Program-made: the position numbers and the translations under genes
Shown here: positions 1-64,000 of the stretch, one piece after another
Position numbering within the stretch: the first letter of the stretch is position 1
Layout of the letters: every line of letters starts with the position of its first letter
Notes under the pieces: model-generated
Told to the model about the DNA's origin: nothing
The model's input: the letters and a program-made list of their open reading frames with translations, nothing else
Database searches by the model: none
Source of the DNA: Arthrospiribacter ruber
GTDB taxonomy: Bacteria; Bacteroidota; Bacteroidia; Cytophagales; Cyclobacteriaceae
NCBI RefSeq assembly: GCF_019343195.1
Contig: NZ_RPHB01000004.1
Coordinates: 372,001 to 436,000 of the forward strand
Direction: 5' to 3'
Length of the DNA stretch: 64,000 nt

Positions 1-987
1 TATGACATCTTCAATAAATTGATAAGTCACGGGCTTATTGGTATCCAAAGTACTGAAGCCTACCTCTCTTCCAGTATATAAAGGAGTAGGCTGTCCTGCT
101 ACCCCCATTTGGGTTCTTTCTGTAGGCACAGCCCCTTCTTCAGGTACTTTTATTCCCGGATTCAGTTCTCCATAGGATGCCAAAGCTGAATTGGTATGGC
201 CTGGCATGTCGATTTCAGGAACTATGGTCATGTGTCTTTCAGAAGCATATCGAACGATTTCTTTGTAATCTTCTTGGGTGTAAAACCCTCCCTTGCCCCC
301 ACCCACTTCAGTGCTTCCACCGATTTCAGTAAGCAATGGCCAGGATTTTATCTCTATCCTCCAACCCTGATCATCTGACAGGTGAAGATGAAGGTGATTG
401 ATTTTATAAGTACTGATAAGATCAATAAGGTGCTTGACCTCATTGACCGAAAAGAAATGTCTGGCCACATCAAGCATCATTCCTCTATATGCATATTCTG
501 GATAATCTTCAATTTCTCCTGCTGAAATAAAAAATTGAGGATTTGGCCCTGAAACATTATCTGATGGAACAGGTACAAGCTGGCAAAAAGTCTGTATTCC
601 CCAAAAAACAGCAGCCTCAGAATTTCCGGTAATTTTAACCTTCCCCTTATCAATTTTGATCAAATAGCCTTCTTCATTTGCAGAAGCATTAGGGTCTATT
701 GAAAGTTGAATAACATTTTCAGACGCACCATCCTCAATATTCACTTCCAAACCCGTCAAGGATTTCAGTCTCTGCTTTAAAGCTTGGGCCTCATTTTGCA
801 ATCCTGACTCATAGGAAATCTTCGAATCCGATTTCAATGCAAAACCACCTTCAGCAGAGGTAATGGAAACTGGAATAGGAATAACTGAGGACTGGCTCAA
901 TTTGGCAGGCCTTTCAGTATCACAGGCAATAAACATAAAACATAAAGCAGCCCAAATAAAGGACTGAAAGGTCATTTTGAAGCTCAT
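1..987 (-). CDS. Beta-N-acetylhexosaminidase, GH20 family (3' part outside window)
   Basis: The frame was read by translating the minus strand; it starts at ATG 987-985 and runs off the left edge, leaving 329 codons. The product begins with a lipoprotein signal (FIAC, Cys about residue 22), so it is probably membrane-anchored in the periplasm or at the outer membrane. An N-terminal GH20b-like region (about 30-150) is followed by the catalytic barrel, recognised by RGMMLDVARHFF (about 170), HLHLSDDQGWRIEIKSWP (about 200) and PEIDMPGH (about 257). GH20 enzymes remove terminal GlcNAc or GalNAc from chitin oligomers, glycans or muropeptides. The catalytic Asp-Glu pair normally lies just beyond the part present, so activity cannot be judged here. 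It is divergent from the oxidoreductase at 1211. Confidence 0.93.
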   Translation of the reverse strand, partial: MSFKMTFQSFIWAALCFMFIACDTERPAKLSQSSVIPIPVSITSAEGGFALKSDSKISYESGLQNEAQALKQRLKSLTGLEVNIEDGASENVIQLSIDPNASANEEGYLIKIDKGKVKITGNSEAAVFWGIQTFCQLVPVPSDNVSGPNPQFFISAGEIEDYPEYAYRGMMLDVARHFFSVNEVKHLIDLISTYKINHLHLHLSDDQGWRIEIKSWPLLTEIGGSTEVGGGKGGFYTQEDYKEIVRYASERHMTIVPEIDMPGHTNSALASYGELNPGIKVPEEGAVPTERTQMGVAGQPTPLYTGREVGFSTLDTNKPVTYQFIEDVI

Positions 988-1018
988 AATGATTGGGATT
1001 TTGGAGAAATAACTGGAT

Positions 1019-1026
1019 CAAACTTA
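1019..1026 (-). promoter_or_regulatory. Candidate -7 box for the hexosaminidase gene
   Basis: The minus strand reads TAAGTTTG, a match to the Bacteroidota -7 consensus TAnnTTTG, about 30 nt upstream of the ATG at 987. No good TTTG -33 element is seen at the expected distance, so this is only a candidate. Confidence 0.35.
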
Positions 1027-1210
1027 AATAATTTTTTCATTAAAGTATTTACCTTTTATCTAAAACTTATAAAAACTATCGTATATTTCCACTCATCATG
1101 TCAATGATCCATTTTTACCAAAGAAATGGATTTGGCACAAATAGGAAAGTTTTTTTGATAAATTAGAAAGTTGAAAGATATCCAAAATAGCAAATAATTT
1201 AAATTAAAGA

Positions 1211-2671
1211 ATGAAAAAAGAAGCGTTGCCAAAAAGCTCAGGTTCAAGGAGAAACTTTATCAAGGCATCTGCCACAGCATTGGCGGGATTTTATTTTGTA
1301 CCAAGGCATGTATTGGGTGGGCCTGGATTTGTAGCCCCTTCGGATAGACTGAGGGTAGCTGGTATCGGTGTAGGTGGCATGGGAGGAAATGATGTCAGGG
1401 GTGTTTATGCCAGTGGCAAGGCTGATTTTGTCGCCTTATGTGACGTCGACGATACCAGAGCCAAGCAAAGTGTGGAAGCCCATCCACGTGCCAAATATTA
1501 CAGGGACTACAGGGAGATGTTAGACAAGGAAGGTAACAATATTGACGCCGTAACCGTGTCTTCCCCTGATCACATGCACGCTGTTCAGGCCATGATGGCC
1601 ATGAAAATGGGAAAGCATGTTTACGTTCAAAAACCGCTTTCTCATGACATTTACGAAGCCAGAGTCCTAACAGAAGCAGCTGACCAATACAAAGTGGTCA
1701 CCCAAATGGGCAATCAGGGATCTTCCGGTGAAGGAGTGAGGAAAATGGTGGAATGGTACAATGCTGGTCTTATTGGAGAAGCTACCAGAGTATATTGCTG
1801 GACGGACAGGCCGGTTTGGCCACAGGGCATTCCTTGGCCTGAGGCCACAGCTACTCCACCTTCCGACTTGGATTGGGATCTATGGCTAGGTACAGCTCCT
1901 TACAAAGATTATGTCCCTAACCTTATCCCTTTCAATTGGAGAGGTTGGTGGGATTATGGCACAGGGGCTTTAGGTGATATGGCCTGCCATATCATGGAGC
2001 CACCTTTTAGAGTTTTGGGACTTGGGTATCCCGAATCGGCAGAATGCAGTGTAGGCTCAGTATACGTAGGTGAGTTTCAAAGGGGCTATTTCCCTGAAAG
2101 TTGTCCTCCTTCTTCTCATATTACACTGAGGTTCAAAAGAGATGGAAAAGAAGACCTTCAGTTCCATTGGATGGATGGTGGAATACAGCCGGCACGGCCC
2201 GAAGAGCTTGGACCTAATGAAGTAATGGGAGATGGTGGAAATGGAGTCATCATAGAAGGTACAAAAGGAAAAATGATGTGCGGTACTTATGGCCGTGATC
2301 CAAAATTACTACCAACTGCCTTGACCAATGACATCAATGTACCTGAAACAGAGTATAGAGTTCCAGGCGGAGACCGCGGTCATTACAATAATTGGGTGGA
2401 AGCGTGTATCGCAGGCTATGGAAGTGATGAATACAATAAATTGAGCTCTCCTTTCTCTGTGGCAGGACCACTTACCGAATCCGTACTAATGGGTAATCTG
2501 GCTATCAGAAGCTATGATTATCGTATACCCCAAGACGGTAACCCCAACAGATTCGATTACCCGGGAAGGGGAATCAAACTGGTTTGGGATGGCCCAAATA
2601 TGAAAATAACGAATTTCGAACCTGCCAATCAATTTGTAAAAAGGGAATACAGGGAAGGTTACAGCCTTTGA
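1211..2671 (+). CDS. Gfo/Idh/MocA family oxidoreductase with Tat signal
   Basis: This 486-residue protein has a twin-arginine signal (SRRNFIK at 12-18, then a hydrophobic stretch), so it should be exported folded with its cofactor. The nucleotide-binding loop is GIGVGGMGG (51-59) and the family's EKP-type motif appears as QKP (140-142). The C-terminal half is the usual Gfo/Idh/MocA substrate domain. Members are NAD(P)-dependent sugar or cyclitol dehydrogenases, and Tat-exported versions are common in Bacteroidota and Planctomycetes. The substrate cannot be read from the sequence. It is a single gene, divergent from the GH20 enzyme and convergent with the TolC gene, with a shared terminator at its 3' end. 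Confidence 0.93.
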   Translation: MKKEALPKSSGSRRNFIKASATALAGFYFVPRHVLGGPGFVAPSDRLRVAGIGVGGMGGNDVRGVYASGKADFVALCDVDDTRAKQSVEAHPRAKYYRDYREMLDKEGNNIDAVTVSSPDHMHAVQAMMAMKMGKHVYVQKPLSHDIYEARVLTEAADQYKVVTQMGNQGSSGEGVRKMVEWYNAGLIGEATRVYCWTDRPVWPQGIPWPEATATPPSDLDWDLWLGTAPYKDYVPNLIPFNWRGWWDYGTGALGDMACHIMEPPFRVLGLGYPESAECSVGSVYVGEFQRGYFPESCPPSSHITLRFKRDGKEDLQFHWMDGGIQPARPEELGPNEVMGDGGNGVIIEGTKGKMMCGTYGRDPKLLPTALTNDINVPETEYRVPGGDRGHYNNWVEACIAGYGSDEYNKLSSPFSVAGPLTESVLMGNLAIRSYDYRIPQDGNPNRFDYPGRGIKLVWDGPNMKITNFEPANQFVKREYREGYSL

Positions 2672-2755
2672 TAAGAGCGAAATTGAAAAATAAATGAAAA
2701 AACCAATACTTTGAAAATTCAATAATCCTGACTTTCAAAGCTGACAAAAACAAAA

Positions 2756-2785
2756 AATCCCGCTAAACTTAGTTTGAGCGGGATT
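2756..2785. terminator. Bidirectional terminator
   Basis: A perfect 9-bp stem AATCCCGCT / AGCGGGATT with a 12-nt loop is flanked by A-runs on the left and T-runs on the right. It can end both the oxidoreductase transcript (+) and the TolC operon (-). Confidence 0.85.
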
Positions 2786-2788
2786 TTT

Positions 2789-4177
2789 TTACTGTGGATC
2801 AAAACCAAGACCAGCGGCATTCAGCATTTTGGCATAGGCCGTTTTTCTTTTGGCAGCAAGGTCATTGAGTGTCTGCTGAGCTTGAAAAAGACTAACCTCG
2901 CGTGCGTTGACCAGGAAGAGGGAACTTTCGCCTATTTCAAACCTCATCATTTCGCCATCCAACAACCTTTGTAAGCCGGTGACATTGTTGGTGAAAGTCA
3001 CCAGCTGCTGTTCTACAGTTTCAAAATTGAAAATTTCATTTTCCAGTTTGTTCCTTAACTGTACAAATTTTAAGTCTCTTTGGTAATTTTTGTAATCCAA
3101 TCGTGCTTTGGTGAAACCCAAATTCCCTCTTTCTCTTCTCAGAAATAAGGGAGTCGCAATGGTCAATCCCCATTTATAGTCATTGACAAAAAATGATGAT
3201 GTCTCAGGAAGTTCATTGATAGATGTGGTCAAAAAGTTATAATCAACTTTTAAGACCGGCTTGAGCATTTCCGCTCTGAACCTCCTCTCTACCTCTAAAG
3301 TTGCAATGTCAAAATCCGTGAGTTGCAACTCCGGGTGACTTGCGACATATTCCCTGAGCGATGAGACGTTGTAATCAAAGACAACAGGGTCCAGAACATT
3401 TTCGGGAAACACTCCAGCTGCCAGCTCAGCCGGATCTTCATTGGCATCCCAAAGAAAAGTGTTTACCATCTGAGTGGATTGGAAAAAATTGATCTCCGCT
3501 TGTTGAAACCTATATTGCCTGTCCATTACCTGGGTATATGCTTCAACGGTATCAATGGCAGGGAAGTCTCCCTGGATAAAGCTCTCACGTACCATTTCAA
3601 AGCGCATTTCAGCAAGACGTAAGCCTTCCCTTAACACTTCTAGGTTATTGTAATCCGCTGCCCATTGCCAATAAATATCCGTTGCATCCAAATACAGGTC
3701 GTTGAGGATCAGTTCTCTTTCTGCACGGGTAGCATCACGATAAATCTGTGCTTGCCTAAGTGCCGCTCTTCTTCTGTCTATGAAAAGTCCCTGACCTATG
3801 TTAACGGATGCTCCCAATGCCAACAAGCCACTTTCAGGCGTTCTATACTCAGGGTTTAGAAAAACACCTCTATTTTGTTCCCCTATCGCCTTAAGTTCTA
3901 CGCCTCCCCAGGTAGGAACCGTAACGCCTGCTGTCCGCCTATCATAATAATCCGTATCCCTAAATCTTTTGGCATTGATGTCCATGAAAGCAACTGGGTC
4001 AAATCCTCCACGGGCAGCAAGCAACTCTTGGTCACCAAACCTTAAGGTGACATCTGCCTGCCTGGCCACAGGGTGGTATTCCCTTACCCAGATCATGTAT
4101 TCCTGATAGGTCAACATTTCTTGGGCTTGGGCAGTAAAAATCAGTCCGAATGCTACAATTAATAATTTCAGCCGCAT
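2789..4177 (-). CDS. TolC family outer membrane efflux protein
   Basis: This 462-residue protein has an N-terminal signal peptide ending near TAQA (about residue 18) and long alpha-helical, coiled-coil-rich halves typical of TolC/OEP channels. It is the last gene of a four-gene minus-strand operon (TetR, ABC, HlyD, TolC), 16 nt after the HlyD gene. It should form the outer-membrane duct of a tripartite export system driven by the inner-membrane ABC protein. Length and architecture are normal. The exported substrate is unknown; the TetR gene suggests a toxic small molecule, but a peptide or polysaccharide is possible. Confidence 0.9.
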   Translation of the reverse strand: MRLKLLIVAFGLIFTAQAQEMLTYQEYMIWVREYHPVARQADVTLRFGDQELLAARGGFDPVAFMDINAKRFRDTDYYDRRTAGVTVPTWGGVELKAIGEQNRGVFLNPEYRTPESGLLALGASVNIGQGLFIDRRRAALRQAQIYRDATRAERELILNDLYLDATDIYWQWAADYNNLEVLREGLRLAEMRFEMVRESFIQGDFPAIDTVEAYTQVMDRQYRFQQAEINFFQSTQMVNTFLWDANEDPAELAAGVFPENVLDPVVFDYNVSSLREYVASHPELQLTDFDIATLEVERRFRAEMLKPVLKVDYNFLTTSINELPETSSFFVNDYKWGLTIATPLFLRRERGNLGFTKARLDYKNYQRDLKFVQLRNKLENEIFNFETVEQQLVTFTNNVTGLQRLLDGEMMRFEIGESSLFLVNAREVSLFQAQQTLNDLAAKRKTAYAKMLNAAGLGFDPQ

Positions 4178-4193
4178 GTTTAAAGTTTATGCA

Positions 4194-5543
4194 TTACTTT
4201 TTTCGATTTTCTGTCTTTTGTCTGGCAGTATAATAATCAGGTGGGAACCCGTTGAGCTGTCGCCAGATTTCATACCAAAGCGGCACATCATTGAGTAAAG
4301 CTATCCCATCAGCTCCCGAACCTATTCTAAGGGCTTCAGGCCAAGGTTTATCTTCCGGATCTTCCACTACCAGCATCCTATACCTCCCATCAGGTCCGGC
4401 AAAATTATCTATGGCATGAACCACTCCACCAAAGGTACCATTGGTAATCTGGGGCCAACCTGAGAAGACGATGGCAGGCCAACCATCAAAAATAAATCTT
4501 ACTCTATTTCCCACTCTCATCAAAGGAAAGTCTACTGGAGATATAAACATCTCAACTGCCAACTGGGCATTTGCGGGCAAAATACTGATGATCTCTGCTC
4601 CTTCTTTGATCGTTTCCCCTATACCCACCTGTATGGCTCTTGTAATATACCCTTCCTGAGGTGCTAAAATATATCGGAATCCTGTTCTGACTTCATAATT
4701 GGAAAACTGATTCTCCAGTTTAGTAGCTGTAGCTTCTGCATCATACCGTGAAGAAAGTGCCTCATACATATCAGCAGATGATTTGGCCATTCTGTCCCTG
4801 AAGTCATTGTCTATGGCATTCAACTCGATTGTGGCAGCAATTCTTGCATTCTGACTCTTTAGAAGGTCATTTTCAGCGGCAATCAGACTGGCCTGAACCT
4901 CCTGAAACCTCAATTCCCTTTGTTCGAAGTCAGTCAATGACCTCAACCCTTCTTCGTACAACCTTCTCGCCCGACGCAGCTGATCCTCTCCGATTTTGAA
5001 ATTTACTTTTGATTGTTCGAAACGGATACTATCTGAAGTAACCTGAAGTTCGGCCATCCTCAATCTGTTTTCCGCTTGTTCTCTTCTTAGGACATTGTTT
5101 TCCTTCAGGGCATTGATCTGAATTTCCAGAGATTTGACTTTTTCGGAGTAGGAAAGTGCTGACAGATTTTTGGCATCCACCTGCAACCTTGTCCTTTCCA
5201 ATAGTTGTGGATCAAAGTAATCATCTTTGATCTCCGAAATCCTCAGTACTGTATCCCCTTTTTGTACGTAGTCACCTTCTGCTACATACCAGTTTTCAAT
5301 TCTACCCGCAATGATGGAATGTACTGTCTGAGGCCTTTGGTCAGGTCTCAAAGCTGTAACAAAACCTCCTGAGCGCACATTTTGTGTCCATGGAAGAAAC
5401 AAAAACAAAAATGCTCCCACGAGTAACCAAACCAGAATCCTGATTCTTTTTTTAGCCTCATCTTGGGGAAAGGACATGTTTATACTTTTGTACTTACTGA
5501 AAGTAACCTTCTCCCCAATCTTATTTTGTGAAATATCAATCAT
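4194..5543 (-). CDS. HlyD family membrane fusion (periplasmic adaptor) protein
   Basis: This 449-residue protein has a cytoplasmic N-terminus, one transmembrane helix (about 35-51), a biotinyl-lipoyl-like segment (around GRIENWYVAEGDYVQKGD), a long coiled coil (about 115-270) and a beta-barrel domain. That is the organisation of HlyD/EmrA adaptors linking an inner-membrane ABC transporter to TolC. The ATG at 5541-5543 is used; Met23 (MSFPQDEAKK) is an alternative that keeps the membrane helix. It sits 11 nt after the ABC gene, so the two are probably translated from one message. Confidence 0.92.
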   Translation of the reverse strand: MIDISQNKIGEKVTFSKYKSINMSFPQDEAKKRIRILVWLLVGAFLFLFLPWTQNVRSGGFVTALRPDQRPQTVHSIIAGRIENWYVAEGDYVQKGDTVLRISEIKDDYFDPQLLERTRLQVDAKNLSALSYSEKVKSLEIQINALKENNVLRREQAENRLRMAELQVTSDSIRFEQSKVNFKIGEDQLRRARRLYEEGLRSLTDFEQRELRFQEVQASLIAAENDLLKSQNARIAATIELNAIDNDFRDRMAKSSADMYEALSSRYDAEATATKLENQFSNYEVRTGFRYILAPQEGYITRAIQVGIGETIKEGAEIISILPANAQLAVEMFISPVDFPLMRVGNRVRFIFDGWPAIVFSGWPQITNGTFGGVVHAIDNFAGPDGRYRMLVVEDPEDKPWPEALRIGSGADGIALLNDVPLWYEIWRQLNGFPPDYYTARQKTENRKK

Positions 5544-5554
5544 ACGCTATTGGG

Positions 5555-7255
5555 TTATTTCTTTTTGCCTTCTAAATAAACTTTAGCATCACCGTCAAAC
5601 TTGAGTTTTCCCCTTTCCAGTTCAATTACTCTAGGGAACCTTTGGATGATCTCCTCATCCTCACTGACCAAAACTACTGTCCAGTCCTTTTCTAGAATAT
5701 AATCCATGATCCTGGCTCTGTCCTCATCCTCAAATGGAGAAATAATATCCTCCAACAACAAGGCTTTTGGATGGTTCACCAAACATCTGGAAAGAATTAT
5801 TTTACTGATAATCAACCTACTGAGATTTTTACCTTCAGGCAATAGTTGGGTATTCCAGTCATCTTCAAGTCTATAGATGTACTCTTTTAAACCTACCAAT
5901 TCTATAATTTCCCTCACATGTTTATCATCTACATCCTTTTGGAGTGTGATATTTTCATAAATGGTTCCATAGAATATGGATTGATATGAAAGACTATCAC
6001 CGATGAAACTTCTTAGTTTGTCAAGATTCATGGTATCGATAGGTAATCCATTTACAATGATCCGGCCTTTATAATCACTGTAAAGCCCGGCCATGAGGTT
6101 CATTAAAGTACTCTTACCACTTCCACTGTTTCCAGTCAAAATGATCTTATCTCCAGCATTTAATGTGACGGACAAATCATTGATGATCTCATATTGAGAC
6201 CTCTTATTCTCATATGTAAGGTTTCTAATATCAAAGTTGATTCCTTTGGTTTCAGCAGTAAGGGATTTTTCTGTTCCGGATAATCTTTCCATAGGAAGAT
6301 CCATGATCTGACCTATCTTCTCTGTAGCTACCAAAGTATCATAAACTGTCTCAAGAGAAAGTATGACTTTTTCTACCGAGCTTACTATAAGGATAATGAT
6401 AACTTCTGCTGCTATAAATTGACCAATACTGATCTGATCGTCTATCAACAACAAACTACCCACTACCAAAAGTGTGGTTACAATTAAGGCCTTGAACACG
6501 ATCATGACCTTGTATTGAAGGATCAACACTGCAAAGTGTTTATTTCTAAAATCCACATAAGATTCCAGAAGCTTGTCAATGGTTTTAAAAGGCAAGTTTG
6601 AATTTCCTGCCAATTTAAAAGTAGCCATGGTACGTCCTATTTCCTCCAGCCAATATGCCGTTTTGTATTTCTGAGTAGATACCTTGAGGTTGGTTTCCAT
6701 TCCGCGTGGGCTAGTATATCGGAATATGACTGCCACAAGTGCCAAAAGGATCACACTGAAAATAACAAAGAACACATTGTATAAAGCCAGCAAAATCATA
6801 CCGAAGAATATCTGCACGGTAGCAAAAGAAAAATCAATCAGTATCTTGGCCATACCTTTTTGAAGGTTCACCGCATCAAAAAACCTGTTGACCAATTCAG
6901 GTGGGTGCTTTTCTTGTAGTTCATCCAATTTCAACCTGGGAAGCCTATATGCAAAGCTAAAACCTGTCTTGGTAAAAATCCTTTGCTCAAGTTTCTCTGT
7001 GAGATAAAGCTGGGAAATCTGAAGAAATCCACCAAAGGTGATTCCTACAGCTACTACCAAAACCATTATCAACCAAGCTGTACTGACCCTTCCTCCCAAT
7101 ACAAAATTGACAATGGCTTGAATACCTAATGGTAGGATCAAAGATACCCCACCATTGAGCAATGAATAGAAGTAAATGGCATATACTTCCTTTTTTTCCT
7201 CTTTAAGAAGTTTGAAAAACCTCCTTAAAGGTGTCATGGTATAATCAATTTTCAT
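5555..7255 (-). CDS. ABC transporter, fused permease-ATPase, with degenerate ATPase motifs
   Basis: This 566-residue half-transporter has about six membrane helices (residues 25-300) and a C-terminal nucleotide-binding domain. No N-terminal C39 peptidase domain is present. Walker A is intact (GNSGSGKST, 375-383). The other motifs are altered: the Q-loop Gln position is Ser, the signature is NLSRLI (477-482) instead of LSGGQ, Walker B reads LLLED (Asp to Glu, catalytic Glu to Asp, about 499-503), and the H-loop His is replaced (LVSEDEE, about 529-535). It overlaps the TetR gene by 11 nt and precedes HlyD and TolC genes, so the export role is clear from context. How ATP is used, alone or with a partner NBD, is open. 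Confidence 0.9.
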   Translation of the reverse strand: MKIDYTMTPLRRFFKLLKEEKKEVYAIYFYSLLNGGVSLILPLGIQAIVNFVLGGRVSTAWLIMVLVVAVGITFGGFLQISQLYLTEKLEQRIFTKTGFSFAYRLPRLKLDELQEKHPPELVNRFFDAVNLQKGMAKILIDFSFATVQIFFGMILLALYNVFFVIFSVILLALVAVIFRYTSPRGMETNLKVSTQKYKTAYWLEEIGRTMATFKLAGNSNLPFKTIDKLLESYVDFRNKHFAVLILQYKVMIVFKALIVTTLLVVGSLLLIDDQISIGQFIAAEVIIILIVSSVEKVILSLETVYDTLVATEKIGQIMDLPMERLSGTEKSLTAETKGINFDIRNLTYENKRSQYEIINDLSVTLNAGDKIILTGNSGSGKSTLMNLMAGLYSDYKGRIIVNGLPIDTMNLDKLRSFIGDSLSYQSIFYGTIYENITLQKDVDDKHVREIIELVGLKEYIYRLEDDWNTQLLPEGKNLSRLIISKIILSRCLVNHPKALLLEDIISPFEDEDRARIMDYILEKDWTVVLVSEDEEIIQRFPRVIELERGKLKFDGDAKVYLEGKKK

Positions 7256-7925
7256 TTTCTATGGTTTTGAAAACTAGGTTATTGAAAAAATCAATTCTTC
7301 TTTCGTCACCAGGCTGGTGCTCTGTAAGTGCAGGCAAATGCCTTGCATAGTAAGACTGCATCAGACTGGATTCCATTACTGTAGACACCAATGTCTTTGG
7401 GAATTCAAATTTCGGGTTTACTTCGAGAACTATTTTGGCTATTCTTTCACCCAGCTTATGATAGTGGTTAAAAAACCCTTTTCTGTATTCTTCGTCTACC
7501 TCTTTGGTCATAATGGCTTTGGTAGCTTCATCTGTCAATAACCTCCGCAGCTGCATGGGGTCTATAAAATCGTTTTGGGTGAAGATAGGACCTTTCACAA
7601 GAATCCTAACAGCTATTTTCAACTTTTTTTTCGAATCGGTAAGATTTGCCGTTGCATACACCAGGTTTTGTTCCAAATATCCCCAGTACCAAGAAGTAAG
7701 GTAAAGAAGGAGTTTGTGCTTGTTCTCAAAATACCTGTAAATAGCAGATTCTGTACATCCCACGTGGGATGCCAGTTTTTTAAAGGTGAAGTTCTCAAAC
7801 CCTAAGTCAATTAATAAGTTGACACTTTGGGAAATCAACTCCTTACCCAAATCTGAACTGAATGGGTCTTTGAGATAAATATCCGTATTGACATCAACCC
7901 GGATTTTTTGAAGAATGCTTTCCAT
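7245..7925 (-). CDS. TetR/AcrR family transcriptional regulator
   Basis: A 226-residue regulator if started at ATG 7925-7923. A longer reading to 7979 would need a TTG start and adds 18 residues outside the TetR fold, so the ATG is preferred. The helix-turn-helix is seen in FTFKKLASHVGCTESAIYRY near residues 27-46, with the typical YRYF..K.LL ending. The C-terminal ligand domain is not assignable. It is the first gene of the export operon and overlaps the ABC gene by 11 nt, so it probably represses this operon in response to the exported compound (inference). No convincing operator palindrome was identified. Confidence 0.88.
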   Translation of the reverse strand: MESILQKIRVDVNTDIYLKDPFSSDLGKELISQSVNLLIDLGFENFTFKKLASHVGCTESAIYRYFENKHKLLLYLTSWYWGYLEQNLVYATANLTDSKKKLKIAVRILVKGPIFTQNDFIDPMQLRRLLTDEATKAIMTKEVDEEYRKGFFNHYHKLGERIAKIVLEVNPKFEFPKTLVSTVMESSLMQSYYARHLPALTEHQPGDERRIDFFNNLVFKTIENEN

Positions 7926-8021
7926 CAATTTCGATAAAACAAGACGATAACGGTAATGACTTACCAAAAGTTTATACAAATATTCAAAAAGTTTGTTTTA
8001 CTCACTAAATCAAAGAAAAAA

Positions 8022-8049
8022 AATCCCAGCAACTTACATCGCTGGGATT
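8022..8049 (-). terminator. Terminator for the minus-strand gene remnant
   Basis: A perfect 9-bp stem AATCCCAGC / GCTGGGATT with a 10-nt loop, followed on the minus strand by eight Ts. It lies 18 nt after the TAA that ends the remnant at 8068-8367. The region between it and the TetR start (7926-8021) holds nothing else recognisable. Confidence 0.75.
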
Positions 8050-8067
8050 ATACTTTCTTCAGTGGTT

Positions 8068-8367
8068 TTATTTTTTCATGTAAGCTTCACTTATGCTTTT
8101 AAATTCTGAGCTTGCCTTCCATTGAGGCCAATATTGGCTGTTGGCAAGTCTAAGCCCAACATTTCAAAATAACTGTATATCATTTATTGCGCCTTCTAAA
8201 TTCAATCTTTCCGGATCATATTCATCTCCGTGTTTATGATAATATTCAGCAGTGTATTCGTCCTGAATAATGAACACAACTTCACTTTTTGCATGGTAGA
8301 GGAGATTGACATGAATAATTTCAAAGCAACAATATGTACCCAAAATTTCCTGAAAATTACGAATAGG
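8068..8367 (-). pseudogene. Decayed gene, 3' end with internal TGA, identity unknown
   Basis: On the minus strand one frame reads as protein-like sequence from just after a TAA (8368-8370) to a TAA at 8068-8070, interrupted by an in-frame TGA at 8164-8166. Before the TGA it contains HAKSEVVFIIQDEYTAEYYH and EYDPERLNLEGA; after it, in the same frame, LRLANSQYWPQWKASSEF. A terminator follows directly. This looks like the 3' end of an ordinary gene inactivated by a nonsense change and loss of its 5' end. I do not recognise the family. Overlapping short ORFs in other frames were not preferred. Confidence 0.35.
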
Positions 8368-8454
8368 TTAAGAATTCTCATTTGTCGCCATACGACAATC
8401 GAAGGCCCATCATCCAAGGTAGTTTTATGTCTGAATCAATAAAAAACTACCAAA

Positions 8455-11400
8455 ATGAAAAAATCTTTACTATTCATGGCCTGGCTCATTAGCGTTATAT
8501 CGTTATCAGTCACTCAGAGTTTTGGCCAGTCGGCATCTGCTTCACTCTTTGGTGTAGTTAGGTCCGCAGAAGGTGAAACATTGCCGGGAGCTAATGTGGT
8601 CATCAAAAATGAATCTACAGGTTTTACAACCGGTGCTGTCACCAACCTTGAAGGTAGGTTTCAGATCAATCAGATTCCACTAGGAGGACCTTACAGCATC
8701 AAGGCTTCCTTTGTTGGAGAAGGAAGCTTGGAAAAAAAAGGGTATGAACTTAATTTAGGAGACCAGATCAGGGTAGACTTTGACCTAAGAGACGGTGAAG
8801 GAACTTTGGAAACCATAGTCATCAGTGCAGATGATTACGCACCAAACAGGGTATCTCCTCTTGGAGCTGGTACAAGGTTGGGCATGACGGAAATCAAATT
8901 CATGCCAACCAACGGAAGGAGTTTTCAGGATTTGGCAAATCTTGCTCCTACCACATCCCCCGGTGGTTCTTTGGCTATTGGAGGTACAAGAGTGAGCTCT
9001 ACAGCCATTACCCTTGATGGGGGAAATCAAAGGTTCATGATGAATGGTGGCTTGATTTCCCAGTATACGGTATCCATGGAGGCCATCAGAGAATACGAAA
9101 TAACCACCAACGAATACAATGTAATGGAAGGCAGACAAGGTGGAGGAGCCATTAACGTGGTGACAAAATCAGGTACCAACGAATTTTCAGGTTCGGCATT
9201 TTTCTTTAACCGTAACCAAGCCTTGACAGCAGATGAAGACTATATTGGAAGACCCATCAATAATTTCAATGTAAATCAATACGGTTTTTCATTAGGTGGA
9301 CCTATTATCAAAGACAAACTTCACTTCTTTGCAGCTTTGGATTTTGAAGACAGGAGTGAGCCATTTGCCATAATTGATGTTAGGGATAACCAAACCGAAA
9401 GGCTAGAACAGATCACCCAACAAAATCTCGACAGGTTCATCAATATTCTTGAAGAAAGATATGGACTTGATCCAAACAGACAGCAGACTGGTCTTTTTAA
9501 TATAAGACCCACAAACAGGACTGCTTTTGCAAGATTGGACTGGCAGATCAATCCTACTCACAAGCTGACCTTTAGAAACAATTTTTTCTGGGGTGAAAAT
9601 GAATTTGTAGTGGGTGGCGATAACACCGCTTTAGCCGATTCCAGAGGAGATTTAAGGATTTTTGGAGTCAATAGTCAGTTGGCCTTGAGATCAAACTTTT
9701 CTTCCAAACTTACCAATGAGTTTAAACTCCAATACCTCCGTGCACAAAGAGATTTTGTAGCAAGGTCTTTTGCACCCAGAGGATTTGTAGGAATAGAGTC
9801 TTTTCAGGAAGATGGTACCAGGCTTTTCAGACAATTTCAATTTGGTGGAAATAGGATAGCACCTGAAGAGCAGGGAGAACAACAGTTCCAGTTGATAAAC
9901 ACCACCTACCTTCAAACAGGGAAAATTTTCTGGACCTTTGGTACGGATAACATGGTGACTTTCACCAACACCCTGAATACCAACGAACAAGGTGGTTTAT
10001 TCCAGTTTGCCAGCTTGGATGCTTTGGAAGAAGGCACACCATTTCAGTACTCAAGGCTGGTACCCAACAATCCTGATGGCAGGTATGCGCCTAAGTTGAG
10101 GCAAACAGCTTTAGACCTGTCTGCTTTTGTACAAGCTGAAACCAATATCACCAATAAACTGAGTGCCATGTTTGGTATGAGATGGGATGCTACTGTCTTC
10201 TTGACTGCACCTGAATTCAACCCTCTAGTATTGAGTGAACTCGGGAGAAGAACAGATGTGGTGGCAAGGGATTATAACAACTTCCAGCCTAGATTGCAAT
10301 TCACCTATGACTTCAACGAAGACCAGCGAAATGTTCTGAAATTCGGAATCGGTGGGTACTCTGCAAATATTGTCCACTGGGCCCAGTTGTCAAATATACT
10401 TCAGTCCGGTACCATTTTGACGGATTTGTTGCTGACGGGAGCCGACGTTCCTACACCGGATTTCCCAAGATTCATAGCAGACCCATCTTCTGTTCCCGGA
10501 GTACCTGCAGGAGGCGTAGGAAGATCACCATATATCAATTTGATCGGAGAGGATTTTGAAGCTCCTTACACCTGGAAAGGTAACTTGGCCTACAGAAGAT
10601 TTATCACTAATGAATTCTACCTTGGCGCGAATGCTTACTTTGCCAGAACTATTAACAACTATAGGTATCAAGATCTGAACCTGACTCAGGATTTTGCCTT
10701 TAGACTTGCCAATGAAAACAACAGAGGGGTTTTTGCAAGACCGGATCAGATCACTCCAGTCAATGTCAACAACCCAGGCGTGGTGGTCTATCCTATCAAC
10801 CCTTCAGTAGTCAATGCCAATGCAAATCTAGGTAGGGTATTAGAGCTTAACGGAGATTCGGATATTTGGCAGAGAGGTATCATTTTCGAATCAGGCTATA
10901 TATTCCGTAAAGGAGGTAGCATCACCGGTACTTTCACTGTCAACAGAACAGAGGACAACAACTCCTACAACTGCTGTATTGCCAGAACATCTGTTTTAAC
11001 AGCCATAGTAGATGATCCAAGAGATTTGGTAGCCAACAGGGGTGGTGCCAATACAGACTTTAGACATAAGATTGTCCTTTTCGGAACTTCACCTGCTTTC
11101 AAAAACATGAGAATCTCGGCCAGGTATGTAGGTCAGTCAGGGCTTCCATGGACACCACTGGTATTTGGTGATATCGTAGGTGATGGTGCAGGCCTTTTGA
11201 TCAATGCTAATAAAAGAGCATTTGTCTTCAATCCTGAAACCATAAGGGCTAATCCAAATGCCACACCTTTTGAAAACATCATTGCAGATGGGATGGATGT
11301 AGTATTGGCGAATTCTGATAACATTGCCAGAGGACTGCTAGTCGACAACTTAGATGAAATAGCTCCAAGAAATGAAATCTACAACCCATTTTGGCACAAT

Positions 11401-11697
11401 GTAGATGTGAGGTTCACATTCAATATCGACAATTCCATCATCAAAGGAATGGGCAAAGGAAATCTTGAGCTAATAGCTGAAGTATTTAACTTCACCAACC
11501 TTCTTAATAGCGAATGGGGTGGTGCTCCAACAGTTCCGGGTGGAAATCAGGTATTGCTTCAGACTCTAGGACTAGATCCAATTGCCACGGCTCAGGGAAG
11601 GCCTCAATATGCATATAGGGTTAACCCAACTTTTGGTGAAACTGTCAGAGCTAATCCTCCTTTCCAAGTCCAGATAGGAGCGAGATATACATTTTAA
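8455..11697 (+). CDS. Oar-like TonB-dependent outer membrane receptor
   Basis: This 1080-residue protein has a signal peptide (about 1-24, ending SFGQ), a carboxypeptidase-regulatory-like beta-sandwich (about 28-115), a plug domain (about 120-240, with ITLDGGNQR and GGGAINVVTKSGTNEF) and a long beta-barrel ending in the outer-membrane signal ARYTF with terminal Phe. This is the OmpA-related or Oar-like TonB receptor type common in Cytophagales. It is monocistronic: no SusD gene follows, so it is not a standard SusC/SusD polysaccharide pair, and its ligand is unknown. A good terminator follows. Confidence 0.92.
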   Translation: MKKSLLFMAWLISVISLSVTQSFGQSASASLFGVVRSAEGETLPGANVVIKNESTGFTTGAVTNLEGRFQINQIPLGGPYSIKASFVGEGSLEKKGYELNLGDQIRVDFDLRDGEGTLETIVISADDYAPNRVSPLGAGTRLGMTEIKFMPTNGRSFQDLANLAPTTSPGGSLAIGGTRVSSTAITLDGGNQRFMMNGGLISQYTVSMEAIREYEITTNEYNVMEGRQGGGAINVVTKSGTNEFSGSAFFFNRNQALTADEDYIGRPINNFNVNQYGFSLGGPIIKDKLHFFAALDFEDRSEPFAIIDVRDNQTERLEQITQQNLDRFINILEERYGLDPNRQQTGLFNIRPTNRTAFARLDWQINPTHKLTFRNNFFWGENEFVVGGDNTALADSRGDLRIFGVNSQLALRSNFSSKLTNEFKLQYLRAQRDFVARSFAPRGFVGIESFQEDGTRLFRQFQFGGNRIAPEEQGEQQFQLINTTYLQTGKIFWTFGTDNMVTFTNTLNTNEQGGLFQFASLDALEEGTPFQYSRLVPNNPDGRYAPKLRQTALDLSAFVQAETNITNKLSAMFGMRWDATVFLTAPEFNPLVLSELGRRTDVVARDYNNFQPRLQFTYDFNEDQRNVLKFGIGGYSANIVHWAQLSNILQSGTILTDLLLTGADVPTPDFPRFIADPSSVPGVPAGGVGRSPYINLIGEDFEAPYTWKGNLAYRRFITNEFYLGANAYFARTINNYRYQDLNLTQDFAFRLANENNRGVFARPDQITPVNVNNPGVVVYPINPSVVNANANLGRVLELNGDSDIWQRGIIFESGYIFRKGGSITGTFTVNRTEDNNSYNCCIARTSVLTAIVDDPRDLVANRGGANTDFRHKIVLFGTSPAFKNMRISARYVGQSGLPWTPLVFGDIVGDGAGLLINANKRAFVFNPETIRANPNATPFENIIADGMDVVLANSDNIARGLLVDNLDEIAPRNEIYNPFWHNVDVRFTFNIDNSIIKGMGKGNLELIAEVFNFTNLLNSEWGGAPTVPGGNQVLLQTLGLDPIATAQGRPQYAYRVNPTFGETVRANPPFQVQIGARYTF

Positions 11698-11720
11698 TCA
11701 CTAACCTTTATATACTCAAC

Positions 11721-11755
11721 ATAAAGGCCGCTTTTTAAGTGGCCTTTATTTTTTC
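11721..11755 (+). terminator. Terminator of the TonB receptor gene
   Basis: Stem ATAAAGGCC / GGCCTTTAT, extended inward by a G-T wobble and three more pairs, followed by a T-rich run. Confidence 0.85.
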
Positions 11756-11850
11756 ATTGTTAACTCAAGCTCGTCTAACCTTAATAATTCCTTTACTTCC
11801 AAAAGGCAATTTTAGAGTAATTTGGTCACCAGATTTAGCTCATAAAAAAA

Positions 11851-12510
11851 ATGGATGATTTAAAAGAATTGATGATCTCAGCAGGTGAAAAAATCAACAT
11901 TTTGCAACTCAACCCATTAAAGGAAAATAATGTCAAATTGATCTGGATCAAAAAGGGAATTTCAAAAATATTCGCCATCAATGACAGTGGAGTCAAAGTA
12001 AATACAGATTTGATTTTTGAAAATGAATACTTTTTGGTTTCCCATGATAATTACAAAAGCAGTGATCTGTTTTTTATCGAGTCCTTAAAATACTCTGAAA
12101 TGTATTGCCTGCCATTGGGCTTTCTGAATTCATCTCAGATGGAACAATTGAACTTACTTCTCATTGATTTTTACAATGCACGGTTACAAAGAATCCATCA
12201 GCAAAAAGTCAAAAACCATGACTTGGAGCTTGAGGAAAGGGTGTTTTTTCTTTTGGCTGATTTTTGCAGAATATTTGGAGAAAAGAAAGGCCAAAGCTAT
12301 GTCATGCCCAATTTTTTTACCCATGAGGATTTGGCCAGTATGCTTAAAACCTGTCGACAGAATATCACCTCAGTATTAAGCGGACTGAAAAAGAGACGAC
12401 TACTTTATTACAACAGAAAAGAAATTAGGTTCGAAAAAGCTATATTTGAAAGCAGTAAGGTACTCAATCAGCCTCACATTCAAAAAAACAAAACCATTTC
12501 CCTATGTTGA
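11851..12510 (+). CDS. Crp/Fnr family transcriptional regulator
   Basis: This 219-residue protein has an N-terminal cupin-like sensor region (about 15-110), a dimerisation helix and a C-terminal winged helix-turn-helix (about 152-200, with HEDLASMLKTCRQNITSVL). The sensor lacks an obvious Cys cluster for an Fe-S group, and the cyclic-nucleotide pocket motif is not evident, so the signal is unknown. Its end overlaps the start of the alpha/beta hydrolase gene by 7 nt (ATG inside ATGTTGA), which suggests translational coupling. Confidence 0.88.
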   Translation: MDDLKELMISAGEKINILQLNPLKENNVKLIWIKKGISKIFAINDSGVKVNTDLIFENEYFLVSHDNYKSSDLFFIESLKYSEMYCLPLGFLNSSQMEQLNLLLIDFYNARLQRIHQQKVKNHDLELEERVFFLLADFCRIFGEKKGQSYVMPNFFTHEDLASMLKTCRQNITSVLSGLKKRRLLYYNRKEIRFEKAIFESSKVLNQPHIQKNKTISLC

Positions 12511-13547
12511 AAAAGCTTCTCATATTCCTGCTATCTCTGGCCATTGTGCTGGCTTTGGTATATACATTTGGACCTAGGGAAAGGGTTCAGGATTTGCTTG
12601 GAGAATATCCTACGGTACCCACCAGAATGGGGGAATTGGAGGAACTTATCCGGTCCAAAGAAGACACCGTTCAGGGTCTAAAACCTGGTAATGAAGCTAA
12701 AATTATCTGGGCAGATGAGCAAAATAAAAGCAAAACCCCCTACTCTATTGTATACATCCATGGATTTGGTGCCAGTGAGAGAGAAGGCAGCCCTGTAAAC
12801 AGAAGGCTGGGGGAATACTTCGCAGCCAATGTCTATCTTGTACGTTTACCTGAACACGGTATCAACCGACCGGATGCTTTCAGGCACCTAAGCGCGCAAA
12901 TGTTGGTAGATGAAGTCAGAGAAGCCTATATGATAGGCAAAAGCCTGGGAGATTCGGTAATTGTGGTAGGCACATCGATGGGAGGTGCTTTGTCCCTGGT
13001 CTTGGCTTCAGAAAGACCTGACATGAAGGCTTTAGTACTCTATTCACCTGCGATCCGTGAGGGTGGTGATGCATTGGAGCAGTTTTTCAAGCCTTGGTCT
13101 AAATATCTAGCAGAAAATTTTCTGTATGACAACGGAGTGAGACTTACTCCGAGGGAGGGAGATAAAGCAAGATTTTGGTCAGAACAATACCATGTCAATT
13201 CTTTCAGCAGTTTGGCGGTATTGCTTAGGAGTAAAATGACAGAAGATACCTTTAAAAATGTTTCTCAGCCCACTTTTTTAGGCTATTACTACAAAAACGA
13301 TGAGGAACAGGATTTTGTGGTATCTGTCCCCAAAATGCAGGAAATGTACAACAGTATTTCCACTCCTGAAAGACTCAAAAGAAAAGTAGCTTTTCCGGAG
13401 ACAGGCGACCATGTAATTGCTTCTGATATAACCTCAAAAGATTGGGAAAGTGTACTACAGGAAACAATTGACTTTTTGGAAAATGTCGCAAGAGTAAAGA
13501 AAAATTCCAAATCAGAATCCCAAAATGAGTTAAGGGAAGCAGCTTAA
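12504..13547 (+). CDS. Alpha/beta hydrolase (esterase/lipase-like), membrane-anchored
   Basis: This 347-residue protein has an N-terminal hydrophobic helix (about 4-20) that should anchor it in the inner membrane or act as a signal. The hydrolase fold shows HGFG (86-89, oxyanion region), the nucleophile elbow GTSMG with Ser158, and a late His in TGDHVIASDI as the probable third triad member. The substrate is unknown. It is coupled by a 7-nt overlap to the Crp/Fnr gene and converges on the DUF1684 gene with a 4-nt overlap of their stop regions. Confidence 0.87.
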   Translation: MLKKLLIFLLSLAIVLALVYTFGPRERVQDLLGEYPTVPTRMGELEELIRSKEDTVQGLKPGNEAKIIWADEQNKSKTPYSIVYIHGFGASEREGSPVNRRLGEYFAANVYLVRLPEHGINRPDAFRHLSAQMLVDEVREAYMIGKSLGDSVIVVGTSMGGALSLVLASERPDMKALVLYSPAIREGGDALEQFFKPWSKYLAENFLYDNGVRLTPREGDKARFWSEQYHVNSFSSLAVLLRSKMTEDTFKNVSQPTFLGYYYKNDEEQDFVVSVPKMQEMYNSISTPERLKRKVAFPETGDHVIASDITSKDWESVLQETIDFLENVARVKKNSKSESQNELREAA

Positions 13548-14446
13548 TGTTTACCGAAATTTTTATGTCCCGCATTAACTTCAAGATCTAAAACATTCTG
13601 CTTAGGCGGCAAGGGACAGGTGGCATAGGCTGTATATACGCAGGGGGGATTGTATGCTTTATTGAAATCAAGGATAATCTCTTCCGAAGTAAAATCCCTG
13701 TCTACATACATGTATCTACCTCCTCCGTATGAAAGGTCTCCACTTGTTTTGTCTGCAAACATTAAAAAAAGTTCGTCATCATCTGGATTGGCTAGCGCGT
13801 CTAAGCGATACAGTTTGTTTTCAAACTCAAACTCCACATATCCTGATGAAATATTCGGCATGACTTGGCCCACGACATTAGAAATCATGATTTCTTTGAC
13901 CGGTTCGTAAGGAACAAATCTGGCTTTTATCCTCCATTTTAAGTCTACTGGAAAACGATCTACCCCTTCAAAATCAATAACTTCTTTAGCTTCAAGGTCA
14001 CGCAGTCTCACCCCAAACTTATCCCCTCTTTTGATGATGTTCCAATGAAGACTTCCATAGTCCATGTGCAAATCCAAACCATCTCTCAGATCAAAAATCA
14101 AAACCTTTTCGTTGACTTCCTTCGATTCCAATTGAATTCCGCTCACCTGCGGCTCAAAAAACACCTTGTCCTCCTCCAAAATAAAATATCCCAATACATC
14201 AGGCAAATCACTATGTATGACCTTCAAGTCTACCGATTTGGTACCAAAACTATTTTTTCCATCTTCAAGCCAATGAAGTCCAATCAGATTCAGATAGCCT
14301 TCATCTGAGCGCAAGAAATCCATCTGCGCTTCATGCCATTCATCTATTTTTTCCCTGTAGGATTCAGGATCAAGCTTCAATTCAGATCTTCCGGTACAGG
14401 ATATCATTACCAGAATCAGGAGAACAAACCTTATTTTCAATTCCAT
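13544..14446 (-). CDS. DUF1684 domain lipoprotein
   Basis: The start chosen is ATG 14446-14444 (300 residues); the seven extra upstream codons would need a TTG start. The protein begins with a lipoprotein signal (LVMISC) and carries the hallmark of DUF1684, a conserved C-terminal YNPPCVYTAYATCPLPP with two Cys. A biochemical role for DUF1684 proteins is not established to my knowledge. It converges with the hydrolase gene, overlapping by 4 nt, and no hairpin terminator separates the two. Confidence 0.88.
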   Translation of the reverse strand: MELKIRFVLLILVMISCTGRSELKLDPESYREKIDEWHEAQMDFLRSDEGYLNLIGLHWLEDGKNSFGTKSVDLKVIHSDLPDVLGYFILEEDKVFFEPQVSGIQLESKEVNEKVLIFDLRDGLDLHMDYGSLHWNIIKRGDKFGVRLRDLEAKEVIDFEGVDRFPVDLKWRIKARFVPYEPVKEIMISNVVGQVMPNISSGYVEFEFENKLYRLDALANPDDDELFLMFADKTSGDLSYGGGRYMYVDRDFTSEEIILDFNKAYNPPCVYTAYATCPLPPKQNVLDLEVNAGHKNFGKH

Positions 14447-14583
14447 TTTTTTAAGTTTCGGCCTCAATATAAACAGATTTTACGCCCCTGAAATGATGAT
14501 AAGCGTATTTTGTCCTATTATGTGATTTTTACACAAAAATTTCTAGGAATTGACTAAATTCCATTCTAGAACTAAATAAGAAA

Positions 14584-15345
14584 ATGAGAAAATTGACCCT
14601 TTTATTGCCTCTGTGTTTTGTTATAACATTCCCTTTATTTGCCCAAATAGGTGTGGGCTCTGAAAAACCTACCGACGCTGAAATGCTTTTTGATGGGAGC
14701 AGGGAGATGCTTGACGAAAAATGGACTTATTGGGATGGCCCAAGGCTTGCGGCTACATTACCTATCAAATGGAAGATTGTGGAAGATCCTATCGACAGCG
14801 GAACCGTCATGAGCAGTAATGATAAGGATGGTGCCGGAGGAAAATACGGTGCGGCTGATATTGTCACCAAAAAGGAATTTACAGACTTTAGGTTGCATGT
14901 TGAATTTCTAGTGGAGGAAGAAGGAGGCAACTCAGGAGTTTACCTTCAAAACAGATATGAGATACAGATTTTGGATGGAGACTATGGCCTACATGGCATG
15001 GCTGCTATCATCAATGAACACCTCCCAAAAGAAAAGGCTTATTTGGGCCTAGGCAAGTGGAACGCCTATGATATACAATTCCGTGCGGCAAGGTTTGAAG
15101 ATGGAAAACGTACCGAGAAAGCCCGAGTAACCATTTACTTTAATGGAAAAAAGATCCATGAAGACCGGGAAATAGAGCAAGTCTGGGGAGGTGCCAATTC
15201 CGGGTTGGATGGTGGAAATGATGGAGGAAAAGGCATAACTGACAGACCGGGAGGAATCAAACTACAGGCCGAAGGGCATTCGGTGCTATTTAGGAATATC
15301 TGGATACAGGAAAAAGAAATCATAGACAGGAATACTGATTTTTAG
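14584..15345 (+). CDS. DUF1080 (3-keto-disaccharide hydrolase-like) secreted protein
   Basis: This 253-residue protein has a signal peptide (about 1-20, ending PLFA) and a single concanavalin-like beta-sandwich. The fold is recognised by EMLFDGS near the N-terminus, LHVEFLVEEEGGNSGVYLQN and RYEIQILDG in the middle, and VLFRNIWIQ at the end. Some DUF1080 proteins are now linked to hydrolysis of 3-keto-glycosides and often occur near Gfo/Idh/MocA oxidoreductases. Here such an oxidoreductase lies 12 kb away, so a functional link is only a possibility. Confidence 0.88.
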   Translation: MRKLTLLLPLCFVITFPLFAQIGVGSEKPTDAEMLFDGSREMLDEKWTYWDGPRLAATLPIKWKIVEDPIDSGTVMSSNDKDGAGGKYGAADIVTKKEFTDFRLHVEFLVEEEGGNSGVYLQNRYEIQILDGDYGLHGMAAIINEHLPKEKAYLGLGKWNAYDIQFRAARFEDGKRTEKARVTIYFNGKKIHEDREIEQVWGGANSGLDGGNDGGKGITDRPGGIKLQAEGHSVLFRNIWIQEKEIIDRNTDF

Positions 15346-15436
15346 CAATCTGCCGATTCAAAACAAATTAAAATGCTGTTTTCTTCAGAATTCAGCGTTT
15401 TTATTTTGACCCAAAACTGCTCAAATTGTCCTGAAA

Positions 15437-15468
15437 TTGAATCATTCTTTAAGATTTGCCTATCTTTG
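15437..15468 (+). promoter_or_regulatory. Bacteroidota-type promoter of the ABC-F gene
   Basis: TTG at 15437-15439 and TATCTTTG at 15461-15468, separated by 21 nt, match the -33 and -7 elements. The predicted start is about 20 nt before the ATG at 15494. Confidence 0.6.
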
Positions 15469-15484
15469 CAACTTTAAAAATTAG

Positions 15485-17107
<1,623 letters not shown>

Positions 17108-17110
17108 AAT

Positions 17111-17180
17111 GATATATGCTTCGCGATATTTAAACGATATATGCTTCGCGATATAAATAGATATATGCCTTCGGCGATAT
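17111..17180. repeat. Three tandem short hairpin repeats (GATATATGC-TTCG type)
   Basis: Three copies lie at 17111-17129, 17136-17154 and 17160-17180. The first two are GATATATGCTTCGCGATAT; the third reads GATATATGCCTTCGGCGATAT and contains a canonical C(UUCG)G tetraloop. Each is an imperfect palindrome. They start just after the ABC-F stop codon and may serve as its 3' end, though no T-run follows. The rest of the spacer to 17318 has nothing recognisable. Confidence 0.7.
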
Positions 17181-17318
17181 ATAATCCTAGTATCAGCACA
17201 GCTTTCTAAGATTCTGTACTGATCTGGGGATCTATTTCAACCTTATTTCTATCATATTTCAACTGTATTTCCCTTATCTTTCTTGCTTGCATCCGTAATA
17301 AATCAAAAGTAAATCAAC

Positions 17319-18737
17319 TTGCTTCTAACAGCAATCATCATCTATATTCTGATTACCGTAGCTATAGGAGCTTGGTCATCCAAATTGGTCAAAAACTCCA
17401 ATGATTTTGTATTGGCAGGCAGGCAATTGCCTCTTTTTCTGTCTGCTTCTGCCCTGTTTGCTACATGGTTTGGGTCGGAGACTATTTTTGGCGCCTCTTC
17501 TGAGTATTTGGATCATGGTCTGCTTGGGGTAATTGAAGATCCTTTTGGTGGGGCTTTGTGCCTGATTCTTTTCGGGATGTTTTATCTGAGGCCTATGTAC
17601 CGCATGAATGTTCTGACAATAGGTGATGTCTACAAAAAGATTTTTGGAAAAAGGGTGGAGTTCTTCGCCTCTATATTTATGATACCCCCATATTTTGGCT
17701 ACGTAGCAGCACAACTGGTTGCACTTTCTTTGATCTTCACCTCCATATCTGATATAAGTATTTCTTCCGGGATAGTCCTCAGTGCAGGTATAGTGGTTTT
17801 CTACACTTTTTTAGGAGGTATGTGGGCCATTTCCATTACTGACTTTATTCAGACCACTTTGATAGTGGTTGGTTTGATTTGGGTGGCCGTACTGGTAACC
17901 CAAAAAGCCGGTGGAATCATGCCTATCTTAGAATCAGCTCCTGAGGGAAGTTTTACTTTTTTCCCTGAGCCTAAGCCTACGGCCTGGATCAATTATTTTG
18001 GGGCTTGGGCCATTCTGGGGCTTGGAAGTATTCCCAGTCAGGACATCTACCAAAGGGTGATGTCCGCTAAATCGGAAAAAGTGGCCATTCGCTCCACTTA
18101 TCTTGCGGGAACCTTTTATGTCACTATTGGACTTTTGCCTCTTTTCATCGCACTGGCAGCCAAATACCTTTATCCGGAAATTTACCTGGAAAACAAACAG
18201 CTACTACTTCCCGAAATGGTTCTCCGGCATTCAGGAATCCATGTTCAGATACTATTCTTTGGAGCATTGATATCCGCCATCATGAGCACTACGAGCTCTG
18301 GGCTGCTTGCTCCTTCAGCAATTATTTCCGAAAACCTCATACGCCCCTATTTTGGCAAAAAACTTAAAGACAGGCATTTTCTTTGGATATTAAGGATCAA
18401 CATCATCTCAGTAGCCATTATTGCCACCTGGATGGCACAATGGAAAACCAACATATATGAACTGGTGGCAGGAGCTTCTATTTTGATGTTGGTATCTCTA
18501 TTTGTTCCACTGACAGCCGGGCTATATTGGAAAAAAGCTTCCGAAATGGGTGCGCTTATGTCCATAGTCTTTGGCATGATTTCATTTCTTGCTCTATCAG
18601 CTTACGAACTACCATTTTACCCGCATATACCTGCATTACTAATAAGTGCTATCTTTATGGTACTTGGCTCTTATGTATTTCCCAATAAAAAAATTACACA
18701 TGTTAGCGTATCCCAAACTCATATTACACCGAAGTAA
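17319..18737 (+). CDS. Sodium:solute symporter (SSF) family protein
   Basis: A 472-residue integral membrane protein with about 13 helices. The N-terminus IYILITVAIGAWSSKLVKNS followed by FVLAGRQLPLF is the SSF signature region, and ATWFGSETIFGASSEYLDHG is the first-helix ion-site region. The start must be TTG at 17319, because a TAA lies three codons upstream and no ATG precedes the first helix. Substrate unknown; SSF members carry sugars, amino acids, proline or pantothenate with Na+. Its 3' end overlaps the methyltransferase gene by 38 nt. Confidence 0.88.
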   Translation: MLLTAIIIYILITVAIGAWSSKLVKNSNDFVLAGRQLPLFLSASALFATWFGSETIFGASSEYLDHGLLGVIEDPFGGALCLILFGMFYLRPMYRMNVLTIGDVYKKIFGKRVEFFASIFMIPPYFGYVAAQLVALSLIFTSISDISISSGIVLSAGIVVFYTFLGGMWAISITDFIQTTLIVVGLIWVAVLVTQKAGGIMPILESAPEGSFTFFPEPKPTAWINYFGAWAILGLGSIPSQDIYQRVMSAKSEKVAIRSTYLAGTFYVTIGLLPLFIALAAKYLYPEIYLENKQLLLPEMVLRHSGIHVQILFFGALISAIMSTTSSGLLAPSAIISENLIRPYFGKKLKDRHFLWILRINIISVAIIATWMAQWKTNIYELVAGASILMLVSLFVPLTAGLYWKKASEMGALMSIVFGMISFLALSAYELPFYPHIPALLISAIFMVLGSYVFPNKKITHVSVSQTHITPK

Positions 18738-19881
18738 AGAAATTTCAATTTTAAGAAAACACCATTGGATTTTTTCAGGTGCTATATCCCAAAAAAGTGA
18801 TGAGCTAAAAAATGGGGACTTGGTACAAATATTCAGTGCGAAAGACAGCTTTTTGGGTGTAGGTCATTTTCAATATGGATCAATTATGGTTAGACTGATA
18901 TCCTTCGAGGAAGTACCTATTGATCATGAATTTTGGACTCAGAAAATACAAAAGGCATTGAAAGTCAGAAAAAACCTGGGACTATGGCAAAATGATGATA
19001 CCAATGTCTTTAGGCTCATTCACGGGGAAGGAGATGGCCTGCCTGGTTTGATCGTTGATTATTACAATGGGACAGCGGTAATTCAGACGCATCATATAGG
19101 AATGTACAAACATGTGAAGGAGATTTCTGCCGCGCTTCAGGATGTTTTGGGCGAGGAGTTAAAAGCTGTATACGAAAAAAGTGCTGAAACCTTACCAAAA
19201 GACATTGGTGCAGAAAACAGATGGCTCTTTGGCAAACCCGACTCCAATCAAATACGGGAAAATGGAAGCTATTATGAAATAGACTGGGAAAAAGGTCAAA
19301 AAACCGGTTTTTTCATTGATCAAAGGGAAAACCGTGATTTACTGGCAAGGTACAGCAAAGGGAAAAAGGTTCTAAACACCTTTTGTTACTCGGGTGGATT
19401 TTCCATAGCAGCCTTGAAAGCTGGTGCTGAAGAGGTGCATTCGGTAGACATTTCTTCAAAAGCAATAGAACTTACGGAAACCAATCTCCAAATCAACTCG
19501 GGAATTAAAGGTAAGCATGTATCAGTGGTCGCCGACGTGGTCAGGTATATCAAAGAAATTGAAAATGATTTTGACCTTGTAGTCTTGGACCCACCTGCTT
19601 TTGCCAAAAATATTAAATCCCGGCACAATGCTGTTCAGGCCTACAAAAGACTCAATTCTGAGGCACTGAAAAGAATCAAACCGGGTGGCATCTTATTTAC
19701 CTTTTCCTGTTCACAGGTGGTGGACAAGCAGTTATTTGCCAATACTATCACAGCTGCTGCTCATGACGCAGGCAGAAATGTAAGGATCTTGCATTTCCTC
19801 TCCCAGCCTGGGGACCATCCCATAAATATTTTCCATCCGGAGACAGAGTATTTAAAAGGATTAGTTTTGTTTGTAGAATAA
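18700..19881 (+). CDS. rlmI: Class I SAM-dependent rRNA methyltransferase, RlmI-like
   Basis: The start chosen is ATG 18700 (393 residues), fitting the usual RlmI length; a longer reading from 18646 would overlap the symporter further. Order of domains: N-terminal PUA (LHRSKEISILRKHHWIFSGA), an EEHEE-type central domain, then a Rossmann methyltransferase with VLNTFCYSGGFSIAAL as SAM loop and LVVLDPPAFA as the catalytic-type motif. E. coli RlmI methylates C1962 of 23S rRNA at C5. The family assignment is firm; the exact target base is inferred. Confidence 0.87.
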   Translation: MLAYPKLILHRSKEISILRKHHWIFSGAISQKSDELKNGDLVQIFSAKDSFLGVGHFQYGSIMVRLISFEEVPIDHEFWTQKIQKALKVRKNLGLWQNDDTNVFRLIHGEGDGLPGLIVDYYNGTAVIQTHHIGMYKHVKEISAALQDVLGEELKAVYEKSAETLPKDIGAENRWLFGKPDSNQIRENGSYYEIDWEKGQKTGFFIDQRENRDLLARYSKGKKVLNTFCYSGGFSIAALKAGAEEVHSVDISSKAIELTETNLQINSGIKGKHVSVVADVVRYIKEIENDFDLVVLDPPAFAKNIKSRHNAVQAYKRLNSEALKRIKPGGILFTFSCSQVVDKQLFANTITAAAHDAGRNVRILHFLSQPGDHPINIFHPETEYLKGLVLFVE

Positions 19882-19933
19882 TTTAGGAAAAGAATTTCCT
19901 GCTATCTTTAAAGCATCAGAAAACAAAATAAAT

Positions 19934-20368
19934 ATGTATACAGGATTACAACATCTTCATTCAGGTCTCGCATACCTGGTTTTGGCCATTTTGGCAATTG
20001 TTTTTATTCTAGCATTAGTAGGGTCTTTAAGCAATAGGGCTTTTACAGAAAAAGACCGGAAACTTGCTCTAGTAGGTTTCATATTGGCACACGTTCAGCT
20101 TTTGGTCGGATTGATCTTGTATTTTGTGAGTCCGGTGGGCTTCTCTTTACTCAAAGGCGGAGGAGCTATGTCGGACAGTGCTGCCAGACTCACTGCCCTG
20201 GAACACCCCTTGATCAATATTGTGGCTATTGTACTGATTACTATTGGTTATTCAAGAGCTAAAAAATTGACTGAAAGCCGGGCCAAATTCAGGTCCATTT
20301 ATATGATGTATGCTATCGGACTTTTATTGATCCTAAGCAGAATTCCGTGGGGATCTTGGTTGGGGTAA
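19934..20368 (+). CDS. Small four-helix membrane protein with conserved histidines
   Basis: A 144-residue protein with four predicted membrane helices (about 8-30, 44-66, 88-106, 120-138). Histidines lie at helix starts or inside helices: LQHLHSGLAYLV, LAHVQLLVG and LEHPLINIV. That pattern would suit a b-type heme or metal site, and related short proteins in Bacteroidota are often labelled cytochrome-b-like, but ligation is not proven. It stands alone, followed by a strong bidirectional terminator. Confidence 0.75.
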   Translation: MYTGLQHLHSGLAYLVLAILAIVFILALVGSLSNRAFTEKDRKLALVGFILAHVQLLVGLILYFVSPVGFSLLKGGGAMSDSAARLTALEHPLINIVAIVLITIGYSRAKKLTESRAKFRSIYMMYAIGLLLILSRIPWGSWLG

Positions 20369-20415
20369 CTATTCCTAAATTCAATTTCCAGGTTTAAAAA
20401 CATCATAAGATTTAT

Positions 20416-20450
20416 AAATAAGGCCAGTGCTCAAAGTTCTGGCCTTATTT
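20416..20450. terminator. Bidirectional terminator with perfect 12-bp stem
   Basis: AAATAAGGCCAG (20416-20427) and CTGGCCTTATTT (20439-20450) are perfect complements around an 11-nt loop. It serves the small membrane protein on + and, before the insertion at 20451, must have served the AsmA gene on -. Confidence 0.88.
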
Positions 20451-20716
20451 AGGGCGTGCTGAAAAACGCCAACTGAAGAATAAATTCTTTAAATTTTGAT
20501 GAATACCCCATTTGTCAGGTATTTTCTTTTTAAGCATGTGCACGTTTATTCAATGTTATAGCTTGATTTCAGTGCTCCTTAAAATTTCAAAATTCGAAAT
20601 TTTAAGGCTAGTCTCAGGCATACCATCTTCTTCATTGGGCTCACTCGAAGTTTAAGCATACATCTTCATTCGCCCGCTTTGAATCTGGCATACCTGAGAC
20701 TTTTTCAGCAAGCCCT
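20451..20716. mobile_element. MITE-like element, copy 1 (266 bp)
   Basis: Ends are imperfect terminal inverted repeats: AGGGCGTGCTGAAAAA on the left and, reverse-complemented, AGGGCTTGCTGAAAAA on the right. A 4-bp direct repeat ATTT flanks it (20447-20450 and 20717-20720). An inverted copy of equal length lies at 60683-60948. Inside is a perfect 12-bp stem (20577-20588 with 20596-20607, 7-nt loop) and an imperfect repeat of GTCTCAGGCATACC near the right end. It contains no ORF of transposase size. Confidence 0.85.
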
Positions 20717-23700
20717 ATTTATTTTTATCTCTTCCCAAGCCTATTTTGTAATTATCAGGAGTACCGCTCATCGAAATATTCAGGAATCTCACTCTTGAAT
20801 TTGGATCTCTCCTAATGATCTCATCCTCCTGTTCAGGATCGATTTCCTCACGGGATTTACCGCCAAAGAGTGACCTAAAGCCCACTTGAGTCACCAATCC
20901 TAACGGAACCCTGATAAAATAATCCATGTTCAGATCAAGGCTTTGCTTCCCGGAAATCTCAATAAAACCCAAACTGGAATTGATGTTCATCCTTGGAATA
21001 TTCAAAATACCCTCTTTGAGTTCAAAGGTATTTTTCAAAGTATCAAACCTCACATTATTCAGGTTCCGGTCCTTAAAATAATCCCCCATGGCCTGTAGTG
21101 GTGCGAATTTGACCAACCTTCCTTGGTAGACAATTAGGTCCATTTGCGCTTCAGACTTTTCAATAATCGGCGTAAGATCTGGATATACCAGAAAATTACT
21201 TTTGATAGTTCCCGAGACCAAACCATGAAGATTTTCGTTGATCATCTGATCTTGTCCAAAGTTGTCAAACTTAATCATCAGCTTGTCCAGATCAAGCTTT
21301 TCAGCTTTCATCGTACTGTTGAAATAGATTTTATCAGGATCTGATCCGTTAAAATAACCTTTTACTCCAAGTCTGCCATCCGCTGCCCTAAGCCCCAGTG
21401 TGTCTACATAGAGGTAATGGTTTGGGGTTGTTCTTCCTTCAAAGACCACATCATCCAACCAAAATGTATGGTAATTCATCTTATCGATCCGGGCCGAAAA
21501 ATCCATATCAGAAAAAGGCAACTCAAAAATATTAAAAGCTTCCTCATGCTTCACTTCCTTATCGATGGATTCAAATCCCAATAAAGCATCCAAATCCAAT
21601 CTCTCAGAGATTATCGAGAAATAATTTTTCTTGGAAACCAGGCTATCTGAAAGGTTGTATCCAAGATTTACCTTAAAATCAGAAATACCCATTTTCCCTT
21701 TAAAATCATCCACTTGGACAAAATTTTCTTCAAAATGAACCCTTCCTTGAAAATCCTCCAACTTAAGGGGATGGATTTTCATTCTGCCCTGCAATTGTTC
21801 CAAAACCAAATCAGCAGACTGAAAATCTCCATCATACAGAAGGTTTACTTTTCCTTTGGCTTTTACCTGTTGAAGTTGTTCCTCACGGTAATCTTCAGGA
21901 AGGTAATTTACCCCTTGATATGTCAAGAGGTCATTGACTACCAAATTCTCGGATTCAAAATCAAAGTAAATATTGCTGCTTCCTACTGTGACCTGCTCAA
22001 ACCACTTGGGATAATTGTCGATTTTTCCAGTAAACCTGAAATCTGACGTATCTATCATTCCAGTAAACTCTTTGATTTCGAGCTTCTTTTCACCGATCAA
22101 AATATCCACGTCAAAATCATGGAGCTCATGTGGGAAATGCTTCAATTTAGCGTAAAAATCTTCCACAAAAAACTCTCCTTTTGGAAGATATTCGAAATTC
22201 TGTAGCTGATTTCCTCTGGATTCAAAAGCCAACTTTACCCTGAAATCCGTGATCACTTCTGTCATGCTGCTGTCTTCAGGAAGCAGTTGGCCCAGATCAA
22301 TTTTAGTCGCTTTGGCACTCATGTTGGCCTTAACAGGTAAATCCTCTCCGTGAATCAACGCGGGAAAATCATCAAACGATCCCTTCATTGAAAAATCGGA
22401 ATCAAGTATTTTGAAATCCAGCCTGTCCAACCTAAGATTTCCCTCTTTCATAAAAGCATAGGCATTCATTTGTCTGACCGGATAAGGTAATTCAGGAAGT
22501 GAAAAATTCAGATTCTTAACGATCAATTCACTCTGCAGGGTGTTTTGCATGTCCCCTACTGTTCCTATTCCTGATTCGATATCAATCAATTCATCAAAAT
22601 CCATATTGAGCATCACCTGACCGCTGATCCCCTGAAGTCCCTCAATTTCAAAAAACTGGCCTAAAAAACCTAAATCCAGATCGGCATTCAGGTTGATCTT
22701 GACATAAGGATTTTCAAAATCCCTTATCACCAACCTTCCCTGAAATATACCTTCCTCAGGACGAGCATTGAAATTGAGCAATTGAAATTCAGATGTTTTG
22801 AGATTACGATCCTTTCCATTGGTAAAATAGCCTGTAAACCGGAGGTCATCTACTTTTTTGTCACTGTTGGGATTGAGAAAATAGGCGTTTTCACAACCAA
22901 ACTCTACTGCTATTTCGGGAACCTGTCCATTCCCTGCTTTGCCTCTTACCCTACCGTTAAAAAAAACCTCGCCTTGATTTTTATACCTTTTCAGACCTTC
23001 GGCTGTTTCATTGGGTAAAAAAGCAGCTATCAAAGAAAAGTCCGGTTTTTCACCACCTAGTTTTAGGTCCAGATCAATATCATCCTTGATAATGGCGCTG
23101 CCAGATAGAGAAAACCTCGCTTCCTCCAGTTGAAGCTGGGACTTTTTCAAATTGACTGTACCAGTAGCCTGATTGTAGTCTAAGGCCAAACCTAAGCCTA
23201 TGTTTTTTTCATTGAAAAAAGATGGCTCTCCATCCTGATAAAGGTCCAGCACCAATGCACCGTCCAAATCTACAAACACATGATCTTGCTGTAATTTAAT
23301 AGCAGCCTGACTTTTGGCGATCTTCATGCTGAGCGAAGAAGAGGAAGTTGGCTCTTGATGGGTGACTAAGACATCCTCAAGAGAAATAGATGATAGCGAC
23401 AAGTCTAACCCAACTTCATCTTTCTCCACTTCCTTTTCCATTTCTATGGCTTTCATCAAGTTCAGTTTGCCTTCGCTGTCCGTCAGCAGGTGAATTTTTC
23501 CTGAACTCAGTTTGACGGACTTGACGGTATAATTTCCTGAAATGATCTCCATAACATCAAAACCAACATATAGATCCTTTACTGACAATATGGTGTCCTG
23601 GTAATTTCCTTTTTCTCCGAAAAGCTTAGCCTGATGTAGGTCAATGGAGATGTAAGGAAAATTTTTGAAAGGAGAAATGTACGAATCCTTGATAATCAGT

Positions 23701-23849
23701 TCGCCCGGAATTTTTTCATTTAAAGCTGCCAAACCTTTTTGCGTAAGCTGTTTTTGATTTTTGTACAATAAAAAAACAGCTGCTCCTGGCAGCACTATCA
23801 AAAAGAAAAACAGGGGGATTAAAATCCAGAGGAAATATTTACGCTTCAT
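20715..23849 (-). CDS. AsmA family protein
   Basis: This 1044-residue protein has one N-terminal membrane helix (about 7-28) and a very long periplasmic beta-rich region. An AsmA N-terminal part (about 1-250) and the AsmA_2-like C-terminal part (about 850-1000, with GTIKSNFLVYPDLTPI and the following MDLIVYQGRLV) are recognisable. AsmA-like proteins are thought to bridge inner and outer membranes for lipid transport and to affect outer-membrane homeostasis. The stop codon TAG is formed at the junction with the 266-bp element; without the insertion the same position reads TAA, so the protein is unchanged. Confidence 0.87.
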   Translation of the reverse strand: MKRKYFLWILIPLFFFLIVLPGAAVFLLYKNQKQLTQKGLAALNEKIPGELIIKDSYISPFKNFPYISIDLHQAKLFGEKGNYQDTILSVKDLYVGFDVMEIISGNYTVKSVKLSSGKIHLLTDSEGKLNLMKAIEMEKEVEKDEVGLDLSLSSISLEDVLVTHQEPTSSSSLSMKIAKSQAAIKLQQDHVFVDLDGALVLDLYQDGEPSFFNEKNIGLGLALDYNQATGTVNLKKSQLQLEEARFSLSGSAIIKDDIDLDLKLGGEKPDFSLIAAFLPNETAEGLKRYKNQGEVFFNGRVRGKAGNGQVPEIAVEFGCENAYFLNPNSDKKVDDLRFTGYFTNGKDRNLKTSEFQLLNFNARPEEGIFQGRLVIRDFENPYVKINLNADLDLGFLGQFFEIEGLQGISGQVMLNMDFDELIDIESGIGTVGDMQNTLQSELIVKNLNFSLPELPYPVRQMNAYAFMKEGNLRLDRLDFKILDSDFSMKGSFDDFPALIHGEDLPVKANMSAKATKIDLGQLLPEDSSMTEVITDFRVKLAFESRGNQLQNFEYLPKGEFFVEDFYAKLKHFPHELHDFDVDILIGEKKLEIKEFTGMIDTSDFRFTGKIDNYPKWFEQVTVGSSNIYFDFESENLVVNDLLTYQGVNYLPEDYREEQLQQVKAKGKVNLLYDGDFQSADLVLEQLQGRMKIHPLKLEDFQGRVHFEENFVQVDDFKGKMGISDFKVNLGYNLSDSLVSKKNYFSIISERLDLDALLGFESIDKEVKHEEAFNIFELPFSDMDFSARIDKMNYHTFWLDDVVFEGRTTPNHYLYVDTLGLRAADGRLGVKGYFNGSDPDKIYFNSTMKAEKLDLDKLMIKFDNFGQDQMINENLHGLVSGTIKSNFLVYPDLTPIIEKSEAQMDLIVYQGRLVKFAPLQAMGDYFKDRNLNNVRFDTLKNTFELKEGILNIPRMNINSSLGFIEISGKQSLDLNMDYFIRVPLGLVTQVGFRSLFGGKSREEIDPEQEDEIIRRDPNSRVRFLNISMSGTPDNYKIGLGRDKNK

Positions 23850-23930
23850 TATTTATCAATTCTCCGAGGTCAATAAGCAAAACGCAAATAAATGAGGTAT
23901 GATTCTTAAATATTCTAAAAACTTCATTTT

Positions 23931-25373
23931 TTAATCTATAGTACCCGGTTTACGGAGATTTACACCCTCCTTCTCGGTTAAGGCATCGCCCAAATCCTTT
24001 CTTGCATGTTCCGCCAAATCCAGCATCTTTTGATAGATATCAGGATAATCTTCGATTACATTAGTGGATTCTGATTGATCTTTGGCAATATGATAAAGCT
24101 CCGGCTTTGAAAGCTCTCTCATTTCATATTTAAGTGGCATTCCGTCTTCACGAGGAGATTGGCCTTCCTTGAGAGACCTGTAGCTGTGTGGTAAGACCAG
24201 TTTCCACTCATCCATCAATACTGCCTGGAGGTCATTTCTGTTGTAATATATAAAATAAGCTTCCTGAGGCGATTTTGAGGCTGTATTCTTCCACATCGAA
24301 GTTATTTCCATTCCATCAATATGATTTTCAGGTAATCCGGCTCCCGTGACAGCAGCGATAGTAGGCAGTATATCAATGTTCATAGCAGGATGCTTTTGAA
24401 CACTTTGTGCAGGAATTTTACCTGGCCATTTGAAGATGGCCGGTACTTTTACTCCACCATCCCAAGAAGTTCCTTTACCTTCTTTAAGCGGGTATGCTGA
24501 TCCGGCATGTAAAGAGTATGACAACCAAGGACCATTGTCAGAGAGGAAAATAATCAAAGTATTTTCTTCTAATCCTTTCTCTCTGATCGATTTTACGATT
24601 TCTCCCACAGACCAATCCAACTCCATAATGACGTCTCCATATAAGCCCCTTTCTGATTTCCCTTCAAACTTTTCCGAGACAAAAAGTGGCACATGCGGCA
24701 TTGGGTGAGGCAGATAAAGGAAGAAAGGCTTTTCCCTATTTTTTTCAATAAAACTGATGGCTCTTTCTGTAAGCCAAGTGGTGAGCATGCTCTGATCAGT
24801 ATGAAGGGTATCCACTACCTTTTCATTTTCATACAAAGGCAGTGGAGGATAATAATCCTTAGTTTCGGGATGATAAGGCCACATATCATTGGAATAGGGG
24901 ATTCCGAAAAATTCATCAAACCCGTGGTTTGTAGGAAGAAACTCCGGGTAATGTCCCAAATGCCACTTGCCGAAAATAGCTGTTTGGTACCCTTTCGGCT
25001 TCAGCATTTTGGCGATTGTCACTTCCTCAGGGTTGAGACCATGCCTGCTGCTGTGATCTAAAGCACCATGAATTCCTATTCTGTTAGGGTAAGTACCCGT
25101 AAGTAAAGCAGCCCTTGATGCCGAACATACTGCCTGAGCCACATAGAAATTGGTAAATCTCATTCCTTCTTGTGCCAGTTGATCCAGATTGGGAGTGAGA
25201 ATGTCCGGAGAACCGTACACACCTAGGTCATTGTAGCCCTGATCATCCGTGTAGATCAAAACTATATTGGGCAAAGTTTCAAGCTCAGAACTTTCTTCTT
25301 TAACATTACAAGTGATTAAAATTGAAAAATAAATCAAAAGTATAGTTTGCTTGTATTTCATAGCATTTTTCAT
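23931..25373 (-). CDS. Sulfatase (formylglycine-dependent)
   Basis: A 480-residue lipoprotein (Cys at about residue 22). The sulfatase fold shows IYTDDQGYNDLG (metal-binding Asp43 and Asp44), the maturation motif CSASR (Cys83 to formylglycine), GKWHLGH and FLSDNG. The Cys-type motif means it needs an anaerobic (anSME) or FGE-type maturase, not found in this window. It probably removes sulfate esters from a polysaccharide or related substrate in the periplasm or at the surface. Neighbours are not glycan genes, so no polysaccharide locus is implied. Confidence 0.93.
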   Translation of the reverse strand: MKNAMKYKQTILLIYFSILITCNVKEESSELETLPNIVLIYTDDQGYNDLGVYGSPDILTPNLDQLAQEGMRFTNFYVAQAVCSASRAALLTGTYPNRIGIHGALDHSSRHGLNPEEVTIAKMLKPKGYQTAIFGKWHLGHYPEFLPTNHGFDEFFGIPYSNDMWPYHPETKDYYPPLPLYENEKVVDTLHTDQSMLTTWLTERAISFIEKNREKPFFLYLPHPMPHVPLFVSEKFEGKSERGLYGDVIMELDWSVGEIVKSIREKGLEENTLIIFLSDNGPWLSYSLHAGSAYPLKEGKGTSWDGGVKVPAIFKWPGKIPAQSVQKHPAMNIDILPTIAAVTGAGLPENHIDGMEITSMWKNTASKSPQEAYFIYYNRNDLQAVLMDEWKLVLPHSYRSLKEGQSPREDGMPLKYEMRELSKPELYHIAKDQSESTNVIEDYPDIYQKMLDLAEHARKDLGDALTEKEGVNLRKPGTID

Positions 25374-25637
25374 CTTTCCTAGGATTGGATAAAATCTTTC
25401 CCTAAATATCTCAAAATTCCCCTGATTAGGGTAATTTTTTGGGGAACTTGTTCCACACTATTCAACTGATGGCTCATAAATACCATCAATTAAGCTTTTT
25501 TGGCAGTTGGTCTTGGAATTGTATGTATTAAAATACCCTTGGCACTATGAATGTAAAAATTCAAACCGGTACGGATTAGTACTTCAGTTTGGAGCAATTG
25601 ATGTAGATTTTTCACAAACCAAAAACCTTTAATTGTC

Positions 25638-26852
25638 ATGGAACAATATTTTCTAAAACTCTTTTCTCTAACGATAATTTTCATGGGCGTAATACCTGAC
25701 TCCCATGCCCAAAAAGTGATCAACAAAACTGTTGAGGAAGAAATCAGCAGTGAAAAGGCAACTTTTAAGGTTGTACAGGTAGTAGAAGGACTGGAACACC
25801 CTTGGGCAGTCACATGGCTCGAAGATGGTAGCATGCTCGTGACAGAAAGGCCGGGAAGGCTGCTGCATATTGTTGGAGATAACATTACTTCTCTTGAAAA
25901 CCTACCTAAAATCGATACGGATGAAGATCAAAAAACTGCTCCTGATGGTGGCAATCAAGGTGGATTATTGGATGTAGTAGCCCATCCCAATTATGCTGAA
26001 AATGGCTGGATTTATTTTACTTATTCAAGCCCTGGTGACGATGATTCCAACTTTGGAAAGGGAGATTATGGTACCGGTACAGCCATTGCTAGAGCCAAAA
26101 TCTCTTCTGATAAGAAAAAACTGGAAGATGTAGAAGTTCTATATACGCAAGCACCTAAAACTGAACCTGGGAGACACTATGGTAGCAGGATAATTTTTCC
26201 GGGCGATGGTACTGTCATTTTTTCAATTGGAGACAGAGGAATCAGATATCCTTCCCAAGATCTTACAGATCCGGCAGGATCTATGATCAGGATTAAAGAA
26301 GCAGGAGGAGTACCTGAAGACAACCCATTGATAAACAAAGAACCGGGTAATTTGAGACCTGAAATATATTCCTTCGGACATAGAAATAATCAGGGTCTAG
26401 CGATTGATCCAAATACAGGGAACATTTGGACAACTGAGCATGGACCTAGCGGTGGTGATAAGGTACACTTGATAAAAAAAGGTAAAAATTATGGCTGGCC
26501 CCAAGTTAGTCAAGGTGTAGAATATTCGACTGGATCCAAAATCGGATTGGGAAAAGAAGCTCCTGGAGTAGAAAAACCTAAACACGTTTGGGAAGAATCC
26601 ATGGCTCCTTCCGGACTTGCTTTCCACAATGGCGGAAAAATTACTACTTGGAATGGAAATTTATTTGCCGGTTCATTATACAAAAAACAGTTGCATAGAT
26701 TGGAAATCAACGGGGAAGAAGTAACACACGATGAAGTACTTCTTACCGAAAAAATAGGGAGAATAAGAGATGTAAGAATGGGCCCAGATGGATATTTATA
26801 CTTGCTGACAGACCATGGGGATGGGGGATTGTACAGAATCGAATCCAAATAA
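25638..26852 (+). CDS. PQQ-dependent sugar dehydrogenase (YliI/sGDH-type)
   Basis: A 404-residue secreted six-bladed beta-propeller with a signal peptide (about 1-25). Family hallmarks are GLEHPWAVTWLEDGSMLVTE at the N-terminus, NQGGLLDVVAHPNY (about 112-125), HYGSRI, FGHRNNQGLAIDP and TEHGPSGGDKVH. Relatives are soluble aldose dehydrogenases that use pyrroloquinoline quinone and Ca2+, though some members lack PQQ binding. No PQQ biosynthesis genes are seen here. It is monocistronic and convergent with the DinB gene. Confidence 0.9.
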   Translation: MEQYFLKLFSLTIIFMGVIPDSHAQKVINKTVEEEISSEKATFKVVQVVEGLEHPWAVTWLEDGSMLVTERPGRLLHIVGDNITSLENLPKIDTDEDQKTAPDGGNQGGLLDVVAHPNYAENGWIYFTYSSPGDDDSNFGKGDYGTGTAIARAKISSDKKKLEDVEVLYTQAPKTEPGRHYGSRIIFPGDGTVIFSIGDRGIRYPSQDLTDPAGSMIRIKEAGGVPEDNPLINKEPGNLRPEIYSFGHRNNQGLAIDPNTGNIWTTEHGPSGGDKVHLIKKGKNYGWPQVSQGVEYSTGSKIGLGKEAPGVEKPKHVWEESMAPSGLAFHNGGKITTWNGNLFAGSLYKKQLHRLEINGEEVTHDEVLLTEKIGRIRDVRMGPDGYLYLLTDHGDGGLYRIESK

Positions 26853-26880
26853 AAAAAAGTGGCAAATGCCACCTTTTTTT
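26851..26880. terminator. Bidirectional terminator
   Basis: Stem GTGGC / GCCAC with an AAAT tetraloop, flanked by eight As on one side and seven Ts on the other, between two convergent genes. Confidence 0.88.
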
Positions 26881-27322
26881 ATTTATCCAAAATTCTCCTA
26901 TGGTAATTTATTTGCCCCAAATGATAATTGAAATGGGAAATCAAATGGACAAGAAAGAATTCATTGCTCATTTCATAGCCAAAGACATCTTCTGGATAAT
27001 TCCTGCTTAACCAGTCTTCAGGAAATTGTAGTAAAGCTTGATTGATTTCCAACATGGTATCATCTACCATTTTCAAAAGCTCTGTCAAGGACCTTTTATG
27101 TCCGGAAAACTCTTCCTCTCTATTCCTTACAAAGTTGCTTTTTCCCAGATGAAAACCGATATAATGGTTCAAATTGCCTACCAAATGTAGCGTAAGATGA
27201 CCAGCCGAATTGTTTATCCCTATGCTGGTTTCCCAGATGACTTCCTCATTTTGATAAGATTGAAGTTCACTTTTCAATCTTTTAAGGTCCCTATCAAACA
27301 AGGTCATTAAGGTATCTTTCAT
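26879..27322 (-). CDS. DinB superfamily protein
   Basis: A 147-residue four-helix-bundle protein of the DinB/YfiT-like superfamily. Candidate metal ligands are in HLTLHLVGNLNHYIGFHLG (about 41-59) and LVHLISHFNYHLGQINYHRR (from about 123), where His residues recur at the positions used in this fold. Members include metal-dependent thiol transferases that use bacillithiol or mycothiol, so the bshB1 gene in this window makes bacillithiol a plausible cofactor (inference). No partner gene is adjacent. Confidence 0.82.
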   Translation of the reverse strand: MKDTLMTLFDRDLKRLKSELQSYQNEEVIWETSIGINNSAGHLTLHLVGNLNHYIGFHLGKSNFVRNREEEFSGHKRSLTELLKMVDDTMLEINQALLQFPEDWLSRNYPEDVFGYEMSNEFFLVHLISHFNYHLGQINYHRRILDK

Positions 27323-27441
27323 GCAATTTTTACAGTTAATTTCAAATCATGCCAGCTGTTTTAAAGCCTTTCTTTTGGTCTTATTGGCCTCGGAGATAAA
27401 TCTTTTACAAAATTACCCATTGATAGTCCGAAATAAAGGTT

Positions 27442-28536
27442 TCAATCCCCAAACACTATTCCCAGGCCTTTGGCACCATCTACCAAAAAGCTGTTTTTGT
27501 CCACCACATTATATTCTTTGGTGGCATCTTCCAAAGGAACAGCTACAAAGGAGTTGTTGACAAAAGAAGCCATTTTCCCGAACTCACCCGCCATTACCAT
27601 ATCAAAGGCTTTCACGCCAAATAAAGATGCAAGCACCCTATCGAAAGCAACCGGTGTACCACCACGCTGCACATGTCCTAACACTGTTTCCCGGATTTCC
27701 GCTTTAACACCTGCATCCTTGAGCTGTTCGGACAGCTGGTAGGCTACACCGCCGAGTCTGACATGTCTAGAGCCTTTCTCACCTTCTCTTGATACGATTG
27801 ATCCTTCCTTCGCTTTTGCACCTTCTGCAATGACGATATTGACAAATCCTCTACCCTTTTTGTAGCGGGACTGTATCCTTTTGACAATTTTCTCAAGGTC
27901 ATAAGGGATCTCAGGAATCAGGCAGATTTCTGCACCTCCAGATATGGCCGTGTGCAATGCGATCCATCCGGCATCTCTGCCCATTACTTCCATGATCATT
28001 ACGCGGTGATGGCTTTCCGCTGTAGTCACCAATTTATCAAAGCTGTCAGAAGCAATCTGTACCGCTGTCTGAAATCCAAATGTCATATCAGTCGCAGAAA
28101 GGTCATTGTCAATAGTTTTGGGCACACCCACGATAGGGAGGCCTCTGTCAAACAAAGCTTTGGAAATTTTTTGAGACCCATCTCCCCCAATATTGATGAC
28201 CGCATCAAAACCCAAAGATTTAATCCGGTCTGCCAGTTCTTGTGTCCTGTCTTCAAACCGCACATTGCCATCTTCATCCTTTACCGGATAATGCAAAGGG
28301 TCGGCCTTGTTGGTGGTCTTGAGAATAGTACCTCCTCTGACATGTATGCCTGCTGTCTTTTTCGAACTCAATTTGACTATTCGAGGAGGATCTTCGCTCA
28401 CTCCATTAAAAGCTTCCATGCTTCCGTACACTTCCCATTGTTTGGATTTCTTTGCCCTTTTGCAAATCCCTCTGATCACGGCATTGAGACCGGGGCAATC
28501 GCCTCCTCCGGTAGCTACCAAAAGTTTTTTCATCAT
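27442..28536 (-). CDS. pfkA: 6-phosphofructokinase
   Basis: This 364-residue enzyme phosphorylates fructose 6-phosphate to the 1,6-bisphosphate in glycolysis. The phospho-donor site reads GGDGS (117-121) and the following motif PKTIDND (139-145) contains the catalytic Asp. The Gly in GGDGS fits ATP use rather than pyrophosphate (which has GGDD), while the Lys of PKTIDND is the group III version. Other motifs are MEVMGRDAGWIAL and LGHVQRGG. Start: two adjacent ATGs at 28536 and 28533. It is divergent from the NYN gene. Confidence 0.92.
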   Translation of the reverse strand: MMKKLLVATGGGDCPGLNAVIRGICKRAKKSKQWEVYGSMEAFNGVSEDPPRIVKLSSKKTAGIHVRGGTILKTTNKADPLHYPVKDEDGNVRFEDRTQELADRIKSLGFDAVINIGGDGSQKISKALFDRGLPIVGVPKTIDNDLSATDMTFGFQTAVQIASDSFDKLVTTAESHHRVMIMEVMGRDAGWIALHTAISGGAEICLIPEIPYDLEKIVKRIQSRYKKGRGFVNIVIAEGAKAKEGSIVSREGEKGSRHVRLGGVAYQLSEQLKDAGVKAEIRETVLGHVQRGGTPVAFDRVLASLFGVKAFDMVMAGEFGKMASFVNNSFVAVPLEDATKEYNVVDKNSFLVDGAKGLGIVFGD

Positions 28537-28589
28537 TTCTAAAATTTATTCCTAAATGCAACTTACAAAAAATGGTAGTAATATGTTGC

Positions 28590-28597
28590 CAAATGTA
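28590..28597 (-). promoter_or_regulatory. Candidate -7 box for pfkA
   Basis: The minus strand reads TACATTTG, a match to TAnnTTTG, 54 nt upstream of the ATG. A -33 element is not clear. Confidence 0.35.
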
Positions 28598-28670
28598 AAA
28601 GGAAGGTGGAATTACCTTTAATGAAACAGAATTGATTAACTTGGGACTTTTAAAAACAAAAGACTTTTTT

Positions 28671-29408
28671 ATGCAAAACGATAAAAGAATAGCCGTCCTG
28701 ATAGATGCGGATAATGTGTCTGCCAGTCCTATCAAAGAAATGATGGAAGAAATTGCCAAATACGGTAATCCTACTATCAAGAGAATCTATGGGGACTGGA
28801 CAAAACCCCAGTTGGCAAAATGGAAGAATGTCCTGTTGGAAAATGCCATTAATCCCATTCAACAGTACAGCTACACCACTGGAAAAAATGCCACTGATTC
28901 AGCTATGATCATCGATGCGATGGATATCCTCTACTCGGAAAAAGTAAACGGATTCTGTATTGTCTCCAGTGACAGTGATTTCACCAGACTGGCTATGAGG
29001 CTAAGGGAGGCGGGAATGCTTGTGCTGGGTATGGGGGAAAAGAAGACGCCGGAACCTTTCATTTCAGCATGTGATAAATTCATTTATGTGGAAATTCTCC
29101 AACAGGAAGAACCTGATCAGGAAACACAGAAAGGTCCTGCCAAAAGTAGACCTCAAGTAGATAAAATCAATCCGAAACTCGTAAGGTTGATTTATAATAC
29201 CATCGCAGACCTTGCCGACGATGATGGATGGGCATTTATGGGAGATGTAGGAAATCTGATTCAGAAAAAGCAGCCCAATTTTGACTCCAGAAATTATGGA
29301 TTCCAAAAACTCACTCCGCTGGTAAGCTCAATCAATGCTTTTGAAATCGAACAGCGCGAGGCTCAAAAGGGAAAGCATAAATTGATTTTTGTGAGAAATA
29401 AAGACTGA
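28671..29408 (+). CDS. NYN domain protein with C-terminal OST-HTH/LOTUS domain
   Basis: Start ATG 28671 (245 residues); a longer frame would require TTG at 28632. The N-terminal NYN (PIN-like) nuclease domain has its acidic residues in RIAVLIDADNVSAS, ATDSAMIIDAMDIL and IVSSDSDFTRLAMRLREAG. The C-terminal part (about 160-245, KLVRLIYNTIADLADDDGWA onward) looks like a LOTUS/OST-HTH RNA-binding module. Such proteins are predicted RNases; their RNA targets in bacteria are largely unknown. The mnmA promoter lies within its last codons. Confidence 0.85.
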   Translation: MQNDKRIAVLIDADNVSASPIKEMMEEIAKYGNPTIKRIYGDWTKPQLAKWKNVLLENAINPIQQYSYTTGKNATDSAMIIDAMDILYSEKVNGFCIVSSDSDFTRLAMRLREAGMLVLGMGEKKTPEPFISACDKFIYVEILQQEEPDQETQKGPAKSRPQVDKINPKLVRLIYNTIADLADDDGWAFMGDVGNLIQKKQPNFDSRNYGFQKLTPLVSSINAFEIEQREAQKGKHKLIFVRNKD

Positions 29409-29421
29409 AAAGTTACCTTTG
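29388..29421 (+). promoter_or_regulatory. Bacteroidota-type promoter of mnmA
   Basis: TTTG at 29388-29391 and TACCTTTG at 29414-29421 are separated by 22 nt. The -33 element lies inside the end of the NYN gene; the predicted transcript has a leader of about 70 nt. Confidence 0.6.
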
Positions 29422-29498
29422 CGAACCAATCATCAGTACATGATTGTTGATAAGCTGTGAAACCTCATGGACCTTGAACCCATGAAAATTTCAAAATT

Positions 29499-30710
29499 AT
29501 GGAAAACAAAAAAAGGGTAGTCGTAGGACTATCCGGGGGTGTGGACTCCTCTGTTGCTGCTTATTTGCTCAAAGAGCAAGGCTATGAAGTCATCGGGATG
29601 TTTATGAAGAATTGGCACGATGAAAGTGTCACCATTTCAAATGAATGCCCTTGGATGGAAGATAGTACAGACGCCATGTTGGTGGCAGAAAAACTCGGAA
29701 TACCATTTCAGGCCATTGACCTGAGCGAAGACTACAGAGAAAGAATTGTGGATTACATGTTTTCGGAGTATGAAGCCGGTAGGACTCCAAATCCTGATAT
29801 TCTGTGTAATAGAGAAATCAAGTTTGATATTTTTTTGAAAGCAGCGCAGAAGCTCAAAGCTGATTTTGTGGCTACCGGGCACTATTGTCAAAAGGACATA
29901 TTGGAAGAAAATGGTCAAAAGATCTACAGACTCTTTGCAGGTGCCGACCCCAACAAGGATCAAAGTTACTTTCTGTGTCAGCTCAGCCAAGACCAACTTT
30001 CCCGAGCGCTCTTTCCAATCGGACACCTTCAAAAATCCGAAGTACGAAAAATCGCCAAGGAGCAGGATTTAATTACTGCAGACAAAAAGGACAGCCAAGG
30101 TCTCTGCTTCATTGGTAAAGTAAGGCTACCGGACTTTTTGCAGCAACAGCTCAAACCTAAAAAAGGAGAAATCTTAATGGTAGATCCTGAGCTGCCCTAC
30201 TTCCAAAAACATCAGGTTCCGGCTGGCATGCAACTGGAGGATTTAGACAAGGAAACCTTGGAAAACATCTGTCTTCCACTGCAATACCACCCTAATGAAG
30301 GAAAGAAAGTCGGGGACCATAATGGAGCCCACTACTTTACGGTTGGTCAGCGAAAAGGACTTCAAGTGGGCGGAACAGGCAAACCTCTTTTTGTAATCAG
30401 TACAGATACCAGGGAAAATATTATCTATACCGGTTTAGGGGAAGACCACCCTGGACTTAATAGGTTTGGATTGTTTGTGCCGAAGAATGATGTACACTGG
30501 ATCAGAGCGGATTTGAAATTGACTTCCGGTCAATCAGCACGGTACCAAACCCGAATCAGGTACAGGCAGCCATTGACGGAGGCTACTCTATTGATGAAAG
30601 AAGAAGGTCTTTATGTGATTTTTGATCAGGCTCAGAGAGGAATTGCATCAGGTCAGTTTGTCGCTTGGTACAAGGACAACGAAGCCATAGGTTCGGGAGT
30701 TATTTTCTAA
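29499..30710 (+). CDS. mnmA: tRNA 2-thiouridylase MnmA
   Basis: A 403-residue enzyme that thiolates U34 of tRNA-Lys, Glu and Gln. The PP-loop is SGGVDSS (12-18), the two catalytic cysteines are Cys103 ([10 protein letters not shown]) and Cys202 (SQGLCFIGK), and the tRNA-binding C-terminal beta domains are present. It is slightly longer than E. coli MnmA (about 368) because of an extended central region. The TruC-like pseudouridine synthase follows 37 nt later, so two tRNA-modification genes may be cotranscribed. Confidence 0.95.
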
Positions 30711-30747
30711 GAAGAAGTAAAATTTCATTTATAATTCCTTAGGCCAA

Positions 30748-31455
30748 TTGACACTAAATTTAAAAATCCTATTCGAGGACGATCAATACGTAGCTATATA
30801 CAAACCCTCTGGCTTGTTGGTACATAAAACCAATATCGCAAAGGAAGAAGGAATGGCTGCTGTTCAGATCCTCAGAGATCAATTAGGGATTTGGGTTTAT
30901 CCATTGCACCGAATCGACCGACCTACATCAGGCATTTTGTTGTTCGCCAAGTCATCAGAGGCAGCCTCTTTACTCCAACCGTTATTTCCGACTGATGCAG
31001 TCCAAAAAGAATACCTAGCATTGGTAAGGGGCTATCCCAAGGAGCAGGCAGGTGAAATCAATCAGCCCTTAAAGAAAAAACTGGTGGGAGAGCTACAAGA
31101 TGCCAAAACCATATATGTAACTGTAGCAAATATTGAAATTCCGTTTTCTTCATCAGCCAAGTATGCCACAAGCCGGTATTCATTGATAAAAGCATATCCC
31201 AAAACAGGTCGCATGCATCAAATCAGGAGACATTTGGCTCATGTGCGCCATTATATCATAGGGGACACTACCCATGGCAATAATAAGGAAAATAAGTTTT
31301 TCAGGGATCATTACGGCCTGAAAAACACGCTGCTGCACGCCTCTAAACTTACTTTTGAACATCCAATAGACAAAAGAATCATTGAAATATCGGCCCCACT
31401 TCCTGACTATTTTCTGGAAATATTAAGTAAACTTGGATTTGTATTTAATGAGTAG
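30748..31455 (+). CDS. truC: RluA-family pseudouridine synthase, TruC-like
   Basis: A 235-residue protein without an S4 domain. The catalytic motif HRIDRPTSG (54-62, Asp57) with Pro-Thr matches TruC, which makes pseudouridine 65 in tRNA-Ile and tRNA-Asp, more than the RluA LDKDTSG form. GRMHQIRRHLAH and IIGDTTHG are further TruC-like motifs. No ATG lies in the open frame before the first conserved strand, so TTG at 30748 is taken as start. The tRNA-Asp target is notable given the tRNA-Asp array at 39.8-41 kb, but no direct link is shown. Confidence 0.88.
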   Translation: MTLNLKILFEDDQYVAIYKPSGLLVHKTNIAKEEGMAAVQILRDQLGIWVYPLHRIDRPTSGILLFAKSSEAASLLQPLFPTDAVQKEYLALVRGYPKEQAGEINQPLKKKLVGELQDAKTIYVTVANIEIPFSSSAKYATSRYSLIKAYPKTGRMHQIRRHLAHVRHYIIGDTTHGNNKENKFFRDHYGLKNTLLHASKLTFEHPIDKRIIEISAPLPDYFLEILSKLGFVFNE

Positions 31456-31506
31456 AGTACCAATACCCATAAAAACCATTATTAAACTCAATTCAAAATT
31501 GAAAAA

Positions 31507-32991
31507 ATGATAAGAATAAAATTCACAATAGCGATGTTGGCCCTTACTTTTTGTGCAAAAGCACAGAATGAAAAAGAGCTTATCGAGAAAAACTTCAATG
31601 AAAGAGAAGCCATCTCAAGCTTTCGGTTTCTTGCCTCAGATGAATTAATGGGACGGGATCCAATAAGGCCTGAAATGGACGCTGCCTCCAGATTTATTGC
31701 TGAGCAATTTTGGAAATATGGTGCCCAAGAACTGGAAGGAGCATCCGGTTATTACCAGAAGATTCCATTTAGATTATCCGGCCCTCCTCAGAGTGGGGTT
31801 TTGCAATTAGGTGAAAAAACGTTCAGACAGGGTGAAGAAATACTAGTATTGGACGGGTCTGATTTTGAGGGTTCCCACGAAGTGGTTGTTTTGGGTTATG
31901 GTCTGGAATCTGATTACGAAGGAAAAGATGTCAAAGGTAAAATTGTGGTAACTAATGTGGGGGAGCCAGGAAAACTTAGTCCTTCCGATCTTTTTTCCGG
32001 AGGAAGAAAAAAGCTTGCATTAGCCAAAGAAAAAGGGGCTGTTGCATTGATTGAAATATTCAATGTCCCTACCCTACCCTGGCAAATGGCCAGTAATTTT
32101 CTGAACCGAGCGCAGTTGACCATTGATCAGGACAATTCCGGAGAAGGGATTCCCTACCTCTGGCTGAAAGATCTTGACAACGCTTACATCAATGCCATGG
32201 GAAAAGGTGAATTGGCAAATGCAAAAATCAGCATTCAGGGCAAAGTAAATAGGGACATTGTGGGCAAAAATGTGGTAGCTTTTGTGGAAGGTACAGACCC
32301 CGAACTCAAGAATGAATTCGTCATGCTCTCGGCCCACTATGACCATATTGGTGTAGGCAGACCAAATGCCGAAGGAGATTCGATTAACAATGGCGCTAGA
32401 GACAATGCTGTGGGAACTGTAGCAGTAATGAAAGCAGCAAAATATTTTGCCGAAAACCCACCAAAACGTTCAATACTTTTTTGTGCATGGACTGCTGAAG
32501 AAAAAGGTTTATTGGGAAGCGCTTATTTTGCTGACAATCCATTGGTCCCTTTAGATCAGATCATCTACAACCTCAATATTGACAATGGTGGGTATAATGA
32601 CACATCGATTATCACCGTAATAGGTTATGGAAGGACATCTGTAGATCCATTGATTGCCGAAGCCACTGAAGTATTTGGGTTAAAAACCATTGGTGACCCA
32701 TCACCGGAACAGGGCCTATATGACCGTTCAGATAATGTGAATTTTGCACGAAAAGGTATTCCTTCTCCAACTTTCAGTTTGGGTTTTACGGCTTTTGACG
32801 ATGAGATAATGAAACATTATCATCAGCCTTCAGATGAAGTGGACAATTTTGACTTAGACTATGCCGTCAAATACTGGAAATCCTATATTTTGACAGCCCA
32901 GAAAATAGCAAACCACTCAGAAAGGCCAAAATGGAAAGAGGGTGACAAATATGAAGAAGCTGCAAAGAGCCTTTATGGCCAAGCCAAGTAA
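31507..32991 (+). CDS. M28 family zinc aminopeptidase with PA domain
   Basis: A 494-residue secreted peptidase: signal peptide (about 1-19, ending AKAQ), a protease-associated insert (about 115-250) and an M28 catalytic domain. Zinc ligands and catalytic residues appear in LSAHYDHIGVG (His277), NNGARDNAVG (Asp299), CAWTAEEKGLLGS (Glu331, Glu332), a later DNGGYND and MKHYHQPSDEVDNFD (His). All five elements are intact. It probably cleaves N-terminal residues from peptides in the periplasm or outside. Monocistronic with its own terminator. Confidence 0.92.
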   Translation: MIRIKFTIAMLALTFCAKAQNEKELIEKNFNEREAISSFRFLASDELMGRDPIRPEMDAASRFIAEQFWKYGAQELEGASGYYQKIPFRLSGPPQSGVLQLGEKTFRQGEEILVLDGSDFEGSHEVVVLGYGLESDYEGKDVKGKIVVTNVGEPGKLSPSDLFSGGRKKLALAKEKGAVALIEIFNVPTLPWQMASNFLNRAQLTIDQDNSGEGIPYLWLKDLDNAYINAMGKGELANAKISIQGKVNRDIVGKNVVAFVEGTDPELKNEFVMLSAHYDHIGVGRPNAEGDSINNGARDNAVGTVAVMKAAKYFAENPPKRSILFCAWTAEEKGLLGSAYFADNPLVPLDQIIYNLNIDNGGYNDTSIITVIGYGRTSVDPLIAEATEVFGLKTIGDPSPEQGLYDRSDNVNFARKGIPSPTFSLGFTAFDDEIMKHYHQPSDEVDNFDLDYAVKYWKSYILTAQKIANHSERPKWKEGDKYEEAAKSLYGQAK

Positions 32992-32995
32992 ACAA

Positions 32996-33020
32996 AAAAG
33001 CCTGCTATTAGCGGGCTTTT
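32996..33020. terminator. Terminator shared by convergent genes
   Basis: Stem AGCCTGCT / AGCGGGCT (one G-T wobble) with a 3-nt loop, flanked by A- and T-runs. The stop codon of the BASS transporter gene lies in the loop. Confidence 0.8.
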
Positions 33021-33865
33021 ATATTGGCAAAGAAAATTATAATTGCAGAAGTCATAAACATGATAAGGCTATAGATTGCAATGGGAATGGTCATTTCAGA
33101 GTTTTTCAATAATGTAGCTGCGATCATGATTCCTAATGTACCATTCTGAATCCCTGATTCTATGGAAATGGTCATTCTTTGTTTTTTTGGAAGTAAAAAA
33201 ACTGTAGCCAAAAAAAAGCCTAACACCAATGTCAGTACATTGAGAAGTAAAGTCACAGGCCCTGAAAGAATGAAATACTCTATTACAGATTCTCTTTCTT
33301 TGAAAATGGCGGCAAACAAGATCAATGCAAAAAATACGGCTGAGGCAATCCTTACAGGCTTATCGGCTTTTATTGCCAAAACGGGAAATTTCTTTTTAAG
33401 AAACATGCCAATAGAAACCGGTACCAGCGTCACACCCATGATCTGAATAATAGTTTCCATCACTGGAAGTTTGACGCTTCCCTCCTCTCCAAAATACCCG
33501 ATAGCAAAATTGACAATCAACGGTATGGTCACTATCGTCACAAATGAACTTACTGCTGTAAGGCTAATGGACAGCGCAATATCCCCCCTTGAAAGGTGTG
33601 TGATTAAATTAGAAGTGGCTCCACCTGGGCAGGCTGCCAAAATCATGATCCCTACCGCCATTGCGCCTGTCAAACCAAAGAGCTGGACCAAGGCAAACCC
33701 AAAAACAGGAAGCAGGATCAACTGATTGGTAAGTCCTAGAATAATGGCCTTTGGAAAAATCAATATGTTCTTAAAATCTTTAAGAGTAAGGCTAAGGCCC
33801 ATTCCGAGCATGATGAATGCCAGGGCAAGAGGCAAAAACACCGCTGTCAATACACTTTCCTGCAT
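33008..33865 (-). CDS. Bile acid:sodium symporter (BASS) family transporter
   Basis: A 285-residue membrane protein with about nine helices. The family signature is MILAACPGGATSNLITHLSRGDIALSISLTAVSS split over about residues 75-108, containing the crossover helix region, with a second conserved region at IESGIQNGTLG (about 237-247). BASS members carry organic anions such as bile acids, pyruvate, pantoate or 2-keto acids with Na+; the substrate here is unknown. It has no operon partner. Confidence 0.88.
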   Translation of the reverse strand: MQESVLTAVFLPLALAFIMLGMGLSLTLKDFKNILIFPKAIILGLTNQLILLPVFGFALVQLFGLTGAMAVGIMILAACPGGATSNLITHLSRGDIALSISLTAVSSFVTIVTIPLIVNFAIGYFGEEGSVKLPVMETIIQIMGVTLVPVSIGMFLKKKFPVLAIKADKPVRIASAVFFALILFAAIFKERESVIEYFILSGPVTLLLNVLTLVLGFFLATVFLLPKKQRMTISIESGIQNGTLGIMIAATLLKNSEMTIPIAIYSLIMFMTSAIIIFFANIKAR

Positions 33866-34261
33866 AGTTATCTTGGCTTATATTCGTTTTCAAATTCTTC
33901 CTAATTTAAAATTTAAATGGAGAATTTGTACTATTTGAAAATTTTATGTCTGATTATCTTCAATTGATTTATCAAAAAAAATGATTAGCCACATTCACAC
34001 CAACCTGATCATTTGTCTTTTATAATCTTTCAAAAAAACTATCCTTTGATCATATCCGCATTAAATAAGTTTTAGATTTATTTATACAAATGCCGAAAAT
34101 AGCATTTTGTAAATTTCAAAAATTCCTTTCAAACCAAATCCCTTTAGATCAAATTGAAAAATTATTCAGAAACGGTATAAATTGTCCAAAGCTTTTTTAA
34201 AACTTTGGTATTAAGAAGCCGTTTTTTACTGCTAATTAAGCTTGTATCTGAATTTAAGAGT
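33866..34261. other. Intergenic region, one weak hairpin
   Basis: AT-rich spacer between divergent genes. It holds an imperfect hairpin ACAAATGC / GCATTTTGT (34086-34093 with 34102-34110, one bulge). No convincing promoter pair or ORF is seen. Confidence 0.4.
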
Positions 34262-34852
34262 ATGAAAAGAGCATTTGCAATAGTGGCAGTTTTACTATTT
34301 ATTACAGGATGTATGGACAATGAGGAGAATTTAAAGATAGGTACCCAGCTTCTTATCAATTCTGATTTTTCCAGATCCTCCTCTTCTATTTCTCCATGGA
34401 GTTCGTTTACACCATCCGGATTTATCACTGGAGTCAGCAAGCAGACTTTTAGGTCAGGAAATCAATCAGTATTTATTGAAAGCAAAGATTTAGAAAATAC
34501 AGAAGCAGCAGTGTGGTCTCAATCCTACACTGGTCAGATGCCATCAATGGGGGCCAGGCTTAGACTACGGGCTTTTCTGAAAGGTGTGGACATAACATCA
34601 AATGGACTTCGAAGCAATGTATTTGTGTCAGTAAGGGCTTTCCCGGTAGAAGACTCTGAGGGTATATCAAGTGGTAGATTTTTTACCACCCAAAACAATG
34701 TGAGGGTAAATGGTACTTTTGATTGGGAGCCCATTGAACTGGTCATTCCATTTTTCCCAAGAGAAGTGGATAGGCTCGAAGTTTATTTAGTTATGAGTTC
34801 ACAGACTTCCGGCAAGGTTTACTTTGACGACGTTACGCTCACGGTTGAGTAG
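34262..34852 (+). CDS. Lipoprotein with carbohydrate-binding-like beta-sandwich, function unknown
   Basis: Start ATG 34262 (196 residues) places a lipoprotein signal at the N-terminus (LLFITGC, Cys about 17). The mature part resembles a galactose-binding-like or CBM-type jelly-roll: INSDFS near the start, a Ser-rich stretch, then VWSQSYTGQMPSMGARLRLR and DWEPIELVIPFFPREVDRLE, ending in SGKVYFDDVTLTVE, the usual last strand of such domains. It probably binds a glycan or surface component, but this is only fold-level inference. It ends one base before the convergent acyltransferase gene. Confidence 0.75.
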   Translation: MKRAFAIVAVLLFITGCMDNEENLKIGTQLLINSDFSRSSSSISPWSSFTPSGFITGVSKQTFRSGNQSVFIESKDLENTEAAVWSQSYTGQMPSMGARLRLRAFLKGVDITSNGLRSNVFVSVRAFPVEDSEGISSGRFFTTQNNVRVNGTFDWEPIELVIPFFPREVDRLEVYLVMSSQTSGKVYFDDVTLTVE

Positions 34853-35413
34853 TTATCTGATGCCCTGATCCGGATATTTTCCGGTTACGGTTCTCCCAAA
34901 GGACATCATCTCTTCCACTTGACCTTCCCTGTCACCATTTGGGAAAATTACGGGCCCGATACCTGCCTCTTTCTTTTTGTAATCCAAATACCCTATCACT
35001 ATAGGAACTTCTGCTCCCAAAGCTATATGATAAAATCCTGTCTTCCATTTGGGTGCGTGGCTCCTTGTACCCTCTGGTGTCACCATGATGACAAGTTCAT
35101 CTGCATCTTTAAGCATGTTGGTCATCGCTTCAGTATAGGTCTGCTTACGTCCACCCGGTATTCTCTTGCGGTCAATAGCGATACCTCCCAGACTTTTGAT
35201 CAGCCACCCCAATGGTCCTACCATTGCTTCTTTTTTGATGGTGAATTTGACCGGAATATCCATAAGATAAAAAGCAGCTCTTGCGTACAACAAATCCCAA
35301 TTACTGGTGTGAGGTATTGCAATCAATACCGCTTTTTTAAGGCCTTTTGGCCATCCTACATTCAATTTCCAACCTGCTACAAAAAAAACTATTCTCGAAA
35401 GAAATTTCATCAT
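34853..35413 (-). CDS. 1-acyl-sn-glycerol-3-phosphate acyltransferase-like protein
   Basis: A 186-residue protein of the PlsC/LPLAT superfamily. The HX4D motif is HTSNWD (His35, Asp40) and the acyl-acceptor motif is TPEGTRS (about 113-119), with GGIAIDRKR between them. It is short relative to PlsC (about 245) and matches a compact Bacteroidota subfamily. It overlaps the patatin gene by 4 nt, suggesting coupled translation and a shared role in phospholipid or lysolipid turnover. Confidence 0.88.
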   Translation of the reverse strand: MMKFLSRIVFFVAGWKLNVGWPKGLKKAVLIAIPHTSNWDLLYARAAFYLMDIPVKFTIKKEAMVGPLGWLIKSLGGIAIDRKRIPGGRKQTYTEAMTNMLKDADELVIMVTPEGTRSHAPKWKTGFYHIALGAEVPIVIGYLDYKKKEAGIGPVIFPNGDREGQVEEMMSFGRTVTGKYPDQGIR

Positions 35414-36213
35414 TGGGATTTAGCTTTAGACTTTAGACTGGCAAGTTCCATAATATTCGGATTTTCTTCAATAAAAATCAAAGCGGATTCATAACCGGCC
35501 TGAAAAATCTGTTTGGACTTCTTGATATCAAACACACCGTACCTTGCAAGTCCCTTAGGCTCTATGAAATAATCACATTTATCTTTCCTACTGTATACAT
35601 TATAATTCATGGACATGATTACAGTCCTCTCAATTAATTTTTTTATGTTATTGATGGTGTGTTCTACGGGCAGGTGGTTGCAGTTGACACCTATGATATA
35701 GTCGCAGGTGCCATCCAAAGGTTCCACAGGCAGATTGTTCAATACTCCCCCATCCACGTAAAATTTATTGTTGATCTCAATAGGATCAAACATCCCAGGT
35801 ATGCATGATGAAGCCATCAATGGTCTAATAAGGGCCCCTTCTGAAAAATAAACCACTCTTCCCCTTTTAATGTCTGTAGCCGCCACTGTCAGAGGTATCT
35901 GTAAACTTTCAAAACTGTTATCTGGAATGTACTTAAGAAACAATTCTTCTACGACATCCATTTTAAGTATTCCTGTCCAAGAAATGGCAGGTCTAAGGAA
36001 TTTAAAATAATTGGTCTGAATGATAATCTCAAGGATATCCGAAGGGTCATGTCCGGAGCAATACAGGGCACCGGCGATGGCACCTGCACTGCTCCCACTC
36101 AATCTATTTGGGAAAATTTGCTGGTCATTTAACGCTTTAAGTACTCCCAAATGAGCAATACCCCGAACTCCTCCTCCGGAAAGTGCTATACCTATTTTTT
36201 TTTCAGATTTCAT
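35410..36213 (-). CDS. Patatin-like phospholipase
   Basis: A 267-residue RssA/YjjU-like patatin. It has the oxyanion glycine loop ALSGGGVRGIAHLG (10-23), the nucleophile motif GSSAG (Ser42) and the catalytic dyad Asp in YVDGGVLNN (Asp154). All active-site elements are intact. It lies between the metallo-hydrolase gene (11-nt overlap) and the acyltransferase gene (4-nt overlap). A lipase paired with an acyltransferase suggests a deacylation-reacylation cycle on membrane lipids (inference). Confidence 0.92.
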   Translation of the reverse strand: MKSEKKIGIALSGGGVRGIAHLGVLKALNDQQIFPNRLSGSSAGAIAGALYCSGHDPSDILEIIIQTNYFKFLRPAISWTGILKMDVVEELFLKYIPDNSFESLQIPLTVAATDIKRGRVVYFSEGALIRPLMASSCIPGMFDPIEINNKFYVDGGVLNNLPVEPLDGTCDYIIGVNCNHLPVEHTINNIKKLIERTVIMSMNYNVYSRKDKCDYFIEPKGLARYGVFDIKKSKQIFQAGYESALIFIEENPNIMELASLKSKAKSQ

Positions 36214-37048
36214 CCAATGAGAAAGTTTGATCTAACCTAACACCCTTGTCGGTCATTTTCAGGGTGCAACACTCATGAACAGGATCATGTTCCAAAAAGA
36301 GGATATAATTGTTTGAAACTGCCTCTTCAAGAAACAGCTTCTTTTCTTCCAATGTCAATAATGGTCTAGTATCATATCCCATTACATATGGAAGTGGTAT
36401 ATGTCCTACAGAAGGAAGTAAATCAGCCGCAAATACCAAAGTATGCCCCTTGTAATTTAACTTGGGAAGCATCTGTTTTTCTGTATGCCCATCTACAGTG
36501 ATAAAATCAAAGCCATTACAAAAAGAGCCGCTTTCTAAATCAAGGTATTCCAACTGACCACTCTGATGCATAGGGAGAATATTTTCTTTCAGAAATGAAG
36601 CTTTCTCTCTGTCATTTGGTTGAGTCGCCCACTTCCAGTGTGCTTCATTGGTCCAATAGTTTGCATTTTGGAAAACCGTTTCCGGTGTATCGGGATTTCC
36701 ATTTTTCAAAGCTACTCCTCCCCCACAATGATCAAAATGTAAATGAGTAAGAAAATTATCTGAAATGTCGCCAAAATCTACTCCTGCTTTATTTAGTGAG
36801 TTCTTAAGGCTATGATCTCCATGAAGGTAATAGTGAGCAAAGAATTTCTCACTCTGTTTGTCACCTATTCCGTTGTCTACTAATATTATCCTTCCTTCTG
36901 TCTCGACCAGCAGGCACCTCATGGCCCAAGTGCAGAGATTGTTACTGTCAGCTGGGTTAGTTTTTGACCATAATACTTTTGGTACAACGCCAAACATGGC
37001 ACCACCATCAAGCTTAAAGAATCCTGTATTGATAACTTTTAAATTCAT
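36203..37048 (-). CDS. MBL-fold metallo-hydrolase
   Basis: Start ATG 37048 (281 residues); the seven upstream codons would need TTG. The metal site is THLHFDHCGG (HxHxDH) with later ligands in VDGHTEKQM, FAADLLPS and FLEHDP. The N-terminal GGAMFGVVPKVLWSK is typical of a broad group that includes quorum-quenching lactonases and other ester hydrolases. The substrate is unknown; the overlap with the patatin gene points to a lipid-derived or lactone substrate. Confidence 0.87.
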   Translation of the reverse strand: MNLKVINTGFFKLDGGAMFGVVPKVLWSKTNPADSNNLCTWAMRCLLVETEGRIILVDNGIGDKQSEKFFAHYYLHGDHSLKNSLNKAGVDFGDISDNFLTHLHFDHCGGGVALKNGNPDTPETVFQNANYWTNEAHWKWATQPNDREKASFLKENILPMHQSGQLEYLDLESGSFCNGFDFITVDGHTEKQMLPKLNYKGHTLVFAADLLPSVGHIPLPYVMGYDTRPLLTLEEKKLFLEEAVSNNYILFLEHDPVHECCTLKMTDKGVRLDQTFSLDEI

Positions 37049-37057
37049 GCTATAAAC

Positions 37058-37102
37058 AAAAAAACACAATACCCTTCAGATTGAAACCTTGAGATATTGT
37101 GC
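37058..37102 (-). terminator. Terminator of accA
   Basis: On the minus strand, CACAATA pairs with TATTGTG (37065-37071 and 37095-37101), followed by seven Ts. Confidence 0.65.
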
Positions 37103-37122
37103 TTAGATTAAACTGAAAGATT

Positions 37123-38070
37123 CTATTCAACAAAAACTCCCATGGAGCAAAACTTATCGATTCTCTGATCAGTTCTTTTTTCAGGTTTGATTTTATCCAA
37201 TTCTTTCAATGCTTCCAAAATCGTTGATTTTATGGTTTTGGCCATGTTTTTCATATCCTTGTGTGCACCACCGAGAGGTTCCTCGATTATGCCATCTATC
37301 AAACCATTATTTTTCATATCTGTAGCAGTCAATTTGAGCGCTTCGGCCGCTTGCTCTTTGTAATCCCAACTTCTCCAAAGGATCGAAGAACATGATTCAG
37401 GAGAAATTACTGAATACCAGGTATTCTCCAGCATGTATACCTTATCTCCAATGGCAATACCCAAGGCACCTCCTGAAGCACCTTCACCTATGATGATACA
37501 TATTACAGGGACCTTGAGCATAAACATTTCCTTCAAATTTCTGGCTATAGCTTCACCTTGACCTCTCTCTTCTGCCTCCAAACCTGGAAATGCACCTGGG
37601 GTATCAATCAGTGTCACTATAGGCTTTCCGAATTTCTCAGCCATTTTCATAAGCCTCAAAGCCTTTCTGTAACCTTCTGGATTAGCCATACCAAAGTTCC
37701 TTTCCTGCCTTTGCTTGGTATTGCGTCCCTTTTGCTGACCAATAAACATCACCGATCTGCCATCCAGATCTCCTAACCCCCCGATCATTGCTTTGTCATC
37801 CTTTACCGTACGGTCTCCATGAAGTTCTACAAAATCATTGGTCATTTCATAGATGTAATCAAGTGCATAAGGCCTATCGGCATGCCTCGAAAGCTGAACC
37901 CTTTGCCATCTGGTAAGGTTTTGGAATGTTTCTTTTTTCAAAATCTGAATTTTTTCTTCCAATGACTGAATATCAGCAGACAAATCGATTTTCCTGCCCT
38001 TTGCTAATTCCTTCATTTCCTGAAGTTTCAGCTCTAAATCAGCGATCGGTTTTTCGAATTCTAATAGCAT
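37123..38070 (-). CDS. accA: Acetyl-CoA carboxylase carboxyltransferase subunit alpha
   Basis: A 315-residue protein, normal for AccA (E. coli 319). It has the N-terminal helical region, a crotonase-like core with [40 protein letters not shown] and [20 protein letters not shown], and the family ending [20 protein letters not shown]. With AccD it transfers the carboxyl group from biotin to acetyl-CoA, giving malonyl-CoA for fatty acid synthesis. accB, accC and accD are not in the window. It has its own promoter and terminator. Confidence 0.96.
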
Positions 38071-38091
38071 ACTTAGGTTTTTTGACTATGA

Positions 38092-38099
38092 CAAAGATA
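38092..38099 (-). promoter_or_regulatory. -7 box of the accA promoter
   Basis: The minus strand reads TATCTTTG, an exact TAnnTTTG match, 21 nt upstream of the ATG. The -33 region (ATTT at 19-nt spacing) is weak. The remainder of the spacer to 38288 has no recognisable feature. Confidence 0.5.
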
Positions 38100-38288
38100 A
38101 AAATAATCTCAGGAAGTAAAATTTAATTTACATGACTTGAAAAAATCTCTTTTAGAGAACACTGGTTGGACTTTAGGTAAATAAATACCTCCAGCTAATT
38201 TTTCATGGTTGATTGTTGCTTCAAATAAACTTCTGAAATTACCAATTGATAATTGTAATGTGTCGCCATTTCTCTGCTTTCAAACTGT

Positions 38289-39455
38289 TTATAAGCGAAT
38301 TCCCCTATACAGTTCCTTCATTCCTGAAGTAAAAAAGGGCCAAAATGGGACTGAGTTCCTGATTTTAAACTCTTCCCAAAAACCGCTTTCATTCGCCAAA
38401 AATGCCAAGATACGTTCAGGATCATTCCCCTTGAACAAAAGACTGAAGAGCTCCTCCCCTTCTATCTTTTTGTCCAACAACACATCAAGCAAAGTCATAT
38501 CATACCATTGGAACATTTTGTCACGCCAAGATAAAGTTACCAAGGGAGACTCTCCTTTCTTTAATGCACCTACAATTCTACTTACCTGATCTTGTACAAA
38601 CTGGAAAGTATAACCCGAACTGGCCTTTGTATGTCCTCCTGCTGTCCCAATGTTGATGATGCGCTTTTTCTCTCCCACATACCTGGGAAACTTTGCCTTT
38701 GACATTGGAATTACACCAAACTCACGGTGCAAAATTTTATAATCATCAAGTTGTAAATTATTCTTAATGTACTCTCTCAAAGCAATCTCATAAGATGATT
38801 TTCCCAGTACATTTCTCGAAAAAAGGGTGTATTCCACCAGAGCCTCATTTTCTGTAATAGGAAGCATATACATGAAAGTAGTGCCATGAAACTGAGAAAC
38901 TGTAAAATCCATCAAGGTCCCTACTTCAGCATCAAACACTGGTTGCTCACATTGAATAAACCAACCCATAAAGTGCTGTAATAAAGTATTTTCTTCACCC
39001 ATAATTGGGTAAAACAAAGAAGTTGAGTTAAACACAAAATCCGCCGTGTAGGTATTATTTTCCGTTTTGACAAAAGCTCCATTTTCGGAATCTCCAATTT
39101 CTTCAATCTTCTCTTTTAGAAACTCTACATTTGGAAATCCAGCAACAAAATCCAATACATGCCTGTAAAAATCTCCTGATTGTATCATTTTGTAACGATA
39201 TTCCCTCAAGGCAAATTCCCGGGTCACTGATGGAGAAAAAAAACGAAGGCTACTCCATTGCTTGCTGATCAACTGTTCAAAAGGACCATTATCACGTTCC
39301 CAAAAACACCAAGTTCTGTCATTTTGATTTTTTTGGGACTGATCTATCACTAAAACCCTTTTTTTACAGAACTCTTCTTCTGTCAATAACCTGTACAACA
39401 GGCTCAAACCTGCCAAACCAGAACCTGCAAAGATGTAATCATAATTCTTAGACAT
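38289..39455 (-). CDS. crtY: Lycopene beta-cyclase (CrtY family)
   Basis: A 388-residue flavoprotein from ATG 39455; ATG 39476 would add seven residues. The FAD-binding motif AGSGLAGLSLLYRL lies at the N-terminus, followed by VLVIDQS, NDRTWCFWE (a CrtY hallmark) and YVFNST-type strands. IGTAGGHTKASSGYTF (about 275) is another conserved CrtY region. It cyclises the ends of lycopene to beta-carotene, implying a carotenoid-pigmented organism. Other crt genes are not adjacent. Confidence 0.93.
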   Translation of the reverse strand: MSKNYDYIFAGSGLAGLSLLYRLLTEEEFCKKRVLVIDQSQKNQNDRTWCFWERDNGPFEQLISKQWSSLRFFSPSVTREFALREYRYKMIQSGDFYRHVLDFVAGFPNVEFLKEKIEEIGDSENGAFVKTENNTYTADFVFNSTSLFYPIMGEENTLLQHFMGWFIQCEQPVFDAEVGTLMDFTVSQFHGTTFMYMLPITENEALVEYTLFSRNVLGKSSYEIALREYIKNNLQLDDYKILHREFGVIPMSKAKFPRYVGEKKRIINIGTAGGHTKASSGYTFQFVQDQVSRIVGALKKGESPLVTLSWRDKMFQWYDMTLLDVLLDKKIEGEELFSLLFKGNDPERILAFLANESGFWEEFKIRNSVPFWPFFTSGMKELYRGIRL

Positions 39456-39476
39456 GAATATGGATTTATTTAACAT

Positions 39477-39785
39477 TCAATATTACTATAAATTAAGGAT
39501 AGTGTTTGCCCCATTGTACAAAACAAGTAGTAAGCCTGAATATTTTCGATCAATCTTGCCCAAGAGTTTAAGTCCAAAGTATACTTTCTCAGTTTTTTAA
39601 AAATATCATAGGCCCCCACTACCTTTCTAAGCTATAAATCAAGTTAAAGTAATAATGGAAATAGCAAAGCTCAAAAAACGTAAAAGTCCTTCCCTTCTAA
39701 CAAACATATTAGAAATCCTTCAAAATCAGGAGGAAACAATGCCAAGAAGGTAAATTATTTTCACAATTGAGGATTGGACCGGTTT
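39477..39785. other. Intergenic region, nothing firm
   Basis: Spacer between crtY and the tRNA/GIY-YIG array. A 32-codon plus-strand ORF (39655-39753) is present but has no support beyond being open. No promoter or hairpin of note is seen. Confidence 0.4.
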
Positions 39786-39920
39786 TTATGTTGGTTTTCT
39801 ACCTGTATACCCTTTGTGATGGCGGTTATGTTTCTCTAAGCGTTCCTCTGGATTGTGAGATACACCTACGTAAAAGCTTTTATCCTTCAGCGATTGCAGT
39901 ATGTAGACAAAAAAGACCAT
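39786..39920 (-). pseudogene. GIY-YIG nuclease gene, copy 1, truncated
   Basis: The first 43 codons are identical to copies 2 and 3, from ATG 39920 through KGYTGRK. Identity with the repeat ends at about 39794 and the frame closes after two unrelated codons. The active-site Tyr and Arg region is kept, but the part with the conserved Glu (TEALKREN) is lost. This is the broken downstream end of the 367-bp tandem repeat. Confidence 0.85.
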
Positions 39921-39923
39921 AAA

Positions 39924-39954
39924 TGAAAAAAGTCTCAGATATGACTGAGACTTT
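39924..39954 (-). terminator. Terminator after tRNA-Asp-like copy A
   Basis: Minus strand: AAAGTCTCAG / CTGAGACTTT, a perfect 10-bp stem with 6-nt loop and following T-run. Confidence 0.85.
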
Positions 39955-39955
39955 G

Positions 39956-40047
39956 CGGAATAGCCTGTCCCGTGAAACGGGAGACGGGACTCGAACCCGC
40001 GACCTTCCCGAGGACTCGGGACAGGCATTCTAACCAGCTGAACTACC
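39956..40047 (-). pseudogene. tRNA-Asp-like copy A, anticodon arm replaced by palindrome
   Basis: It matches the intact tRNA-Asp in the D-arm, T-arm and 3' end, but the 5' acceptor strand is missing. The anticodon arm is replaced by TCCCGAG-TC-CTCGGGA (40006-40021), and a second palindrome TCCCGT-TTC-ACGGGA (39968-39982) is inserted near the 3' acceptor strand. No GTC anticodon remains, so it cannot act as tRNA-Asp. Confidence 0.85.
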
Positions 40048-40287
40048 TTTGATTAAATTTTCAATGAATACCCTGCTTTTCTGGGCCTTGATAAAGTTTT
40101 CTCTTTTAAGCGCTTCAGTTTTTGTTGGAAAGGTCTCAGTATAAGCCAAAACCCAAGGTTGTTTTCTACCTGTATACCCTTTGTGATGGCGGTTATGTTT
40201 CTCTAAGCGTTCCTCTGGATTGTGAGATACACCTACGTAAAAGCTTTTATCCTTCAGCGATTGCAGTATGTAGACAAAAAAGACCAT
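40030..40287 (-). CDS. GIY-YIG nuclease family protein, copy 2
   Basis: An 85-residue single-domain protein of the UPF0213/YhbQ type, identical to copy 3. VYIL and YVGVS form the two short strands of the GIY-YIG core, followed by the conserved Arg in NPEERLEKHN and the metal-binding Glu in TEALKREN. ATG 40287 is the natural start; a longer frame to 40395 only adds translated tRNA sequence. The last codons (GSSAG, stop TAG at 40030-40032) lie in the D-arm region of tRNA-Asp-like copy A. Such proteins are DNA nucleases; this one's target is unknown. Confidence 0.75.
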   Translation of the reverse strand: MVFFVYILQSLKDKSFYVGVSHNPEERLEKHNRHHKGYTGRKQPWVLAYTETFPTKTEALKRENFIKAQKSRVFIENLIKGSSAG

Positions 40288-40290
40288 AAA

Positions 40291-40321
40291 TGAAAAAAGT
40301 CTCAGATATGACTGAGACTTT
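40291..40321 (-). terminator. Terminator after tRNA-Asp-like copy B
   Basis: Same 10-bp stem AAAGTCTCAG / CTGAGACTTT with T-run as the other repeat units. Confidence 0.85.
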
Positions 40322-40322
40322 G

Positions 40323-40414
40323 CGGAATAGCCTGTCCCGTGAAACGGGAGACGGGACTCGAACCCGCGACCTTCCCGAGGACTCGGGACAGGCATTCTAA
40401 CCAGCTGAACTACC
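40323..40414 (-). pseudogene. tRNA-Asp-like copy B, anticodon arm replaced by palindrome
   Basis: Identical in design to copy A, 367 bp away: palindrome TCCCGAG-TC-CTCGGGA at 40373-40388 in the anticodon position and TCCCGT-TTC-ACGGGA at 40335-40349 near the acceptor stem. The 5' acceptor strand is absent because the GIY-YIG gene joins the tRNA sequence there. Confidence 0.85.
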
Positions 40415-40654
40415 TTTGATTAAATTTTCAATGAATACCCTGCTTTTCTGGGCCTTGATAAAGTTTTCTCTTTTAAGCGCTTCAGTTTTTGTTGGAAAGG
40501 TCTCAGTATAAGCCAAAACCCAAGGTTGTTTTCTACCTGTATACCCTTTGTGATGGCGGTTATGTTTCTCTAAGCGTTCCTCTGGATTGTGAGATACACC
40601 TACGTAAAAGCTTTTATCCTTCAGCGATTGCAGTATGTAGACAAAAAAGACCAT
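40397..40654 (-). CDS. GIY-YIG nuclease family protein, copy 3
   Basis: An 85-residue protein identical to copy 2, with all GIY-YIG motif residues. It starts 36 nt after the 3' end of the intact tRNA-Asp at 40690 and just past a terminator hairpin, so its expression may depend on readthrough. The stop codon TAG lies at 40397-40399, inside the D-arm of tRNA-Asp-like copy B; the sequence GGTAGTTCAGCTGGTTAG is both tRNA and coding (Gly-Ser-Ser-Ala-Gly-stop). Confidence 0.78.
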   Translation of the reverse strand: MVFFVYILQSLKDKSFYVGVSHNPEERLEKHNRHHKGYTGRKQPWVLAYTETFPTKTEALKRENFIKAQKSRVFIENLIKGSSAG

Positions 40655-40657
40655 AAA

Positions 40658-40688
40658 TGAAAAAAGTCTCAGATATGACTGAGACTTT
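40658..40688 (-). terminator. Terminator of the tRNA-Thr/tRNA-Asp operon
   Basis: Perfect 10-bp stem AAAGTCTCAG / CTGAGACTTT with T-run, directly after the intact tRNA-Asp at 40690-40763. Confidence 0.88.
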
Positions 40689-40689
40689 G

Positions 40690-40763
40690 CGGAATGGACG
40701 GGACTCGAACCCGCGACCTCCTGCGTGACAGGCAGGCATTCTAACCAGCTGAACTACCACTCC
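40690..40763 (-). tRNA. tRNA-Asp (GTC), copy 1
   Basis: A 74-nt cloverleaf with acceptor GGAGTGG / CCATTCC, D-arm TTCAGCTGGTTAGAA, anticodon loop CTGTCAC (anticodon GTC), T-arm with GGTTCGAGTCC and discriminator G. CCA is not encoded. Identical to the copy at 40959. Confidence 0.95.
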
Positions 40764-40788
40764 TTTTGTTTTTAATAACTCAACTGTT

Positions 40789-40842
40789 GCGACCTTCCCG
40801 AAGACTCGGGACAGGCATTCTAACCAGCTGAACTACCACTCC
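40789..40842 (-). pseudogene. tRNA-Asp 5'-half fragment with palindrome (d)
   Basis: The 5' acceptor strand and D-arm of tRNA-Asp are intact, then palindrome TCCCGAG-TC-TTCGGGA (40796-40811) replaces the anticodon arm; the T-arm and 3' acceptor are absent. A 79-bp repeat relates this fragment to the next one. Confidence 0.8.
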
Positions 40843-40867
40843 TTTTGTATTTAATAACTCAACTGTT

Positions 40868-40921
40868 ACGACCTTCCCGAAGACTCGGGACAGGCATTCT
40901 AACCAGCTGAACTACCACTCC
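40868..40921 (-). pseudogene. tRNA-Asp 5'-half fragment with palindrome (e)
   Basis: Same structure as the fragment 79 bp to the left; palindrome at 40875-40890. The spacer between them (TTAATAACTCAACTGTT) is also repeated after the fragments at 41197. Confidence 0.8.
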
Positions 40922-40958
40922 TAATTATCTTTTTTTAATTTGATGATAAACAAATTTG

Positions 40959-41032
40959 CGGAATGGACGGGACTCGAACCCGCGACCTCCTGCGTGACAG
41001 GCAGGCATTCTAACCAGCTGAACTACCACTCC
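40959..41032 (-). tRNA. tRNA-Asp (GTC), copy 2
   Basis: A 74-nt cloverleaf identical to the tRNA-Asp at 40690-40763, with anticodon GTC and discriminator G. It lies in the middle of the fragment array. Confidence 0.95.
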
Positions 41033-41094
41033 GTAAAATTGAACTTTTTAAAATAAAACCAATTCACTTGAAGTTCAATACAAGCAAATTTTAG

Positions 41095-41171
41095 CGGAAT
41101 GGATGGGACTCGACCTGGCGACCTTCCCGAGGCCTCGGGACAGGCATTCTAACCAGCTGAACTACCACTCC
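41095..41171 (-). pseudogene. tRNA-Asp-like full-length copy with palindromic anticodon arm (g)
   Basis: Both acceptor strands (GGAGTGG / CCATTCC) and the D-arm are present, but the T-loop is altered (GTCGAG for TTCGAG) and the anticodon arm is TCCCGAG-GC-CTCGGGA (41125-41140). It has no GTC anticodon. Confidence 0.82.
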
Positions 41172-41196
41172 TTTTGTTTTTAATAACTCAACTGTT

Positions 41197-41250
41197 GCGA
41201 CCTTCCCGAGGACTCGGGACAGGCATTCCAACCAGCTGAACTACCACTCC
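41197..41250 (-). pseudogene. tRNA-Asp 5'-half fragment with palindrome (h)
   Basis: 5' acceptor strand and D-arm, then TCCCGAG-TC-CTCGGGA (41204-41219); one D-loop base differs from the intact gene. Confidence 0.8.
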
Positions 41251-41280
41251 TAATAACTTCAATGAACAGAATTCTAACCA

Positions 41281-41333
41281 GCGACCTTCCCCAGTACTTG
41301 GGACAGGATTCTAATCAGCTGAACTACCATTCC
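41281..41333 (-). pseudogene. tRNA-Asp 5'-half fragment, most diverged (i)
   Basis: The acceptor strand reads GGAATGG and the D-arm has a change; the palindrome is imperfect (41288-41303). It is the oldest-looking member of the array and lies directly after tRNA-Thr in transcription order. Confidence 0.72.
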
Positions 41334-41347
41334 TAAAGCTTAAAATG

Positions 41348-41420
<73 letters not shown>

Positions 41421-41462
41421 CTTTTTTACTATTCTTTCAACTCTTTCGCTGAAAACGTGGTG

Positions 41463-41493
41463 CAAATATATGGGGATTGATTAACGGTGCAAA
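41463..41493 (-). promoter_or_regulatory. Promoter of the tRNA-Thr/tRNA-Asp operon, consensus match
   Basis: The minus strand has TTTG (41490-41493), exactly 19 nt, then TATATTTG (41463-41470), a full match to the Bacteroidota sigma consensus. The predicted start is about 35 nt upstream of tRNA-Thr. Confidence 0.8.
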
Positions 41494-41547
41494 GGTATTT
41501 TAAAAAAAAATAAGGAGTCAATACGCATCCCCTTATTTATGAGCCAT

Positions 41548-43536
41548 TTAAAATTCCCTAATAATTGAAAGTTTTTTCTTCAACTTCTCGATTTCGTTTT
41601 CTGCCTTGATAATTTTTTCATCAAACTGATCTTTCAATTTATCTGCAGTTTTCGAAGAAGCAAAAAACTCTAAATTATTTTTCCAAAGAGTGATGTTGTT
41701 TTCAAGATCAGAAATCTGCTTTCTTATCCCATGTTCCTTTTTGTTCAATACCCTGTTTGCATTAGGATCTGCCTGAAGCTTATTTAAATTAAGCCTGAAC
41801 AAGAATTCATCTTTGTCAGTACCTTCTATACCAAGTTTCTTTACATAGGTGTCGACGGCCTCATTAAACTTGGAAAGCACTTCTTTCATGTTTTTACGGG
41901 GAACAAAGCCAATTGAATTAAATTTTTCAATAAAACCTTCTAAGCTTTCTTCAGATAAACCCTCCCCCTCTGCGGAAGACTGTATCTCAGAAATAAGATC
42001 TTCTTTCAATTTAAGGTTGTTCTCAAACTCTTTATTTACCTGTTTATTGGCATTTCTTCTATTTTCAAAAAAAGTATCACAGGCAACTTTAAATTTCTTA
42101 TACAGATCATCCCTGTATTTTTCCGGAGTAGGACCGATTTTTTTCCATTCCTGCTGAAGATTAATAAGCTTGGAAGATGTTTCCTGCCAATCAGTATTAT
42201 CCATCAAGGCTTCTGCCTGTTGTATCAGTTCTTCCGCCCTTTTTTTATTCTGAAGCCTTATCTCATCAAGTTCTTTAAAAAACTGATTCTTGTTGTGGAA
42301 AAACTGCTTAAAGAAACCCCAAAACTTCTTATTGATTTCCTTTCCTGCTTCCCTTGGAACAGGACCGGTACTTTCCCATTCTTTTTGAATAGCAAGCACT
42401 TCTTTTGTCTTTACATTCCATTCTTTTATTTTACTGGCAGTGAAATCTTTATATTCAGAAAGCTTTTCAATTAATTTCTCTTTCTGAATCAGGTTTTCTT
42501 TAAAAACTTCCTTTTGACTATCATAGTACTCTTTCCTTCGATCATAAACTGCATCCGAGGCAGTCTTAAACTTTTGCCACAAAGCTTCTTGTTCATCCCT
42601 TGGGACCGGTCCTATGTGCTTAAATTCCTCATGTAGGTCATTTAGAGACTTAATAGCTTCCTTTAAATCATCCAATCCAATTAGGGCTTCTGCTTTTTCA
42701 CAGATTTCCAGTTTATGCTCCAGATTCTTTTTTCTATCTAGCTCCTTTAACTCAAAATATATACTTCGGTTGTCATAAAACCTATCCATAAGGGCATTAT
42801 AGGAGGCCCAAAGGCTACGATTTTGGGAACTTGGAACAGGGCCGATTTTTTTCCACTCTTCTTGGATATTCTTTATAGTACTTATGCTATGAGTAGTTTC
42901 TTCTCCATCGACAAGCTCTCTAAGCTTATCTAAAATTTCATTTTTAGCCTGAAGATTTTGTTCCTTTTTCTTTTCCTGTTCTTTGAGAAAATTTGACTTT
43001 TTTTCTCTGAAATCATGATATGCTGCAAAAAACAATTTATCCTCATCCTCAGACCTATATTGGAAATCATCGGGATCCCCTCCATTCTCTATAAATTCCT
43101 TATGGGCATTTTCCTTCTCCTTATTATAAATCAGATCAAAATGGCTTTTGATATCATGGATTACAGGATCAATTTTCAGGTATTTTTCAGTAGCTATCAA
43201 TGATTTTAAAGCATTTAACAGCTCTGTTTTTGAGTATTCTGAATAATCAACTTCTTCAATCTCGTCCTCATGATCGGAATCGTCTGCGTTTTCTTCCCCA
43301 TCATCTTCGGTCTTTTCCGAAATTTGAGCTTGAGTATTCTCAACAACTTGGCTATCAGATTCTACCTTTTCAGAAACTGTTTCTAATGATTCATCTTCAG
43401 CCTTCTCATCATCAGTAGAACTTTCAGCCTTAGCAGCATTTTCTTCGTTTACCTGGTTTATTTCACTACCACCATCTACCTTTTGATCTATGTTGGTCAC
43501 CTTGTCCTGTTCAGACATTTCCTTATCCTTGTCCAT
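41548..43536 (-). CDS. DUF349 repeat protein
   Basis: A 662-residue, highly charged helical protein. The first 105 residues are very acidic and low in complexity (Glu/Asp/Ser-rich). The rest carries about five DUF349 repeats, recognised by recurring EWKKIGPVP or EFKHIGPVPRDE followed by LW-x-x-F/Y and a D-x-x-x-x-RK/N-R motif, with coiled-coil linkers. DUF349 proteins are of unknown biochemical function; nucleic acid or protein binding has been suggested. Its C-terminus runs into the tRNA operon promoter region. A -7 box TACTTTTG lies at 43572-43579. Confidence 0.88.
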   Translation of the reverse strand: MDKDKEMSEQDKVTNIDQKVDGGSEINQVNEENAAKAESSTDDEKAEDESLETVSEKVESDSQVVENTQAQISEKTEDDGEENADDSDHEDEIEEVDYSEYSKTELLNALKSLIATEKYLKIDPVIHDIKSHFDLIYNKEKENAHKEFIENGGDPDDFQYRSEDEDKLFFAAYHDFREKKSNFLKEQEKKKEQNLQAKNEILDKLRELVDGEETTHSISTIKNIQEEWKKIGPVPSSQNRSLWASYNALMDRFYDNRSIYFELKELDRKKNLEHKLEICEKAEALIGLDDLKEAIKSLNDLHEEFKHIGPVPRDEQEALWQKFKTASDAVYDRRKEYYDSQKEVFKENLIQKEKLIEKLSEYKDFTASKIKEWNVKTKEVLAIQKEWESTGPVPREAGKEINKKFWGFFKQFFHNKNQFFKELDEIRLQNKKRAEELIQQAEALMDNTDWQETSSKLINLQQEWKKIGPTPEKYRDDLYKKFKVACDTFFENRRNANKQVNKEFENNLKLKEDLISEIQSSAEGEGLSEESLEGFIEKFNSIGFVPRKNMKEVLSKFNEAVDTYVKKLGIEGTDKDEFLFRLNLNKLQADPNANRVLNKKEHGIRKQISDLENNITLWKNNLEFFASSKTADKLKDQFDEKIIKAENEIEKLKKKLSIIREF

Positions 43537-43571
43537 AATGTAATCCGTACTTTATTGAAATCCGTAAGAAG

Positions 43572-43579
43572 CAAAAGTA
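43572..43579 (-). promoter_or_regulatory. Candidate -7 box for the DUF349 gene
   Basis: The minus strand reads TACTTTTG (TAnnTTTG), 35 nt upstream of the ATG; no clear -33 element. Confidence 0.35.
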
Positions 43580-43589
43580 ATAAAATGAT

Positions 43590-44159
43590 TTAATTTAATC
43601 TTGGGTCTATAGGATAATTTGCCAATATCTGATATTCTCCTCCCATATTTTTCAAAATAATTTTCCATAATTCATCTGGTGAAGAACTGAAAATATTTTT
43701 TGAATTCACCTCATCACAAATAATCCAAGTATTCTCCTGAATTTCATTGTTTAACTGGTCAGCTGCCCAACCAGAATAACCAATAAAAAATCTCACAGAC
43801 TCTTTTTCCAATACTCCTAGACTGATATTCTCAACGATATCCTCAAAATTACCTCCCCACCAAAGACCATTTGCCAATTCGATACTGGTCTCAGAAAGCT
43901 TTTTACCATAATATATAAAATGAAGGGTATTTTGCTCGACTGGACCGCCTACGTAAACTTCAAAATCAGGTATTAAAATATTATCTATCAATTCATCTAG
44001 TTTCAAAATAGATAGCTTGTTCAGCACCAGCCCAAAAGATCCATTTTCATTATGTTCGCAAACCAAAACTACTGATCTTACAAAATTTTCATCCTGCAAA
44101 AATGGCTCTGATATCAATAGGGATCCAGCTTTGGGTTCTATTTTCATTTTTTCACTCAT
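43590..44159 (-). CDS. YqgE/AlgH family protein
   Basis: A 189-residue single-domain protein. The family signature is AGSLLISEPFLQDENFVRSV and the following CEHNENGSFGLVLNK (about 37-51), with VYVGGPVEQ and FIGYSGWAADQLNNE in the second half. The fold is known but the molecular function is unclear; in pseudomonads AlgH influences alginate production. The length is normal. It is divergent from pdxH. Confidence 0.92.
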   Translation of the reverse strand: MSEKMKIEPKAGSLLISEPFLQDENFVRSVVLVCEHNENGSFGLVLNKLSILKLDELIDNILIPDFEVYVGGPVEQNTLHFIYYGKKLSETSIELANGLWWGGNFEDIVENISLGVLEKESVRFFIGYSGWAADQLNNEIQENTWIICDEVNSKNIFSSSPDELWKIILKNMGGEYQILANYPIDPRLN

Positions 44160-44247
44160 AAGCTTTACAAAAGTTATTGGGGTAATTTATAGCTAAATTT
44201 TTTAAATGCAATAAGTATTATAATTTTATAACCAAAACTTCATTTCT

Positions 44248-44883
44248 ATGAAAATCGCCGATTTGCGCAAAGAATATACCCTCAAGTCACTCGAAATTTC
44301 TGATGTACTTAATAACCCCATTTTACAGTTCAAATCTTGGTTTGATGAAGCTTTTAAAGCTAAGGTTTTAGAGGTAAATGCCATGAATTTATCCACCATC
44401 AGAAAAGACGGAAAACCCAACTCAAGAATCGTTCTATTGAAAGGAGTGGACAATGGTTTTGTTTTTTACACCAATTATATGAGTACTAAAGGTATAGAAT
44501 TGGGAAATAACCCATGGGTTTCTCTGACTTTTCATTGGGCTGAACTTGAGAGACAGGTACGGGTAATGGGCAAAGCAGAAAAAGTCAGTGCAGAAGAATC
44601 AGATGAGTATTTCTTCTCAAGACCCTATGGGAGTCAGATCGGTGCCTGGGTATCTCCCCAAAGTACTGTGATAGAAAATAGACAGGTTTTGGAAAAAAAG
44701 GAAAATGACCTGAAAAATTCACTCAACCCCGATACCATCACCAGACCGGAACACTGGGGAGGTTATCGCGTGATTCCAAAGGAGATAGAGTTTTGGCAAG
44801 GAAGACCTAGCAGGCTTCATGACAGGATTTTATTCACTTTAAATGAAGCAAATGGTTGGGATATCAAGCGCTTAGCTCCTTAA
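44248..44883 (+). CDS. pdxH: Pyridoxamine 5'-phosphate oxidase
   Basis: A 211-residue FMN enzyme that oxidises pyridoxine or pyridoxamine 5'-phosphate to pyridoxal 5'-phosphate. Motifs: SRIVLLKGVDNGFVFYTNY, ERQVRVMGKAEKVS, SQIGAWVSPQS and the C-terminal EFWQGRPSRLHDRILF that binds FMN and PLP. Length matches the family. The stop codon lies in the loop of its own terminator. Confidence 0.95.
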   Translation: MKIADLRKEYTLKSLEISDVLNNPILQFKSWFDEAFKAKVLEVNAMNLSTIRKDGKPNSRIVLLKGVDNGFVFYTNYMSTKGIELGNNPWVSLTFHWAELERQVRVMGKAEKVSAEESDEYFFSRPYGSQIGAWVSPQSTVIENRQVLEKKENDLKNSLNPDTITRPEHWGGYRVIPKEIEFWQGRPSRLHDRILFTLNEANGWDIKRLAP

Positions 44884-44897
44884 CAGGAGCTCTTTTT
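44874..44897 (+). terminator. Terminator of pdxH
   Basis: Perfect stem AGCTCCT / AGGAGCT around a 4-nt loop that contains the start of the pdxH stop codon, followed by CTTTTT. The bshB1 gene ends opposite it. Confidence 0.78.
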
Positions 44898-45612
44898 ATT
44901 TAAGGTCAAAAATATCAGAAACCCCAATCATCCTCTCAACTGTGAATCCTTCCCCATACTTGACATTTATACTGTGTCCAAACTCCTTTCCACGGGCTTC
45001 GATAAAATCCAAAAATTCAGCTGATGAGATAAAACTCTCAGGTTCCTGACTTTCAGGATCATAAAACTGGGATTTGAACGCCTTGATACTGTTCATTTTT
45101 TTATCCCAATAGTCTGTAACATCTACTACAAAATCCGGTTTGATATAATTGTTTTGAATGTAGTGATAAACAAACCTAGGTCTCCATGGCTCTTGAATTT
45201 CTCCATTCCAATCTGTCTGGATTTTGATCAATCCGCTCATGAAGCATGACTTCGTAGCCAATGCACCACCTTTACCATGATCAGGGTGCCGATCTGAAAC
45301 TGCATTTGCCAAAACTATTTCAGGCTTATATTTTCTCAGGTACTTTACAAGTTGGATCTGATGGTCATAATCATCTTTAAAAAACACATCCTTAAAACCC
45401 AAGTTTTCCCTTATAGACAGACCTAGAACTTCCGCAGCATTGCGCGCTTCAAGTATTCTGCCCTCCGGAGTCCCTCTGGTTCCCATTTCCCCTTTGGTAA
45501 GATCTAGTACGCCAACCTTATAGCCTTGGTCAATATGAGAGGCTATGGTACCGGAGCATGCTAATTCTGAATCATCTGGATGTGCGGCAATTACGAGAAT
45601 ATCAAGTTTCAT
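44896..45612 (-). CDS. bshB1: Bacillithiol biosynthesis deacetylase BshB1
   Basis: A 238-residue PIG-L/LmbE family zinc deacetylase. The metal motif is AHPDD (10-14) with HPDHGKGG (His109, His112). GEMGTRGTPEGRILEARNAA is typical of BshB1 rather than MshB or LmbE paralogues. It removes acetate from GlcNAc-malate in bacillithiol synthesis. bshA and bshC are not in the window. It lies 11 nt after the M23 peptidase gene and may be cotranscribed with it. Confidence 0.92.
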   Translation of the reverse strand: MKLDILVIAAHPDDSELACSGTIASHIDQGYKVGVLDLTKGEMGTRGTPEGRILEARNAAEVLGLSIRENLGFKDVFFKDDYDHQIQLVKYLRKYKPEIVLANAVSDRHPDHGKGGALATKSCFMSGLIKIQTDWNGEIQEPWRPRFVYHYIQNNYIKPDFVVDVTDYWDKKMNSIKAFKSQFYDPESQEPESFISSAEFLDFIEARGKEFGHSINVKYGEGFTVERMIGVSDIFDLK

Positions 45613-45623
45613 ATCATTAAGGT

Positions 45624-46664
45624 CTATCGGACTCTGAGCCTCTGCCCAACTCTTAAAATGCTATTGGTAGAAATATTGTTTAATCTGGTGAGAGTAGAAA
45701 CCCTAACACCGTACCTTCTGGCAATTGTACTCAGGTTTTCTCCACTTCTTACCCTATGATAAACTGCTTCTTGTGTTTGGATCACATGATCAAAACTTGA
45801 TGCTGTTATTCTGTAAACATCAGACTTTAATCTTCCTACATTAAAATCGAACATCTCTGTGGGATTGATAGAAAGCCCTTGATATCTTACTTCAAAATGA
45901 AGATGAGGCCCTGTACTTCTGCCAGTACTGCCTCCCAAACCAATAATATCTCCAGCTTTAACCTCTTGACCTACTTCTGCAATGAGTTTGGACATGTGGC
46001 CATAAAGTGTCTCTAGACCATTTTTATGTCTTACTACTATATAATAACCATAGCCATTCCTATCAAAGGATCTTACCCTAACAATCCCGTCAAAAACAGA
46101 ATAAATCGGATCACCGGTTCTAAGTCTCAGGTCAGTTCCATGATGCCATCTAAATCTTCTGAATCCAAACTCAGAAGTGATATGTGTTTGATCAAGTGGC
46201 ATTTTATATTCTGTTCCAAAAAATGGATCATAAAGCTTCACGTAAACTGTATCTTTGAATTCTTTTGGGTTGAAATCATAAATATTAATTTTACGGCTAT
46301 CCCATGAAGAATAATACTCAAAAGCTGTGACCCAAATACTGTCAATGAGTATTTTTTCGGAAACTTGCACCAATTGATTGGTTGGTGCCCAAATTAGAGA
46401 TAAAGTATCTTCTGAAACAATACTTAGCCTTCTTTTTAAGTTGATAAAATCTTTAAAAAGCAATGAATCCGTTTCTTTGGTGAGATTTTGTAAGTAGGTT
46501 TTTGAATCAAAAAGCCTCAAATCCCTTTGAACAGGATTTAAAGGCTGTGATTGACTATCTGTCTTAGGCTTTTTGATTATTTTCGGAAAAGTCTGTGCAT
46601 GAATTCCGGACGAACCCATGCACATAATGATAATCAGTACTAATAAATTTCTGTAAAACGTCAT
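45624..46664 (-). CDS. M23 family metallopeptidase with C-terminal LysM domain
   Basis: A 346-residue secreted protein with a signal peptide (about 1-24). The LytM/M23 domain (about 165-275) has the zinc residues in RFRWHHGTDLR and GPHLHFEVRYQG plus the usual GYGYYIVVRHKNGLETLYGH. A single LysM follows (about 300-346, YHRVRSGENLSTIARRYGVR). This arrangement fits an endopeptidase or amidase activator acting on peptidoglycan during cell separation. All zinc ligands are present. It lies 16 nt after trxB. Confidence 0.92.
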   Translation of the reverse strand: MTFYRNLLVLIIIMCMGSSGIHAQTFPKIIKKPKTDSQSQPLNPVQRDLRLFDSKTYLQNLTKETDSLLFKDFINLKRRLSIVSEDTLSLIWAPTNQLVQVSEKILIDSIWVTAFEYYSSWDSRKINIYDFNPKEFKDTVYVKLYDPFFGTEYKMPLDQTHITSEFGFRRFRWHHGTDLRLRTGDPIYSVFDGIVRVRSFDRNGYGYYIVVRHKNGLETLYGHMSKLIAEVGQEVKAGDIIGLGGSTGRSTGPHLHFEVRYQGLSINPTEMFDFNVGRLKSDVYRITASSFDHVIQTQEAVYHRVRSGENLSTIARRYGVRVSTLTRLNNISTNSILRVGQRLRVR

Positions 46665-46679
46665 CAGGTAAGATTCATA

Positions 46680-47618
46680 CTATTCTTGAGCTGCCAGATA
46701 TCTTTCGGCATCCAGTGCTGCCATGCACCCTGTTCCCGCGGCTGTTACAGCTTGTCTATAGATATGGTCTTGGGCATCTCCACAAGCAAAAACTCCTTTT
46801 ATATTAGTCTGGGTACTTCCAGGCTTAGTTAGGATATATCCACTTTCATCCATCTCAATGAAATCCTTGAATATTGCGGTATTGGGTTCATGCCCTATAG
46901 CAACAAAAAAGCCAGAAATTTTCAATTCTCTTTTTTCCCCAGATTTATTGTTAAAAATTCTTGCTCCGACTACTTCTTCGCTACCCAATATCTCTTCTGT
47001 TTCCGTATTCCAGAGTACCTCGATTTTCGGATTTTTAAATACTCTATTCTGCATAATTTGAGACGCCCTCATTTCATCCCTTCTTACGAGCATGTAAACT
47101 TTGTTACAAATATTGGCCAAATAGGAAGCTTCTTCACATGCTGTATCCCCTGCACCAACAATTGCTACATCCTGTCCCCTGAAAAAGAACCCATCACAAA
47201 CAGCACAAGCTGACACTCCTTTTCCATTCAATCTTTCTTCGCTTTCTATTCCTAGCCACTTTGCAGAGGCCCCAGTTGAAATAATTACAGTATCAGCATG
47301 GATTTCTTTTTGGTCATCCACAATTACTTTATGTGGTGTTCCGGTAAAATCCACCTTAGTAACCATTCCATATCTTACTTGAGAACCAAATCTTTCGGCC
47401 TGTTTTCTAAAATCCTCCATCATTTCAGGCCCCATAATCCCTTCTGGGTATCCTGGATAATTTTCCACATCAGTGGTGATGGTAAGCTGACCTCCCGGTT
47501 GCCCCCCTGTATATAAAACCGGATTCAAACCTGCTCTTGAAGCATATATAGCAGCAGTATAACCTGCCGGTCCTGATCCGATAATAAGGACCTTTACATT
47601 TTCTATTTCAGAAGACAT
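46680..47618 (-). CDS. trxB: Thioredoxin-disulfide reductase
   Basis: A 312-residue flavoprotein. The FAD motif GSGPAGY (14-20), the redox pair CAVC (Cys138, Cys141), an NADPH-binding GAGDTACEEA and the C-terminal VFACGDAQD are all present. It reduces thioredoxin using NADPH. It is first in a probable trxB-M23-bshB1 run, which places two thiol-redox genes together. Confidence 0.95.
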   Translation of the reverse strand: MSSEIENVKVLIIGSGPAGYTAAIYASRAGLNPVLYTGGQPGGQLTITTDVENYPGYPEGIMGPEMMEDFRKQAERFGSQVRYGMVTKVDFTGTPHKVIVDDQKEIHADTVIISTGASAKWLGIESEERLNGKGVSACAVCDGFFFRGQDVAIVGAGDTACEEASYLANICNKVYMLVRRDEMRASQIMQNRVFKNPKIEVLWNTETEEILGSEEVVGARIFNNKSGEKRELKISGFFVAIGHEPNTAIFKDFIEMDESGYILTKPGSTQTNIKGVFACGDAQDHIYRQAVTAAGTGCMAALDAERYLAAQE

Positions 47619-47771
47619 TAGATTTTGATTTTTGGGTTAGCAAATTTTGATAAAATACCCTACACAACAAAGTTAATACCTGTTAAAATTCCAATAAAAT
47701 CCAATACTGGATGATCATCAGAATATTAATTTTTTTAAGTACCCGAATTGTTTGCGGTGGTATAAATACAT

Positions 47772-47795
47772 AAAAAAAGGGGATACCCCCCTTTT
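47772..47795 (-). terminator. Terminator of rpoD
   Basis: On the minus strand AAAAGGGG / CCCCTTTT forms an 8-bp stem followed by a T-run. Confidence 0.78.
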
Positions 47796-47818
47796 AATTT
47801 ATTTACTCAGATAATTTT

Positions 47819-48682
47819 TTAACCTAGGTAAGGCTTTAAAGTCTTACTTCTAGAAGTATGCCTTAACCTCCTGATAGCCTTTTCTTTAATTTGCCTTACT
47901 CTTTCTCTGGTTAGGTTGAATTTTTCACCAATCTCTTCCAATGTCATGGCATGTTCGCCATTCAGACCAAAGTAAAGTGTAATCACATCAGCTTCTCTGG
48001 ATGTAAGGGTAGAAAGAGCTCTTTGAACTTCCTTCCTAAGAGAATCGGTCATCAATCCATCATCGGGTTTTTCATCACCATCATTTTCCAATACATCGAG
48101 GAGGCTATTTTCCTCCCCCTGTACGAAAGGAGCGTCCATGGATACATGACGTCCGGAGATTTTCATGGTATCTACCACTTCTCCTGCTGTCACCTCAAGG
48201 ACTTCTGCCAGTTCTTCTGGAGATGGTTCTCTTTCAAACTTTTGTTCGAGTTCAGAAAAGGTCTTACTGATTTTATTCAGTGAACCTACCCTGTTCAAAG
48301 GTAACCTCACGATCCTGGATTGCTCAGCCAAAGCTTGCAAAATGGACTGTCTGATCCACCATACAGCATAAGAGATAAATTTGAAACCCCTGGTTTCATC
48401 AAATCTCTGAGCTGCTTTAATCAAACCCAAGTTTCCTTCATTGATAAGATCTCCCAAGGAAAGACCTTGGTTTTGATATTGTTTGGCAACAGATACCACG
48501 AACCTAAGATTTGCTTTGGTCAGTTTTTCCAAAGCCAGCTGATCTCCTTCTCTGATCCTTTTTGCCAGGACCACTTCCTCATCTGCCGTAAGAAGATCCA
48601 CTTTGCCTATCTCCTGTAGGTATTTATCCAGAGATTGACTCTCTCTGTTGGTAATCTGTTTGCTAATTTTTAGCTGCCTCAT
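47819..48682 (-). CDS. rpoD: Primary sigma factor RpoD/SigA
   Basis: A 287-residue sigma-70 of the short Bacteroidota type, lacking region 1.1 and the non-conserved insert. Regions: 1.2 ([20 protein letters not shown]), 2 ([20 protein letters not shown] to [18 protein letters not shown]), 3 and 4 ([14 protein letters not shown] helix-turn-helix with [19 protein letters not shown]). It should recognise the TTTG/TAnnTTTG promoters noted in this window. Confidence 0.95.
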
Positions 48683-48737
48683 TCAAGAATAATTTTGCGG
48701 TTAAGAACGAATAGTATAACAGAAATGCTTCCAAATA

Positions 48738-48771
48738 AAGTTCAATGTAATCAAATTACGTATTTGAACTT
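48738..48771. promoter_or_regulatory. Inverted repeat between pnp and rpoD
   Basis: AAGTTCAA (48738-48745) and TTGAACTT (48764-48771) are perfect complements around a segment that itself contains a near-palindrome CAAATTACGTATTTG. It overlaps the pnp stop codon and lies 56 nt before the rpoD start. It could be a 3' processing structure of pnp mRNA or a protein-binding site for rpoD; no T-run follows, so it is not a standard terminator. Confidence 0.45.
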
Positions 48772-50911
48772 AATCTTTTTTGTCAGTTTTTTCCGGTTTA
48801 GGCAACAATACTTTTCTGGAAAGCTTGAACTTACCTGTTTTTTTGTCAACATCTATAAGCTTTACTACTATTTCCTCACCTGGTTCAAGGACACCTTCCA
48901 TGTTTTCCAACCTTTCCCACTTGATTTCTGAAATGTGTAGCAGTCCATCCTTACCTGGCATGAATTCTACAAAAGCACCAAATGGCATGATGTTCTTAAC
49001 CTTTCCTGTATAAGTTTCACCTATTTCCGGTTGAGCTACAATGGCTTTGATCCTAGAAACAGCAGCATCCATAGAGTCCTGATTGTTGGAGAAAATGTTG
49101 ATCTTGCCAACATTATCCTTTTCCTCAATTACTATGGTAGCTCCGGTATCTTTTTGGATTTCCTGTATGACTTTGCCACCAGGCCCAATCACAGCACCGA
49201 TCAATTCCTTTGGAATGGTCATCATGTAAGATCTTGGAGTATGTGGCTTGAGATCAGGTTTAGGTGCAGCTAAGGTTTTCTTGATTTCTTCAAGAATATG
49301 AAGCCTCCCATCTTTAGCTTGATATAGTGCCTCTTTCAACACATTGTAATCCAGACCTTCTACTTTCAAGTCCATCTGACAAGCCGTGATACCATTTTCA
49401 GTACCAGTTACTTTGAAGTCCATGTCTCCTAAGTGATCCTCATCTCCTAGAATATCTGAAAGAATAGAGTAGTTTCCCGTATTGGAATCAGAAATCATTC
49501 CCATAGCGATACCTGTTACAGGAGCTTTGATCTGAATACCGGCATCCATCAATGCCAAAGAACCCGCACAAACGGTCGCCATGGAGGACGAGCCATTGGA
49601 TTCCAATATATCCGAAACAATTCTAATGGTGTATGGATTTTCATCCTCCGCGGGCAATACCTTTTTCAATGCTCTCATGGCCAGGTTTCCATGCCCCACT
49701 TCTCTTCTACCCGGACCTCTATTCGGTTTTACCTCACCTGTGGAGAATCCTGGGAAATTGTAGTGAAGGAAAAACTTATTGTAGCCGGATATCATGGCTC
49801 CATCTATCATCTGCTCATCCATTTTTGTACCCAAAGTACAAGTAGTGACAGATTGGGTTTCTCCTCTTGTAAAGACAGCAGAACCATGGGCAGAAGGCAA
49901 ATAGTCTACTACCGACCAAATCGGTCTGATTTCATTCAATTGTCTGCCATCCAATCTTTTCTTTTCATTTAAGGTAAGATTTCTTGCAGCTTCTTTATGG
50001 ATTTTGCTGAAATATGGTCCTATCAAAGATGCTTCAAACTCATGCTCTTCACCAAGGCTTTCAACAAATGCCTCTTTGACAGCTTTAATCAATTCTGATC
50101 TTTCAGATTTATTGGCTAGTTGTCTTCCAACAATCTCATAGCACTTATCATAAAGCTCAGCATGCATCTTTTCGTAAAGCGCTGCATCGGATTTCTCATG
50201 ACTGTACTCTCTTTTGATCTCTTTACCTACAGCAACAGTAAGTTCTTTTTGCACTTTACAGTGTTTGATGATCTCTGTATGGGCAAACTGCAAAGCTTCC
50301 ACCATTTCATCCTCAGAAATCTCATTGGCTTCACCTTCTACCATCAGAATATATTCTTCTGAACCGGCAACAATAAACTCAAGAGAAGCCTGTTCCAATT
50401 GGGATGGTGTTGGGTTGATCAAAAGCTTCCCGTCAACTTTGGCTACTCTAACTTCAGAAATAGGTCCGTTGAATGGGATGTCGGACACCGCCAATGCTGC
50501 AGAGGCTGCCAATCCTGCGAGACAATCAGGCAACACTTCTGAATCGGCTGACATTAATGTGATAGCAACCTGCGTGTCCGCGTGATAATCGTCCGGAAAA
50601 ATAGGTCTGATAGCACGGTCAACAATTCTACTGATAAGAATTTCATAGTCGGACAACCGCCCCTCTCTTTTCAAAAATCCTCCCGGTATCTTTCCGGAAG
50701 CAGCAAATTTTTCTTGATAATCTACAGAAAGTGGAAGAAAGTCAACCCCTTCCAAAGCTTCTTTTTTGGAAACGACAGTTGCAAGCAACATCGCTTTCCC
50801 CATTTTTACTACTACAGATCCATCAGCTTGTTTGGCCAATGCACCGGTTTCAATAATGATTTCTCTACCATCCTCAAGGGTGATAGACTTAGAAATTACG
50901 TTAGGTAACAT
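48770..50911 (-). CDS. pnp: Polyribonucleotide nucleotidyltransferase (PNPase)
   Basis: A 713-residue 3'-5' exoribonuclease. Two RNase PH cores (about 1-215 and 310-540; catalytic-site region around [19 protein letters not shown] and the later [15 protein letters not shown]), then KH (about 560-620, [16 protein letters not shown]) and S1 (about 630-705, [21 protein letters not shown]). It degrades mRNA processively using phosphate. It follows rpsO, as in many bacteria, but a terminator lies between them here. Confidence 0.96.
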
Positions 50912-50973
50912 ACAGTTTTGTTAAAATAATTAAGCATAGTTTTAAAAGTAAGGTTTAAATATCGTGGGGAGGC

Positions 50974-51006
50974 AAAAAAGTAAGGTTCCCATGGTGAGAA
51001 CCTTAC
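50974..51006 (-). terminator. Terminator or attenuator between rpsO and pnp
   Basis: On the minus strand GTAAGGTTC / GAACCTTAC makes a perfect 9-bp stem followed by TTTTTT. As pnp has no clear promoter of its own, partial readthrough from rpsO is possible. Confidence 0.8.
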
Positions 51007-51019
51007 AGTCAATGTGGCA

Positions 51020-51295
51020 TTATTTTCTAATTCCAAGCTCAGCAATGATTGATCTATATCTTTCGATATCATTTTTGATAAGGTAATTAAGTAAACTTCT
51101 TCTTTTACCTACCAATTTCAATAGGCTCAATCTCGATGAGTGATCTTTTTTGTTTTGCTTCAAATGTTCTGTCAGGTGCTGAATTCTGTAAGTAAACAAC
51201 GCAATCTGTGATTCCGGTGATCCTGTATCAGTTTCAGACTTTAACCTGCCATGATTTTTGAAAAGATCTGCTTTTTTCTCTGCGGATAAATACAT
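51020..51295 (-). CDS. rpsO: 30S ribosomal protein S15
   Basis: A 91-residue protein with the S15 hallmarks [40 protein letters not shown] and [12 protein letters not shown]. It binds the central domain of 16S rRNA. It has its own promoter and is followed by a terminator before pnp. Confidence 0.97.
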
Positions 51296-51326
51296 GTCTA
51301 GTTAAATTTAAGATTTTAAACAGCCA

Positions 51327-51361
51327 CAAAGGTAAAACGATTATTCCGATTTTAAAAACAA
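51327..51361 (-). promoter_or_regulatory. Promoter of rpsO
   Basis: The minus strand has TTG at 51361-51359 and TACCTTTG at 51334-51327; the spacing (24 nt) is slightly longer than consensus. Confidence 0.5.
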
Positions 51362-51366
51362 CCTAT

Positions 51367-53178
51367 TCATTTGGCAAAGAATCTTTTGATTTTTTGAATG
51401 ATTTTTTTGAAAAAGTCCACATATATGTCCGCTTCAAATAACCTCGCATCTTTTCTGGCTTGTTTTAAGAAAAAGAGCCCGAAGGGAAGTAGTACCAAAT
51501 TTGAAAACCATGTACCGAAAATAGGATCCGTAATGGCCTCTTTGGCCCATTTTTCGCCAGTGATGGTCAACATGTAGTAGATAATAAAGAAAATAATGGA
51601 AAGCAGAACAGGCATGCCAAGCCCTCCTTTTTTGATAATGGCGCCCAAAGGAGCTCCGATCATGAACATGACAATACAAGCAAATGCTGTGGTATACTTT
51701 TGGTACCAGGCTATCTGGAACCTTCTATACTCTCTTTCAAGATTATCAATCTGAGTAATCTTTGTATTGAAATTATTTTTGATTGTCCTGGCATTGTTAA
51801 GGGCCACGGTAGCTGCTCTATTCTGATAATTCCCTGCTTCAACGATTGAATCATACTTGGCTTTTTGTTCGGCTGTAAACTCTAGACCTCGTGTTTTTTC
51901 AGCAATTTTTGAAGTATCAGATAATTTAACATCTTGCCTGTCCTCTTTTACTTCTGGCTGCATACGCTCAACCTTTTTGAGCCTATTTCTGAAATTTGAA
52001 GCAGAATCCTCGGTTTCATTCATTTGGTCTATCGGTACAGAGATATTTTCGTTACTGGAAAGGTCGGTAACTCCCAATGAATCCTGCATCAATTGTAAAT
52101 CCATTTGCTCCACGGAATTAAGAGCTGTGAGGCTTGAATCAATTTTGGTTGCAGATACTCCAACCCTTCTCAGGCTATCTTCTTGTCTTTCTTTCCTTAG
52201 TGCCAGGCGTGCTTCACGCAAAGAATCATATCGTGCTTTTCCTTGGACAATATCGGCAGGAGGATTGATCTTTCTGTTTCTGGAAAAATAAGAATAAGAA
52301 GATTCCGTTGTGAGATAATTGTAATAAATGATCTGATTGATTTCACTGGCCATAGAGTCAAGCCCGTCCTTTAACTGAGCAATATTTTTGATAGATCTGT
52401 TTGTAGACCAAAGATCTTCGGGAGTCCTGTTCATTTGAAAGGATTCCAGATTGAAAACCATCTGGTTTTCTGAGAAGTTTGTTCTGCTAAAGTCAACGGG
52501 CTTTTCTGTAATCCCCCTCTGTGCCCTTGATTCTTTGTATGAAATCCCATTGTACAAAGTCAATCTCATATATCTGTCATTGAAAAAAGACTCCATACGT
52601 CCGGAATCAGCCAAAATAACATTGGTATTGCCCTGACCTTGAGAATGGTCGTATATGATGATTTCTCGTAACCGTACATCATCTATCTTTTTGTTGACTT
52701 TGATACTGTAATTGGGAATTCCTGCATAAAACACACCTTCTTTGATATCAAGTGCAGGTGATTTCATCCTGATATCGTACAGAAGGCTGAATGTCTTAAG
52801 GTTAACCTTGGGAACCAGATAATTATTGGATAAATAAGCAAAAAAAGTCAATACAACTACAAAAACACCAATGGGCCTCAAGGCACGAAGCAATGATATG
52901 CCGCTGCTTTTGATAGCTGTCAGTTCAAAGTGCTCACCAAGATTCCCGAAAGTCATAAGTGAGGATAATAGCACAGCCAAAGGGAGTGCCATGGGAGAAA
53001 TACTTATTACAAAGTATGAGATCAACTCTACATAAATAATGAAATCGAGTCCTTTGCCAAAAATCTCATCAAAATACTTGAGCATATTTACTGTGAGCAG
53101 AATAAAATCCACCACAATAAATGTCAAAAAGAATGGGCCAATAAATGACCCCAGTATTAGTTTATCAAGTTTTTTCAT
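51367..53178 (-). CDS. LptF/LptG family permease (YjgP/YjgQ)
   Basis: A 603-residue membrane protein with three helices at each end (about 12-35, 55-80, 95-125; and about 500-590) and a long periplasmic middle part. MLKYFDEIFGKGLDFIIYVE and ISPMALPLAVLLSSLMTFGN are typical of the LptF/G N-terminus, and MIGAPLGAIIKKGGLGMPVL of the C-terminal part. It should form, with a partner and LptB, the inner-membrane lipopolysaccharide extractor. The charged insert (about 270-470) is longer than in E. coli (about 360 residues total). The partner gene is not in the window. Confidence 0.9.
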   Translation of the reverse strand: MKKLDKLILGSFIGPFFLTFIVVDFILLTVNMLKYFDEIFGKGLDFIIYVELISYFVISISPMALPLAVLLSSLMTFGNLGEHFELTAIKSSGISLLRALRPIGVFVVVLTFFAYLSNNYLVPKVNLKTFSLLYDIRMKSPALDIKEGVFYAGIPNYSIKVNKKIDDVRLREIIIYDHSQGQGNTNVILADSGRMESFFNDRYMRLTLYNGISYKESRAQRGITEKPVDFSRTNFSENQMVFNLESFQMNRTPEDLWSTNRSIKNIAQLKDGLDSMASEINQIIYYNYLTTESSYSYFSRNRKINPPADIVQGKARYDSLREARLALRKERQEDSLRRVGVSATKIDSSLTALNSVEQMDLQLMQDSLGVTDLSSNENISVPIDQMNETEDSASNFRNRLKKVERMQPEVKEDRQDVKLSDTSKIAEKTRGLEFTAEQKAKYDSIVEAGNYQNRAATVALNNARTIKNNFNTKITQIDNLEREYRRFQIAWYQKYTTAFACIVMFMIGAPLGAIIKKGGLGMPVLLSIIFFIIYYMLTITGEKWAKEAITDPIFGTWFSNLVLLPFGLFFLKQARKDARLFEADIYVDFFKKIIQKIKRFFAK

Positions 53179-53253
53179 TCAGGAATTATCGCCACTCGCT
53201 TTCATTCAACGGCAAAGTTGACAATAATATTCAAAATTCAAGAAAAATTGAAG

Positions 53254-53661
53254 CTATCCTCCAATGATCTCTTTCAGATTGGCTACAAGATTTTCCCAGA
53301 TTGACTCCAATTCTTCATCATCATAGGAATCACTGTAATCTATCACTTTTAGAAAAAGCGTCTGTGTGAGTTCATTCTCTTCAATTTTAAACTCGATATA
53401 GGAGTGATCCGTCTCATCAGGATTATTGGGATCAAAAAAATCAAATTTCACATGATAATTGGTTCGCATTGCAACTATTCTTGCAAAATGATCTTCCCCA
53501 TCATAATTGATTTTATAGGTTTTATCTTCATTGATAGACACATCATCAGCATACCACTCTGACAAGCCACTCGCAGTACTTAAGTACGGGAAAAGTATTT
53601 TCCTTGAAGTATTGATTTGATAATCAGCAACAAACTTATTCTTTACCATTTTTTCGATCAT
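53254..53661 (-). CDS. START-like domain protein (SRPBCC superfamily)
   Basis: A 135-residue protein with a helix-grip fold: KFVADYQINTSRKILFPYLS at the N-terminus, LSEWYADDVSINEDKTYKI, and a C-terminal helix SIWENLVANLKEIIGG. This resembles AHSA1/START-like proteins found as single copies in Bacteroidota; the ligand is unknown. ATG 53661 is used, with Met5 as an alternative start. It is divergent from tRNA-Met. Confidence 0.8.
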   Translation of the reverse strand: MIEKMVKNKFVADYQINTSRKILFPYLSTASGLSEWYADDVSINEDKTYKINYDGEDHFARIVAMRTNYHVKFDFFDPNNPDETDHSYIEFKIEENELTQTLFLKVIDYSDSYDDEELESIWENLVANLKEIIGG

Positions 53662-53698
53662 TTAGTTTTCAAAAAAACACTTTTTTTGCATCAATATG

Positions 53699-53730
53699 TT
53701 TGCAATTCAAAGGCCAAGACCTCATATTTG
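53699..53730 (+). promoter_or_regulatory. Probable promoter of tRNA-Met
   Basis: TTTG (53699-53702) and CATATTTG (53723-53730), a one-base departure from TAnnTTTG, separated by 20 nt, end 12 nt before the tRNA. Confidence 0.45.
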
Positions 53731-53741
53731 CATTCCCAATT

Positions 53742-53815
53742 GGCGAGGTAGCTCAGATGGTTAGAGCGCAGGATTCATAACCCTGAGGTCGGCAGTTCGA
53801 TTCTGCTCCTCGCTA
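53742..53815 (+). tRNA. tRNA-Met (CAT), elongator type
   Basis: A 74-nt cloverleaf: acceptor GGCGAGG / CCTCGCT, D-arm AGCTCAGATGGTTAGAGC, anticodon loop TTCATAA, T-arm CAGTTCGATTCTG, discriminator A. The anticodon stem lacks the three G-C pairs of initiator tRNA. An Ile tRNA with modified C34 has the same anticodon and cannot be fully excluded. Confidence 0.92.
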
Positions 53816-53820
53816 CTCAA

Positions 53821-53848
53821 AGCTTCTCTTTACTGAGAGGCTTTTTTA
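53821..53848 (+). terminator. Terminator of tRNA-Met
   Basis: Stem AGCTTCTC / GAGAGGCT (one G-T wobble) with a 6-nt loop and a run of Ts. Two further identical copies lie at 53919-53946 and 54017-54044. Confidence 0.88.
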
Positions 53849-53861
53849 TTTTAAACCAGCA

Positions 53862-53913
53862 GCAGGATTCTTATCCGCCTCGGCGGACGGCAGTTCGATT
53901 CTGCTCCTCGCTA
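53862..53913 (+). pseudogene. tRNA-Met 3'-half fragment with palindrome, copy 1
   Basis: GCAGGATTC of the anticodon stem is followed by palindrome TCCGCC-TC-GGCGGA (53874-53887) in place of the rest of the anticodon arm, then the T-arm and 3' acceptor strand CCTCGCTA are intact. No 5' half is present. Confidence 0.83.
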
Positions 53914-53959
53914 CTCAAAGCTTCTCTTTACTGAGAGGCTTTTTTATTTTAAACCAGCA

Positions 53960-54011
53960 GCAGGATTCTTATCCGCCTCGGCGGACGGCAGTTCGATTCT
54001 GCTCCTCGCTA
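53960..54011 (+). pseudogene. tRNA-Met 3'-half fragment with palindrome, copy 2
   Basis: Identical to the fragment 98 bp upstream; palindrome at 53972-53985, then T-arm, 3' acceptor strand and terminator. Confidence 0.83.
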
Positions 54012-54223
54012 CTCAAAGCTTCTCTTTACTGAGAGGCTTTTTTATTTTAAGCCTACTCAGGTCAAAGGCCTTGAGGATTTAACCTTGTATTCTCAATCAG
54101 ATACTAAAAAACCAATCCCTACATTGTGCCTAAGCAAAACAGGTATTGGCTTTAGTTTTTCTGTTCTTTTGTAATATAGCAAAAAATCTCAAATTGAAAT
54201 CCTGTTTTAGTAAAATGAACATA

Positions 54224-54250
54224 AAAAAAGCCCCATGATCTGGGGCTTTG
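54224..54250 (-). terminator. Terminator of the thrS-infC-rpmI-rplT operon
   Basis: On the minus strand AAAGCCCCA / TGGGGCTTT forms a perfect 9-bp stem with a short loop followed by a T-run. Confidence 0.88.
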
Positions 54251-54273
54251 GTATTAAGTAATTGAGTGCGCTC

Positions 54274-54618
54274 TTACTTAACTTTTTCAACAACAGCTTT
54301 GAATGCCTCTGGATGGTTCATAGCAAGATCTGCAAGAACTTTTCTGTTCAACTCGATACCTGCTTTTTTGAGCAATCCCATGAATTGTGAATAAGAAATG
54401 CCATATTCTCTGGCACCGGCATTGATACGCTGGATCCATAGAGCCCTGAATTCTCTTTTCTTGGCTTTTCTGTCCCTGTAAGCGTACTGCAAACCTTTTT
54501 CATACTTGTTTTTGGCTACTGTCCAAACGTTTTTACCTCTTCCGAAGTAGCCTTTTGTTGCTTTAAGGACTTTTTTTCTTCTTGCTCTTGAAGCAACTGC
54601 GTTTACTGATCTAGGCAT
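54274..54618 (-). CDS. rplT: 50S ribosomal protein L20
   Basis: A 114-residue protein with the L20 N-terminus [35 protein letters not shown], and [20 protein letters not shown]. It binds 23S rRNA early in 50S assembly. It is the last gene of the operon; in some bacteria L20 represses rpmI-rplT translation, but no such site was identified here. Confidence 0.97.
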
Positions 54619-54712
54619 TTTTTTAAATTTTTTGACTCTAGGTGCCTTTCGGACTTTTTTACCTTAGCGTCTGGTGAATAATATAACCTTAATTGTTTTG
54701 AAGACTTGAAAA

Positions 54713-54910
54713 TCAACCGATTCTCAACATTGCTTTTACTCTTCCCTCATCTGACTCATGAACTTGTCCCATTTGAGTTAGATTTCTCTTTCTCTTGGTA
54801 GACTTCTTGGTCAAGATGTGGCTTTTGTAAGCATGCTTCCTTTTGATTTTTCCGGTAGCTGTTAGCTTAAACCGTTTTTTTGCACCTGATTTGGTTTTTA
54901 CTTTAGGCAT
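54713..54910 (-). CDS. rpmI: 50S ribosomal protein L35
   Basis: A 65-residue basic protein: [20 protein letters not shown] followed by [20 protein letters not shown]. Length and sequence fit L35. It lies between infC (21 nt) and rplT (94 nt) in the conserved operon. Confidence 0.96.
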
Positions 54911-54931
54911 AACTGTATTTATTTGTTGAAT

Positions 54932-55483
54932 TTATTTTTTACTTGGTTTTGGGGCAAGGAATAAAAACATCCTTTTCCCTTCAAGCTTTGGAAGCTGCTC
55001 CACTTGGGCATATTCCTCCAGCTCTTGTGCAAATCTCAACAACAACATCTCGCCCCTTTCCTTGAAAACAATAGACCTACCTACAAAGTGTACGTAAGCT
55101 TTGACTTTGGCACCTTCCTTTAGAAAACCTATGGCGTGCTTCAGCTTAAAATTGAAATCATGGTCATCTGTATTGGGACCGAACCTAATTTCCTTCAAAA
55201 CAGTCTTTGCAGCATTGGCTTTGATTTCCTTTTGCTTCTTTTTCTGCTCGTATTTAAATTTGGCGTAGTCAATCACCTTACAGACGGGTGGACTTGCATT
55301 TGGAGAAATTTCTACGAGATCAAGGTCATTTTCCTGAGCAATTTTTATGGCCTGTGAAGTAGGAAGTACGGCATTTCCTCCTTCTACAAAGTCACCTACT
55401 ACCCTTACCTCCCGGGCTCTAATCTTCTCATTTACCTTGTAAGGTTCTTCTTGTCTCTGTCTAAACGGTGTTTTTCCTCTCAA
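54932..55483 (-). CDS. infC: Translation initiation factor IF-3
   Basis: A 183-residue IF-3 with the N-terminal domain ([40 protein letters not shown]) and C-terminal domain ([20 protein letters not shown], then [17 protein letters not shown]). No ATG occurs in the open frame before the first conserved residues. The candidates are TTG at 55483-55481 or ATT at 55486-55484, directly before it; the coordinates use TTG. A rare start recalls E. coli infC (AUU), where IF-3 represses its own translation, so similar control is likely (inference). Confidence 0.95.
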
Positions 55484-55567
55484 AATTTTTTGGTTGTTTT
55501 AATGAAATTGCCTGCAAATATCTTAATAATTTCGAGATTTAAAAAATCTCATTCTTTTTTACTTCTA

Positions 55568-57520
55568 TTATTTCTGTTTCAAAGATGATTCAATAATGCT
55601 TTTGAAATAACTTACGAACTCTTCTACAGAAAGACTTCCTTTGTCGCCTTCCCCGTGCTTTCTCACTGATACTTTTGCTTCAGCCTGTTCTTTTTCGCCT
55701 ACAATTAGCATGAAAGGAATCTTTTTGACTTCCGCATCCCGGATTTTTCTCCCTATTTTCTCATCTCTGTTGTCAATGGCGCCTACAATGTCATGCTCTT
55801 CAAGGCTAATTCGGATTTGCTCTGCATATTCGATGAATTTTTCCGAAATAGGCAAAATTGTGATCTGCTCCGGAGACAACCACAGAGGAAAATTACCTGC
55901 ACAATGCTCAATAAGGACTGCAACGAAGCGCTCCAATGAACCAAATGGCGCCCTATGGATCATCACAGGCCTGTGCTTTTGGTTGTCAGAACCTATATAT
56001 TCCAACTGAAATCTCTCCGGAAGGTTATAATCTACCTGAATAGTTCCTAATTGCCATTTTCTACCAAGGGCATCTTTTACCATAAAGTCCAACTTTGGCC
56101 CATAAAATGCTGCCTCTCCAAGTTCGGTTACAGTTTTCAGCCCTTTTTCAGCGGCTGCTTCAATTATAGCCGACTCTGCTTTTTCCCAAGCTTCATCAGA
56201 ACCTATGTATTTATCTTTGTTGTCAGGGTCTCTCAAAGAAACCTGTGCTGTAAAATTCTCAAAACCTAAGGCCTGGAAAACATATAGAACCAAATCTATT
56301 ACTTTGATAAACTCTTCTTTGACTTGGTCTGGACGGCAAAATATATGTGCATCATCCTGGGTAAAACCTCTTACTCGTGTTAAGCCGTGTAATTCTCCAC
56401 TTTGTTCGTACCTATATACGGTCCCAAATTCTGCATACCGAATCGGAAGATCTTTGTATGATCGTGGTTTGTGTTTGTATATTTCGCAATGATGAGGGCA
56501 ATTCATCGGTTTGAGCAAAAACTCTTCCCCTTCATTAGGCGTGGCTATTGGCTGGAAAGAATCTTTCCCATACTTCTCGTAATGTCCTGATGTTTCATAA
56601 AGAGCTTTGTGGCCAATATGCGGTGTAACTACCTGCTGATATCCGGATTTGTCCTGTGCCCTTTTCATAAAGTTCACCAGTCTTTCCCTTAACAAAGTAC
56701 CTTTGGGCAACCATAGAGGTAAGCCCATCCCTACTTTCTCTGAAAATGTAAAAAGCTCCAACTCCCGGCCAAGTTTTCTATGGTCACGTTTTTTGGCTTC
56801 TTCCAGCATGTGTAGGTACTCCTGCAGCTCTTTAGCTTTCGGGAAAGTAATGCCATAAATCCTGGTGAGCATTTTGTTTTTTTCGTCCCCTCTCCAGTAA
56901 GCCCCTGCTATATTCAACAACTTAGCTGCTTTGATAAATCCCGTATTGGGAATGTGAGGTCCACGGCAGAGGTCCACAAAATTACCCTGCTCATAAAAAG
57001 TAATCGAACCATCTTCCAGACCCTCCAAAAGGTCCAACTTGTATTCGTCCCCTTTTTCACTGAAATAGGCAACCGCATCTTTCTTTGAAATATCTTTTCG
57101 GATATATTCGTTTTTTTGTCTGGCCAGCTCAAGCATTTTGGCTTCTATCTTTTCAAGCTCAGCACCATCCAATGACTTGTCACCAAAGTCCACATCATAG
57201 TAAAACCCGTTTTCTATAGGTGGTCCTATTCCAAGCTTGACTCCAGGGTAAAGCGCCTCTAAGGCTTCTGCCATCAAGTGCGCAGAGGAATGCCAAAAGG
57301 TGTTTTTCCCCTCGTTATCATTCCAGGTCAACAATTGTACAGATGAATCCTGATTGATGGGACGGGTGGCGTCCCAAACTTCTCCGTTTACTTTTGCTGC
57401 AAGTACGTTTCTGGCCAAACCCTCGCTGATACTAAGTGCAATCTGTAGCCCGGAAACTCCTTTTTCGTACTCCCTGACCGATCCATCCGGCAGGGTAATT
57501 TTGATTTGTTGGTTAGACAT
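55568..57520 (-). CDS. thrS: Threonyl-tRNA synthetase
   Basis: A 650-residue class II synthetase. Domains in order: TGS (1-62), editing domain (about 65-230, with [11 protein letters not shown]), catalytic core (about 245-535, with [40 protein letters not shown] and the zinc ligands Cys and His) and anticodon-binding domain (about 545-645). It charges tRNA-Thr, one of which is encoded at 41348. It is first in the thrS-infC-rpmI-rplT operon. Confidence 0.97.
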
Positions 57521-57692
57521 TTAAAGAATTGTGTAAATGAAACATGGCATCTTTACAAACAGATGCATTTATTTTAGCTGCAAATATGCAAATTGATTGT
57601 GGCTTTATAAAAGGATATAGAAATAAGCTTAGTTTATTTTTTCATGTGCTTGTACATATATTTGCTGTTGTAATCATTCAAAAAAGGTATTA

Positions 57693-58892
57693 ATGGATTT
57701 TCAGGTAATCATCATTGGTGGGGGAATAGTTGGGCTGGCTACGGGTTTAAAGATCAAACAACGAAACCCGAATATCAAAGTAGCCATTCTGGAAAAAGAA
57801 GCGGAAGTAGCCAAACATCAGACAGGTAACAATAGTGGTGTAATCCATTCCGGTTTGTATTATAAGCCTGGTTCCCTAAAAGCTAAAAACTGTATAGAAG
57901 GCTACCATGAACTGGTTAGGTTTTGTGAAGAAGAAAATATCCCGTTTGAACTCACCGGAAAAGTTGTCGTCGCTACCAGAAAAGAACAGATTCCACTTCT
58001 CAATTCATTGCTTGAAAGAGGCTTACAAAATGGATTAAAGGGCACCCGCTCCATCACCTTGGATGAGTTGAAGCATTTCGAACCTTATTGCGCCGGAGTA
58101 GCGGCCATCCATGTCCCGCAGACCGGAATAGTTGACTACAAACTAGTGACTGAAAAATACGCTGAGAAATTTCAAATGCTCGGCGGACAGGTTTTTCTCG
58201 GTCATGAGGTCATTAAAGTCGAAACCCAAAACACAGCATCAATCATTCATACCGGCAAGGGAAGTTTTTCAACAAACCTTCTAATCAATTGTGCTGGGCT
58301 TTATTCTGATAAAGTGGCGAAAATGTCCTCCAAAGAAGCTCTTGATGTAAAAATTATTCCTTTCAGAGGTGAATATTATAAGATCAAAAAGGAAAGAGAA
58401 TATCTGGTCAAAAACCTAATCTATCCGGTTCCTGATCCCAACTTCCCATTTTTAGGTGTACATTTTACCAGAATGATGAAAGGGGGCATTGAGGCTGGTC
58501 CTAATGCTGTATTGGCATTTAAAAGAGAGGGATATAAAAAGTCCCAGGTCAACTTTTCAGAGTTGGCCGAAACCCTGAGCTGGCCAGGATTTCAAAAAGT
58601 AGCCTCCAAGTACTGGAAAACCGGAATGGGTGAACTTTTCAGGTCTTTCTCCAAGAAAGCATTTACCGATGCACTAAAAGAACTTATCCCTGACATTCAG
58701 GAAAGTGATCTTATAGAAGGTGGAGCAGGTGTACGGGCTCAGGCTTGTGACAGGACCGGTGGCCTACTGGATGATTTCTGCATCCGTGAAGATCAAAATG
58801 CCATTCATGTCCTTAATGCCCCCTCTCCTGCCGCAACAAGTTCCCTGTCAATAGGTGGAACCGTATGTGAGTGGGCGCTGAAGAGGTTTTGA
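57693..58892 (+). CDS. lhgO: L-2-hydroxyglutarate oxidase
   Basis: A 399-residue FAD-dependent oxidoreductase of the DAO family. GGGIVGLATGLKI (9-21) binds FAD, followed by the LhgO hallmark HQTGNNSGVIHSGLYYKPGS. PQTGIVDYKLVTEKYA and GAGVRAQACDRTGGLLDDF are further family motifs. It oxidises L-2-hydroxyglutarate to 2-oxoglutarate, passing electrons to the membrane quinone pool or oxygen. Length matches E. coli LhgO (422) less a short tail. It is divergent from thrS. Confidence 0.93.
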   Translation: MDFQVIIIGGGIVGLATGLKIKQRNPNIKVAILEKEAEVAKHQTGNNSGVIHSGLYYKPGSLKAKNCIEGYHELVRFCEEENIPFELTGKVVVATRKEQIPLLNSLLERGLQNGLKGTRSITLDELKHFEPYCAGVAAIHVPQTGIVDYKLVTEKYAEKFQMLGGQVFLGHEVIKVETQNTASIIHTGKGSFSTNLLINCAGLYSDKVAKMSSKEALDVKIIPFRGEYYKIKKEREYLVKNLIYPVPDPNFPFLGVHFTRMMKGGIEAGPNAVLAFKREGYKKSQVNFSELAETLSWPGFQKVASKYWKTGMGELFRSFSKKAFTDALKELIPDIQESDLIEGGAGVRAQACDRTGGLLDDFCIREDQNAIHVLNAPSPAATSSLSIGGTVCEWALKRF

Positions 58893-59275
58893 GGGAGAGA
58901 TTTAGAGGCGAGAAATTAGAAACAAAGCAGTTCTGGAGTTAGATCAAAACCTGGTAATTCGTAAACGATACGAAGACATAAGACGCTAGACAAAAGATGG
59001 GTATGAGCGTGGACAAAGCACCGTAAATCGTCCCTCGTAAATCATAAATATTGAAGAAGAGAGGTTTATTTATCATATTCTTGACCTGATTCTCAAATTT
59101 AGCCTCAATTGTTTGATTTAGGCAAAAATTGATTTGATTGAGATTATAATCTATCTTTCAATTCTTCTAGTTTTGCACATAGGTAATTGAATACCTTCTG
59201 CTTCTAATCCACCCTTTACCCATGCTTTCATCATTACCTGTAGAATATAAGTTTGCTAAAATTGCTTTTCCAAAC
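58893..59275. other. Intergenic region with purine-rich low-complexity sequence
   Basis: From 58890 to about 59000 the sequence is purine-rich with loosely repeated AGAGA/AGAAACAAA/AGACGCTAGAC words, complementary in style to the repeat at 61607-61735. No promoter or hairpin of note was found in the rest. Confidence 0.5.
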
Positions 59276-60064
59276 ATGAGATTTTGTTTGAAAATGACAG
59301 TTCTGGCGATGATTTTAATATTGACATCCCTTAATTCTGGACATTGTCAAGATGAAGTGTCTGGCAATTTGACCCATTTCAGAGGTAACATCAGTATCAC
59401 TAACAATGGTCTATCTCTGATACCTGCATTTTCACTCAATAGGCCTGCAGCCATTTTTGAGCTATCAGTCGGTGGTGAGAGACTAAGCTTTGATCCAGAA
59501 ATGAGATTTGCATTGGATGGACAGCCCTGGTCTTTTATACTATGGTGGAGATACAAACTCATCAAATCGGATAAATTCAAACTTCACGTCGGTGCCCATC
59601 CTGCCTATATTTTTGAAAATATTATGGTGGAAGATGATAATGGCAATATGGTGGAGACCATGAAAACTAACCGCTTTTTCGCCGGAGAAATCTCTCCTAG
59701 CTATAATTTCACCGAAAACAATAAAGTAACCTTCCTTTACCTACAGGGTAGAAGCTTGGGAAGTGGCCCGCTTGCCATCAATCAGTTTGTTGCTCTCGGT
59801 ACTTCCCATACGAATCTTAGCATCACAAAAAAGTTTTTTCTAAATGCCAAGCCACAGTTGTTTTACCTCAAGATGAATGAAAAAGACGGGTATTTTGCCA
59901 GTGGTTCTTTTTTGATCGGAAAAAAAGATTTCCCCATATCGCTAGGTTCAATTATCAGCAAAAAAATCATTTCGGAAATAGAAGTTGATAATTGGATCTG
60001 GAATATCAGCTTAGTGTATTCATTTAACAATGAGTTTGTCAAAAGGTCAAATCCAATCCTTTAA
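59276..60064 (+). CDS. Putative outer-membrane protein, function unknown
   Basis: Start ATG 59276 gives 262 residues with a clean signal peptide (MRFCLKMTVLAMILILTSLN, then SGHCQ); an ATG at 59222 would add 18 residues. The mature protein is rich in alternating strands (AIFELSVGGERLSFDPEMRF, PWSFILWWRYKLIKSDKFKL, WIWNISLVYSF), which suggests a small beta-barrel. It lacks a C-terminal Phe. No family is recognised, and there is no operon partner. Confidence 0.72.
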   Translation: MRFCLKMTVLAMILILTSLNSGHCQDEVSGNLTHFRGNISITNNGLSLIPAFSLNRPAAIFELSVGGERLSFDPEMRFALDGQPWSFILWWRYKLIKSDKFKLHVGAHPAYIFENIMVEDDNGNMVETMKTNRFFAGEISPSYNFTENNKVTFLYLQGRSLGSGPLAINQFVALGTSHTNLSITKKFFLNAKPQLFYLKMNEKDGYFASGSFLIGKKDFPISLGSIISKKIISEIEVDNWIWNISLVYSFNNEFVKRSNPIL

Positions 60065-60096
60065 ATATATTCTTGTGATTTAAGTGGGTTTTGAAA

Positions 60097-60552
60097 TAAG
60101 CTAGAAATACAGTTGAACCTCCCATATACCAGGTCACTTACCCTGTCGCTTTGGACAAGGACAATAACCTGTCCGGTTTCCATGTGAATGCAGGTGGATT
60201 GGTAGAGCCTCCTTTGTATGCGGACCGCTTCCCTGCGGGTGCCATAGAAAACTATCTGGCAGAAGAATGGATTGTCGCTTCTAATATCACCGTAGGATCA
60301 TTCAGGGCACCCAGGTCCAATTTTATCGCAGTCGCGGAGGAATCCTTTTTGGATGAAATTGCTGAGGCTATTGGAAAAGACCTCATTGATTTCAGATTGG
60401 AAATGCTTAAAAGGGCTAAAGAGAACCCTGTTGGCAAAAACAATGATTATGATCCTGAACGATATGCAGGAGTATTGAAGTTAGTAAGAGAAAAAGCCAT
60501 TTGGAAAGGAATTGGAATCAGAAATTACCTGGATGTAATTTTAGAGGTCTAG
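60097..60552 (+). pseudogene. Fragment of IorB-type xanthine dehydrogenase family subunit
   Basis: The frame opens after a TAA at 60094-60096 without a start codon near homologous sequence and ends at TAG 60550-60552, about 150 codons. It reads GGLVEPPLYADRFPAGAIEN, GSFRAPRSNFIAVAEESFLD and GKNNDYDPERYAGVLKLVRE, clearly the central part of the molybdopterin-binding large subunit of isoquinoline 1-oxidoreductase type (normally over 700 residues). Both the N-terminal and C-terminal parts are missing, and the last residues (NYLDVILEV) do not match the family. It is a dead remnant. Confidence 0.85.
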
Positions 60553-60568
60553 TCAGGCCTCTTTTTTG
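60543..60568 (+). terminator. Terminator after the IorB fragment
   Basis: Stem AGAGGTC / GGCCTCT (one G-T wobble) with a 6-nt loop holding the TAG, followed by six Ts. Confidence 0.72.
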
Positions 60569-60682
60569 ATTATTACAAGTCTGATAAAATATATTTTCCT
60601 CAGAAAACATATCTTCATTTTGATTTTTGTATAAAACATTTTTCATATTTTTTTTATAGAAAAGAAAATGGAAAGATTAATT

Positions 60683-60948
60683 AGGGCTTGCTGAAAAAGT
60701 CTCAGGTATGCCAGATTCAAAGCGGGCGAATGAAGATGTATGCTTATACTTCAAGTGAGCCCAATGAAGAAGATGGTATGCCTGAGACTAGCCTTAAAAT
60801 TTCGAATTTTGAAATTTTAAGGAGCATGGAAATCAAGCTATATCATTGAATAAGCGTGCACCTGCTTAAAAAGAAAATACTTGACAAACGGGGTATTCAT
60901 CAAAATTTAAAGCATTTATTCTCCAGTTGGCGTTTTTCAGCACGCCCT
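60683..60948. mobile_element. MITE-like element, copy 2 (266 bp, inverted)
   Basis: The reverse complement of the element at 20451-20716 with scattered substitutions. Terminal repeats AGGGCTTGCTGAAAAA and AGGGCGTGCTGAAAAA, flanking 4-bp direct repeat AATT (60679-60682 and 60949-60952). The central perfect 12-bp stem is at 60792-60803 with 60811-60822. No transposase ORF. Confidence 0.85.
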
Positions 60949-61036
60949 AATTAGGACTTTTGAAAAAACAATTAAAAGCTTTAATCGAAGTTTCAAACGC
61001 TACTTAATTGATCAGGTAGATTGGAGTCTGAGGTTG

Positions 61037-61155
61037 CAACAAAGCAGCTAATTATATTCGACCTCAACAGGATCGAACCCTGTCCTAGACGCATTTTTAT
61101 GCTATAAACATTTGATCCCGTTGGGATCACCAAGAATCCAGAATCAGCTTTGTTG
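61037..61155. repeat. 119-bp structured element with 9-bp inverted ends
   Basis: CAACAAAGC (61037-61045) and GCTTTGTTG (61147-61155) bound the element. Inside are a hairpin GATCCC-GTT-GGGATC (61114-61128) and a 5-bp stem with 7-nt loop (61067-61083) that on the minus strand reads ACAGG-GTTCGAT-CCTGT, like a tRNA T-arm. It could be a small mobile palindrome or an RNA gene relic; only one copy is in the window. Confidence 0.5.
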
Positions 61156-61409
61156 AAAAAATTAACGGTTAAAAATAAAAAGCCCCGACTGCTAAGAGGT
61201 CATAAATATATAACATGCTTTCTCATACGATAGAGCGTTCAATTCCACCAATGTCATACCATCAAAAAAATCCAACTCTATGGTTATTTTACTTTTAAAC
61301 CTGCATTTATCCCTAAAAATGAAACACTTGACTCAAAAATAGGGTTATTTATTTTGTTTAAAGGCATTCGTTTAAAGTTCCGGCATTTTCCAAAAGACAT
61401 TTAAAAATA

Positions 61410-61508
61410 TCATCACTTCAAATGTGATAAAGACATCAATTTTTAAACAAAAATTGATTGGGTAATAATTATCAAAAAGCGATAGTCTTGTGGGCTATCG
61501 TTTTTTTA
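61410..61508 (+). ncRNA. Candidate small RNA: three hairpins ending in a terminator
   Basis: Stems ATCAC/GTGAT (61412-61428), ATCAATTTTT/AAAAATTGAT (61435-61458, perfect 10 bp) and CGATAG/CTATCG (61480-61500) followed by seven Ts. No gene lies upstream on this strand to own the terminator. No consensus promoter was found, so this is a candidate only. Confidence 0.3.
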
Positions 61509-61606
61509 TTCATCTCATTGTACTTTTCATAAGCGCATTTCCACATCAAACCTTCTTGCCTTTCCAATCCTTGGAATAGGCTTTGAACCTTCAATTTTAT
61601 ATCTTT

Positions 61607-61676
61607 TCTCTTGTTTCTAGTCTCTTGTTTCTTGTCTCTTGTTTCTTGTCTCTTGTTTCTTGTCTCTTGTTTCTCG
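61607..61676 (+). repeat. 14-bp tandem repeat, five units
   Basis: TCTCTTGTTTCTTG is repeated five times without indels, with one- or two-base changes in the first and last units, then fades into a related pyrimidine-rich stretch to about 61735. It abuts the 3' end of the YheT-family gene. Confidence 0.85.
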
Positions 61677-61716
61677 ATTCTCGCATCTTAACCTCTCATT
61701 TCTCATATCTAACGTC

Positions 61717-62682
61717 TTACATCTCTCTAAAAAACTCCAAAAACCTTAATTCTGCCCAAGAGTACTCCTGGCCTTTTAAAAGAAACCCTGTATGCCCTCC
61801 CCTTTTGGGCATTTCCAAGTAAAGATTAGATTTTCTTTTGGCAAGATCTACAGGGAAACACCTGCCTTTCAGAAGTGGGTCATTCAGTGCATTGATGATC
61901 AAAGTGGGAACTTCAATCTTTTCCATCCAATTGTCGGCACTTACAGACCGGTAAAAATCATCCGCATCCTTAAATCCATGCACCTTGGCGGTAAAGTAGG
62001 TGTCGAAAGTGTCGAAGTCTTTGACCTTGCTGAGTAATTCCAAATCTACCAAACCGGGATATTGACTTCCTTTCAATAACATTTTTGCCTTCAGCTTTCC
62101 CAAAAACCTCTTTTTGTAAAATGAATTCCGCTTTTCTCTCAGTGTGGCTGCCGAATCGGGAAGGTTACATGGAGTGGAATAAACCGCCGCCTTTTTGATC
62201 TTGGAATGAATGGAGGATCCATTTTCACCTAAATACTTGAGGGTCTGTGCACCACCCATAGAAATACCCGTAAGGTAAAATTCCGAATACGCTGTTCCCT
62301 TATCCGCATGCTCTATGACAGTTTTGAGGTCATACGAAGCGCCATGATGGTACAGGAGTTTCCCTTTGTTCATTTCTCCACTACAAGACCTGTTGTTCCA
62401 GGCCAAGGCATCAAAACCATTTTCATTGAAGAGCTTGACCAAGCCTTTGGCGTAATGTCTGTCAGAACTGCCTTCCAATCCGTGGGAGATAATAAGCAGC
62501 TTGTCAGCACCCACCTTGGACCAGTCTAGATCCAAAAAATCTCCATCCGGAGTATCAATCCTCTCCCTTTGGTATTGTACTCCCTCGATTTTCCTGAAAA
62601 TACTGGGAATGATGGTTTCCACATGTCCGTTGAACAGGTAAAATGGAGGATGAATGTAAGTTGATTCCTGAATTATAGGCAT
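61717..62682 (-). CDS. YheT family alpha/beta hydrolase
   Basis: A 321-residue hydrolase of the YheT/ABHD1-3 group. NGHVETIIPSIFR near the N-terminus is typical, followed by IISHGLEGSSDRHYAKGL, the nucleophile elbow GISMGG (Ser about 135), an Asp in INALNDPLL and the His in KRGGHTGFL. All triad members are present. The physiological substrate is unknown; relatives act on acyl esters or phospholipids. It is divergent from the M20 amidohydrolase gene. Confidence 0.9.
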   Translation of the reverse strand: MPIIQESTYIHPPFYLFNGHVETIIPSIFRKIEGVQYQRERIDTPDGDFLDLDWSKVGADKLLIISHGLEGSSDRHYAKGLVKLFNENGFDALAWNNRSCSGEMNKGKLLYHHGASYDLKTVIEHADKGTAYSEFYLTGISMGGAQTLKYLGENGSSIHSKIKKAAVYSTPCNLPDSAATLREKRNSFYKKRFLGKLKAKMLLKGSQYPGLVDLELLSKVKDFDTFDTYFTAKVHGFKDADDFYRSVSADNWMEKIEVPTLIINALNDPLLKGRCFPVDLAKRKSNLYLEMPKRGGHTGFLLKGQEYSWAELRFLEFFREM

Positions 62683-62773
62683 AAAAATGGCTTTTGATAC
62701 AATTGAATTATTATCTCTAACCCAAAAGAGGGAATAATTTGTTTTATTTGAAAAAGATAACCCGATTCAGTTT

Positions 62774-64000
62774 ATGAAAAAATCAAAATACACTTTCCTC
62801 ATCCTACTGTTTTCAATTGCATTTTCAGGTTTTGTCCAAGCCCAGCAATTGGATGCTTCCATTGACAAGATGTACCCGGAATTGGATGCGCTTTATAAGG
62901 AGCTCCACCAAAACCCTGAGCTTTCTTTGCAGGAAAAAGAAACATCAGCCAGGATTGCTGAGGAATTGAGAAAGCTGGGCTATGAAGTCACAGAAGGAAT
63001 CGGCGGATACGGAGTTGTGGGAGTAATGAAAAATGGTCCCGGTCCGGTCCTATTGATACGCGCTGATATGGATGCGCTGCCCATGGAGGAAAAAACAGGC
63101 TTGCCCTATGCTTCGACCAAAAAAGGAGTGACCAATGATGGAAAGGAAACTTTCATTGCCCATTCATGCGGTCATGATATCCACATGACTGTTTTTATTG
63201 GGACTGCTAAGTTGATGAAAGAATTCAAAGACTCATGGAGAGGAACCCTCTTGATGGTGGGCCAACCTTCTGAGGAAAATGGAATGGGTGCCTGGAACAT
63301 GCTCAATGATGGTTTGTATGAAAAATTCCCGCATCCTGATTATGCCATAGCCTTACATGATGATCCATTTTTACCAGCAGGAACGGTGGGTTACAAGAGT
63401 GGTGCATTAATGGCTGGAGTAGATATGATGAATGTGACAGTCTATGGAGAAGGTGCTCATGGAGCTGCGCCGCATAAGGGAATTGATCCAATTGTATTAA
63501 GTGCCCAAATGATCCAAGCCTATCAGAGCATTGTAAGCAGAAGAATAGCCCCTACAGATCCTGCTGTAGTGACTGTGGGTTCAATCCGTGGTGGATCTGT
63601 GCATAACATCATTCCTGATGAAGTCACCATGCAACTGACATTGAGGTCATATTCACCTGAAGTAAGGGAAGAAATGATCAGCAGTATCAAAAGGATAAGT
63701 GAAAACTATGCAAAAGCGGCTGGCTTATCGGAATCCAAAATGCCCGAATATTGGATCAGGGAGCCACATACCCCTGCTTTGGTTAATGACGAGGCACTAA
63801 CCGAAAGGATGGTGGAAGTTTTCAGAGCCAATCTAGGAGAAGAAAATGTAAAAGAAGTAGAGGCACAGATGATAGGAGAAGATTTCAGTAGATTTGGATT
63901 ACAGGCAAGGAATATCCCCATTAGTATGTTTTACCTAGGTGCCACTGATCCTGATTTTCTTGAAAAGGCCCAAGCGGAAGGTCTGGAAATCCCGGGACTG
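62774..64000 (+). CDS. M20 family amidohydrolase (3' end outside window)
   Basis: Translated from ATG 62774, the frame stays open to the right edge (409 codons). A signal peptide (about 1-24, ending VQAQ) is followed by an M20D domain: ELHQNPELSLQEKETSARIA, RADMDALPMEEKTGLPYAS, HSCGHDIHMT (metal-binding Cys and His), EGAHGAAPHKGIDPI and SVHNIIPDEV. Such enzymes hydrolyse N-acyl amino acids or hippurate-like amides; the signal peptide places this one in the periplasm. The C-terminal metal ligand lies beyond the window. Confidence 0.93.
   Translation, partial: MKKSKYTFLILLFSIAFSGFVQAQQLDASIDKMYPELDALYKELHQNPELSLQEKETSARIAEELRKLGYEVTEGIGGYGVVGVMKNGPGPVLLIRADMDALPMEEKTGLPYASTKKGVTNDGKETFIAHSCGHDIHMTVFIGTAKLMKEFKDSWRGTLLMVGQPSEENGMGAWNMLNDGLYEKFPHPDYAIALHDDPFLPAGTVGYKSGALMAGVDMMNVTVYGEGAHGAAPHKGIDPIVLSAQMIQAYQSIVSRRIAPTDPAVVTVGSIRGGSVHNIIPDEVTMQLTLRSYSPEVREEMISSIKRISENYAKAAGLSESKMPEYWIREPHTPALVNDEALTERMVEVFRANLGEENVKEVEAQMIGEDFSRFGLQARNIPISMFYLGATDPDFLEKAQAEGLEIPGL

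What the first reader, a model, noticed from the sequence alone, without database searches (positions are those of the whole stretch)
39786..40763. GIY-YIG nuclease gene fused at its 3' end to a tRNA D-arm and amplified as a 367-bp tandem
The last codons and the stop of the nuclease gene (GSSAG-stop) are the tRNA-Asp sequence GGTAGTTCAGCTGGTTAG. The gene therefore sits as an insertion replacing the 5' acceptor strand of a tRNA copy, right after an intact tRNA-Asp and its terminator. Two complete copies encode identical proteins. This resembles a selfish nuclease unit that targets the tRNA gene and uses it as integration site; the altered anticodon arm in the flanking tRNA copies might protect them from cutting. 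The last idea is speculation.
Basis: partly seen in the sequence, partly recalled or inferred. Interest (0 to 1): 0.85.

Follow-up and report, generated by a model that had tools for sequence, protein, structure and literature searches.

The report
Nuclease gene family parasitising tRNA genes
Bacteroidota bacteria carry many very small nuclease genes, most of those sampled lying beside a tRNA gene and often followed by a damaged second copy of it, with lineages of the nuclease keeping largely to one kind of tRNA; they likely spread as selfish DNA that cuts and recopies tRNA genes.

Summary
Two identical 85-codon GIY-YIG genes lie in a 367-bp tandem behind an intact tRNA-Asp and its terminator. 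Their last five codons and stop are tRNA-Asp nucleotides 6-23, continuing into a tRNA copy with a palindrome in place of its anticodon arm. The same genome does this at tRNA-Val and tRNA-Ala. The pattern is phylum-wide: 79 of 89 best-scoring loci examined lie at a tRNA or remnant. Nuclease lineages cluster by isotype (30 changes, shuffled mean 55.9; 25, 45.7); of 48 Val-type loci with an intact upstream tRNA, 47 have tRNA-Val. In one genus the same tRNA-Val site is occupied in 6 species, empty in 12 and undecidable in 4. The protein is under purifying selection. Most likely these are chromosomal, isotype-addressed homing cassettes working like phage SegB, with duplicated tRNAs as recombination arms. 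Cleavage and mobility are inferred. The protein has no separate DNA-binding region and is closest to UPF0213/SLX1 nucleases, so it is not filed as a SegB-family member. The hairpin marks are unexplained; a test that the marked arm follows the nuclease lineage failed.

The parts
40397..40654 (-). GIY-YIG nuclease gene, copy 1 (85 aa; stop in the tRNA-Asp D-loop TAG)
40030..40287 (-). GIY-YIG nuclease gene, copy 2 (identical protein)
39786..39920 (-). third copy, truncated after about 42 codons
   Evidence: match to residues 1-43
40689..40763 (-). intact tRNA-Asp (GTC) directly upstream of nuclease copy 1
40663..40688 (-). terminator-like hairpin between tRNA-Asp and nuclease copy 1 (repeated at 40296-40321 and 39929-39954)
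40322..40414 (-). degenerate tRNA-Asp copy: 5' acceptor strand replaced by the gene, anticodon arm replaced by TCCCGAGTCCTCGGGA, a second hairpin inserted before the 3' acceptor strand
   Evidence: Rfam tRNA 23.5 bits, below the 29-bit cut-off
39955..40047 (-). second degenerate tRNA-Asp copy, after nuclease copy 2
40958..41032 (-). second intact tRNA-Asp
40789..40921 (-). two 79-bp-spaced half copies of tRNA-Asp (5' half plus TCCCGA hairpin)
41094..41333 (-). three further degenerate tRNA-Asp copies with the hairpin (imperfect in the last)
41347..41420 (-). tRNA-Thr at the head of the cluster; the only sigma-70-like consensus match of 39700-41500 lies just upstream at 41465-41493

Best explanation
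The gene belongs to a phylum-wide family of single-domain GIY-YIG nucleases found at tRNA genes, and each unit likely works as a homing cassette for one tRNA isotype, copying itself into unoccupied copies of that tRNA gene after the nuclease cuts them. Shown by sequence: the order [tRNA + terminator]-[nuclease]-[altered tRNA copy], at some loci with the same terminator again; stop codons supplied by the tRNA; clustering of nuclease lineages by isotype; occupied and empty orthologous sites; purifying selection. Inferred: the nuclease, made by read-through of the tRNA terminator, breaks the tRNA gene. The left end of the break invades the donor's intact tRNA, synthesis runs through terminator, nuclease and second tRNA copy, and that copy captures the right end. 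The recipient keeps a whole tRNA under its own promoter and gains the cassette, with no need for homology beyond the tRNA and its terminator. Repair out of register between sister copies would give the head-to-tail arrays, as reported for phage T6 SegB. The second copy need not be a working tRNA, so it can lose its 5' strand to the nuclease gene and carry a hairpin in one arm.
For: Own genome: same anatomy at tRNA-Asp, -Val and -Ala with three different nucleases. Relatives: 49 of 99 places against 8 of 358 controls. Phylum: 79 of 89 loci, 95 of 127 places at a tRNA or remnant; 73 of 127 against 26 of 460 controls for the 3' end. Isotype clusters on the nuclease tree: 30 changes against shuffled mean 55.9, 0 of 200 as low, 'no tRNA' counted as a group; labelled rows alone, 25 against 45.7, 0 of 300; 47 of 48 Val-type loci with an intact upstream tRNA are at tRNA-Val. 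One genus: tRNA-Val beside the marker gene in 22 of 30 loci, 6 occupied, 12 empty, 4 undecidable; at least 4 changes on the marker-gene tree. In L266 the same terminator flanks the nuclease on both sides and stands once in the empty L277. Same tRNA-Asp site with collinear neighbours but nucleases 34% alike over 59 aa: L045 and L098. tRNA-Thr site: of 18 judgeable relatives one, G020, has a full nuclease, with tRNA and terminator duplicated. dN/dS 0.10-0.15 within arrays and 0.15 for L171/L178. Invariant Y6, Y17, R27, H31, E63. Weak PHROGs matches to 'homing endonuclease' families for the Asp (4.8e-4) and Ala (2.4e-5) proteins, none for Val. SegB precedent: PMC13096335.
Against: No cleavage, transfer or expression data. 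The protein is only the catalytic domain, with no separate DNA-binding region as the length of SegB suggests (221 aa), so how it would recognise one tRNA gene is unknown. Closest solved structures are UPF0213 and the structure-selective SLX1, I-TevI far behind. The intact tRNA beside the gene looks unprotected, so self-cutting must be limited somehow. Which arm of the second copy is altered does not follow the nuclease lineage (18 changes; shuffles 18.6 and 17.6). Some loci are plainly inherited with their neighbours (23 of 155 same-isotype pairs share a neighbouring ORF), so clustering by isotype is partly descent, and the changes may be losses. No relatives in IMG/VR by pattern or in plasmids.
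Confidence: 0.58

Rival explanations
1. Passenger model: a resident small nuclease gene beside an ancestral tRNA was duplicated with it by ordinary unequal crossing-over and is inherited vertically; it does not move itself.
For: Neighbouring ORFs are shared in 23 of 155 same-isotype pairs; direct tRNA repeats alone favour tandem expansion; the GSSAG junction is kept at 65-96% protein identity.
Against: Many isotypes carry the same anatomy; the same site is occupied or empty within one genus; the same site holds different nuclease lineages; nuclease dN between L252 and L270 (0.106) is below that of the neighbour gene (0.121) although between sisters L252/L254 it is about seven times higher (0.061 against 0.009), which hints at transfer; synonymous sites are saturated, so this is weak.
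Confidence: 0.17
2. Structure-guided nuclease: an SLX1-like enzyme cuts hairpin or cruciform DNA formed by tRNA genes and by the perfect palindromes of the altered copies, and so drives expansion and reshuffling of tRNA repeats, for the element's or the host's benefit.
For: Nearest folds are UPF0213 and SLX1. 63 of 79 altered copies carry a foreign palindrome; in Val-type copies 172 of 174 stem cells are Watson-Crick with TA/CG covariation at pair 2 and variable loops.
Against: Does not by itself explain isotype-bound lineages; SLX1 needs a partner protein (recalled); such palindromes are common elsewhere in this genome (97 against 1 for the reversed control).
Confidence: 0.17
3. RNA-level system: the nuclease is a toxin that cuts one tRNA, and the hairpin-marked tRNA copies are transcribed decoys or antitoxins, as repeat RNA plus terminator plus nuclease in type III toxin-antitoxin loci.
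For: Repeats, terminator, then nuclease resembles that order (type III comparison recalled); altered copies keep several tRNA arms; isotype pairing would follow.
Against: GIY-YIG enzymes are known as DNA nucleases (recalled); many copies have lost the 5' strand or have a broken T arm; the gene is absent from 12 of 18 judgeable sites in one genus.
Confidence: 0.08

Closest known systems
SegB of T-even phages (free-standing GIY-YIG homing endonuclease in the phage tRNA cluster)
   Same: GIY-YIG catalytic domain; gene among tRNA genes with its stop 5 nt before tRNA-Arg in T4; in T6 SegB drives tandem amplification of tRNA-Tyr plus segB, with microhomology between tRNA 5' end and segB 3' end (PMC13096335: abstract, found passages and sections 10 and 12 read).
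   Different: 221 aa against 85 aa and no significant pairwise similarity (E 1.1); phage, not chromosome; the paper reports no preference for isotypes, here lineages cluster by isotype; no marked second tRNA copies are described in the parts I read.
UPF0213 proteins and SLX1 nucleases
   Same: Best sequence and fold matches in the PDB.
   Different: SLX1 chains are much longer and act on branched DNA (titles); I recall no report of UPF0213 members at tRNA genes; the sister branch here (17 rows) is not at tRNAs.
Integrase-borne islands at tRNA genes (recalled, no call)
   Same: Intact tRNA on one side, a tRNA remnant on the other.
   Different: No integrase; the only gene is an 85-codon GIY-YIG nuclease; the remnant is nearly the whole tRNA.
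Repeats of the E. coli tyrT tRNA locus (recalled, no call)
   Same: Tandem units that contain part of a tRNA behind a tRNA gene.
   Different: No nuclease gene.

Membership tests
GIY-YIG nuclease superfamily (PF01541) | Match to the catalytic domain profile over the cut-off | tested here: met
   64.5 bits, cut-off 22.6
GIY-YIG nuclease superfamily (PF01541) | Conserved tyrosines, arginine and glutamate (assignment as catalytic recalled) | tested here: met
   Y6, Y17, R27, H31, E63 invariant in 15 rows; model mean pLDDT 91.2
Free-standing homing endonuclease (SegB-like) | ORF not inside an intron or intein | tested here: met
   In 39400-41600 only tRNA hits reach a family cut-off; no intron family up to E 0.1
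Free-standing homing endonuclease (SegB-like) | Occupied and empty alleles at one site | tested here: met
   6 occupied, 12 empty, 4 undecidable of 22 tRNA-Val loci in one genus; shown for the Val type, not for the window's Asp type
Free-standing homing endonuclease (SegB-like) | Separate DNA-recognition region besides the catalytic domain | tested here: not met
   85 aa, PF01541 covers residues 3-72; SegB 221 aa
Free-standing homing endonuclease (SegB-like) | Site-specific double-strand break and biased inheritance | not testable with these tools
   needs purified enzyme and crosses
tRNA-targeting integrative element | Site-specific recombinase gene | tested here: not met
   No other long ORF in the 367-bp unit
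Type III toxin-antitoxin | Endoribonuclease toxin neutralised by the repeat RNA | not testable with these tools
   Fold is GIY-YIG; toxicity not testable
Known anti-phage defence protein | Match to a PADLOC model | tested here: not met
   0 families at E 0.001

The most novel reading that the evidence does not exclude
A new class of minimal selfish element, [nuclease + marked second tRNA], in which each lineage is addressed to one tRNA isotype and uses the 75-bp tRNA itself as both target and recombination arms; the hairpin that replaces one arm of the second copy is a working part that marks it as already occupied.
Probability: 0.3. Interest if true: 0.92.

Novelty: new variant of a known kind. 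Interest (0 to 1): 0.82.

Why it matters
Homing endonucleases of tRNA genes are known from phages; here a phylum of bacteria appears to carry something like them on its chromosomes, at more than ten tRNA isotypes, sometimes in arrays. If they cut tRNA genes, they would be an 85-residue, isotype-addressed nuclease system, a source of tRNA copy-number change, and a cause of wrong tRNA annotation (ARAGORN calls some marked copies Lys, Glu, Cys or SeC). Occupied and empty sites in one genus make homing directly testable.

Tried and rejected
Idea that the altered arm of the second copy is a property of the nuclease lineage (self-protection at its own cut site): tested on a 61-row tree, not supported (18 changes; free shuffles 18.6, 138 of 300 as low; within-isotype 17.6, 213 of 300). 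Phage origin: an IMG/VR pattern scan with the Asp protein found none; tblastn in phages gave 12 records under 60% identity, ten Rhizobium and two Staphylococcus phages, not followed; plasmids none. Intron remnant: no intron family. Defence gene: none. Assembly artefact: arrays also occur in a one-contig genome (G189, three copies at two sites), but the own genome's Val array ends at contig ends (C2/C11). Paper searches for the pattern in print (held open-licence library only); only PMC13096335 was close, the rest I saw as listings. PMC2330249 (SegB, 2008) is not held and is known to me only as cited there.

Weak points of the counts: loci were taken from the best-scoring matches, not at random; the tRNA databases were built from the same loci; three isotype labels (L051, L003, L044) were set by hand and 'SeC' was read as Met; 'Lys' labels of remnants are largely marked Val copies miscalled by ARAGORN; places include fragments of one gene; the stem count picks the best-pairing offset and so leans to pairing; remnants were limited to copies with a recognisable tRNA 3' end; most between-species dS values exceed 1, so those ratios (0.03-0.19) are rough; the names 'ABC transporter' and 'DUF349' for the two marker genes are my reading, no family search was run on them for that.

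Full report
What is there. On the minus strand, an intact tRNA-Asp (40689-40763) is followed by a terminator-like hairpin (40688-40663) and, 8 nt after its stem, by the ATG of an 85-codon GIY-YIG gene (40654-40397). Its last codons GGT AGT TCA GCT GGT and stop TAG are nucleotides 6-23 of tRNA-Asp; the sequence goes on as a tRNA-Asp whose anticodon arm holds TCCCGAGTCCTCGGGA in place of the normal CCTGTCACGCAGG, with a second hairpin before its 3' acceptor strand. The 367-bp unit is repeated, with a truncated third copy. Upstream lie a second intact tRNA-Asp and several marked half or whole copies up to a tRNA-Thr. Outside this cluster the own genome has no match to tRNA-Asp above 77%. The only sigma-70-like consensus match in 39700-41500 precedes tRNA-Thr (other promoter types not covered).

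Same genome, other tRNAs. Of 11 PF01541 matches, the small nucleases at C2/C11 and C17 repeat the plan at tRNA-Val and tRNA-Ala: gene behind a tRNA or a marked copy and its terminator, gene end inside the next tRNA copy, anticodon arm of spare copies replaced by TTCCGA..TCGGAA or TCCCGA..TCGGGA. The Val and Ala proteins are each 43% identical to the Asp protein. A fourth small gene (C20) has no tRNA within its 3.2-kb locus.

Relatives. 35 of 59 genomes searched (own one included) match the Asp protein. With five own places and 94 places from 80 fetched regions, 49 of 99 have tRNA-like sequence at the gene's 3' end against 8 of 358 control stretches. On a 92-row tree a supported branch of 17 rows (about 98 aa) has no tRNA label, while 59 of the other 75 rows do; isotypes cluster (30 changes, shuffled mean 55.9, 0 of 200). 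Phylum-wide, 92 of 148 genomes (own one included) match at 1e-8. In 89 loci (29 returned, the own one left out, plus 60 fetched) 79 loci and 95 of 127 places lie at an intact tRNA or remnant; 73 of 127 have it at the 3' end against 26 of 460 controls. Ten of the 80 relative regions hold two or three copies spaced 346-442 bp, and L199 holds eight. Median distance from tRNA end to the protein match is 48 nt (n = 97). Where the gene end overlaps an intact tRNA (15 cases), the stop codon ends at tRNA position 9-10 in 6, at 22-24 in 7 and at 13-14 in 2.

Named genomes. A Val-type alignment found 70 loci, mostly Flavobacterium, also Polaribacter, Pedobacter, Chitinophagaceae and other Bacteroidota records (one record is titled Bifidobacterium, a MAG). 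Of 48 with an intact tRNA within 150 nt upstream, 47 are tRNA-Val and 1 tRNA-Pro; 63 of 70 have tRNA-like sequence at the 3' end; in 38 of 70 the stop, by sequence context, is the TAG that stands at tRNA positions 8-10. Close homologues of the window protein come from Indibacter, Mongoliitalea and Mongoliibacter; 10 of the 18 fetched of 31 end in GSSAG.

Occupied and empty sites. In one genus a gene that I read as an ABC transporter marks a tRNA-Val site: 40 of 61 genomes match, 30 loci were examined, 22 have the tRNA, 6 carry the nuclease (L266 apparently broken, L252 two copies, L270 three), 12 are empty, 4 cannot be judged (contig end or masked). Occupancy needs at least 4 changes on the marker-gene tree, gains or losses. 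In L266 the same terminator stands on both sides of the nuclease, and once in the empty L277; in L267 the two terminators differ. At a tRNA-Thr site beside a gene that I read as DUF349, 20 of 29 examined relatives have the tRNA, two of them cut off within about 220 nt; one of the 18 others, G020, has a full nuclease, between tRNA-Thr plus terminator and a marked tRNA-Thr plus nearly the same terminator, and G026 has a fragment. L045 and L098 share collinear neighbours and tRNA-Asp but hold nucleases 34% identical over 59 aa. L089 has a nuclease in the 384 bp between the shared-gene match and tRNA-Pro, a distance of 107 bp in L104, which has another lineage behind the tRNA.

Selection. dN/dS is 0.10-0.15 within arrays (dS 0.07-0.18) and 0.15 for L171/L178; between species 0.03-0.19 with dS mostly above 1 or not computable. 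Between L252 and L270 nuclease dN is 0.106 and neighbour dN 0.121; between the sisters L252 and L254 they are 0.061 and 0.009. This hints at transfer but is weak.

The marks. Of 71 remnants with a recognisable 3' end, 57 have a perfect palindrome of arm 6 or more, against 24 of 71 intact partners and 309 of 1588 control windows. 63 of 79 copies have a palindrome foreign to the tRNA, the longest most often in the anticodon arm (37) or T arm (20). In Val-type copies 29 distinct arms give 172 Watson-Crick cells of 174, with TA and CG alternating at pair 2 and loops of varying length. The arm chosen does not follow the nuclease lineage. TCCCGA palindromes are common in the own genome (97 against 1 for the reversed control). 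Their role is open.

What it works like. SegB of phage T6 cuts within tRNA genes and amplifies tRNA-Tyr plus segB in tandem, with microhomology between the tRNA 5' end and the segB 3' end (PMC13096335; abstract, passages, sections 10 and 12 read). T4 segB stops 5 nt before tRNA-Arg. The present proteins share the domain family only, are shorter by about 136 residues, and match UPF0213 and SLX1 best; PHROGs gives weak 'homing endonuclease' hits for two of three. I therefore say it works like SegB and do not file it in that family. The proposed copying route, with tRNA copies as the two recombination arms, is inference.

Noticed in passing
window 40789-41333: A series of half tRNA-Asp copies (5' half plus hairpin, no T arm; two spaced 79 bp) without nuclease genes between them; marked tRNA-Asp copies also stand at the same tRNA-Thr site in another genus (L123).
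   Followed up: partly
own genome, pattern TCCCGAN{0,12}TCGGGA: 97 short perfect palindromes of this type genome-wide against 1 for the reversed control; several recur as identical sequences, so other repeat families contribute.
   Followed up: partly
L199 (G111:C34:5500-11300): Eight tandem Met-type nuclease copies with no intact tRNA called in 5.8 kb.
   Followed up: no
L081, L174, L285, L321: ARAGORN calls hairpin-marked tRNA copies as tRNA-SeC, -Lys, -Glu or -Cys, so genome annotations may hold false tRNA genes here.
   Followed up: partly
L006 900-2300: The fourth small GIY-YIG gene (sister branch, no tRNA) lies among many copies of another dispersed repeat (CTTGTCATTTTGAACGAAG...).
   Followed up: no
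window 40030-40395: A 121-aa ORF call starts inside the altered tRNA copy and fuses its translation to the nuclease; gene callers may choose this longer start.
   Followed up: no
G000 contigs C2 (end) and C11 (start): The Val-type array stands at two contig ends, probably one array split by assembly.
   Followed up: no
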